The notes under the pieces: generated by a model
Told to the model about the DNA's origin: nothing
Database searches by the model: none
The model's input: the letters and a program-made list of their open reading frames with translations, nothing else
Origin: an uncultured Clostridia bacterium
GTDB taxonomy: Bacteria; Bacillota; Clostridia; Oscillospirales; Oscillospiraceae
Assembly (NCBI GenBank): GCA_945877515.1
Contig: CAMCSE010000014.1
Span: forward strand, 1 to 37,937
Length of the DNA: 37,937 bases
Reading direction: 5' to 3'
Part shown: piece by piece, positions 1-37,937 of the stretch
How positions within the stretch are numbered: position 1 is the first letter of the stretch
How the letters are laid out: every line of letters starts with the position of its first letter
Translations under genes and position numbers: made by a program

Positions 1-479
1 AGAAGATGCTCAAGGAGCTGCAGCGGAACGCGGCCTTCATGGATCCCACCCGCGCTGCCGCCCATCTGGTGGGCAGTCAGGGCGACGCCATGAAGATGGC
101 AGCTTCCAACACGGCTGCCGGCCCTGCCATGGCCTTTATGGGCATGGGAATGGCCGGTCAGGCCGGCGGCATGAACGCCCAGAACCTGTTCGCCATGGGT
201 CAGCAGCAGGCCGCCCAGCAGCCTGTACAGCAGGCCGCTCCCGCCGGCTGGACCTGCTCCTGCGGCCACGGCGGCAACACCGGCAAGTTCTGCGCCGAGT
301 GCGGCCAGCCCAAGCCCGCCCCCGCCGGCGAGTGGAAGTGCGCCTGCGGCGCGGTGAACACCGGCAAATTCTGCGCCGAATGCGGCCAGCCCAAGCCTGC
401 CAGCGACGAGTGGACGTGTGCGTGCGGAACGGTGAATAAGGGCAAGTTCTGCGCCAACTGCGGCAGCCCCCGCCCCTGA
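1..479 (+). CDS. SPFH-family protein, C-terminal part with three zinc ribbons (5' end outside window)
   Basis: The frame is open from the left edge, so this is the C-terminus of a longer gene. The visible part begins with an Ala/Met/Gly-rich region (many GMGM and AMAF-like stretches), typical of the segment after the SPFH domain in YdjI-like proteins. From about base 249 there are three tandem zinc-ribbon units, each of the form W-x-C-x-C-G, then G-K-F-C-A-x-C-G-x-P. Each unit offers four cysteines for one zinc. In B. subtilis the YdjI SPFH/zinc-ribbon protein is membrane-associated and works with PspA and YdjG/YdjH. The YdjG-like and TPM genes further along this strand support the same assignment. 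The SPFH domain itself is not in the window, so the family call is inferred from the tail and the neighbours. Confidence 0.7.
   Translation, partial: KMLKELQRNAAFMDPTRAAAHLVGSQGDAMKMAASNTAAGPAMAFMGMGMAGQAGGMNAQNLFAMGQQQAAQQPVQQAAPAGWTCSCGHGGNTGKFCAECGQPKPAPAGEWKCACGAVNTGKFCAECGQPKPASDEWTCACGTVNKGKFCANCGSPRP
249..476 (+). repeat. Three tandem zinc-ribbon coding repeats
   Basis: Three successive units of roughly 25 codons repeat the pattern CxCG...GKFCAxCGxPxP. The first two units are nearly identical at their ends (FCAECGQPKP). The third has diverged (FCANCGSPRP). This indicates internal duplication of a zinc ribbon within the SPFH-type protein. Confidence 0.85.
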
Positions 480-484
480 CCGGG

Positions 485-1033
485 ATGAAGTGGAAGCTTC
501 TCTGGATATTCCTGATCGGTGCGGTAGTAGGTATTGCTATGTCGGGGCTTTATAAACACTTTGTGACGGATCGGATCATGGACGGTGATGGTATGATGAA
601 CGAGTTTGCAAACGCCTTTCGGGATGGTGACACGCTGAAAAGCATACGCTGGTCGCAGAGTGCTTCGTGCTACGACGACTGTTTCCGCTTTGATTTGGAG
701 GAGACAGACGGTGCGTATACCATCTCCGGGTGGTGCATCGACACCGAGGGTAGCCGAGAAAGGGTAGAGCGGATAGACGCGCCCCTGACATCGGAGCAAT
801 GGGCTGAGGTGGAAACGTGCCTTCGGGAGAACTGGCATCAACCGCCCAGAGCCTTGCCAGAGGGGGTGTCTGTCCTTGACGGGACGGAGAGCTACCTCCA
901 CATCACCAGCCAGAGAGAGGACGAGATTCTCACGGCAGAATACAACGGTGAGTATGAGGACGTCCTGAGGACGCTCCTGTGGGAGCTCCTTATAGGTACC
1001 TCCGAGGAATATGCTCCGGCAGAGGAAGATTAA
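485..1033 (+). CDS. Small membrane-anchored protein of unknown function
   Basis: This 182-residue protein has an N-terminal hydrophobic helix (about residues 4-22, with no lipobox cysteine) followed by an acidic soluble domain that probably faces outside the membrane. The start lies 5 bases after the stop of the SPFH gene. There is no convincing Shine-Dalgarno sequence (only CCGGG), so translation is probably coupled to the upstream gene. I do not recognise a family. The soluble part contains two cysteines close together (SCYDDC) and ends in an acidic tail. Its position between the SPFH and DUF5684 genes suggests a role in the same envelope cluster, but this is only inference. Confidence 0.75.
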   Translation: MKWKLLWIFLIGAVVGIAMSGLYKHFVTDRIMDGDGMMNEFANAFRDGDTLKSIRWSQSASCYDDCFRFDLEETDGAYTISGWCIDTEGSRERVERIDAPLTSEQWAEVETCLRENWHQPPRALPEGVSVLDGTESYLHITSQREDEILTAEYNGEYEDVLRTLLWELLIGTSEEYAPAEED

Positions 1034-1159
1034 GCACACCGTACCCAGCCGCCCTATCAGCCTCAGGCGTAGGTGAGCCATTCTCCCGATTTCTACCCAT
1101 TATGCGGCGTGAAGCGCGGTGGCAAAAGATTCTGTCTGGATTGGGCAACAACCCTGTGA
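1034..1159 (+). pseudogene. Decayed zinc-ribbon C-terminus remnant
   Basis: In the frame starting at 1043 the DNA reads TQPPYQPQA, then an in-frame TAG at 1070. After that come FYPLCG, a linker, KRFCLDW and a stop at 1157. This matches the end of the next gene (a Gln/Pro linker, FCPSCG, then KFCQNC), but the first and last zinc cysteines have become Tyr and Trp and a stop interrupts the linker. There is no start codon or RBS for this frame. It looks like the eroded 3' end of a duplicate of the DUF5684/zinc-ribbon gene. Confidence 0.6.
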
Positions 1160-1224
1160 CAACAAATCACATTAGTCGGCAAGCACACTGCCAGCCGGCG
1201 ATGTCGTTAGGAAAGGAGAAAGCA

Positions 1225-2040
1225 ATGTACGATTATTCCGATTATTACGATTATTACGATTACAGCAGTACCCCGACCTTTAACCCGCTGCCCACCATTA
1301 TCTCGCTTGTCCTGTGCGTGTTTGTTCTGGTGTGCATGTGGATTATCTTCCGGAAGGCCGGTAAGCCCGGCTGGGCGGCCATTGTTCCCTTCTACAATCT
1401 CTATGTGCTGTTTGATATCACTTGGGGCAGCGGTATGCGCTTCCTGCTGATGCTGATCCCCCTCTATAACATCATTCTGGGTATCCAGACACAGATTCGG
1501 CTGGCCAAGGCATTCGGCAAGGGCGGTGGCTTTGCGGCGGGACTGATTTTCCTGCCCTATGTTTTCATGCCCCTGCTGGCTTTCGGCAAAGGAACGTATC
1601 AGGGCGTTCCTATCAAGGCAGCCCCTTATCAGAACAATCCCTACCAGAACAACCCCTATCAGAGTAATCCCTATCAGCAGGGCGGCTATTCCCAGCAGCC
1701 TCATCAGCCCTATCAGAATCCCTATTCCCAGCAGCCCCAGCAGCCCCAGCCTGTCCAGCAGGTTCCCTATGGCACCGCGTCTCAGCAGGGCTACCAGCAG
1801 CCGCAGTATAACGTGCCCCAACAGGGCTATCAGCAGCCCCAGCAGTATACAGCGCCCCAGCAGCCGCAGCAGCCTGCGCCTCAGCAGACGGCTCCCCAGC
1901 AGCCACAGCAGCCTGCCCCTCAGCAGCCTATCCCCCAGCAGCCGGAGGCGGAGACCCGCGCTTCCACTTTTTGCCCCAGCTGCGGAGCGAAGAGCAACGG
2001 TGAGAAATTCTGCCAGAACTGCGGTGCCCCTTTGCGCTGA
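1225..2040 (+). CDS. DUF5684-type membrane protein with Gln/Pro-rich linker and C-terminal zinc ribbon
   Basis: The protein has 271 residues. It starts with an unusual Asp/Tyr-rich segment (YDYSDYYDYYDYS). A hydrophobic domain of about residues 20-130 follows, with the FRKAGKPGWAAIVPFYN signature typical of DUF5684 membrane proteins and several predicted membrane segments. Next is a long Tyr/Gln/Asn/Pro repeat linker (about 135-240). A four-cysteine zinc ribbon closes the protein (C250, C253, C263, C266). ATG 1225 is chosen over upstream in-frame starts because GAAAGGAG lies just before it and the domain starts there. The same topology (membrane module, flexible linker, zinc ribbon) recurs in neighbouring genes, suggesting the ribbons are shared interaction modules. 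The molecular function is unknown. Confidence 0.85.
   Translation: MYDYSDYYDYYDYSSTPTFNPLPTIISLVLCVFVLVCMWIIFRKAGKPGWAAIVPFYNLYVLFDITWGSGMRFLLMLIPLYNIILGIQTQIRLAKAFGKGGGFAAGLIFLPYVFMPLLAFGKGTYQGVPIKAAPYQNNPYQNNPYQSNPYQQGGYSQQPHQPYQNPYSQQPQQPQPVQQVPYGTASQQGYQQPQYNVPQQGYQQPQQYTAPQQPQQPAPQQTAPQQPQQPAPQQPIPQQPEAETRASTFCPSCGAKSNGEKFCQNCGAPLR
1621..1950 (+). repeat. Low-complexity Tyr/Gln/Asn/Pro coding repeat
   Basis: The stretch encodes tandem PYQNN/PYQSN/PYQQG units followed by QQPQQP-type repeats, with CAGCAGCC as the recurring DNA core. It is a disordered linker between the membrane domain and the zinc ribbon, and it is prone to slippage and length variation. Confidence 0.8.
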
Positions 2041-2101
2041 TCCTTCCTGCCATAGTTGGACGGAATAACAAATGACGATGCAAAAAGAAAGGAAACTTAT
2101 C

Positions 2102-2518
2102 ATGAAAAAATCGATTGCGCTTATATTGGCCGTGTTGATGACGCTGTCCCTTGCTGCTTGCGGCGGTGGTGGCGGCAGCAGCGATAAGGGCGGCGCTCTG
2201 CCCGGCATTGATATGAAATCCACGGATACACAGACCGTGACCTCTGACAGAGCAACGCTGGAAGTGCTGAACGAGACATTCTTCACCTATCTGGGTGGCC
2301 TGAACTACTTCACCGAAGATGATGCGCAGTCGAAGCTGACCTATGCGGATCTGAAGGATCATATCGGCGTGGATTGCTCCGACTATCGGTATGAAGAGGA
2401 GTACCAGCGCGGTGTATACACCTGGTACGCCCAAGAGGATGACGCGTGCGCACTGGCCCTTTTCTTCGGCGACAACGGCAAGCTGATCGCTGCCGGCGCG
2501 TACAACCTCAGCCTTTGA
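2102..2518 (+). CDS. Small lipoprotein of unknown function
   Basis: The protein has 138 residues. It carries a lipoprotein signal (MKKS n-region, hydrophobic core, lipobox LAAC with Cys20), followed by a Gly/Ser/Asp linker and a soluble domain of about 100 residues with Tyr/Asp/Glu-rich content. ATG 2102 is preferred over ATG 2072 because AAAGGA precedes it at good distance and it gives a proper signal peptide. The mature protein should be lipidated by Lgt, processed by LspA (encoded at 13645-14145) and held on the outer face of the membrane. I do not recognise the domain, and it lacks the post-Cys motif of the larger lipoproteins downstream. Confidence 0.85.
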   Translation: MKKSIALILAVLMTLSLAACGGGGGSSDKGGALPGIDMKSTDTQTVTSDRATLEVLNETFFTYLGGLNYFTEDDAQSKLTYADLKDHIGVDCSDYRYEEEYQRGVYTWYAQEDDACALALFFGDNGKLIAAGAYNLSL

Positions 2519-2560
2519 TTGACCCTGATTAACCGTATAAATATCTGAACGCCATTTTCC

Positions 2561-2587
2561 ACGGGAGCGGCCCAAAGCCGCTCCCGT
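2561..2587 (+). promoter_or_regulatory. Intercistronic stem-loop before the zinc-ribbon gene
   Basis: A perfect 10-bp stem (ACGGGAGCGG with CCGCTCCCGT) closes a 7-base loop. It lies 18 bases before the next start codon and just upstream of its GGAAAGGAG. No T-run follows, so it is more likely an mRNA processing, stability or attenuation element than a full terminator. Confidence 0.5.
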
Positions 2588-2605
2588 AGCGGAAAGGAGA
2601 AAGTA

Positions 2606-3745
2606 ATGGCATCCCAAATTACCAACTATAAATGCCCGGCATGTACCGGTCCCCTGCATTTTGTGGGGGCATCCGGTATGCTGGAATGCGATTTCTGCGG
2701 CGCGAAATATGACGTGGCGCAGATCGAAGCTCTGTACGCGGAGAAAGAGGCCAAGGCTATGGCCGCCACGGAGCAGGCCAACGCCAAGGCGGAACAGAAC
2801 CGCCAGAAAATAGCGGAGATGGAGTCGCAGGGCTGGGATACCTCCAGCCTCAGCAGTGACTGGGGCACGGAGGCCGACGGCATGAAGGCCTATTCCTGCC
2901 CCAGCTGCGGCGCGGAGCTGATCTGCGACGCGTCTACCGCCGCCACCTCCTGCCCCTACTGCGGCAATCCCACCGTGGTGCCGGGCCAGTTCAGCGGTGC
3001 GCTGAAGCCGGACTTCGTAATTCCCTTCAAGCTCAGCAAGGAGGATGCAGTGGCCGCCCTGAAGGACCACTATAAGGGCAAGCCCCTGCTGCCCAAGGCC
3101 TTTACCAACGGCAACCACATCGAGGAGATCAAGGGCGTGTACGTCCCCTTCTGGATGTTTGACGGACAGGCGGAGGGCAGCGTGGACTATGAAGGTCTGA
3201 TCATCCACGTCTATGAGAGCGGCGACTACGAGATTACCGAGACAGAGCATTATGACGTGCGCCGCGGCGGCTCCATTGCCTTCGAGAAGGTGCCGGTGGA
3301 CGCATCCAGCAAGATGCCTGACGACCACATGGACTCCATCGAGCCTTACAATTATAAGGATCTGCGGGCCTTTTCCACGGCGTATCTGCCGGGCTTTCTG
3401 GCGGATAAGTACGATGTGACGGTGGAGCAGAGTCAGGAGCGGGCGGATGGACGCTGCGCCGCGTCTCTGGAGGGCGCGCTGCACCGCACCACCACGCAGT
3501 ACAGCTCCTGCATCCCCAAGAGCCGGAACATCAATCTGCGGCGCGGCAAGGTGCATTACGCACTGCTGCCTGTCTGGATGCTGCACACCAAGTGGAACGG
3601 CAAGGACTTCCTCTTTGCCATGAACGGACAGACCGGCAAGCTGGTAGGCGACCTGCCTACGGACATGGGCAAGTTCTGGGCCATCTTCGCCGCCATTGCC
3701 GCACCGGTGACGGCTATCGCGGCGACGATACTGATGTTGATGTAA
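2606..3745 (+). CDS. TFIIB-type double zinc-ribbon membrane protein, YdjG-like
   Basis: The protein has 379 residues. The first zinc ribbon uses C10, C13, C28 and C31. A charged helical stretch (about 40-75) follows, then a second ribbon with C98, C101, C116 and C119. A beta-rich central domain (about 130-345, containing VYVPFWMFDG) comes next, and a C-terminal membrane helix (about 355-379) ends the protein. This is the architecture of the TFIIB-zinc-ribbon proteins found with PspA/SPFH/TPM genes, such as B. subtilis YdjG. AAAGGAG precedes ATG 2606. The TPM gene follows 14 bases after the stop. The likely role is a membrane-bound partner of the SPFH/TPM proteins with its ribbons in the cytoplasm; this is inferred from the family context. 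Confidence 0.8.
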   Translation: MASQITNYKCPACTGPLHFVGASGMLECDFCGAKYDVAQIEALYAEKEAKAMAATEQANAKAEQNRQKIAEMESQGWDTSSLSSDWGTEADGMKAYSCPSCGAELICDASTAATSCPYCGNPTVVPGQFSGALKPDFVIPFKLSKEDAVAALKDHYKGKPLLPKAFTNGNHIEEIKGVYVPFWMFDGQAEGSVDYEGLIIHVYESGDYEITETEHYDVRRGGSIAFEKVPVDASSKMPDDHMDSIEPYNYKDLRAFSTAYLPGFLADKYDVTVEQSQERADGRCAASLEGALHRTTTQYSSCIPKSRNINLRRGKVHYALLPVWMLHTKWNGKDFLFAMNGQTGKLVGDLPTDMGKFWAIFAAIAAPVTAIAATILMLM

Positions 3746-3759
3746 GGAGGGCGGCTGAG

Positions 3760-4542
3760 ATGAAAAAAAGAATTCTGACATATCTGCTGGCCCTGCTGGC
3801 GGTACTGACGATGGCGGTTCCCGCATGGGCGGAGCAGACCGAGGATGACCTCTTCATTTATGACACGGTGGGCCTGCTGGACGAGGACGAGTGGCTGGAG
3901 CTGGAGCTGATGGCCGATGAGATCTCGTGGCGGTATAACTGCGGTGTGTACATTGTCACTGTGGACGACTACGAGGACTACAACAGCGATATCCACTATG
4001 CGGCGGTGGCCATCTATGACGGCAACGACTTTGGTATCGGCGAAAACCGTGAGGGCATCATGCTGATGCTGAGCATGTACGACCGGGACTATGATCTGTT
4101 CGTCCGTGACGGCGGTACTGCCGAGTACGCAGTCAACAAATATGGACGCCATCAGATGACGGAGGTCTTTCTGGACAACTTCGCCGACAATGACTGGAAA
4201 GGTGGTTTTGAGGACTATCTGTCCGCCTGCGGCGAATATCTGGACCGTGCCGAGCAGGGACACCCTGTCCGCAAGCCGCTGGTGAAGGTGCTGCCTATGG
4301 CACTGGGTATCGGCGTGGTGCTGGCGATAGCGGTGTGCCTGTTCCTGAAGAGCAAAATGAAGACCGTCCGTCAGGGCGCGGAAGCGGACACCTATGTGAC
4401 CGCCGAGGGCCTGAACCTGACGGAGCGGTATGACCGCTATACACACACCACTGAGACCCGCCGAAAGATCTCTAAGGACAGCGACAGCGGCAGCAGTGAT
4501 CACTCCGGCGGCGGCGGCTCCAGTACAAGCGGTAAGTTCTAG
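3760..4542 (+). CDS. TPM-domain membrane protein, YdjH-like
   Basis: The protein has 260 residues. It carries a signal peptide (about 1-24, ending AWA), then an extracytoplasmic TPM-fold domain (about 27-165), one membrane helix (about 173-196) and a cytoplasmic tail ending in GGGGSSTSGKF. Gly/Ser-rich ends of this kind are usual for TPM proteins. The RBS TAAGGAGG overlaps the stop codon of the zinc-ribbon gene, so the two are almost certainly co-translated. TPM domains occur in the plant TLP18.3 phosphatase and in bacterial envelope proteins. In B. subtilis the YdjH protein partners YdjG. Enzymatic activity cannot be judged from the sequence. The gene is the last recognisable member of the Ydj-like module before the lipoprotein array. 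Confidence 0.8.
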   Translation: MKKRILTYLLALLAVLTMAVPAWAEQTEDDLFIYDTVGLLDEDEWLELELMADEISWRYNCGVYIVTVDDYEDYNSDIHYAAVAIYDGNDFGIGENREGIMLMLSMYDRDYDLFVRDGGTAEYAVNKYGRHQMTEVFLDNFADNDWKGGFEDYLSACGEYLDRAEQGHPVRKPLVKVLPMALGIGVVLAIAVCLFLKSKMKTVRQGAEADTYVTAEGLNLTERYDRYTHTTETRRKISKDSDSGSSDHSGGGGSSTSGKF

Positions 4543-4567
4543 TACTACGCAACGGAAGGAGGAAGCG

Positions 4568-5704
4568 ATGAAAAAGAACCTCATTCTCTGTCTGCTGCTG
4601 GCTCTGGCGATGATGGTATCGCTGACAGCATGCCAGGTAGAAATTCCTGGCATTGGAACCGTGAATATCAACGACGGCAGCACAGGCGGCAATGCGGGCG
4701 GCGATAATACGATCCATACGGGAAGCGACAATGATGAATCCCTTGCCTTGCTGCGGAAGAGCATGGCAGAGGTGCCGGACTATATCTTCGCGGCGGCCTA
4801 TATCAGCAGCGCGGCAGGCGGCCCGGACGATTTTGAGCTTCCGATACAGGAATGGGTGAGTAAGGCGGCGCCGGAACTGTGCGCCCAGTATCCCTTCGTT
4901 CGGAATATTCCCCGTGAGCGGGTGGTGGGCAGCGGCGGCAGCCTGTTCTGCGTGGTGCCCCGTGACCCCAACGCATCTGTGGTGGTGAACCGCATCCAAT
5001 GGAATGAGAAGGCCGGTGGCTACGATAACGTCGAGGTACTCTACCGCAGCGAGAGCGGCGAGCCGTTTCTGGTGTTTGCCTGCGCCGACATGGGGGAGGC
5101 GATCGATCCCGACACCGAGGTGATCGTGACCAACAGCGGAGAAGAGCCCCTGAAATGGTATCCCTACTACGGTATGGTGGCGCTGCCCTATTCCCCTGAG
5201 GACGGCCGTGAGCTGGGTTACGACTTTACCGTTTACACCGGAAACGACAGCATGGATGGCGGCGATGTGGGCGACGATGGCATGTGGACGGCCCCTACGG
5301 CGGAGCAGCTGGCCGCGTACGTCTGGACGTGGCAGGGCGATCTTGCGGAGCAGCCCGCCATGGCCACCATGTCCCTGACACAGGACAGCGGCACGGAGCC
5401 GGGACAGATCACCTTCACATGGTGGTATACCAAGGACTACGGCGATCCGCAGGAGATCTATGAGGGCAGCTGGAAGCTGACGGACGGCGGGCAACTGATG
5501 GATCTGACCATGACCCGCACCGGCGGCCAGCAGTATACAAAGGGCGAGGCGCCCACCACGGTGTCGGGTGCGTTCCCTGTGCAGGTACCCGCGGCCTTCG
5601 ATATTTTCCCGGTGCTGAACGTGGCCGGCGGAGGCGGCGCCGACGGACTTCCCATCCAGCAGATACCCTACGAGCTTTTTATGTTTGACCCCGCGCAGGG
5701 ATAA
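4568..5704 (+). CDS. Lipoprotein paralogue 1 of tandem family, function unknown
   Basis: The protein has 378 residues. The lipoprotein signal has lipobox LTAC (Cys22), followed directly by the family motif QVEIPGIGTVNI and a flexible Gly/Asn/Asp linker. The first domain (about 55-225) contains FAAAYI, IPRERVVGSGG and CVVPRDPNA. The second domain (about 235-378) contains QPAMATMSL, TFTWWY, a YEGSW element and DLTMTRTGG. The second domain resembles a lipocalin-like or META-like beta barrel in its alternation, but I cannot assign it. ATG 4568 follows GGAAGGAGG. It is the first copy of the array, 25 bases downstream of the TPM gene and probably in the same transcript. The protein is expected on the outer face of the membrane. 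Confidence 0.85.
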   Translation: MKKNLILCLLLALAMMVSLTACQVEIPGIGTVNINDGSTGGNAGGDNTIHTGSDNDESLALLRKSMAEVPDYIFAAAYISSAAGGPDDFELPIQEWVSKAAPELCAQYPFVRNIPRERVVGSGGSLFCVVPRDPNASVVVNRIQWNEKAGGYDNVEVLYRSESGEPFLVFACADMGEAIDPDTEVIVTNSGEEPLKWYPYYGMVALPYSPEDGRELGYDFTVYTGNDSMDGGDVGDDGMWTAPTAEQLAAYVWTWQGDLAEQPAMATMSLTQDSGTEPGQITFTWWYTKDYGDPQEIYEGSWKLTDGGQLMDLTMTRTGGQQYTKGEAPTTVSGAFPVQVPAAFDIFPVLNVAGGGGADGLPIQQIPYELFMFDPAQG

Positions 5705-5736
5705 GTGATACCAAAACGCAGGAAGGAGGCAACGCC

Positions 5737-6905
5737 ATGAACAAGTACTGGAAGAGACCGGCCACGCTGACTGTGATCGTGTTGCTGGTTTTATGATGAC
5801 GCTGCCACTGACAGCCTGCCAGATCGAAATCCCCGGCATCGGAACCGTGAATATCAAGGATAGCGATTTGCCAAACAACGGCGGCAATATGAGCGGCGAT
5901 GATGGCGGTGATGATGTGGACGGTGTCAACACAGAGGGCGGCTATGATGATTCCCTCGACCTGCTGCGCAAGGAGATGGACGCACCGTCCTATATGTTTG
6001 CGGCGGCATACATCTGCAGTGCGGCAGGCGGTTCGGACGATTTTGAGTTTCCCATGCGGGATTGGGTGAATGAGGCGACACCGGAGCTGTGCGCCAAGTA
6101 TTCGTTTCTCCGGGATATCCCGCGGGAGCGGGTGGTGGGCAGCGGCGGCAATCTGTACTGCGTGGTGCCCCGTGACCCCAATGCCTCTCTCGAGGTGAAC
6201 CGCATCCGCTGGAACGCGAGAATAGATAATTACGAAATTGTAGAGGAGCTATACCGCAGTCAGAGCGGCGAGCCGATTCTGCTGTTTGCCTGCGCCGAAA
6301 TGCAGAGTAGAGCCTATCCCGACACAGAAGTGGTTGTGACGGACAGCACCGGCAGGGATGTTGCATGGTATCCCATTTACGGTGCAATGGCACTGCCCTA
6401 CGACTTCTATAACGACGTGCCGCAGGGCTACGACTTTACCGTTTACACGCAAGAAGAGAATGGTGATATCGACGGCGACGTGCGGTGGATCGGCGCCACG
6501 GGAGAGCAGTTGACTGAGTATATCTGGACGTGGGAGGGTGATTATGAGAATCAGCCCGCCATGGCCACCATGTCCCTGACCCGGGGCAATAGCGCGGATC
6601 AGGGACGGATCACCTTCAAGTGGTGGTATAGCGAGGACAACGGCGATCCGCAGGAGGTTTATGAGGGCGACTGGCTGCTGACAGACGGCGGGAAATTTCT
6701 GGGTTTGACCATGACCCGCACCAGCGGCCGGCAGTATAAAAAGGGCGAGGCATCCACCTCGGTGGAGGGCGCGTTCCGTATTCAGGTGCCTGAGGCTTTT
6801 GATATTGTCCCGGTCCTGAATATTTCTGAGGGTGCAAAGGGTGAACGGCTTCCCATTCAGCAGATACCCAATGAACTGCTCATGTTCAACCCCTCTCAGG
6901 GGTAA
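5737..6905 (+). pseudogene. Lipoprotein paralogue 2, frameshifted in the signal peptide
   Basis: GGAAGGAGG precedes ATG 5737, which opens a normal lipoprotein n-region and hydrophobic core (MNKYWKRPATLTVIVLLVL), but the frame stops at TGA 5794. The rest of the protein (370 residues from ATG 5793, starting MMTLPLTACQ) is intact in the next frame. Copy 3 reads CTGGCTTTTATGATG where this copy reads CTGGTTTTATGATG, so one base has been lost. Stop and restart overlap as ATGA, so reinitiation could make the body of the protein. It would then have only eight residues before the lipobox cysteine and no charged n-region, and would probably stay in the cytoplasm. The downstream domains match copy 1 closely and show no further damage, so the mutation is recent, phase-variable or a sequencing error. 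Confidence 0.75.
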
Positions 6906-6935
6906 ATAACAAGAAAAAGCGGAAAGGAGGCACCC

Positions 6936-8111
6936 ATGCGTAATAATCGGAAGAAACTGGTCAGGCTTCTTGTGGCGGCGCTGCTGGCTTTTATGATGAC
7001 GCTGTCGCTGACAGGGTGTCAGGTGGAGATACCCGGCATGGGAACCATCAACATCAGTGACGGAACGACCGCCGACGGAACAGGCGGCACGAACGGCGGC
7101 AATATAGGCGGCGAGCCGGGGGCCTACGACGATTCTCTGGATCTACTGCGGCAGTGGCTGGATGAGCGTCAGCAGGACGAGCGCTTCGCGGTGGCCTACA
7201 TCGGCGATATCGACGGCAAGCTGAGTGATCTGGCACTTCCGCTGCGGGATTGGATGAATGATAAGGCACCGATGCTGTGCGCCGAGTATCCGTTCATCCG
7301 AAATATCCCACAGGAGCGGGTGGTGGACGACAGAGGAAGCCTGTTCTGCGTGGTGCCCCGTGATCCCGACGCCACCGTGGTGGTGAACCGCATCCGGTGG
7401 AGCGAGGTGAAGGGCGACTACGAGACCATTAAGGAGCTTTACCGCAGCCAGAGTGGCGAGCCGATCCTGCTGTTTGTCTCCTACGATCTGGAGAAGACTC
7501 CCTTTGAAACCACGGAGCTGCGTTTGACCGACCGCTATGGCGATACCCTGAGCTGGCTCCCCACCACCGGAGCGGTGTCGCTGCCTTACGACTATCAGAA
7601 CGAGAGAAACCTGGCCATGGACTTCACCTTTTACTCGCAGGAGGGGAACGATGGAGACGACGGCAGCGACTTTGGCTGGACCTGCCCCGACGGCTCTCAG
7701 CTGACGCAGAGACTGTGGGTGTGGAATGGGGAGACGGATAAGCCCGCGATTGCCACCTTGGAGCTGAACGCCAACAGCAGTCAGGAGAACTATTGGGGCT
7801 CGGGCACCTTTATCTGGTGGTATGAGAGTGACTATACGACACCGGAAGAGGTCTATGAGGGCGAATGGTCGCTGAGCGCCAACGGGGAATACTCCGGCGT
7901 GCTGACACTGGATATGACCCGCACCGACGGCAAGAGATACAAGTCCGGCGAGACGGATCGGCTTATTCATGACAGCTTTATTGTTCAGGTGCCCATGCTC
8001 TTTGAGGACTACAACTGTCTGGCCGTTGACAAGGGTACGCACGGCTCCTATCTGCCCGTTCAGATGGAGCCGGAAACGGTACTTTATTTCTATCCCCAGT
8101 GGACGGAGTAA
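6936..8111 (+). CDS. Lipoprotein paralogue 3 of tandem family
   Basis: The protein has 391 residues. The n-region is strongly basic (RNNRKK) and the lipobox is LTGC (Cys28), followed by the family motif QVEIPGMGTINI. The N-terminal domain shares FAVAYIGD, IPQERVV and CVVPRDPDA with the other copies. The C-terminal domain contains FIWWYE, YEGEW and LDMTRT. AAAGGAGG lies before ATG 6936. Compared with copies 1-2 the linker is shorter and the C-terminus ends in YFYPQW instead of the FxPxQG type. Its function is unknown; it is presumably an externally displayed lipoprotein. Confidence 0.85.
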   Translation: MRNNRKKLVRLLVAALLAFMMTLSLTGCQVEIPGMGTINISDGTTADGTGGTNGGNIGGEPGAYDDSLDLLRQWLDERQQDERFAVAYIGDIDGKLSDLALPLRDWMNDKAPMLCAEYPFIRNIPQERVVDDRGSLFCVVPRDPDATVVVNRIRWSEVKGDYETIKELYRSQSGEPILLFVSYDLEKTPFETTELRLTDRYGDTLSWLPTTGAVSLPYDYQNERNLAMDFTFYSQEGNDGDDGSDFGWTCPDGSQLTQRLWVWNGETDKPAIATLELNANSSQENYWGSGTFIWWYESDYTTPEEVYEGEWSLSANGEYSGVLTLDMTRTDGKRYKSGETDRLIHDSFIVQVPMLFEDYNCLAVDKGTHGSYLPVQMEPETVLYFYPQWTE

Positions 8112-8141
8112 GCGTGTGTGAACACGGAAAGGAGGCGACCC

Positions 8142-9314
8142 ATGCGTAATAATGGGAAGAAACTGGTCAGGCTTCTTGTGGCGGCGCTGTTGGCCTTGGC
8201 CATGACGCTGTCGCTGGCAGGGTGTCAGGTGGAGATCCCCGGCATGGGAACTATCAATATCAGTGACGGAACGACCACCGGCGGAACAGGCGGCGGCAAC
8301 ACGGGCGGCGGTATGGGCGGCGAGCCGGGTGCCTACGACGATTCTCTGGATCTGCTGCGGCAGGAGCTGGATGACCGGCAGCAGGACGAGCGTTTCGCGG
8401 TGGCCTACATCGGCGATATCGACGGCAAGCTGAGTGATCTGGCGGTTCCCCTGCGGGACTGGATGAACGATACAGCGCCGGGGCTGTGCGCCCAGTATAC
8501 CTTTGTTCGGAATATCCCGCAGGAGCGGGTGGTGGGCGACAGCGGAAGCCTGTTCTGCGTGGTGCCCCATGACCCCAACGCCACCGTGGCGGTGAACCGC
8601 GTCCGATGGAACGAGGCGAAGGGCGGCTACGAGACTGTTGAGGTGCTCTATCGCAGCGAGAGCGGCGAGCCGATCCTGCTGTTTGTCTCCAACGATCTGG
8701 GGACTGTCCCCACCGATACCACGGAGCTGCTTTTGACCGACAGCCATTCCGATACCCTGAGCTGGTATCCCATCCCCGGAATAGTGGCGCTGCCCTACGA
8801 CTATGAGAACGACCGGAAGCTGGCCTATGACTTCACCTTTTACTCGCAGGAGGGGAACGACGGCTTCGGCAGCGACATCGGCTGGACGTGTCCCTCCGGC
8901 TCCCAGCTGACGCAGGAGTTATGGGCGTGGCAGGGAAATACGGATAAGCCCGCTCTGGCCACTCTGGAGCTGCACGCCAACAGCAGTCAGGAGGACTACT
9001 GGGGCACGGCGACCTTTACATGGTGGTACGAAAGCGACTTCGTCACACCGGAGGAGGTCTATACAGGCGACTGGGGACTGACCGGCAACGGGGAATACTC
9101 CGGCGTGATCATGCTGGATCTGACCCGCACCGGCGGCAAGAGATACACGCCCGGCGAGACGGAACGGATCATCCACGATAGCTTCATCGTGCAGGTGCCC
9201 ATGGCCTTTGAGGACTTTACCTATCTGGCCATTGACAAGGGTGAGCACGGCTCGTATCTGCCCATTCAGATGGAGCCGGACACGGTACTTTATTTCTATC
9301 CCCAGTGGGAGTGA
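8142..9314 (+). CDS. Lipoprotein paralogue 4 of tandem family
   Basis: The protein has 390 residues and is the closest relative of paralogue 3. The signal peptide with lipobox LAGC (Cys28) is nearly base-for-base the same as in copy 3, and the first and second domains line up throughout. ATG 8142 is chosen over ATG 8118 because AAAGGAGG sits directly before it and the start matches copy 3. The family motif QVEIPGMGTINI follows the cysteine. The linker is glycine-rich (GGTGGGNTGGGMGGEPG). The C-terminus again ends in YFYPQW. Substitutions relative to copy 3 are spread through the body, which suggests both genes are maintained as proteins. Confidence 0.85.
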   Translation: MRNNGKKLVRLLVAALLALAMTLSLAGCQVEIPGMGTINISDGTTTGGTGGGNTGGGMGGEPGAYDDSLDLLRQELDDRQQDERFAVAYIGDIDGKLSDLAVPLRDWMNDTAPGLCAQYTFVRNIPQERVVGDSGSLFCVVPHDPNATVAVNRVRWNEAKGGYETVEVLYRSESGEPILLFVSNDLGTVPTDTTELLLTDSHSDTLSWYPIPGIVALPYDYENDRKLAYDFTFYSQEGNDGFGSDIGWTCPSGSQLTQELWAWQGNTDKPALATLELHANSSQEDYWGTATFTWWYESDFVTPEEVYTGDWGLTGNGEYSGVIMLDLTRTGGKRYTPGETERIIHDSFIVQVPMAFEDFTYLAIDKGEHGSYLPIQMEPDTVLYFYPQWE

Positions 9315-9348
9315 TGCGCGTGCGTGAACACGGAAAGGAGACGACGCC

Positions 9349-9453
9349 ATGCGTAAATGCTGGAAAGGGCTGGCGGTGATCCTTGGGATCGCGCTGGTGG
9401 CCTTGGTTTTGTTCACTTGGCGCGGAGCGCGCCGGAAAAATAACGACGAATAA
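9349..9453 (+). CDS. 34-residue single-helix membrane protein, possible stub of a fifth lipoprotein copy
   Basis: A strong GGAAAGGAG precedes ATG 9349. The product has a basic start (MRKCWKG), one hydrophobic helix (about residues 8-24) and a very basic tail (RGARRKNN). The upstream sequence GTGAACACGGAAAGGAG also stands before lipoprotein copy 4, and the start ATGCGTAA is shared too. The gene may therefore be what remains of a fifth copy's signal peptide, now ending after the helix and lacking a lipobox. It could still be made as a small membrane protein. The stop lies 14 bases before the next gene. Confidence 0.5.
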   Translation: MRKCWKGLAVILGIALVALVLFTWRGARRKNNDE

Positions 9454-9467
9454 TGGAGGTAAAACAC

Positions 9468-10577
9468 ATGAAAAGAGGCAGAAAAACCTTATTCGCCCTG
9501 CTGTTGGCCCTGGTCATGACACTGGGTCTGGCCGCCACCGCATGGGCAACGGGGGTGGTACCCACCGACACTTTGGAACTTACGATTACGAAAATAGTGG
9601 AGCAAACGGGCGATGTAACGCCTCCCGCGGAAACCTTCACATTTGTGTTGGAGGATTGGGTAAAGGAGGGGGAAAAGCATGACCCTGCGTACTATGGCAT
9701 CACGCTGGAAAAATTGGAGATATCCACTGCCACAGGCAATGAAATTACAAAAACCTTTGCTGTTCAAATTGATCCGGAAAAAGTCAATGCAGAAAACGGT
9801 TGGCAAGGCTACGGCAATAACACGCCTTCGGCGCCCATTCGCTGGTATAGCAAGTCCTTCCTTCTGAAAGAGGTGGATGACGGCAAGGCGGGATGGCAGT
9901 ATTCTACCAAGGAATATGAAGTGGTCTTCACATATGACCTCGAAGGCCAAGATATGGAGCTTGAGGTCTATAAGCCTGGGACTGATGCGAGGGAGCCGGC
10001 TGAATTCACGAACATTTATACGGAGAATCTTGCTACCGTTGAGGTTCCCTTCACCAAGACGGTGAAGCTGGGCGGCAACAGAGCCCCCGGCAAGACAGAC
10101 TTTACGCTGGATATTTTTAAAGTTGGAAACGGCAATAAAGGGGAATATAAGGACGTAACGTACACGGCTGTCGTGACCACCAAAGGTGCGGGCGACTATG
10201 ACGGCAAGCTGATCATCAGCGGCCCGGAAGAACAGGTTCGGCAATATATCAGTGAGGGTATTTCTGTCTGTGAGGTGGACGGCGGCGCCAGAGGCTGGAC
10301 GTACTCCACTGCCAAGTGGTATATTGACTTTTCCTCCAGAGAGGATCAGGACGGAAAGCCGCTGCCTACGATTCATCCGTACGATGTTCAGGGCGCTCCG
10401 GTGGACAAGATGACCTTTGAGAACATTTATACCCGCAACACTTCTTCCCATACTACCACAGATGAAAAGCCGATTTCCTCTCCCAAGACATTTGACGCCG
10501 GTGTGGCGCTGTACGGCGTAAGCGCCCTGCTGTCGCTGACCGGAACCGCGCTGGTCATCAAGCGCAAGAACGGCTGA
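9468..10577 (+). CDS. Pilin-like surface protein with two repeated domains and a noncanonical sorting signal
   Basis: The protein has 369 residues. A signal peptide (about 1-28, ending AWA) is followed by two homologous domains (about 35-185 and 190-325). Each ends in F-[TE]-N-I-Y-T, the asparagine-bearing strand typical of Spy0128-like pilin domains that form Lys-Asn isopeptide bonds. The C-terminus has SPKTFDAG, a hydrophobic helix (VALYGVSALLSLTGTALVI) and the basic end KRKNG. This is the layout of a sortase signal, but with Phe-Asp where LPxTG proteins have Gly. ATGGAGG precedes ATG 9468. No sortase gene lies in this window. The intramolecular crosslinks are inferred from the domain pattern only. 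Confidence 0.7.
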   Translation: MKRGRKTLFALLLALVMTLGLAATAWATGVVPTDTLELTITKIVEQTGDVTPPAETFTFVLEDWVKEGEKHDPAYYGITLEKLEISTATGNEITKTFAVQIDPEKVNAENGWQGYGNNTPSAPIRWYSKSFLLKEVDDGKAGWQYSTKEYEVVFTYDLEGQDMELEVYKPGTDAREPAEFTNIYTENLATVEVPFTKTVKLGGNRAPGKTDFTLDIFKVGNGNKGEYKDVTYTAVVTTKGAGDYDGKLIISGPEEQVRQYISEGISVCEVDGGARGWTYSTAKWYIDFSSREDQDGKPLPTIHPYDVQGAPVDKMTFENIYTRNTSSHTTTDEKPISSPKTFDAGVALYGVSALLSLTGTALVIKRKNG

Positions 10578-10632
10578 TTGACCGATACGCATTTCCTTTG
10601 AGATCAATCTGCAAACACCTCATCTAAAATAG

Positions 10633-10671
10633 CCATAAGGCGGCGGACATCACCTGTCCGCCGCCTTATGG
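10633..10671. terminator. 17-bp perfect stem-loop, probable terminator between surface protein and thioredoxin remnant
   Basis: Arms of 17 bases, starting CCATAAGGCGG and ending CCGCCTTATGG, pair perfectly around the loop TCACC. The element lies between the end of the plus-strand surface-protein gene and the end of the minus-strand thioredoxin remnant, where a bidirectional terminator is expected. No clear T-run follows on either strand. Confidence 0.6.
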
Positions 10672-10705
10672 CGCGTATTCCTCCTTGCGGGGAAACCTCC
10701 GTTTG

Positions 10706-10852
10706 TCAGCCCCTATCGGCGGAGAGCGCCTTGTCGATTTGGGCTTGCAGTGCCTCCGCCTGCTTCTTTTCCGTAATAGCGCCCACGATGGGGTCGCCCA
10801 CGATGTTGCCGTTCCTGTCAACCACATAGGTGGTGGGATAGGCAAAGATATA
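10706..10852 (-). pseudogene. 3' remnant of a thioredoxin-like (TlpA/redoxin) gene
   Basis: Read on the minus strand, 48 codons before a TGA give FAYPTTYVVDRNGNIVG, then PIVGAITEKK and a helical end. The PTTYVVDRNG pattern is the cis-proline strand and following hairpin of TlpA/redoxin-type thioredoxin folds. The part carrying CxxC and the signal peptide is missing: homology stops at about 10852, at a small palindrome, and IS21-like DNA begins. It therefore appears to be a gene cut by insertion or deletion. This remnant and the stem-loop are all I see between 10578 and 10881. Confidence 0.7.
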
Positions 10853-10864
10853 GTCTCAGACTAT
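10850..10864. repeat. Short palindrome at the thioredoxin/IS21 junction
   Basis: ATAGTCT-C-AGACTAT is a perfect 7-bp inverted repeat with a one-base centre. It lies exactly where thioredoxin homology ends and the mobile DNA begins. It may be a terminal repeat or a target-site footprint, but this is not certain. Confidence 0.35.
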
Positions 10865-10881
10865 ATAGGGGGCGAACAAAG

Positions 10882-11315
10882 GTGGTTATTACAGTGGAAA
10901 TTTACAAAGAGATTCGCAAGATGCGGTTGAACGGCATGAGCCAGCGGCAAATCGCCGCAACGCTCCACATCTCCCGCAATACCGTCAAAAAGTACTGGGA
11001 CGGCGACAGCGTCCCCTGGGAGCGGAAGGACTACTCCAGGGAAGCCTCCGTGCTTACCGAGGATGTAGTGGCATTTGTAAGACGCTGCCTGGATGAAGAT
11101 AGCCATTGCAAATCCAGGAAGCAGCATCACACCGCCAAGCGGATCTATGACCGGCTGGTGACTGAATGCGGCTTTACCGGCGGCGAGACGACCATCAGGC
11201 GGCTGGTGAAGGAGCTTCGCGAGAAGAGCCAGGAGGCATTCGTTCCATTGGCGTTCCCGGCGGGAGATGCGCTGCAAATTGACTGGGGTGAGGCTACCGT
11301 CTATCTGGACGGTGC
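10882..11315 (+). pseudogene. 5' fragment of IS21-family transposase gene istA
   Basis: From GTG 10882 about 145 residues match the N-terminal part of IstA. They contain a helix-turn-helix (MSQRQIAATLHISRNTVKK) and a second DNA-binding region with RIYDRLVTE and TTIRRLVKEL. The start of the catalytic domain follows, with LQIDWGEATVYLDG, where Asp of QIDWGE is the first DDE residue. Similarity ends near 11315. The frame then runs meaninglessly into recombinase DNA until 11505, so the rest of istA, and istB, are missing. The fragment cannot transpose. Its 3' end is fused to the tyrosine recombinase remnant, evidence for nested insertion and deletion. Confidence 0.75.
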
Positions 11316-12393
11316 CAAAAGCAAAGAAAAAATATACTTACCTGACAAAAGCAATTCAACTTCCAGATGGAACACGAAAATACATCCGGGGGAAAGACCA
11401 GAAGGAACTGGAAGAAAAGGTGTTAAAGGCGCAGATCCTGGTCAATGCCGGAGTGGATATTTGCAGCGAGGAGACCTTCGGACATTTTGCCCAGATGTGG
11501 TATGACATTTATAAGAAGCCGTACCTCCGGGAAAACAGTCTTTTGTCTATTAAAAACAGTCTCAACACGCACATCCTTCCATACTTTGGGAACTATCGTC
11601 TGCGGGATATTACTGCTATGCAAGTGCAGGCTCTTATGGCAGCGCTTTCAAGCAAAAGTAAATCTCTTCAGTCCAAGGTTCTGGCTATTCTCCGCAATAT
11701 TTTCTGCATTGCACAGGAAAATGGGCTCGTTGCAAAATCCCCTGTCAGCGTAACGCTGAGAGCAGGTGGAAAGAAGACTCAAGAAAAGATAGCTCTAACA
11801 CCGGAAGAAAGTGAACTACTTTTATCCCGTATAAAAAAAGGGCAAAAACTTTTGCGATGATAGCTCTGAACACAGGAATGCGACGTGGCGAAATTATAGC
11901 ACTCCGTTGGAAAGATATTGATTTCCGAGAGAAGATTATCCACGTTAGCAGTAACGCACTTGTGAAAGAGGGAAAAACAGAGGTTGATGCGGAAGTAAAA
12001 ACTCCTGCGGCAGTACGCAACATTCCGCTCCCTGAAGCGCTGGAGAAATGGCTTTTACAGCAGAAGCCACTATCTCACTCGCAGTTTGTGTTGGCGATGG
12101 AAAATCATCAGGCATTGACGAAAAGCTCATTCCGCAGTATGTGGAGATTGGTGGAACGAGAGCTACCGAATAAACATCTGACAGCACATATTTTGCGACA
12201 CACTTATATCACAAGATTGTTTGAAGCTGAATTGGACATCAAAGAGGTGCAGTATCTTGCTGGCCACAGTACTGTGGATATGACCTTGCGTGTTTACACG
12301 CATTATGATCGTCAAAGCAGGGAAAAACAAACCATCGAGAAAGTGCGTGAAGCATTTCGGAAGGAGTCGTCTCGAGAAATTTGCAACAGGTGA
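11316..12393 (+). pseudogene. Tyrosine recombinase (integrase), start missing and frameshifted
   Basis: The reading frame from about 11316 shows a Tn916/ICE-type integrase N-terminal arm (LPDGTRKYIRGK), then the SAM-like core-binding domain (FGHFAQMWYDIYKKPYLREN...). It runs to a TGA at 11858-11860. The catalytic domain continues in another frame from AMIALNTGMRRGEI. The shift is one base, near the A-runs at 11832-11848. Catalytic residues are all present: Arg in GMRRGE, HILRHTY (HxxR), LAGHST and Tyr in RVYTHYD. The native start codon is lost because the IS21 fragment replaces the upstream DNA. Without the damage it would be about 360-380 residues. The gene points at tRNA-Val, the usual position for an integrase beside its attachment site. 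Confidence 0.75.
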
Positions 12394-12545
12394 TATCCGC
12401 AAAAATCCCGCAAACCCTTGTGGCACAACGGATAGAGGACCGAAAAAATTTGCAACACTTTTGCAACAAGAAGCCCCGAAATTGCCCGAAAATACCCCAA
12501 AATACCGCAAGCGGAGAGTCTCTTTTCTTCCAGGAAAAGGCAAAG

Positions 12546-12580
12546 AAAAACCTTGCAACCATGATGGTTACAAGGTTTTT
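12546..12580 (-). terminator. Terminator of tRNA-Val
   Basis: On the minus strand the tRNA 3' end is followed by AAAAACCTTG-T-AACC, the loop ATCAT, and GGTT-G-CAAGGTTTTT. The stem is 14 pairs with one mismatch and ends in a T-run. It is the right distance and orientation to end the tRNA transcript. Confidence 0.7.
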
Positions 12581-12583
12581 GGA

Positions 12584-12660
12584 TGGTGCGCGGTACAGGA
12601 CTCGAACCTGTGACCCCATGCACGTCAAGCATGTGCTCTAGCCAGCTGAGCTAACCGCGC
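12584..12660 (-). tRNA. tRNA-Val (anticodon GAC)
   Basis: The minus strand folds into a complete cloverleaf of 77 bases including an encoded CCA. The acceptor stem is GCGCGGT/ACCGCGC with discriminator A. The D arm is GCTC...GAGC, and the anticodon stem CATGC/GCATG carries the loop TTGACGT (anticodon GAC). The variable loop has five bases. The T arm is ACAGG-TTCGAGT-CCTGT. A GAC anticodon reads valine codons GUC and GUU. It has its own promoter and terminator. The 3' end faces the integrase remnant, making it a plausible attachment site. Confidence 0.95.
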
Positions 12661-12673
12661 AGACAACGGTAAT

Positions 12674-12702
12674 ATAGTAGCGCAAAACGGAAGATTTGTC
12701 AA
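12674..12702 (-). promoter_or_regulatory. Promoter of tRNA-Val
   Basis: The minus strand reads TTGACA, a 17-base spacer and TACTAT, placing the transcription start about 7 bases before the tRNA 5' end at 12660. The -35 box is a perfect match to the vegetative consensus, as expected for a stable RNA. Confidence 0.75.
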
Positions 12703-12755
12703 CACCTTTTGTTGGGAAAAAGCAAAATTTGCGCGCAAGACCCTTGCCTGGGCCG

Positions 12756-13673
12756 TCAATCCCGGTTTTCATATTTCCGCAGCTGCCGCTCAAATTCCTC
12801 GCTGCGCGGACAGCTCACCGTCACCAACTGGCCGGTGCGGGGATGGATGAACCGCAGCTCCACCGCCTGCAGGCACTGCCCCATCAATCCCGGCACCGCT
12901 TTTTTCGCGCCGTATACCGTATCCCCCAGAATGGGGTGGCCGATGTAGGCCATGTGTACACGGATCTGGTGGGTGCGGCCCGTTTCCAGACGGCAGCGCA
13001 CATGGGTTACTCCGTTATAGCGGGCGATGACCTCCCAGTGGGTCACAGCACGCCGGCCATTGCGGGGATTTACCGCCATCTTTTTCCGGTCGGCAGGGTG
13101 CCGCCCGATGGGAGCATCCACGGTGCCGCTGTCCTCCCGGAGATTGCCCATCACCAGACATTCGTAGGTCCGGGCCAGAGTGTGGTCGCTGAGCTGGGCG
13201 CTCAGGGCAAGGTGAGCGGCGTCGTTTTTGGCGGCAATGATCAGCCCGCTGGTGTCCCGGTCAATGCGGTGTACGATACCGGGCCGCTTTTCGCCGCCAA
13301 TGCCGGACAGGGAATCGCCGCAGTGGTGCAGCAGGGCGTTCACCAGCGTCCCGTCGGGATGCCCCGGCGCGGGATGCACCACCAGACCGGCGGGCTTGTT
13401 CACCACGATCACGTCCGCGTCCTCGTATACCACGTCCAGCGGAATGTCCTGGGCGGTCACCGCGGTCTCCTCTGCCTCGGGACGGATGATCGCAACGGTC
13501 TCATCGCCCCGCAGCCGGTAGTTTTTGGCGGCCGGTTCACCGTTTACGGTGACGCCGCCGTTTTCCAGCAGCCGGGCGGCGGCACTGCGGGTCACCCCCT
13601 CCGCGTGAACAGCCAGCCACGCGTCGATCCGCTGTCCCCGGTCTTCACTTGTCGCCTTCAGCGTCAGATGCAT
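12756..13673 (-). CDS. RluA-family 23S rRNA pseudouridine synthase (RluD-like)
   Basis: The protein has 305 residues. An N-terminal S4 RNA-binding domain (about 10-75, with RLLENGGVTVNG) precedes the pseudouridine synthase domain (about 85-300). The catalytic motif is HRIDRDTSG, in which the second Asp is the nucleophile. GRTHQIRVH marks the conserved C-terminal part of the fold. ATG at 13673 is chosen because AGGAAG precedes it and longer frames run back into lspA. The start overlaps the end of lspA by 29 bases, so the two are translationally coupled. The lspA-rluD pair is common in Firmicutes. The exact rRNA positions modified cannot be read from the sequence; RluD-type enzymes act on 23S helix 69. 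Confidence 0.9.
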   Translation of the reverse strand: MHLTLKATSEDRGQRIDAWLAVHAEGVTRSAAARLLENGGVTVNGEPAAKNYRLRGDETVAIIRPEAEETAVTAQDIPLDVVYEDADVIVVNKPAGLVVHPAPGHPDGTLVNALLHHCGDSLSGIGGEKRPGIVHRIDRDTSGLIIAAKNDAAHLALSAQLSDHTLARTYECLVMGNLREDSGTVDAPIGRHPADRKKMAVNPRNGRRAVTHWEVIARYNGVTHVRCRLETGRTHQIRVHMAYIGHPILGDTVYGAKKAVPGLMGQCLQAVELRFIHPRTGQLVTVSCPRSEEFERQLRKYENRD

Positions 13674-14145
13674 CGCTTTTCTTCCTCGCGTCGTATTTTT
13701 CATAGCACCACAGGTAGTACACGGCACCCAGGATCACACCCACCACCACAAAGCAGTCGGCCAGATTGAACACCGGGTAGTCGAACAGCAGCAGATCGAA
13801 CATATCCACCACATAGCCGTGGGCAATACGGTCGATGATGTTGCCCACGCCGCCGCCCAGAATCAGCAGCGCCGCCGTGATCCCCAGCGGATGGCGCACG
13901 ATCCGCCGGATCAGCAGATAGGCCACCGCGATCATCAGCGCCGCCGTCACCACCACCAGCAGCACCGTTTTGCCGGAAAAGCTGGACCATGCCGCGCCGT
14001 AGTTGTGCACCCGCGTCAGCTGCATAAAGCCCGGCAGAAAAGCGGCGCTCTGTCCCAGTTCCAGATGGTGTACCGTCCAGCTTTTCAGCAGCTGATCACA
14101 TCCCACCAGCATCAGGATCACGGCCGTATAGAGTATATAGAGCAT
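13645..14145 (-). CDS. lspA: Lipoprotein signal peptidase II
   Basis: The protein has 166 residues and four membrane helices. It is the aspartic protease that cleaves prolipoproteins before the lipidated cysteine. The conserved blocks are present: NYGAAWSSF, GNIIDR (first catalytic Asp) and FNLAD (second catalytic Asp). ATG at 14145 is chosen because GAGGGA precedes it and upstream codons lie in the promoter. The tail is charged (KKSDASDAEGDK). It is the first gene of the lspA-rluD operon. It serves all the lipoproteins in the left part of the window. Confidence 0.95.
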   Translation of the reverse strand: MLYILYTAVILMLVGCDQLLKSWTVHHLELGQSAAFLPGFMQLTRVHNYGAAWSSFSGKTVLLVVVTAALMIAVAYLLIRRIVRHPLGITAALLILGGGVGNIIDRIAHGYVVDMFDLLLFDYPVFNLADCFVVVGVILGAVYYLWCYEKYDARKKSDASDAEGDK

Positions 14146-14178
14146 GTTTGCATCCCTCGTTATTTTCAGAATACACCC

Positions 14179-14207
14179 ATCATAGCGCATGACGGTGGAA
14201 TTTGCAA
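14179..14207 (-). promoter_or_regulatory. Promoter of lspA-rluD
   Basis: The minus strand reads TTGCAA, a 17-base spacer and TATGAT. It lies about 35 bases before the lspA start and diverges from the miaB promoter. Confidence 0.65.
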
Positions 14208-14226
14208 CTTTTATTCTGCACGTTTC

Positions 14227-14255
14227 TTGTGTTGCGCTTTCAAATGTGGTATAAT
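14227..14255 (+). promoter_or_regulatory. Promoter of miaB-mutS operon (extended -10)
   Basis: TTGTGT, a 17-base spacer and TATAAT, with TGG directly before the -10 forming an extended -10 element. Transcription should start at about 14262. That leaves ATG 14259 outside the message and supports the TTG start of miaB at 14316. Confidence 0.7.
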
Positions 14256-14279
14256 ACCATGATTAAAGTCGAAACATAT

Positions 14280-14303
14280 CGCCCTGTGCCGCGGCACCGG
14301 GCG
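14280..14303 (+). promoter_or_regulatory. GC-rich hairpin in the miaB leader, abutting the ribosome-binding site
   Basis: CGCCC-T-GTGC and GCAC-C-GGGCG pair around CGCG, with one T/C mismatch. AAGGAGG begins at the very next base. A stable hairpin so close to the RBS and an UUG start suggests translational control of miaB. Confidence 0.45.
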
Positions 14304-14315
14304 AAGGAGGTACCC

Positions 14316-15728
14316 TTGGAACGAAAAAATGTGGTCCTGTCTGATGAGGCGATGGCCCGTCAGCGGGAATTTACCGAAAAAATAAAGGCGCTGCACGAGG
14401 CGGCGGGCCGCCGTCCCAAAGCGATGGTGGACACCTTCGGCTGTCAGCAGAACGTGGCCGACAGCCAGCACATCATGGGCATGCTGGAGGCCATGGGCTG
14501 CACGTTTGTGGACACGCCGGAGCAGGCGGATATCATCGTGCTGAACACCTGCGCCATCCGTGACCACGCGGAAAAGCGGGTCTACGGCAATCTGGGCGCC
14601 CTGACCCACACCAAGAAGGCCAACCCGCAGCAGATCATCTGCCTGTGCGGCTGCATGGCCCAGCGTCCGGAGGTGGCGGAAAAGGTCCGCAAATCCTACC
14701 GCCATGTGGATCTGGTGTTCGGCCCTCAGGCGCTGTGGAAGTTTCCGGAGCTGCTGTATCAGGTCTATACCCGCCGGGGCCGGGTGTTCTCCGTGGAGGA
14801 CGAGCACGGCTCCATTGCGGAGGGCATGCCGGTGGTCCGTGAGGGCCGCACCCGGGCATGGGTGTCCATCATGTACGGCTGCAACAACTTCTGCTCCTAC
14901 TGCATCGTTCCTTACGTCCGGGGCCGTGAGCGCAGCCGGGATCCGGAGCAGATCATTGCCGAGGTGCGCCAGCTGGCCGCTGAGGGCTATAAGGAGATCA
15001 CCCTTCTGGGGCAGAACGTCAACTCTTACGGCAAGGATCTGGACACGCCCTGGGACTTTGTCGACCTGCTGCGGGAGCTGGACAAGATCCCCGGCGACTA
15101 CCTGATCCGCTTCATGTCCTCCCAGCCCAAGGACGCCGGCTTCAAGCTGTTCGACGCCATGGCCTCCTGCCGGCATGTGGCCAAGCAGCTGCACCTTCCG
15201 GTGCAGTCCGGCTGCGACCGGGTGCTGCGGGCCATGAACCGCCCCTATGACAAGGCGCGGTATCTGGAGCTGATCACCTACGCCCGCAAGGTCATGCCGG
15301 AACTGGTGCTGACCAGCGACGTGATCATCGGCTTCCCCGGCGAAACGGAGGCGGAAGCCATGGAGACGGTGGCGCTGGTGGAGCAGGTGCGGTTTGACGC
15401 GCTGTTTACCTTCATTTTCTCGCCCCGCCCCGGCACGCCGGCGGCCAAAATGGACGACCCTGTTCCCCGTGCGGAAAAGCAGATGTGGTTCGACCGGCTG
15501 TGCGACACCCAGAACAGGATCTCCGAGGAGATCCACGCCGGATATGTGGGCCGCACCCTCCGCTGTCTGGTGGACGGCGAGACCGAGGACAGCCGCTGGC
15601 CCCTCAGCGCCCGCACCGCCGGCGGACGGCTGGTGCATCTGGTGGGCGACAAGAGCGCCATCGGCGATTATCATGACGTAAAAATTACCGACAGCAACAC
15701 TTGGGCACTGTTCGGAGAACTGGTATAA
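14316..15728 (+). CDS. miaB: tRNA-2-methylthio-N6-dimethylallyladenosine synthase
   Basis: The protein has 470 residues from TTG 14316, which has AAGGAGG 5 bases before it. MiaB adds the methylthio group to i6A37 of tRNAs reading UNN codons, the step after MiaA (encoded downstream). The N-terminal methylthiotransferase domain has its three cluster cysteines (in TFGCQQN, NTCAIRDHAEKRV and LCGCMAQR). The radical-SAM domain has CNNFCSYC, a C-x3-C-x2-C site for the second [4Fe-4S] cluster. A TRAM RNA-binding domain ends the protein. An N-terminal extension of about 30 residues precedes the first domain. mutS begins 21 bases after the stop, so the genes form one operon. Confidence 0.93.
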   Translation: MERKNVVLSDEAMARQREFTEKIKALHEAAGRRPKAMVDTFGCQQNVADSQHIMGMLEAMGCTFVDTPEQADIIVLNTCAIRDHAEKRVYGNLGALTHTKKANPQQIICLCGCMAQRPEVAEKVRKSYRHVDLVFGPQALWKFPELLYQVYTRRGRVFSVEDEHGSIAEGMPVVREGRTRAWVSIMYGCNNFCSYCIVPYVRGRERSRDPEQIIAEVRQLAAEGYKEITLLGQNVNSYGKDLDTPWDFVDLLRELDKIPGDYLIRFMSSQPKDAGFKLFDAMASCRHVAKQLHLPVQSGCDRVLRAMNRPYDKARYLELITYARKVMPELVLTSDVIIGFPGETEAEAMETVALVEQVRFDALFTFIFSPRPGTPAAKMDDPVPRAEKQMWFDRLCDTQNRISEEIHAGYVGRTLRCLVDGETEDSRWPLSARTAGGRLVHLVGDKSAIGDYHDVKITDSNTWALFGELV

Positions 15729-15749
15729 CTATAGGAAAGGAGACCCCAT

Positions 15750-18353
15750 ATGGCAGAACTGACCCCCATGATGCAGCAGTACCTGCAAATAAAGGAGCAG
15801 AATCAGGACGCCATCCTGTTCTTCCGTCTGGGTGACTTCTATGAGATGTTCGGGGCCGATGCCCGCACCGCCTCCCGCGAGCTGGATCTGACGCTCACCA
15901 GCCGCGACAAGGACAAAAACAAGACCGCCGAGGAGCGGGTGCCCATGTGCGGTGTGCCCTACCACGCCGCCGACGCCTATATCGCCCGTCTCATCGCCAA
16001 GGGCTACAAGGTGGCCATCTGTGAGCAGACGGAGGACCCGGCGCAGGCCAAGGGGTTGGTGAAGCGGGATATCATCCGGGTGGTGACTCCCGGCACGGTG
16101 ATCGACAGCGCCTGTCTGGAGGAAGGCCGCTCCAACTTCTGCGCCGGGGTCTATCTGGACGAGGATTATGCCGCCCTGTGCACCTGCGATATCTCCACAG
16201 GCAAGGCCCACGCCACCGCCTTCTCCGGCCCTGAGCGCGTCAAGCAGCTCATCAACGAGCTGGGCCGCTTTGCTCCCGCTGAGGCCGTGCTCAACGAGAC
16301 AGCCTTTTTTGACGAGACACTGCACACCTTTTTGCAGGAGAAGCTTAACTGCCATCTGGAAAAGCTGCCTGCCGCCCGGTTCCAGATGGAGCCGTCGGAG
16401 AAGCTGATCCGCCGCCAGTTCGGCGACGATGCCCTGCAGCGCCTGCCCCGGGACAACCCCGCCGTGTTTCTGGCGCTGGGTGCCCTGCTGGGCTATCTGC
16501 ATGAGACCCAGAAAACCGATCTTTCCCATGTGGACGATCTGGAATACTACCGCCGGGGCCAGTTCATGGAGCTGGACCTCACGGCCCGCCGCAATCTGGA
16601 GCTGACCGAGACGCTGCGCAGCAAGGAGAAAAAGGGCAGCCTCCTGTGGGTGCTGGACAAGACGAAAACCGCTATGGGCGGGCGGCTGATGCGCTCGTGG
16701 CTGGAGCGGCCGCTGCTGTCCGTCACGGAGATCGACCGCCGCAGCGCCGCCGTATCGGCGCTGGTGGAGCACACCATGGCCCGGGAGGAGCTGATCCTGG
16801 CCCTGCAGGGCATCTCCGACATGGAGCGTCTGGTGGGCCGTATCGTCTACGGTACGGCAGGCGGACGGGATCTGGTGTCCCTCCGCAGCGCCATGGAAAA
16901 GCTGCCGCTGGTGAAGGAGCAGCTGTCTGTCTTTGACAAGGGCCGCCTTTGCCAACTGAATGAGGAACTGGACGACCTCAGCGATCTGGCCGCCCTCATC
17001 GGACAAACGCTGGTGGATGAGCCGCCCTTCTCCGTCCGGGAGGGAGAGCTGATCCGGCAGGGCTTCGACGCTGAGGTGGACCGCCTGCGGGGGATTCTCC
17101 ATGGCGGCAAGGACGTGATCGTCCGCATGGAGGCCGCCGAAAAGGAAAAGACCGGCATCCGTACCCTGAAGATCGGCTATAACAAGGTATTTGGCTATTA
17201 CATCGAGGTATCCAATTCCTTCAGGGATCAGGTGCCCGACACCTATATCCGCAAGCAGACGCTGGTCAACGGCGAACGCTATATCACCCAGGAGTTAAAG
17301 GATCTGGAGCATGACATTCTCTCCGCCTCCGACCGGGTGACCGCGCTGGAGTATCAGATCTTCACCCAGCTGCGTCTGCAGATCGCCGGTCAGGCGGCGC
17401 GGGTGCAGCAGGCCGCCGCCCTCGTGGCGGAGCTGGACGCCCTGTGCTCTCTGGCCGCCGTGGCGGTGAAGAACAACTATTGCTGCCCGGTGGTGGACGA
17501 ATCCGGCGTCATCGAAATTCACGATGGCCGCCATCCTGTGGTGGAGCAGATGCGCCGCGACAGCATGTTTGTTCCCAATGATACCTACATGGGCGCCAAA
17601 GATGACCGGGTGGCCATCATCACCGGCCCCAACATGGCCGGTAAATCCACCTATATGCGTCAGGTGGCGCTGATCGTGCTGATGGCCCAGATCGGCTCCT
17701 TTGTCCCGGCCCGGGCCGCCCGCATCGGTGTGGTGGACCGCATTTTCACCCGCATCGGCGCGTCGGACGATCTGTCTGCCGGCCAGTCCACCTTCATGGT
17801 GGAGATGACGGAGGTCAGCGAGATTTTGAAATCCGCCACCGCCGACAGCCTGCTGATCCTGGATGAGATCGGCCGGGGCACCTCCACCTTTGACGGCATG
17901 TCCATTGCCCGTGCGGTGCTGGAGTACTGTGCCGACCCCAAAAAGCTGGGAGCCAAGACGCTGTTCGCCACCCATTACCATGAACTGACGGCGCTGGAGG
18001 GCCAGCTGCCCGGCGTCCGCAACTATAATATCGCCGTCCGCGCCCATGGGGAGGATATCATCTTCCTGCGGAAGATCATCTCCGGCGGGGCCGACCGCAG
18101 TTACGGCATCGAGGTGGCCAAGCTGGCGGGCCTGCCCAAGCAGGTGCTGACCCGTGCCCGCCATATTCTGCAGGAGCTGGAGGATGAGGCCGGCAAGCCC
18201 CACGCCGCGCCGGTGGACGACACCGATCAGGTGTCGCTGGAGGCGCTCAGTGAGAGCGCTGTCATTGACCGGCTGCGCCGCGCCCAGGTGGATACCCTCA
18301 GCCCTCTTGAGGCGCTGAACCTGCTGTACGAGCTGAAAGCGAAGCTGCAATAA
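15750..18353 (+). CDS. mutS: DNA mismatch repair protein MutS
   Basis: The protein has 867 residues, the usual MutS length. The mismatch-reading Phe-x-Glu motif is present in GDFYEMF (F30 and E32). Connector, lever and clamp domains follow. The ATPase domain has Walker A GPNMAGKST (about 627), SAGQSTFMVEM, Walker B LLILDEIGRGTST and the ATHYHEL motif. A C-terminal helical region (about 800-867) supports dimerisation. GGAAAGGAG stands before ATG 15750. MutS recognises mispairs and recruits MutL, encoded 32 bases downstream. No damage is seen. Confidence 0.97.
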   Translation: MAELTPMMQQYLQIKEQNQDAILFFRLGDFYEMFGADARTASRELDLTLTSRDKDKNKTAEERVPMCGVPYHAADAYIARLIAKGYKVAICEQTEDPAQAKGLVKRDIIRVVTPGTVIDSACLEEGRSNFCAGVYLDEDYAALCTCDISTGKAHATAFSGPERVKQLINELGRFAPAEAVLNETAFFDETLHTFLQEKLNCHLEKLPAARFQMEPSEKLIRRQFGDDALQRLPRDNPAVFLALGALLGYLHETQKTDLSHVDDLEYYRRGQFMELDLTARRNLELTETLRSKEKKGSLLWVLDKTKTAMGGRLMRSWLERPLLSVTEIDRRSAAVSALVEHTMAREELILALQGISDMERLVGRIVYGTAGGRDLVSLRSAMEKLPLVKEQLSVFDKGRLCQLNEELDDLSDLAALIGQTLVDEPPFSVREGELIRQGFDAEVDRLRGILHGGKDVIVRMEAAEKEKTGIRTLKIGYNKVFGYYIEVSNSFRDQVPDTYIRKQTLVNGERYITQELKDLEHDILSASDRVTALEYQIFTQLRLQIAGQAARVQQAAALVAELDALCSLAAVAVKNNYCCPVVDESGVIEIHDGRHPVVEQMRRDSMFVPNDTYMGAKDDRVAIITGPNMAGKSTYMRQVALIVLMAQIGSFVPARAARIGVVDRIFTRIGASDDLSAGQSTFMVEMTEVSEILKSATADSLLILDEIGRGTSTFDGMSIARAVLEYCADPKKLGAKTLFATHYHELTALEGQLPGVRNYNIAVRAHGEDIIFLRKIISGGADRSYGIEVAKLAGLPKQVLTRARHILQELEDEAGKPHAAPVDDTDQVSLEALSESAVIDRLRRAQVDTLSPLEALNLLYELKAKLQ

Positions 18354-18385
18354 TCGTCAATTTACATGTCAAGGGAGGTGCCTTT

Positions 18386-20341
18386 ATGCCGCAAATTCAG
18401 TGTTTGCCGCCCCATGTGGCGGATCTCATCGCCGCCGGCGAGGTGGTGGAGCGTCCCGCCAGCGTGATGAAGGAGCTGCTGGAAAACGCCATCGACGCGG
18501 GCGCTTCTGCCGTGGCAGCGGAGATCGAGCACGGCGGCCTCACCTATATCCGCATCACCGATAACGGCTGCGGGATCGCGGCGGAGCAGCTGCCCACCGC
18601 CTTCCTGCGCCATGCCACCAGCAAGCTGCGCGCCGCCGCCGACCTGGCGGCCATCGGCACGCTGGGCTTCCGGGGCGAGGCGCTGGCGGCCATCGCCGCC
18701 GTGTCCCGTGTGGATATCTTCTCCCGCGCCGTGGGCGCGGATATGGGCGCGTCCCTCCATCTGGAGGGCGGCGTCCCCGGCGGGACGGAGCCTACCGGCT
18801 GCCCGGAGGGCACCACCATCTGCGTCCGTGACCTCTTTTACAACACCCCCGCCCGCATGAAGTTTATGAAGAAGGACAGCGCCGAGGGCGCTGCCGTGGC
18901 GGGCGTGGTGCAGCATCTGGCCCTCAGCCACCCGGACGTCTCCTTTAAGCTGCTGCGGGACGGGCAGGAGGTGTTCCATACCCCCGGTGACGGACAGCTG
19001 CTGTCCGCCGTCTATGCCGCCATGGGACGTGATTTCGCCCTGTCCCTGCTGCCCATCTCCGGCAGCGGCGGCGACGTGCGTGTGGAGGGCTTTGTCACCC
19101 AACCCCTCAGCGGCCATGGCAGCCGGGGCAAGCAGGTGTTTTTTGTCAACGGCCGCTTCGTCAAGTCCCAGCTGCTGACGGCGGCGCTGGAGGAGGCCTA
19201 TAAGAACCAGCTGCTGAAGGGCCGGTTCCCCGGCTGCGTCCTGCATGTGACGCTGCCTGCCGGAATGGTGGACGTGAATGTTCACCCGGCAAAGACAGTT
19301 GTCAAATTTGTGTCGGATAAAGCGGTTTTTGATGCGGTATATTACACGGTTTTGGACGCATTAAACGCCGAAAAGACCCCCAAGAAGGCCGGTAATGAAC
19401 CGGAATTTTTCCGGAAAATGACGGCACAGGAGTTCAAGGCCAGAACAGCCCCGGCGGTGGAGGAGAAAAAACCGCTGGGGAGCTTCTCTGGCCGGCCTGT
19501 CGCTCCGGCCACGAAAAACCTCGTCCGGGACAGTGTCCCGGCAATGGCGCAGCGTTCTCACAGCGCTGAGACCGTCTATGTCCGGGATGTGGCCGCGGAG
19601 GATAAGCCCATCGTCACGGCATCGCCCCTGACGGGCCGCACCTATGAGATCACCCCGCCGGAAAAGACAGCGCCGTCCCGGCCCCGGCCGGAAGCACCGC
19701 GGGGAGAAGCGCCCGTTCAGGAGGCGCTGGATATGCCGGCGGAACCGATGCAGCAGACCATGGAGCCGGTGAGGGAAGCACCGTGGCGCATGGTGGGCGA
19801 GGTGCTGAAAACCTATATCATCTGCGAGGATGACCAGGACACCGTGTGGCTCATCGACAAGCATGCCGCCCACGAGCGGCTGCGGTTCGACGCCCTGAAG
19901 GCCAACACCCAGCCCCTGATGGCCCAGCCTTTGCTGACGCCGGTGACGGTGGAGCTGGAGCCGGAGAGTTATGCCGCCGTGCTGGAAAACCTGACGCTGC
20001 TGCAAGAATTCGGCTTCCTCTGCGAGGATTTCGGCGGCGGCACGGTGCTGATCCGTGAGGTTCCGTCGGATATTCTGGCGGCGGACGCCGCTTCCACCTT
20101 GGAGGAACTGGCGCAGAAGCTGGCGCTGGGCCGGACCGACCCGGCGGCGGCACGGGATGAGCTGCTGCACACCATGGCCTGCAAGAGCGCCATCAAGGCC
20201 GGCATGACCAACGACGCCGCGGAACTGGCGGCGCTGGTGGAAAAGGTGCAGTCCGGAGAGATCCTGTACTGCCCGCACGGCCGACCGGTGAAATACAAAT
20301 TGAGCAAATACGACATCGAAAAGATGTTCAAACGAGCATAA
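18386..20341 (+). CDS. mutL: DNA mismatch repair protein MutL
   Basis: The protein has 651 residues. The N-terminal GHKL ATPase (about 1-330) shows ELLENAIDAGA, DNGCGI and GFRGEALA. A Pro/Glu-rich linker (about 340-460) joins it to the C-terminal dimerisation/endonuclease domain. The endonuclease signature is present in altered form: DKHAAHERLRFD, where the family has DQHAxxExxxxE, together with ACKSAIKAG and CPHGRP. A nicking endonuclease of the MutL type found in bacteria lacking MutH is likely, and no mutH is seen nearby. GGGAGGTG precedes ATG 18386. It sits 32 bases after mutS and 19 bases before miaA. Confidence 0.96.
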   Translation: MPQIQCLPPHVADLIAAGEVVERPASVMKELLENAIDAGASAVAAEIEHGGLTYIRITDNGCGIAAEQLPTAFLRHATSKLRAAADLAAIGTLGFRGEALAAIAAVSRVDIFSRAVGADMGASLHLEGGVPGGTEPTGCPEGTTICVRDLFYNTPARMKFMKKDSAEGAAVAGVVQHLALSHPDVSFKLLRDGQEVFHTPGDGQLLSAVYAAMGRDFALSLLPISGSGGDVRVEGFVTQPLSGHGSRGKQVFFVNGRFVKSQLLTAALEEAYKNQLLKGRFPGCVLHVTLPAGMVDVNVHPAKTVVKFVSDKAVFDAVYYTVLDALNAEKTPKKAGNEPEFFRKMTAQEFKARTAPAVEEKKPLGSFSGRPVAPATKNLVRDSVPAMAQRSHSAETVYVRDVAAEDKPIVTASPLTGRTYEITPPEKTAPSRPRPEAPRGEAPVQEALDMPAEPMQQTMEPVREAPWRMVGEVLKTYIICEDDQDTVWLIDKHAAHERLRFDALKANTQPLMAQPLLTPVTVELEPESYAAVLENLTLLQEFGFLCEDFGGGTVLIREVPSDILAADAASTLEELAQKLALGRTDPAAARDELLHTMACKSAIKAGMTNDAAELAALVEKVQSGEILYCPHGRPVKYKLSKYDIEKMFKRA

Positions 20342-20360
20342 GCAAAACAGGAGAAAGCGC

Positions 20361-21302
20361 ATGGCGACAGTCCTTTGCGTGGTGGGCCCCACCGCCACGG
20401 GAAAAACGAAGATGGGCGTGGCGCTGGCCAAACGCTTTGACGGCGAGGTGGTCAGCGTGGATTCCATGCAGCTCTACCGGGGCATGGCCATCGGTACCGC
20501 CGCTCCCACGCGGGAAGAGATGGAGGGGATACCCCACCACATGGTGGCGGTGGCGGACCCGGCGGAGAGCTGGTCGGCGGCCCGGTATGTGCACGCGGCA
20601 GACGCGTGTGTGCAGGATATTCTGGGGCGGGGCAGGCTGCCGGTGCTGGTGGGCGGTACGGGCCTCTATCTGGACGCCCTGATCCGGGGGACGGATTTCG
20701 CTGCCGGCTCTCAGGGTACGGAGCTGCGGCAGCAGCTGCAGCGCCGCGCCCGGCAGGAGGGCACGGAGACGCTGCTGGAGGAGCTGCGGCGTATCGACCC
20801 GGCGGCGGCGCAGAAGCTGCACCTGCGGGACGAAAAGCGCATCATCCGGGCGCTGGAGGTCTGGTATGAGACCGGCTGCACCATCACGGAGCATGACCGG
20901 CAGGAGCGGCAGCGACCGCCCAAATATGACGCCCTGTATATCGGCCTTGATTTTCTTGACCGACAGGATCTGCGTGACCGCATTGACAGGCGGGTGGATA
21001 CGATGGTGGAGCAGGGGCTGCTGGAGGAAGTGGAGACGCTGCTGGCCAGCGGACTGCCCCGGGACGCCACGGCCCTGCAGGCCATCGGCTACAAGCAGTT
21101 CCTGGCGGTGGCCGAGGGGACGGCGACCCGGCAGGAGGCCATTGAGGAGGTCAAGCTCCGCTCACGGCAGTACGCCAAGCGGCAGTTGACGTGGCTGCGG
21201 CGGAATCCGGACATTTTCTGGGTCCGCTGGGAGAGACGGCCAAATTTCCCGGAGGGCCTGCAAAAAGCGACAGAATATCTCCATAGCCGTGGTTTATGCT
21301 GA
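20361..21302 (+). CDS. miaA: tRNA dimethylallyltransferase
   Basis: The protein has 313 residues. It transfers the dimethylallyl group from DMAPP to N6 of A37 in tRNAs reading UNN codons, providing the substrate for MiaB. The P-loop GPTATGKT is at residues 9-16. DSMQLYRGMAIGTA is the conserved substrate-binding segment. LVGGTGLYL and the later QAIGYKQF/RQYAKRQLTWLRR blocks are typical of the family. CAGGAGAAAG lies before ATG 20361. The order mutL-miaA-hfq is the same as in enterobacteria. Confidence 0.96.
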   Translation: MATVLCVVGPTATGKTKMGVALAKRFDGEVVSVDSMQLYRGMAIGTAAPTREEMEGIPHHMVAVADPAESWSAARYVHAADACVQDILGRGRLPVLVGGTGLYLDALIRGTDFAAGSQGTELRQQLQRRARQEGTETLLEELRRIDPAAAQKLHLRDEKRIIRALEVWYETGCTITEHDRQERQRPPKYDALYIGLDFLDRQDLRDRIDRRVDTMVEQGLLEEVETLLASGLPRDATALQAIGYKQFLAVAEGTATRQEAIEEVKLRSRQYAKRQLTWLRRNPDIFWVRWERRPNFPEGLQKATEYLHSRGLC

Positions 21303-21368
21303 ACCATGGCGGAGGCTGCGGTATAGAAACAACAGCGTCCGTACAAAGACATATATCAGGAGGACGCT

Positions 21369-21614
21369 ATGCAAAAGACCAACAACTTACAGGAAGTATT
21401 TCTGACACAGGCACGCAAGCAGAAGATCCCTGTTACCATGTTTCTGGTGAACGGGTTCCAGCTGCGGGGGCTGATCACCGGGTTTGACTGCTTTGTAGTA
21501 GTGCTGGACAGCGAGGGCAAGCAGCAGGTGATCTACAAGCATGCCATATCCACCATTGCCCCGGCGAGGACAGTGGATTTCCGCGAGGAAGAAGATTTGA
21601 CTTCTGACAAGTAA
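21369..21614 (+). CDS. hfq: RNA chaperone Hfq
   Basis: The protein has 81 residues with the Sm fold. The Sm1 motif covers [19 protein letters not shown] and the Sm2 motif includes YKHAISTI. The Gln of NLQE and the K/H pair of YKHAIST correspond to the proximal-face uridine pocket. A short acidic tail follows. AGGAGG lies before ATG 21369. It is the last gene of the miaB-hfq group. It forms a hexameric ring that binds small RNAs and mRNAs. Confidence 0.95.
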
Positions 21615-21732
21615 ATCAACTTTACAATTCTGAAACGCGGGCAGTTTCTGTCAAGCCGCCCATGGTTCCGGTCCCGCTGCAGCGTGCTGCGTGGGAAAAC
21701 ATCAATACACAAAAGACAGCAAGGAGCGGGAT

Positions 21733-22947
21733 ATGAAAGCCTCCACACCGATTTTCAAAATATTGTCGGCGGTCATGCTGGCTGCTGTGGTGATCTATTT
21801 TACCGTGCAGGCATACCGCTACTTTTCCGACCCTATCAATACCACCCTTGTCTATGCCTCCACGGAGGAGACGGTGCTGGAGGTCAACGGCTATCTGATC
21901 CGGGACGAGGAGACGTTTCACTCCGACGCGGGAACGCTGGCCCACACCTTGTCAGAGGGGGAGCGCGTAGGCAAGGGCCAGACGCTGGCCATGGCCTATT
22001 CCGACAGCGGCGCACTGACCCGGGTGGAACGGCTGGAGGCGCTGAAGCTGCGGCAGGAGCAGCTGGCCTTCTCGCTGGTCTCCTATCTTGACCCTGATGC
22101 GGCGCTGAAGCTGGATTCCTCCATCAATGCCGATATCCTGTCGCTGCGCCAGTCCATAACGGGAGGCGAGTACAGCAACGCCGAGGAGGAGCTGTCCTCA
22201 CTGAAGGGCGCGATCCTGAAGCGGGACTATACCTCTGTTACGCAGGACGAGATCGAGGAGAGCATCGGGGAAACGGAGCGGGAGATCAGTGAGCTGGAAC
22301 GCTCTCTGGGCGGTACGGCCATCACCGCACCGGAGGCGGGGATCTATTCCGCCGCCTGCGACGGCTATGAGACGGTGCTGACTCCGGAATTTCTGGAGGA
22401 CGATCTGACATCCGGAAAATTGGAGAGCGTCAAGCCGCTGAACAACGACAACGCCAATGTGGGAAAGCTGATCTACGGCAACACATGGTACTATGCCGCC
22501 AGCATCACTGACGCCCAGGCGGAGGAACTGAACGGGCGCTCCACCGTGACGCTGCGGTTTGCCAAGGGGCTGACCATGGATCTGAAAATGACGGTGGTCA
22601 GTATTTCCCGCAGTGAGAACGGACACAGAGTGCTGCTGCTGTCCAGTGACAAGTATATCGCCCAGACCACGCTACTGCGCCATCAGGCCGCTACGCTGGT
22701 GCTGCGGACCTACGAGGGACTGCGTCTGCCTGCCAACGCGCTGCGGGTCAGCGACGAGGGTGTGAGCGGTGTGTACTGCGTGCTGGGCGTCCGGGCCAAG
22801 TTCAAACCGGTGAAGGTGGTGTATCAGGGGGACGGCTACGCGCTGGTGGAGGCGGCCTCCGCCACGGAGGATTCCAGTATGCTGCGCCAGGGCGATCAGG
22901 TGATCGTCACCACGGCGGAGCTGTTTGACGGGAAAGTGATCGGATAA
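21733..22947 (+). CDS. HlyD-like membrane-anchored protein of the division cluster
   Basis: The protein has 404 residues. An N-terminal membrane helix (about 8-30) is followed by a lipoyl/barrel-sandwich half (EEVLEVNGYLIRDEE-like strand, then GERVGKGQTLA). A helical hairpin (about 95-190, Glu/Leu-rich) and the second lipoyl half (AITAPEAGIYS) follow, then beta-barrel domains and a final QGDQVIVT. This is the fold of HlyD/RND-type periplasmic adaptors, here in a Gram-positive setting. ATG 21733 is used because AAGGAG precedes it. It lies before yggS and sepF, a position where similar genes occur in other Clostridia. It probably acts in the envelope; no transporter partner is next to it. Confidence 0.75.
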   Translation: MKASTPIFKILSAVMLAAVVIYFTVQAYRYFSDPINTTLVYASTEETVLEVNGYLIRDEETFHSDAGTLAHTLSEGERVGKGQTLAMAYSDSGALTRVERLEALKLRQEQLAFSLVSYLDPDAALKLDSSINADILSLRQSITGGEYSNAEEELSSLKGAILKRDYTSVTQDEIEESIGETEREISELERSLGGTAITAPEAGIYSAACDGYETVLTPEFLEDDLTSGKLESVKPLNNDNANVGKLIYGNTWYYAASITDAQAEELNGRSTVTLRFAKGLTMDLKMTVVSISRSENGHRVLLLSSDKYIAQTTLLRHQAATLVLRTYEGLRLPANALRVSDEGVSGVYCVLGVRAKFKPVKVVYQGDGYALVEAASATEDSSMLRQGDQVIVTTAELFDGKVIG

Positions 22948-22953
22948 AGGCTG

Positions 22954-22983
22954 ACGCAGCGCCGCTGCGTTCACGGCTTTTTT
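22954..22983 (+). terminator. Weak terminator between HlyD-like gene and yggS
   Basis: ACGCAGC and GCTGCGT pair around GCC, then TCACGGC and six T follow. The T-run is several bases away from the stem, so termination may be partial and yggS-sepF-divIVA may be read through. Confidence 0.35.
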
Positions 22984-23016
22984 AGAATTTCACCAGATAG
23001 AAAGGGGAAAACTTCC

Positions 23017-23712
23017 ATGTCTATTGCGGAAAATATCGCACGCATCCGTCAGGAGATCGACGCGGCTGCCCGTGAAACGGGACGCACCGGACGGGACATT
23101 ACGCTGGTGGGCGCCAGCAAGATGAACGGCCCGGAAGCGTGTCAGGAGGCCATTGCCGCCGGTATCGACGCGCTGGGTGAGAACCGGGTGCAGGAGATGA
23201 CGGAAAAGCTGAAGGAAAACGCCTATAACGGCGCCCCGCTGCACTTCATTGGCCATCTGCAGCGCAACAAGGTCAAGCAGGTGGTGGGCAAGGTGACGCT
23301 GATCCAGTCCGTGGGCTCCAAGGAGCTGCTGGACGAGATCGAGAAGGTGGCCGCCCGGCTGGAGCTGGTACAGGACGTGCTGCTGGAGGTCAATATCGGC
23401 GGCGAGGAGGCAAAATCCGGCTTCGCCCCGGAGGAACTGGCCCAGGCGGCGGCCTATGCCAAGACGTTGGCGCACATCCGTGTCCGCGGATTGATGACGA
23501 TACCACCGGTTGCGGTGGAAAAAGGCGGGAATATACCATATTTTGAGAAAGTTTACCGTCTTTTTGTTGACATAAGCCGAGAAATGTACGATAATAAATG
23601 GGAATATGTATCCATGGGCATGAGTGACGACTATGCGGACGCTGTCCGCTGCGGCGCCAACATGGTGCGTGTGGGCTCCGCCATCTTCGGTGCGCGGCAG
23701 TATACCAAGTAA
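23017..23712 (+). CDS. YggS-family pyridoxal-phosphate homeostasis protein
   Basis: The protein has 231 residues, a single-domain alanine-racemase-like barrel. The PLP lysine is in TLVGASKMNG (about residue 36). GENRVQEM, HFIGHLQRNKVK and the C-terminal SMGMSDDYADAVRCGANMVRVGSAIFG are the family signatures. The protein binds PLP without known catalysis and affects vitamin B6 and amino-acid pools. In B. subtilis the homologue YlmE lies directly before sepF (ylmF), as here. GAAAGGGG precedes ATG 23017. Confidence 0.92.
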   Translation: MSIAENIARIRQEIDAAARETGRTGRDITLVGASKMNGPEACQEAIAAGIDALGENRVQEMTEKLKENAYNGAPLHFIGHLQRNKVKQVVGKVTLIQSVGSKELLDEIEKVAARLELVQDVLLEVNIGGEEAKSGFAPEELAQAAAYAKTLAHIRVRGLMTIPPVAVEKGGNIPYFEKVYRLFVDISREMYDNKWEYVSMGMSDDYADAVRCGANMVRVGSAIFGARQYTK

Positions 23713-23736
23713 AATATACGACAGGGAGGCTTTCAA

Positions 23737-24195
23737 ATGGGTTTCATGGACGAGCTGAAAAAGATCATTCACCCGTATGACGACGAGGATTACGACTACG
23801 AGGAGGAAGAACTGGAGCAGTCGGAAAAGAGCGACAGCAGAAGCATTTTCGACGACCGCCGCGAGGAACGCAAGCAGCCGGAGGATCGCCACAACAAGGT
23901 GGTCAATATCCATGCTACCGCCGCGCTGAAGGTGGTGCTGGTGAAGCCGGAGCGGTTTGAGAATGCCAGCGAGATCGCGGATCATCTGCGCGAAAAGCGC
24001 ACGGTGGTGATGAATCTGGAGTCCACCAATAAGGACGTGGCCCGCCGTCTGATCGACTTCCTTTCCGGCGTGGCCTATGCCGGTGACGGTAAGATCAAGA
24101 AGGTGGCCGCCAATACGTATATCATCACGCCTTACAGTGTGGATATCATGGGCGACCTGATCGACGAACTGGAAAACAACGGCCTGTATCTGTAA
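23737..24195 (+). CDS. sepF: Cell division protein SepF
   Basis: The protein has 152 residues. An N-terminal amphipathic helix (MGFMDELKKII) should bind the membrane, followed by an acidic linker (DDEDYDYEEEELEQ). The SepF domain (about 68-150) has KVVNIH, FENASEIADHLRE, VVMNLE and GVAYAGDG. SepF tethers FtsZ to the membrane and polymerises into rings. CAGGGAGG lies before ATG 23737. It stands between yggS and divIVA; ylmG and ylmH, which lie here in B. subtilis, are missing. Confidence 0.95.
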   Translation: MGFMDELKKIIHPYDDEDYDYEEEELEQSEKSDSRSIFDDRREERKQPEDRHNKVVNIHATAALKVVLVKPERFENASEIADHLREKRTVVMNLESTNKDVARRLIDFLSGVAYAGDGKIKKVAANTYIITPYSVDIMGDLIDELENNGLYL

Positions 24196-24223
24196 GCAGG
24201 CGGGATAAACGGAGGGATATGCT

Positions 24224-24895
24224 ATGTTTACACCGCAGGAAGTTTCCGAAAAAGTATTTCCCAAGTCCTCTTTCGGCGCAGGCGGCTATGCCATGGGCGC
24301 TGTGGACGAGTTTCTCGACGCATTGACCGAGGATTATACGGCGCTGTATAAAGAGAATGTGACGCTGAAAGCCAAGCTGAAGATCCTGGCAGAGAAGGTG
24401 GAGGAGTATCGTGCCACCGAGGATGCCATGCGTTCCACGCTGCTGACGGCCCAGAAAATGGCTGCCAAGCTGGTGCAGGAGGCCCAGACTGAGAAGGAGA
24501 ATCTTCTCAAGGAGGCCAGAGAGCAGCATGCTGCACAATTGGCGCAGCTGGAGAAAGAGCGGCATGAGGCGGACGAGAAGCTGACCATGGCCCAGCAGAG
24601 TCTGGCGGACTTCGTTCGCCACGGCAGCGAACTGTGCGCCCAGCAGGCGGCGTTCCTGAACTCTTTGCCGGAGATGCAGCTGTCTCCGGAGGAGAATGCT
24701 GCTGCGGCCGGGCCCGTGGACGATATCCAACATGATATCATGCAGCATATTGACGCCATGGATGTGGAGACCGGGACTGACGTGGAGGAGGAGGCACCTG
24801 CTCCGCAGGATGTGCCCACCGGCTCCGCGATCCCCAACGACTTCAAGCTGAGCCTGGACGAGCTGAAGTTCGGCCGCAACTATACCGGCGAATAA
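24224..24895 (+). CDS. DivIVA-domain protein
   Basis: The protein has 223 residues. The DivIVA membrane-binding N-terminus (about 1-40, MFTPQEVSEKVFPKSSFG...GAVDEFLDAL) is followed by coiled coil (about 40-65 and 85-150, many Glu/Lys/Gln heptads). A disordered acidic tail follows, ending in NDFKLSLDELKFGRNY. Such proteins mark negatively curved membrane at septa and poles. GGAGGG precedes ATG 24224. It ends the yggS-sepF-divIVA group and is closed by a strong terminator. Confidence 0.9.
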   Translation: MFTPQEVSEKVFPKSSFGAGGYAMGAVDEFLDALTEDYTALYKENVTLKAKLKILAEKVEEYRATEDAMRSTLLTAQKMAAKLVQEAQTEKENLLKEAREQHAAQLAQLEKERHEADEKLTMAQQSLADFVRHGSELCAQQAAFLNSLPEMQLSPEENAAAAGPVDDIQHDIMQHIDAMDVETGTDVEEEAPAPQDVPTGSAIPNDFKLSLDELKFGRNYTGE

Positions 24896-24901
24896 ACATT
24901 G

Positions 24902-24928
24902 AAAAAGCGGCCTTTCGGCCGCTTTTTT
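24902..24928 (+). terminator. Rho-independent terminator after divIVA
   Basis: AAAAAGCGGCC, loop TTTC, GGCCGCTTTTTT: an 11-bp perfect stem with a run of six T. Confidence 0.9.
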
Positions 24929-24949
24929 ACCCCAAAAGGAGATGCATAC

Positions 24950-25825
24950 ATGAGCGAAAGACCCATTATCGCCCTGCTGTACGACTTTGATAAAACCCTG
25001 TGTACCACCGATATGGAGGATTACTCCTTCATTCCCAGTCTGGGCTATACCCCGGCGCAGTTCTGGCAAAAGGCCAACAGCTTTGGATGGGAGAATCAGA
25101 TGGACGGGCTGCTGGCGTATATGTATACCATGATCGAGGAGTGCCGGGAGCAGGGCATAACGCTGAACCGGGAGTATCTGGTGAAATGCGGCGAGGCCAT
25201 CGAACTGTTTCCCGGCGTGCGGGAGTGGTTTGACCGGATCAACGCTTTCGGCGACAGTCTGGGCGTCACGGTGGAACACTATGTGCTGTCCTCCGGACTG
25301 AAGGAGATCATTGAGGGCAGCGGTATCGCCCATCAATTTAAAAAGATCTACGCCTGCGAGTTCTACTACCGGGACGGCGTGGCCTGCTGGCCCAAGCTGG
25401 ACGTCAATTTTACCAACAAGACCCAGTTCGTCTACCGCATCAACAAGGGTGTGCTGGACGTCAGTGAGGACAAAAAGCTCAACGACTCCATGCCTGACGA
25501 CAGCAAGCGGGTGCCCTTTACCAACATGATCTATGTGGGAGACGGACTGTCCGACGTGCCCTGCATGAAGATGATGCGCTCCTACGGCGGCCAGGCCATT
25601 GCCGTGTATCAGGAGTCCAATCGCACCGGTGTGGAGGAACTGCTGGCCAAGAGGCGTGTGGATTTCATCTTCCCCGCCGACTACCGGGAGGGGACGGCGT
25701 TGGACCTCACGGTACAGAACATCATCCGCAAGATGGCCATCTGCGACGCATTGGCGGCGGAGAATGCCGCCCAAATGCGGGGCATCGGCCAATTTGACCT
25801 GCCTTATCAGGAGACGCTGTTCTGA
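24950..25825 (+). CDS. HAD-family phosphatase (phosphoserine-phosphatase-like)
   Basis: The protein has 291 residues. HAD motif I is YDFDKTLC, with Asp nucleophile and Asp acid/base. Motif II serine is in YVLSSGLKE. Motif III includes Lys in FTNKTQFVYRINKG. Motif IV is IYVGDGLSDVPC. A helical cap (about 30-95) lies between motifs I and II. ATG 24950 is chosen because AAAAGGAG precedes it and the frame upstream passes through the divIVA terminator. The substrate cannot be told from the sequence. The gene stands alone between two terminators, although no clear promoter was found in the short gap. Confidence 0.85.
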   Translation: MSERPIIALLYDFDKTLCTTDMEDYSFIPSLGYTPAQFWQKANSFGWENQMDGLLAYMYTMIEECREQGITLNREYLVKCGEAIELFPGVREWFDRINAFGDSLGVTVEHYVLSSGLKEIIEGSGIAHQFKKIYACEFYYRDGVACWPKLDVNFTNKTQFVYRINKGVLDVSEDKKLNDSMPDDSKRVPFTNMIYVGDGLSDVPCMKMMRSYGGQAIAVYQESNRTGVEELLAKRRVDFIFPADYREGTALDLTVQNIIRKMAICDALAAENAAQMRGIGQFDLPYQETLF

Positions 25826-25875
25826 GCCGAAACAGGCGCCTGCGGGCGCTGACGATGCGAGGGCTTGACAAAAGT

Positions 25876-25905
25876 AAGTCCCCGGCCACCGGCCGGGGAC
25901 TTTTT
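25876..25905. terminator. Bidirectional terminator between HAD gene and mini membrane protein
   Basis: AAGTCCCCGGCC, loop ACC, GGCCGGGGACTT: a 12-bp stem. It is followed by T on the plus strand and less strongly on the minus strand. It separates convergent genes. Confidence 0.85.
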
Positions 25906-25912
25906 GCTGCGC

Positions 25913-26101
25913 TCATTTCCGCTTGTTTTTGTTCATCAGGATCAGCACCACCACGATGGCGATGATGGCCAAAGCCAGCAGCGCGATCATCAGGGGAATG
26001 TTGCTGGTATCGCCGGTAAGAGCCGGGGTGATGCCCCAGGCAGCCACCGTCAGCAGCGTGCACATTGCGGCACACAGCAGGACAGAAACGAAGTGTTTCA
26101 T
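25913..26101 (-). CDS. 62-residue signal-peptide and membrane-helix mini protein, sorting-signal-like
   Basis: The start MKHFVSVLLCAAMCTLLTVAA forms a signal peptide. Only about ten residues follow before LTGDTSN, then one long hydrophobic helix and the basic end NKNKRK. The second half looks like a sortase signal (TGD, helix, basic tail) without the expected Pro two residues before the Thr. GAGGAGA precedes ATG 26101, 30 bases after the stop of the M23 peptidase gene, so the two are probably co-transcribed. I do not recognise a family. It could be a small two-helix membrane protein acting with the peptidase. Confidence 0.65.
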   Translation of the reverse strand: MKHFVSVLLCAAMCTLLTVAAWGITPALTGDTSNIPLMIALLALAIIAIVVVLILMNKNKRK

Positions 26102-26131
26102 GGAATTTCTCCTCTTTTCCCAAATTTTTAT

Positions 26132-27859
26132 TTATAGATAGTTCAGGGGGTTCACAAAAGTGCCGTTGATCTTGATGCCGAAGTGGCAGTGGTTGCCGCT
26201 GGAGATACCGGTGGAGCCCATACGGGCGATCTGCTGGCCCTTGTAGACATGCTCACCGGTAGATACGAGCAGGGAACTGTTGTGACCGTAATAGGTCTGG
26301 TAGCCGTTCCCGTGGTCGATAATTACCAGATAGCCAAAGCCGCTCCGCCAACCGGAGTAGGAGACGGTGCCGCCATCGGCAGCATAGATCGCGGTACCGT
26401 AGCTGTTGGCAATGTCGATGCCCTCATGGTAGGTGCTGGCGCCGCGGATACCGGTGTTGCGGCGTCCGAAATAGGAGGTGAGGGTACCGCTGCAGGGCCA
26501 GCGGAAGCTGCCGGTGGGGAACCAGGTGGGACGGGGGATGGTGCCCCGGGCCTGTGTCTCCGTGACAGGCTCGCTGAGGGTGACGGAGGCCACTACCTGA
26601 CGGTCTGTCTCTTCACCGTTGATATAGGTGACGTTGGCGGTGACATCCGCCTTGCCGTATTCACCGGGAGAGAGTACTTTATAGTCGCCCTGATACATGG
26701 TGTCGTCATCCTGATACTCCACCTGATAGGGCACGTCCTGCACATAGTTCTGCCGCTCCACGTCCACCACCGTCAGGTAGGGGACAGCGTTGGAGATGGT
26801 CAGCACATCGCCCACCCGCAGCAGCTTGGGATCATAGCCGGGGTTCATGTCCAGCAGATCGTCCACGGACATATCGTACAGCTCGGCGATATAGTAGTAG
26901 CTGTCGCCGGCCTCCACGGTATAGGTGACCTCGCCGGATTTAGTGGCGTTAAGGATCTCGGCAATGTTGCCCAGATTCATCACCAGTGAGGCGTCGGTGT
27001 ATTCCTGCTTGATCTCCACGTTTTCCACAAAGTAGGAGTCAACGGTGTTGGCGGTGATATAGCTTTTCTTCAGCTGATCCAGCATTTCCTCCAATGCGTT
27101 GGGGAAGGTGGTGGCGGCCACAGGCTCGCCGTCAATATACAGCACATAGGCGTATTCCACCAGACCCAGCTCGTCGGAAAGGTTGTCAGTAAACTCCTCG
27201 CGGCTTTCCACCGCCTGACGGGGCACCACACCGACGGTGGTGTCCAGTTTGTCCCGGTTGACGGTGTAGTCCTCATCCCCCAGCGTCTGGCGGGTGATGT
27301 CCTCGATATCGCTGACCACAGCGTTAACGGTGCGGATACCGGACACGGTACCCAGCTCACTGCCGTCATATACGGCGGTGGTGCCAATGGTATACAGAGA
27401 CAGCAGGGCGCACAGAGCGACCACCACCAGCGCACAGCTAAGAAAGGCTACCGGGTGCTGCTTGATCTTGTCCACCTGCTTCTGGAAAGCATGGGCCGCG
27501 TCGATCTGTTTTCTGCGGCGCAGCGTGAAGCGGTCCCGCAGGGCGGAGGTCAGGCGGGGAACGCTGCCGGCGGCATACAGGAAAAGCTGGGCGAGACCGG
27601 ATTCTGATTCAGGGAATTTCCGGTGCCGGCTGGCATTGGCCTGATGGCGCATGTCGCGGCGCAGGGAAGTCATAAAGGTCCGGCACCGCAGCCGCAGCTT
27701 GTCGATCCATCCCGAGATATCCAGGCGCTGACGATGATTTTCTTCCAGATAGAAGCGCCATTCCTTCAGATTGTCCATCCACATCCGCCAAAGAGTTGCC
27801 GGCGAGGGGATCTGCCGTCGTTCTTTCTGGGGTGTGGGTGTTGTTTGCGTTTGTTTCAT
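26132..27859 (-). CDS. M23 metallopeptidase with LysM and G5 domains
   Basis: The protein has 575 residues. A basic, cytoplasmic N-terminal region of about 135 residues comes first, then a membrane helix (about 137-160). An extracellular part follows, with a LysM domain (about 320-366, YTVEAGDSYYYIAELYDMS), a G5 domain (about 370-440) and an M23 peptidase domain (about 465-575). The peptidase zinc ligands are visible: His and Asp in YHEGIDIA and HxH in HCHFG. Such enzymes cut peptidoglycan peptide bridges; G5 and LysM bind cell-wall sugars. The long cytoplasmic N-terminus is unusual for this family. A TTGACG-17-TATGAT promoter lies upstream. Confidence 0.88.
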   Translation of the reverse strand: MKQTQTTPTPQKERRQIPSPATLWRMWMDNLKEWRFYLEENHRQRLDISGWIDKLRLRCRTFMTSLRRDMRHQANASRHRKFPESESGLAQLFLYAAGSVPRLTSALRDRFTLRRRKQIDAAHAFQKQVDKIKQHPVAFLSCALVVVALCALLSLYTIGTTAVYDGSELGTVSGIRTVNAVVSDIEDITRQTLGDEDYTVNRDKLDTTVGVVPRQAVESREEFTDNLSDELGLVEYAYVLYIDGEPVAATTFPNALEEMLDQLKKSYITANTVDSYFVENVEIKQEYTDASLVMNLGNIAEILNATKSGEVTYTVEAGDSYYYIAELYDMSVDDLLDMNPGYDPKLLRVGDVLTISNAVPYLTVVDVERQNYVQDVPYQVEYQDDDTMYQGDYKVLSPGEYGKADVTANVTYINGEETDRQVVASVTLSEPVTETQARGTIPRPTWFPTGSFRWPCSGTLTSYFGRRNTGIRGASTYHEGIDIANSYGTAIYAADGGTVSYSGWRSGFGYLVIIDHGNGYQTYYGHNSSLLVSTGEHVYKGQQIARMGSTGISSGNHCHFGIKINGTFVNPLNYL

Positions 27860-27899
27860 GGGATACTCACCTAAAAGTTCTAAAATTTATCCAAAAGAT

Positions 27900-27928
27900 A
27901 TCATACTATCATCCAGCCGAAGCGTCAA
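27900..27928 (-). promoter_or_regulatory. Promoter of the M23 peptidase gene
   Basis: The minus strand reads TTGACG, a 17-base spacer and TATGAT, about 40 bases before the ATG at 27859. The peptidase gene is therefore separate from the holB-ricT-HAD operon upstream. Confidence 0.75.
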
Positions 27929-27974
27929 GTGAATAATTTATGAACAGAGGTTTCCAAAAAATTCCAAAATACAC

Positions 27975-28820
27975 TCAGTAACGCTCGTCCAGTTGACGAA
28001 TCAGCGCGGCAATCGCGCCGTTGCGGGCATCCGGCAAAATGTGGATGCCGGGTACCTGCCGAACACATTCAATGGCATTAGCGGGGGCGAAGGGAATGGC
28101 GGATACGGCCAGCATCCCCAGATCGTTGGCATGATCGCCCACGCAGTAGATGTTCTGCGGCGCAATATGCAGGAGCTGCGCCAGACGCTGCACCATGTCG
28201 CCCTTGCTGGCGCCCTTGGCCGTCAGCTCCAGCAGGTAGGAATTGCTGGGTACGATCTCGTACCGGGAGGCCCAGGGCATACCGGTGACATAGCGGTGCA
28301 AAGCCGCCATCTTCTCCGGAACGATCTCAAAAAGCGCCTTGCTGATGGGAGAGGGAGCCTGGTCAATGGTCTCCAGCATTTCCGTGGCCTCATGGGTCAG
28401 GTGCAGGTGCGCCAGCGTCAGCTCATTGGCATGGAGGGCGAAAATGGCGTTGTCATCATGGTACAGCTCCACCGCGGCCTCCGGCCACGCGTCCAATACC
28501 TGCATGATATGGGGCCGCACCGTATCCGGAAGGAACGCCGTGCAGAGATATTGCTCCGCCTTGAAATCGTAGATGGCCGCGCCGTTGAACAGAATGGCAG
28601 GGCCGTTCATGGGCAGGCCGGGCCGCACGATCTCAAAGGAGGGGAGGGCGCGGCCTGTGGCAATGGAGAATGTGCCGCCCTCGGCCATGAAGTATTCGAT
28701 GGCCTGCCGGTTTTCCGGAAGCAGTTCCGGCATGGGCTCCAGCCCCTTCAGCGCGTTTTCGGTATAGACCAGCGTGTTGTCAAAATCGCTGGCAAGCAAT
28801 ACGCCTGTAAACTTTCCCAT
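27975..28820 (-). CDS. Cof-type HAD hydrolase
   Basis: The protein has 281 residues. Motif I is LASDFDNTLV, with Asp nucleophile. Motif II threonine is in FSIATGR. Motif III is the Lys of TAKGASKGDM. Motif IV is CVGDHANDLGML. An alpha/beta cap of the C2B (Cof) type lies between motifs II and III. Relatives remove phosphate from sugar phosphates or flavin/pyridoxal phosphates. The start is 5 bases beyond the stop of ricT and its GAGG lies within the last ricT codons, so translation is coupled. Confidence 0.85.
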   Translation of the reverse strand: MGKFTGVLLASDFDNTLVYTENALKGLEPMPELLPENRQAIEYFMAEGGTFSIATGRALPSFEIVRPGLPMNGPAILFNGAAIYDFKAEQYLCTAFLPDTVRPHIMQVLDAWPEAAVELYHDDNAIFALHANELTLAHLHLTHEATEMLETIDQAPSPISKALFEIVPEKMAALHRYVTGMPWASRYEIVPSNSYLLELTAKGASKGDMVQRLAQLLHIAPQNIYCVGDHANDLGMLAVSAIPFAPANAIECVRQVPGIHILPDARNGAIAALIRQLDERY

Positions 28821-28825
28821 CTCAC

Positions 28826-30196
28826 TTATGCCTCGCTGGCAGAGGGTGTGCCGCTGCCGCTTCTACGGCCGCGGCGTCCGCCGCGGCTGCGGCGGGGGCG
28901 GCGATGCTGTTCCCCGGCGCCCTCCTGAGGGGCGGAGACTGCCGGCGACGGTGCGTTATTCGGCTTGCTGTTTTGCTCCACGTCCTGTGGTTTGCCTGTG
29001 CCGCCCCGGCCTCGCCTGCGTGGCCTGCGGCGGTGTTGATCTTCCTCTTCACGGCGAGGAGTCTCTTTGCTCTCGACACCGGTCTGTTCTGCATTGGGCT
29101 TAGCGGCCTTTACGGGCTTGACGGGGCGCTCCGCTTTTTCCTTCTTCTGCGCGGTCTCGGAGACTTGCGGTTTGTTTTCCGCAGATGCGCCGCTCTTGCC
29201 GCGGCGGCGTCCGCCACGGCTGCGGCGGCGGGAAGAACGAGAGGGGGTCTCGTCCTCGTTTGTCTCAGGGGTGTCGGCATCGTAGTCAGCGAACAGATTG
29301 GGGATCAGCATTTCCTCGGCGGCTACCGGCTCCACATATCGTTCGGGCCGTTCCTTGGGGACGGTGATGCCCTCGCGGCTGCCTTTGCCGTTGCGCAGCA
29401 CGCACACCTCGCAGTTGTGGTAGCACCGGGGCGCTTCCGGCCGATCGTCCAGCCGGACGTTTACCGTTTCTTTCAGAATGTTGATATCGCTGACATTGCC
29501 GGGGCCGTCAGGCGTTACCACAAAGGACTCGGCTTTGGGCATACGCTTGATGGCTTCCTCGTAGGCGTCCTGCTCGTATTTCAGACAGCACATCAGCCGC
29601 CCGCAGGTGCCGGAGATCTTGGTGGGGTTCAGGCTCAGATTCTGGGTCTTGGCCATTTTAATGGACACCGGTACGAACTCGTCCATATAGGAGGCGCAGC
29701 AGAAGGGCCGACCGCAGATGCCAAGGCCGCCCAGCATTTTGGCCTCATCCCGGACGCCGATCTGCCGCAGCTCAATGCGGGAGCGGAATACCCCGGCCAG
29801 ATCCTTTACCAACTCACGGAAATCCACACGGCCGTCGGCGGTGAAGAAGAATAGGATCTTGCTGCCGTCAAAGCTGCACTCCACCCGAACCAGCTTCATC
29901 TCCAGCCCGTGCTGCAGGATCTTCTTCTGGCAGATGTCGAAGGCTTCCTTTTCCCGGCTGCGGTTATAGGCCGCCGTGTGCCGGTCATTGTCGGTGGCGG
30001 CCCGCAGCACGCTCCGCAGCGGCTTGACCACCGCGTCGTCGCTGACCTCGTGGTTGCCCTCCACGCACTGGGCAAACTCCGGACCCTGGGCGGTCTCCAC
30101 CACCACGTCATCACCGGCGTGGAGCGTCAGCTCTCCGGGGTCAAAATAGTAGGTTTTGCTGCCGCTGCGAAAGCGGACAGAAATCACAGTTGTCAT
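28826..30196 (-). CDS. ricT: RicT (YaaT/PSP1-domain) protein with Arg/Gly-rich C-terminal extension
   Basis: The protein has 456 residues. The first roughly 270 form the PSP1/YaaT domain. Cysteine clusters GRPFCCAS and CGRLMCC, together with RCYHNCEVC, are the ligands by which RicT binds an Fe-S cluster. In B. subtilis RicT with RicA and RicF forms the Y-complex that helps RNase Y mature mRNAs. The last roughly 165 residues are low-complexity, with repeated RRRSRGGRRRGKSG-like blocks alternating with acidic/Pro stretches. Known RicT proteins are near 275 residues, so this tail is an addition. AAGGAAGG precedes ATG 30196. It lies 33 bases after holB, the same order as in B. subtilis. Confidence 0.88.
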   Translation of the reverse strand: MTTVISVRFRSGSKTYYFDPGELTLHAGDDVVVETAQGPEFAQCVEGNHEVSDDAVVKPLRSVLRAATDNDRHTAAYNRSREKEAFDICQKKILQHGLEMKLVRVECSFDGSKILFFFTADGRVDFRELVKDLAGVFRSRIELRQIGVRDEAKMLGGLGICGRPFCCASYMDEFVPVSIKMAKTQNLSLNPTKISGTCGRLMCCLKYEQDAYEEAIKRMPKAESFVVTPDGPGNVSDINILKETVNVRLDDRPEAPRCYHNCEVCVLRNGKGSREGITVPKERPERYVEPVAAEEMLIPNLFADYDADTPETNEDETPSRSSRRRSRGGRRRGKSGASAENKPQVSETAQKKEKAERPVKPVKAAKPNAEQTGVESKETPRREEEDQHRRRPRRRGRGGTGKPQDVEQNSKPNNAPSPAVSAPQEGAGEQHRRPRRSRGGRRGRRSGSGTPSASEA

Positions 30197-30229
30197 ATGT
30201 GGTATACCTTCCTTTCTGAAGGGAAAAAA

Positions 30230-31084
30230 TCAAAGAGCCAGCGTTTGGGCCAGTTCCGCGCCCAGCGCGCCCAGCACATGGCCCACGCCTACATTATACT
30301 GACATTCGCCGCAGTACCGGCGGAAAAGATCCGTCAGTTTCTGCAGCTGTCTGCGGTCAAAGGCGCGGCCCAGCATGTCCGCCGCTTCACCGCATGTTCC
30401 GGGCTTTCCGCACCGGGACAGCAGTGCGTCCGCCGTGATCTGCCACGCGCCCTCTACCATCGACAGCAGCTGCTCCCGTTTGAAACGGCGGTTTTCCAGT
30501 GCCGTCAGATGGGCGGTCAACGCCAGTGCGTCCCGGCGGGCGATGACGCGGCACAGTTCAGCGGCAGCTTCATCCTCTTGAGCGGATTCCTGCGGCGCAT
30601 CCATCCGCAGCTCCACACAGCGGGAGCGTATGGTGGGCAGCAGGGAATGAACGGCGTCGGCGCAGAACACGAAGGCCGCGTAGGGCGGGCCCTCCTCTAC
30701 GATCTTCAGCAGCACGTTCTGATCCCGTTCGTTGAGCTGGGCACAGTCGGTAAACAGATAGACCTTCCGCCGGCCCTCATTGGGGCGGATGTAAGCATCC
30801 TGACGCAGGGCGCGGATGGTCTCCACCGGAAGCTCCTTCCGCTCACTGTCCTGCACCTCCGTCACATCGGGGTGGATGCGGTCAAGTACCTTGCGGCAGG
30901 CATTGCACTGCAGACAGGGGCGTCCGCTTTCGGCGCGGCACAGATGGGCGGCCGCGATATAGCGGGCGGCCTGCACCTTGTCTCCCTCGCCGGTGAGGAT
31001 CACGGCATGGCTCAGCCGGCCATGCTGTGCCGCGGCGCGGATGGCCTTGACCCATGTGGAATTGTGGTTTTCCGCCTGTGTCAT
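30230..31084 (-). CDS. holB: DNA polymerase III delta' subunit (clamp loader)
   Basis: The protein has 284 residues. It has the clamp-loader AAA+ fold: SHAVILTGEGDKVQAAR at the degenerate P-loop, a four-cysteine zinc module (CRAESGRPCLQCNAC), then LNERDQNVLLKIVEEGP and TIRSRC (sensor and SRC motifs). The C-terminal collar helices follow. The P-loop lacks the GKT signature, consistent with the non-hydrolysing delta' role. ATG 31084 is chosen over the TTG at 31099 because GGGAGG lies between them. It is the first gene of holB-ricT-HAD. Confidence 0.9.
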   Translation of the reverse strand: MTQAENHNSTWVKAIRAAAQHGRLSHAVILTGEGDKVQAARYIAAAHLCRAESGRPCLQCNACRKVLDRIHPDVTEVQDSERKELPVETIRALRQDAYIRPNEGRRKVYLFTDCAQLNERDQNVLLKIVEEGPPYAAFVFCADAVHSLLPTIRSRCVELRMDAPQESAQEDEAAAELCRVIARRDALALTAHLTALENRRFKREQLLSMVEGAWQITADALLSRCGKPGTCGEAADMLGRAFDRRQLQKLTDLFRRYCGECQYNVGVGHVLGALGAELAQTLAL

Positions 31085-31135
31085 CCTGTCCTCCCGCAAT
31101 GGTAAATTGACCCTTTCAGCTCACAAATTCATATC

Positions 31136-31165
31136 AGTATACCACAAAAACAGCGCTTTCCGCAA
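31136..31165 (-). promoter_or_regulatory. Promoter of holB-ricT-HAD (extended -10)
   Basis: The minus strand reads TTGCGG, an 18-base spacer and TATACT with TGG directly before it. It lies about 50 bases before the holB start and diverges from the ppdK promoter. Confidence 0.6.
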
Positions 31166-31247
31166 GTCCTGCCTGTGGATTCGCAAAAAAAGTTTGCTCC
31201 ATTTTGCATATTTCTGCGAAAAACAGGAAAAGAAACCGAAAATATAC

Positions 31248-31276
31248 TTGCTTTTACGGGAAAAGCTGGTTATAAT
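31248..31276 (+). promoter_or_regulatory. Promoter of ppdK
   Basis: TTGCTT, a 17-base spacer and TATAAT. The message would start near 31283 and leave a 100-base, A/T-rich leader before ATG 31383. I see no riboswitch or hairpin in that leader. Confidence 0.7.
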
Positions 31277-31382
31277 AAAGCGGTTAAAAGAGCACATTTA
31301 ACAAAATTAAGGGAAAAGGCCATAAAATTACCAAAAATTACTGAAAATTAAGATATTTTTTTGTGATATGGAGGATATGCAA

Positions 31383-34016
<2,634 letters not shown>

Positions 34017-34059
34017 TAAGAGACCCGCTTCCGTAAGCGCATGAGTCGGATAACAAGCA

Positions 34060-34090
34060 AGCCCCCGGTTTTGGATAACCGGGGGCTTTT
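34060..34090 (+). terminator. Rho-independent terminator after ppdK
   Basis: AGCCCCCGGTT, loop TTGGAT, AACCGGGGGCT, then TTT: an 11-bp perfect stem. Confidence 0.88.
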
Positions 34091-34183
34091 CTGCTGTATG
34101 TCCAAACAAAAAAGTTTTAAATTTTTCCCCGCTTGGGCAAAAAGTATGATATACTTGGTTTATTCTTGTGACGGAGGCATGCC

Positions 34184-34969
34184 ATGAGTCAATATGACAC
34201 TGTTGTGAAAATGTGGCAGGACTGGAATATCCGGTCGGTTGATGACCTTTCTTTGCGGCTGGACAATTTCCGTATTCTGTTTGCCTATAACTCCGGCAAA
34301 ATCGAGAACGCCGAGATCAATTACCACGACACCCGCGAGATTTTTGAAAACGGTAAGGTCGTAGGCTATTCCGGCAGCACCAGAACCCTGTTTGAGCAGC
34401 AGAATCAGAAGGTGTGCTACGACCTTTTACAAGACAAGATCGTTGCAAAAGAGCCGCTGTCCATCGAGTTGATCTGCACCATACACCGTGCGTTGACGGA
34501 GGGCACCTATGATGAACGCCGCTACATTGTGAACGGCGAGCGCTCCGGCGAATTCAAGAAGCACGACTATGTGACCGGTAAAAATGAGGTCGGTTCGCAG
34601 CCTGATGAGGTGGAGCGTGACCTTGCGGAGCTGATCGAGGAAGTCAACGCCATCGGCGCGAAAGCCCCTCTGAAGGCGGGTGCGTACCTCCACGCCCGCT
34701 TTGAAAACATCCATCCCTTTGCGGATGGAAATGGGCGCGTGGGGCGAACGCTGCTGAACTACTGGCTGATGATTAATGACTATCCACCCACCATCGTCTA
34801 TGAGGAGGATCGCCGTGCCTATTATGACGCGCTGCAAGCCTACGATGAGCAGGAGGACTTGGCCCCGCTGGTGCATTTCCTGGAAGCACAGACGGTCAAA
34901 ACATGGTCGCGCAGCACGGACGGAAAGAAGCCTACACAGCATAAAAAACTGAATTCATTTTTGCTGTGA
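34184..34969 (+). CDS. Fic-family protein, self-inhibited (class II) type
   Basis: The protein has 261 residues. The Fic core motif HPFADGNGRVGR (about 177-188) is complete, including catalytic His and the Glu/Asp-Gly-Asn-Gly-Arg nucleotide loop. The N-terminal inhibitory motif (S/T)xxxE(G/N) is seen as SGKIEN (S37-N42), so Glu41 can block the gamma-phosphate site. Class II Fic enzymes AMPylate protein targets with ATP once relieved. The target here is unknown and no antitoxin gene is adjacent, which fits built-in inhibition. GACGGAGG lies before ATG 34184. TATGAT/TATACT boxes lie upstream, but no good -35 is seen. Confidence 0.9.
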   Translation: MSQYDTVVKMWQDWNIRSVDDLSLRLDNFRILFAYNSGKIENAEINYHDTREIFENGKVVGYSGSTRTLFEQQNQKVCYDLLQDKIVAKEPLSIELICTIHRALTEGTYDERRYIVNGERSGEFKKHDYVTGKNEVGSQPDEVERDLAELIEEVNAIGAKAPLKAGAYLHARFENIHPFADGNGRVGRTLLNYWLMINDYPPTIVYEEDRRAYYDALQAYDEQEDLAPLVHFLEAQTVKTWSRSTDGKKPTQHKKLNSFLL

Positions 34970-34994
34970 TGCGGCTGATGTGCGGCGATATAGA

Positions 34995-35025
34995 AAGCTC
35001 CCGGTTTTGACGACCGGGAGCTTTT
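34995..35025. terminator. Bidirectional terminator between fic and the RecQ-like gene
   Basis: AGCTCCCGGT, loop TTTGACG, ACCGGGAGCT, with A's before and T's after. It separates convergent genes and ends immediately before the stop of the helicase gene. Confidence 0.85.
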
Positions 35026-35028
35026 CTG

Positions 35029-36261
35029 CTAGGCGATATTTTTCTTTCGTCGGCACTGGGTGCAATGCCCGCAGGATACTTCCACCCGTTCGCCGTAGTA
35101 CCTAGCAATGGAGGCCCACAGGCAATCGGAGGATTGTATTGCTTTGACCAGCGCAGTTACCCCATGCTTTTTGATAGGGGACACATCCTCTCCGGCGTTC
35201 CCTTTAAGGATACGCAACGCACGTTTCTCGTCGCCCGGTGCATAGAGTAGGATGCAGCGGGTCTTCTTTCCATTGCGCCCACCGCGGCCGATCTGCTGGG
35301 TGTAGTCGCTCAGTCCCAGAGGCAAGCCTGCGTGAATGACCAGACGGATGTTGGGAATATCGACTCCCAAGCCGAAAGCAGACGTTGCTATCATAACGTT
35401 GTACTTCCCATCTGCATAGTCATTGGCACAAGCTTCCTTTTCCTTCTTCGACATCTCGGCATAGTACCCGCAAGCTCTCCAATCACGGCTTTCCAGGTAC
35501 TTTGTCAGGGACTGCACTTCCTGCACAGTCTGGCAGAACACCAGCGCCAAGCCCTTTCGGTTCCAGTCCTCCAGCTCACTCAGTACCGCAGCGGGCATCT
35601 GGTCAAGATGGCCGACTTCCCTGACGGTCAGGTACAGATTCTCCCGATAAACTGAGGTGCAGTGACAGACGCAATTCCGCATGCCAAGGGCCTGTTGGAT
35701 CTCCTGACGCTCCTGCTTTGTGGCGGTAGCTGTACAGGCGATGGTCTGAGGACGATTCGGCAAGGCTTGGATGAAGTCACCGATCATGCCGTAGCTGGGC
35801 CGGAAAGAATCCCTCGTCTGTACCAGCATGTGGGCCTCATCCAGCACCACACGGCTGACATCGCAGTGCCTGAGTGCTTCTCGCAGATCCCCACGGGATA
35901 GCTGCTCCGGTGCCAGGTAGAGCAGCATCATATGCGGCAGCACCTCCAGCATCGCACGCCGTGCCGCAGGAGTCAGATCTGAATTCAACGCGCAGGCCGC
36001 CACACCTTTGCTCTTCAATTTTTTCACCTGATCGTATTGCAGGGCCAGCATCGGCGAAACGACGATCGTCAGGTGCTCACCTCCCTCCATCACCGCCGGC
36101 AGCTGAAATAACACCGACTTTCCCTGCCCTGTTGGCGCCGTGTACAGCACATCCCGAAAGGCCAGGATGTCCTTGAACACCGGAGCTTGCCAAGCGTGCA
36201 GTTCCTTGATTTCCAAAGTCCTCATGGCGCGCGCAAGCAGCCCTTTTCTATAGAGTATCAT
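35029..36261 (-). CDS. Short RecQ-like DNA helicase
   Basis: The protein has 410 residues. The helicase motifs are clear: I TAPTGQGKSVLFQLP, Ia VVSPMLAL, II VVLDEAHML, III CTATAT, V MIATSAFGLGVDIPNIR and VI QQIGRGGRNG. After the helicase domains a zinc subdomain (C-x16-C-x2-C-x2-C, ending CGHCTQC) is kept. The winged-helix and HRDC domains of full RecQ (about 590 residues) are absent. AAAGGAG precedes the ATG at 36261. Upstream, 18 bases away, is the end of another minus-strand gene that was probably in the same operon. The variant motif I (GQGKS, not GGGKS) and motif VI suggest an accessory-element type, not the housekeeping RecQ. Confidence 0.85.
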   Translation of the reverse strand: MILYRKGLLARAMRTLEIKELHAWQAPVFKDILAFRDVLYTAPTGQGKSVLFQLPAVMEGGEHLTIVVSPMLALQYDQVKKLKSKGVAACALNSDLTPAARRAMLEVLPHMMLLYLAPEQLSRGDLREALRHCDVSRVVLDEAHMLVQTRDSFRPSYGMIGDFIQALPNRPQTIACTATATKQERQEIQQALGMRNCVCHCTSVYRENLYLTVREVGHLDQMPAAVLSELEDWNRKGLALVFCQTVQEVQSLTKYLESRDWRACGYYAEMSKKEKEACANDYADGKYNVMIATSAFGLGVDIPNIRLVIHAGLPLGLSDYTQQIGRGGRNGKKTRCILLYAPGDEKRALRILKGNAGEDVSPIKKHGVTALVKAIQSSDCLWASIARYYGERVEVSCGHCTQCRRKKNIA

Positions 36262-36279
36262 AGTCTGGTTCTCCTTTCT

Positions 36280-36604
36280 TCAGCTTTGATAAGCCGTCAG
36301 TTCCGTGTAGTCGAAGGCCACACCGTGGAACGAGCCACCCTGCAATGTGATCGTGTGGTCGCGCTTGCGCAGCAATCCAGCCTCCTCACAGCGGCCGCAA
36401 AATGTGCTGTACAGGTCGGAGGTAAGCCCTATCGGCTCCAGCAAACGCAGAATCGAATCCTTGGTGTACACAAGCAGTTCTCGTTCCTTCAGTGCCCCTT
36501 TCTTTGACGTATATCGAAACGCGGCGGCATCATCGGCCAAGTGCTTCTCCGCCTCCTCCTTCGAGTCCGGCTTCTCGATGATCTGATCGTGGTAAGAATC
36601 GACA
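36280..36604 (-). pseudogene. 3' part of an unrecognised gene upstream of the RecQ-like helicase
   Basis: Read on the minus strand, about 107 codons run from the IS110 junction near 36604 to a stop at 36280: VDSYHDQIIEKPDSKEE, then FRYTSKKG, LLVYTKDSILRLLEPIGL and a winged-helix-like end. A start codon with RBS is lacking. The upstream part is replaced by transposase sequence in another frame. I do not know the family; the end could bind DNA. It ends 18 bases before the helicase start, so the intact form was probably its partner. Confidence 0.5.
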
Positions 36605-36757
36605 TATACAGCGCTGTTGCCGAAAATCTTCCTTTGAAAAAGGGTTTAAACTCAGGGAAAACCTTGTCAAGGATATTTGTTAACTCCACCATCTGCTTGC
36701 TCCACTGCCGAATCAAGCTGTCCCGAAATCTTGTTAGTGACTTTGGTCATGCGAAAA
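36605..36757 (-). mobile_element. IS110-family transposase fragment
   Basis: About 50 codons on the minus strand read SLTRFRDSLIRQWSKQM, then NILDKVFPEFKPFF and FSATALYM. The ILDxVFPEF segment is characteristic of the middle of IS110-type (DEDD) transposases. Both ends are missing, and the fragment lies between two truncated genes. Confidence 0.6.
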
Positions 36758-37498
36758 GCTGGGCTGCCGGAGGATATGAACGCATGGAAATTACATCGGC
36801 TGGATCTGTGTGTGAATATCTGCTGGAGCCGGAAGGGGGCAGCCGCTGAGCTGATCCGGCTGATGCGAGTGGAGGACCTGACACTCTCCGGCTTTGAGAA
36901 ATCAACAACCGGACAACGGCACGAGGTGCGCTATAGCAAAGGACAGCTGGAACTGGTGGCCTATGACAAGCTGCTGCAAATGAAGCGGCAAGGCTTGTGT
37001 AAAAAGGAAAAACTACCGAAGAGTGTGCTGAGGGTGGAACTGCGGTGCGGACGAGCTTGGCTGCGGGAGTTTTCCTAAAAAAAGAATCGAAGAACGACAA
37101 CCGAGCTTATTGAGACGCTGGGGAAGAACAGTCGTGAGCTGATCATTACATACGCAGGGAAATGCATGTACGGCGGCATGTTCCGGAAGTTGAAGGAGCA
37201 ATTAGACGTTGTCGAATCAGCTGATGGAATGAAGAAGAAAGTCCGCAAGCGGCTGAGAGACATTTTACATGAGGCAGCTGATTTTTCACTGCGACACGCA
37301 AGACGCGGCCTGACAGGTGAACAGTGGAAAACCTGCATAGGGCATTTTGAACTTCTGGGGATCCATCCCGTTCCGCTGCGTAAGAAATATCCGGTAAAGA
37401 AATTACCGTCGCTGTTGATGATCCTGAAGATACTGGATGAAGAGTGGGACACGGTGGAAATTTGCAAGGACGGTAGCCTGAAGCCGTGTATCTTTTGA
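36745..37498 (+). pseudogene. Broken phage/plasmid-type replication initiator
   Basis: The frame shows KAGLPEDMNAWKLHRLDLCVN, RLMRVEDLTL, RHEVRYSKGQLELVAYDK and VLRVELRCGRAW, then an in-frame TAA at 37076. The same frame continues without any shift through TELIETLGKNSRELI to a stop at 37498 (SLKPCIF end). HRLDLCVN and the VELR block resemble replication proteins of the gene II/X (rolling-circle) type used by phages, plasmids and ICEs. The N-terminal part is lost at the IS110 fragment. A 110-residue C-terminal piece could restart at ATG 37166, but no good RBS precedes it. Confidence 0.6.
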
Positions 37499-37540
37499 AA
37501 CAGCTGCGGACATTATTATATCAGGGAAGGAGGATGCGTG

Positions 37541-37705
37541 ATGCCGACTGTCAATGCGATGAAAGAAAATGCGTATCGGGAAGGTATGCTACAATACTAC
37601 AATACAGTGCTTCTGGAAAAGGGCCTGATTAGCCAGAGCGAATACCGGGCGATGCAGATGAAGATCCGGTCGGCATACGCTCCGGCGGTGAAAGATGAAA
37701 AATAA
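37541..37705 (+). CDS. 54-residue SHOCT-like small protein
   Basis: GGGAAGGAGG precedes ATG 37541. The short, mostly helical protein contains LLEKGLISQSEYRAMQMKI, the leucine/glycine/Glu-Tyr pattern of short C-terminal oligomerisation (SHOCT) domains. Small proteins of this kind often stand before recombinase or replication genes in Clostridial integrative elements. It follows the broken replication gene by 42 bases and is closed by a terminator. Function unknown. Confidence 0.7.
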   Translation: MPTVNAMKENAYREGMLQYYNTVLLEKGLISQSEYRAMQMKIRSAYAPAVKDEK

Positions 37706-37711
37706 GCGGTG

Positions 37712-37749
37712 ACTTACCCTGTTGAGAGACTCAATGGGGTAAGTTTTTT
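37712..37749 (+). terminator. Rho-independent terminator after SHOCT-like gene
   Basis: ACTTACCCTGTTGAG and CTCAATGGGGTAAGT pair over 15 positions (two G-T wobbles) around loop AGA, followed by a run of T. Confidence 0.8.
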
Positions 37750-37760
37750 GATAAGGTGTA

Positions 37761-37789
37761 TTGCTTTCAGTTGCTGGAAATGGTATAGT
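37761..37789 (+). promoter_or_regulatory. Promoter for the right-edge gene (extended -10)
   Basis: TTGCTT, a 17-base spacer and TATAGT with TGG directly before it. A second, overlapping pair, TTGCTG-17-TATGAT, lies 10 bases further on. The start of the right-edge gene is about 95 bases downstream. Confidence 0.55.
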
Positions 37790-37855
37790 TTATTATGATA
37801 AATTAGGCGCATTTTATGCGGCATAAAAAGAACAGGTGACGGGAGGAAAGCGCCC

Positions 37856-37897
37856 ATGCTGGAGACCCAATTGAGGAGGGCCAGAAATGGAGTTTAA
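37856..37897 (+). CDS. Possible 13-residue leader peptide overlapping the right-edge gene
   Basis: CGGGAGG lies before ATG 37856. The frame encodes MLETQLRRARNGV and stops at TAA 37895-37897, overlapping the start of the next gene (37887) in another frame. The next gene's GAGGAGGG lies within it. The arrangement fits translational coupling; nothing suggests an independent function. Confidence 0.3.
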   Translation: MLETQLRRARNGV

Positions 37898-37937
37898 TAG
37901 CGTCGAACCGCGCCTTTCCACCTATTTACACGCTAAG
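37887..37937 (+). CDS. Start of a gene cut by the right edge, possibly radical-SAM
   Basis: GAGGAGGG precedes ATG 37887. Only 17 residues are in the window: MEFNSVEPRLSTYLHAK. This opening resembles the N-terminus of some radical-SAM/SPASM proteins of Clostridia, but without the CxxxCxxC motif the assignment is a guess. Confidence 0.5.
   Translation, partial: MEFNSVEPRLSTYLHAK

Follow-up and report, generated by a model that had tools for sequence, protein, structure and literature searches.

The closest described counterpart of the locus analysed here is the pspA-ydjGHI operon of Bacillus subtilis (PMC8581546; given as ydjFGHL in PMC11237479). It likewise encodes a SPFH protein with a C-terminal zinc ribbon, a double-zinc-ribbon membrane protein and a TPM protein. 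YdjH has YdjG, YdjI and PspA as interaction partners in B. subtilis, where it is the likely membrane anchor (PMC8581546), and a chaperone-like role in assembly is favoured for TPM and band-7 domains (PMC11237479). Set against that operon, the order here is SPFH-(...)-YdjG-TPM rather than pspA-ydjG-ydjH-ydjI, no PspA was found, lipoproteins with a domain termed LIP follow the TPM gene, and extra DUF5684, DUF4428, DUF6935, TM2 and lipoprotein genes are present in one or other cassette.

Two further groups of systems offer partial likenesses. PspA-related operons with polyamine and CesT/Tir contexts also place lipoproteins in band-7/PspA-type settings, but those named in section 19 of PMC11237479 are of other types (Ctha_1186, DUF1190, DUF4247), and its ydj paragraph names none. 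The co-component sensors VtrA/VtrC and ToxR/ToxS (PMC9214523) pair an extracytoplasmic barrel of lipocalin-like type with a membrane partner; the putative barrel here, part of a lipoprotein with an additional LIP domain, may be comparable, the possible likeness to VtrC/ToxS being structural, with no sequence relation seen. A VtrA/ToxR-like partner with a helix-turn-helix (HTH) family was sought across the ten genes of the window that run from SPFH to LipD, and none was matched at E<=0.1. The sequence-only reading had called the outer-face part undescribed, and indeed no description of dedicated outer lipoproteins of SPFH/YdjG/TPM operons was found in the accessible text of the literature searched, including PMC9239133 and PMC12419801.

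The cassette and its lipoprotein array

The window is the whole of contig C14 (37,937 bp), part of a metagenome-assembled genome (MAG) of 1.65 Mb and 80.6% completeness. All cassette genes from the SPFH C-terminus to LipD lie on the + strand, the first ORF starting at base 3 (Table 1).

Table 1. Features of the cassette and of the genes that follow it in the window.
Feature	Position	Strand	Basis or remark
SPFH/Band_7_1 (YdjI-like) C-terminus: tail and zinc ribbons	3..479	+	ORF; contig begins inside gene
Tm182: 182 aa, one N-terminal TM-like segment	485..1033	+	ORF, hydropathy
DUF5684 membrane protein, C-terminal zinc ribbon	1216..2040	+	PF18936 5.6e-21; three TM-like segments
138-aa lipoprotein upstream of YdjG	2102..2518	+	lipobox in ORF
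YdjG-like: two zinc ribbons (CxxC at 10, 28, 98, 116), C-terminal TM 360-378	2606..3745	+	label rests on architecture (four CxxC and C-terminal TM)
TPM (YdjH-like): signal peptide, extracytoplasmic TPM domain, TM ~178-196, cytoplasmic tail	3760..4542	+	PF04536 1.4e-14, hydropathy
LipA	4568..5704	+	Shine-Dalgarno-like AGGAGG before ATG 4568
LipB, frameshifted paralogue	5737..6905	+	open frame from ATG 5793
LipC, lipoprotein paralogue	6936..8111	+	
LipD, lipoprotein paralogue	8142..9314	+	GTG start at 8118 possible
Single-TM ORF, 34 codons, small-protein candidate	9350..9454	+	spotted by eye
FctA/Spy0128-like surface protein	9453..10577	+	PF12892 6.2e-8

ORFs and profile matches confirmed that SPFH/zinc-ribbon, DUF5684/zinc-ribbon, double-zinc-ribbon and TPM genes share one strand, as the sequence-only reading had it; its gene list overlooked Tm182. 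Three features of the YdjGHI type are present, namely a SPFH protein with zinc ribbon, a double-zinc-ribbon membrane protein and a TPM membrane protein, with the first assessed on a complete copy from contig C9 of the same MAG, the window carrying the C-terminus only. That copy matches PF13421 (2.5e-19), a family also matched in the B. subtilis control genome, and has three CxxC motifs (369/396/422); window positions 1-1025 are 83% identical to the C9 copy at the DNA level. Further traits of the YdjGHI system are sigma-W-type stress control and membrane foci that depend on YdjG/H. Tm182 has no match in Pfam or NCBIfam, and its homologues adjoin SPFH in C9, in contig C57 and in the genomes G027, G062, G237 and G183. 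The 138-aa lipoprotein, for which the profile search gave no family above cut-off, resembles LipA-D in the signal peptide only, and has homologues in C9 and G154.

Where five lipoproteins had been proposed right after TPM, there are four paralogues (starts 4568, 5737/5793, 6936 and 8142), and the fifth lipoprotein is the one that precedes YdjG; the array is nonetheless nearly gapless (25-32 bp), and the proposed ‘fused’ module is apt for an operon, with no fusion at the protein level. The junctions YdjG-TPM, TPM-LipA, LipA-LipB, LipB-LipC and LipC-LipD measure 14, 25, 32, 30 and 30 bp, respectively. Terminator-like matches on the + strand within 479-10577 are all weak and all inside ORFs (both strands together give 14, against 7.4 expected), and a hairpin 3′ of the FctA-like gene (10632-10672) reaches a terminator score solely on the - strand. 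As judged from the sequence, the run from SPFH to LipD appears to be a genuine operon, and its transcript may extend past LipD into the 34-codon ORF and the FctA-like gene.

LipA combines a LIP domain (window 4730-5236) with a putative C-terminal lipocalin-like barrel (protein residues 239-378). The LIP domain has few structural matches, which are partial and Ig-like, and is a candidate for a new protein family. The predicted fold of the barrel suggests ligand binding, but while structures of VtrC/ToxS type rank with its best structural matches, other barrels score nearly equal. LipB has a frameshift early in its signal peptide, the frame of ATG 5737 meeting a stop; the LipB slot of the related MAG G027 carries an internal deletion instead. 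LipC and LipD of G027 do not differ from each other across alignment positions 51-150, a segment over which identity in the window copies is 90% and 78%, and this pattern is best read as gene conversion between the two within the G027 array.

The same MAG holds two additional YdjG/TPM/LIP cassettes, one of which has a complete SPFH gene. The latter, on C9, reads lipoprotein, DUF6935, lipoprotein, SPFH, 180-aa membrane protein, TM/zinc ribbon, lipoprotein, YdjG, TPM and two LIP lipoproteins; the other, on C70, comprises YdjG, TPM and one LIP lipoprotein. Their YdjG proteins are 91% (C9) and 83% (C70) identical to the window copy. Another SPFH gene, with Tm182 and a DUF4428-type piece, lies on C57 and could represent the leading part of either the C70 cassette or a fourth cassette. 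The stretch 10555-10851 of the window, which takes in the 3′ end of a redoxin-family (AhpC-TSA) lipoprotein gene, is 98% identical to a stretch 3′ of the C9 cassette, which suggests that a cassette was copied together with its tail.

Linkage of LIP genes to the cassette in other genomes

LIP is present in 21 of 250 genomes of the family Oscillospiraceae (own MAG counted), and a YdjG search at the same setting matched 89 of the 250, some of them weakly; gene labels in this survey derive from small HMMs of our own, together with a simple choice of ORFs and a rule for the lipobox. Outside the own MAG, 13 of 15 strong LIP loci lie inside SPFH/YdjG/TPM cassettes, a count that omits seven own-genome loci and L027 (same contig as G073:C22). 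Twelve of the 15 have a same-strand SPFH or TPM gene within 12 kb (0.6 expected by chance), both this distance and the 85-bit line for strong loci having been set after the matches were viewed; the thirteenth (G183:C21) has a TPM tail at the contig end. The other two are G266:C32, near a contig end, and G073:C21, a fusion of S-layer homology (SLH) repeats and LIP lacking a cassette link. The 15 loci are partly dependent, since a recent exchange connects G234 with G260, and identity between one cassette of G237 and one of G183 is 87-95%. In nine of them, from five genera, the LIP gene lies directly 3′ of TPM, and this tandem order, which recurs in both additional cassettes of the own MAG, exceeds chance. 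Distances of YdjG and LIP are correlated (Mantel r 0.70, p 0.0001, n=15, in a set that takes in own paralogues and near-identical pairs).

More distant relatives are arranged otherwise. Among weak LIP matches in the family 2/11 are linked, with the neighbourhoods of those in G090, G149, G094 and G186 judged from match coordinates only, and a search of 291 genomes of the class gave nine other LIP genomes with 11 loci in other families, 0/11 linked, three of these loci (L100, L105, L107) being at contig ends with one side out of view. The linked LIP genes are therefore a single subfamily within a broader family of lipoproteins, and for this subfamily the proposal of an enlarged YdjGHI-like system, with an outer-face part of its own, holds (13/15); a family mostly apart from SPFH/TPM genes, which the sequence-only reading had named as contrary evidence, is what was found for the distant relatives and not for the strong ones. 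Two side observations are a LIP gene in G082 of the family, placed after DUF6935 and another lipoprotein without SPFH, and an opposite-strand DUF4428-type gene (own HMM) beside the LIP gene of L099.

LIP-free cassettes give a view of the core, although 20 of these, like the 23 genomes scanned for PspA, were chosen picks and not random samples: 10/20 read SPFH-YdjG-TPM with no intervening gene, and 4/20 (L083, L085, L086, L093) have another lipoprotein gene beside the core. Enlarged cassettes gain DUF4428, TM2, DUF6935 and several lipoproteins. The PspA link drawn in the sequence-only reading found no support: no PspA (PF04012) was found above cut-off in the own MAG (80.6% complete) or in 22 other genomes, 21 of the 23 being at least 90% complete, and a single sub-threshold match occurred in G073.

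Proposed arrangement and rival explanations

Our preferred reading builds on what was observed of the order of the genes, their conserved linkage, the domain architecture, the signals of topology and the lack of PspA above cut-off. To this reading we assign a probability of about 0.42: a clostridial, PspA-free SPFH-YdjG-TPM scaffold operon would have acquired an outer, ligand-sensing layer of lipoproteins coupled through TPM. On the inner side, SPFH and YdjG-like proteins, whose zinc ribbons are expected to be located inside the cell, would build a zinc-ribbon-rich scaffold, and the TPM protein would span the membrane with its TPM domain facing outside. Given the signal peptide, outside domain and single TM segment of the TPM protein, this domain and the lipoproteins should share a compartment, where the anchored lipoproteins would sit beside it. 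Coupling through TPM is proposed on account of the YdjH contacts (PMC8581546) and the assembly role favoured for TPM/band-7 (PMC11237479). We infer that the lipoproteins contact TPM, that the ligand of the barrel would be either an exported protein or a hydrophobic or amphipathic molecule (a lipid, a bile acid or a peptide), and that the bound state would be signalled through TPM to the inner scaffold; alternatively, the outer layer might organise surface proteins. An envelope-stress role for the cassette would be a guess by analogy.

A rival explanation, unlikely but the best placed of those considered, is that the platform is a station for assembly or display, with lipoproteins and S-layer or pilin-like proteins as its cargo or helpers and not as sensors. 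Same-strand SLH proteins occur in or beside LIP cassettes in four genomes, within the group of genes that separates SPFH from YdjG in G062, between LIP and SPFH in G073, and ahead of the first cassette genes in G237 and G260, and they led us to lower the sensing model from a prior 0.45 and to raise this rival somewhat. The LIP-SLH fusion in G073, an opposite-strand SLH protein close to the LIP gene in G266, the FctA-like protein encoded beyond LipD in the window and the chaperone-like role proposed in PMC11237479 for TPM and band-7 proteins point the same way. However, neither SLH nor pilin families were found in the scanned neighbours of G183 C39 and G124 C75 (one cassette each), a FctA-like protein matched by our own HMM in G164 was dropped when Pfam did not bear it out, and the TPM-LIP order is tighter than any tie to surface proteins. 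Separately, a 2049-aa SpaA/LPXTG protein lies farther upstream in G073 (L027).

A mobile island for fitness or defence, with variable lipoproteins that shield receptors or keep out phages, seems improbable as an account of what the cassette does, despite signs of mobility. A block of G260 that spans the first 38.3 kb of its contig, cassette included, is 94-99% identical (four aligned pieces, one 2-kb gap) to G234, assigned to another genus, while the rpsI locus, the sole control, is 83% identical between the two and 94-97% between G260 and its own genus. Serine recombinases lie near cassettes in G260, G237 and G183 and a tyrosine integrase fragment in G234, and in the window a split integrase adjoins tRNA-Val; tandem duplication, probable gene conversion and the two damaged copies, one frameshifted and one internally deleted, fit the same picture. 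Against it, PADLOC matched YdjG alone among 10 cassette proteins, and weakly (0.0057), and the LIP-YdjG distance correlation speaks against free shuffling. Least probable is that the lipoproteins are functionally unrelated neighbours co-located by operon hitch-hiking, for although LIP-less core cassettes and cassette-less LIP genes both occur, the linkage of strong loci and the TPM-LIP order shared across five genera argue otherwise.

Implications for membrane scaffolds

The cassette extends a known type of operon in a way that is real and conserved, and it brings a candidate new domain. A far-reaching and decidedly doubtful extension of the sensing model is that SPFH/TPM scaffolds of gut-associated Firmicutes might be transmembrane receptors whose exchangeable outer lipoproteins, built of the new domain and the lipocalin-like barrel, capture lipids, bile acids or peptides and thereby steer a zinc-ribbon scaffold on the inner side, with PspA-free envelope sensing, spread on mobile islands, and diversity arising by tandem duplication and gene conversion. 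As regards the targets of bacterial TPM/SPFH scaffolds, the recurrent TPM-adjacent lipoprotein family is a concrete candidate for an outer-face partner and makes the question testable. The Ydj-type gene set also exists in genomes where PspA was not found, and the findings suggest that membrane scaffolds of the flotillin-like type might possess an outer-face part.

The window on either side of the FctA-like gene

Between LipD and the gene for the FctA-like surface protein lies a 34-codon ORF with one TM segment and a Shine-Dalgarno-like sequence. Downstream of the FctA-like gene, the redoxin fragment, the HTH/transposase-like N-terminus, the split tyrosine integrase and the tRNA-Val are the remains of an integrated element.

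Coordinates of the features in the window and in loci of related genomes
Feature	Location	Remarks
Small ORF	window 9350-9454	
Redoxin-family gene, 3'-end fragment	within window 10685-12393	98% to contig C9, same MAG
HTH/transposase-like N-terminus running into split tyrosine integrase	within window 10685-12393	out of frame
tRNA-Val	window 12584-12660	after split tyrosine integrase
SLH-LIP fusion	L077 7293-8441	three SLH repeats
SLH-domain protein genes	L063 9023-11008; L072 7288-9540	
Receiver-like proteins	L023 4640-5029; L062 16908-17297	129 aa
Cysteine-rich repeat protein	L023 5191-8046	951 aa

Proteins in and beside related cassettes

The LIP cassettes of G062 and G073 include SLH-domain protein genes, and a fusion of SLH repeats with a LIP domain occurs outside any SPFH cassette. 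The receiver-like proteins, whose likeness was judged by eye, lie 3' of a LIP gene or 3' of DUF6935, in two cassette types; the cysteine-rich protein, secreted-looking and with many CxxC motifs, lies behind the C70-type cassette of G027. Pfam searches gave no match for either kind.

Shared block and a separate LIP neighbourhood

Two genera share ~38 kb of almost the same sequence (L115-L118 in G260 versus L119-L124 in G234). Besides the cassette, this block carries genes of the histidine-kinase type, a large SLH/Big_2 protein and serine recombinases. A genus from a different family (L101-L104) repeatedly has the LIP lipoprotein beside large ORFs of ~725-745 aa, followed in L102-L104 by ORFs of ~930-1045 aa; this neighbourhood is a conserved context, different from the cassette.
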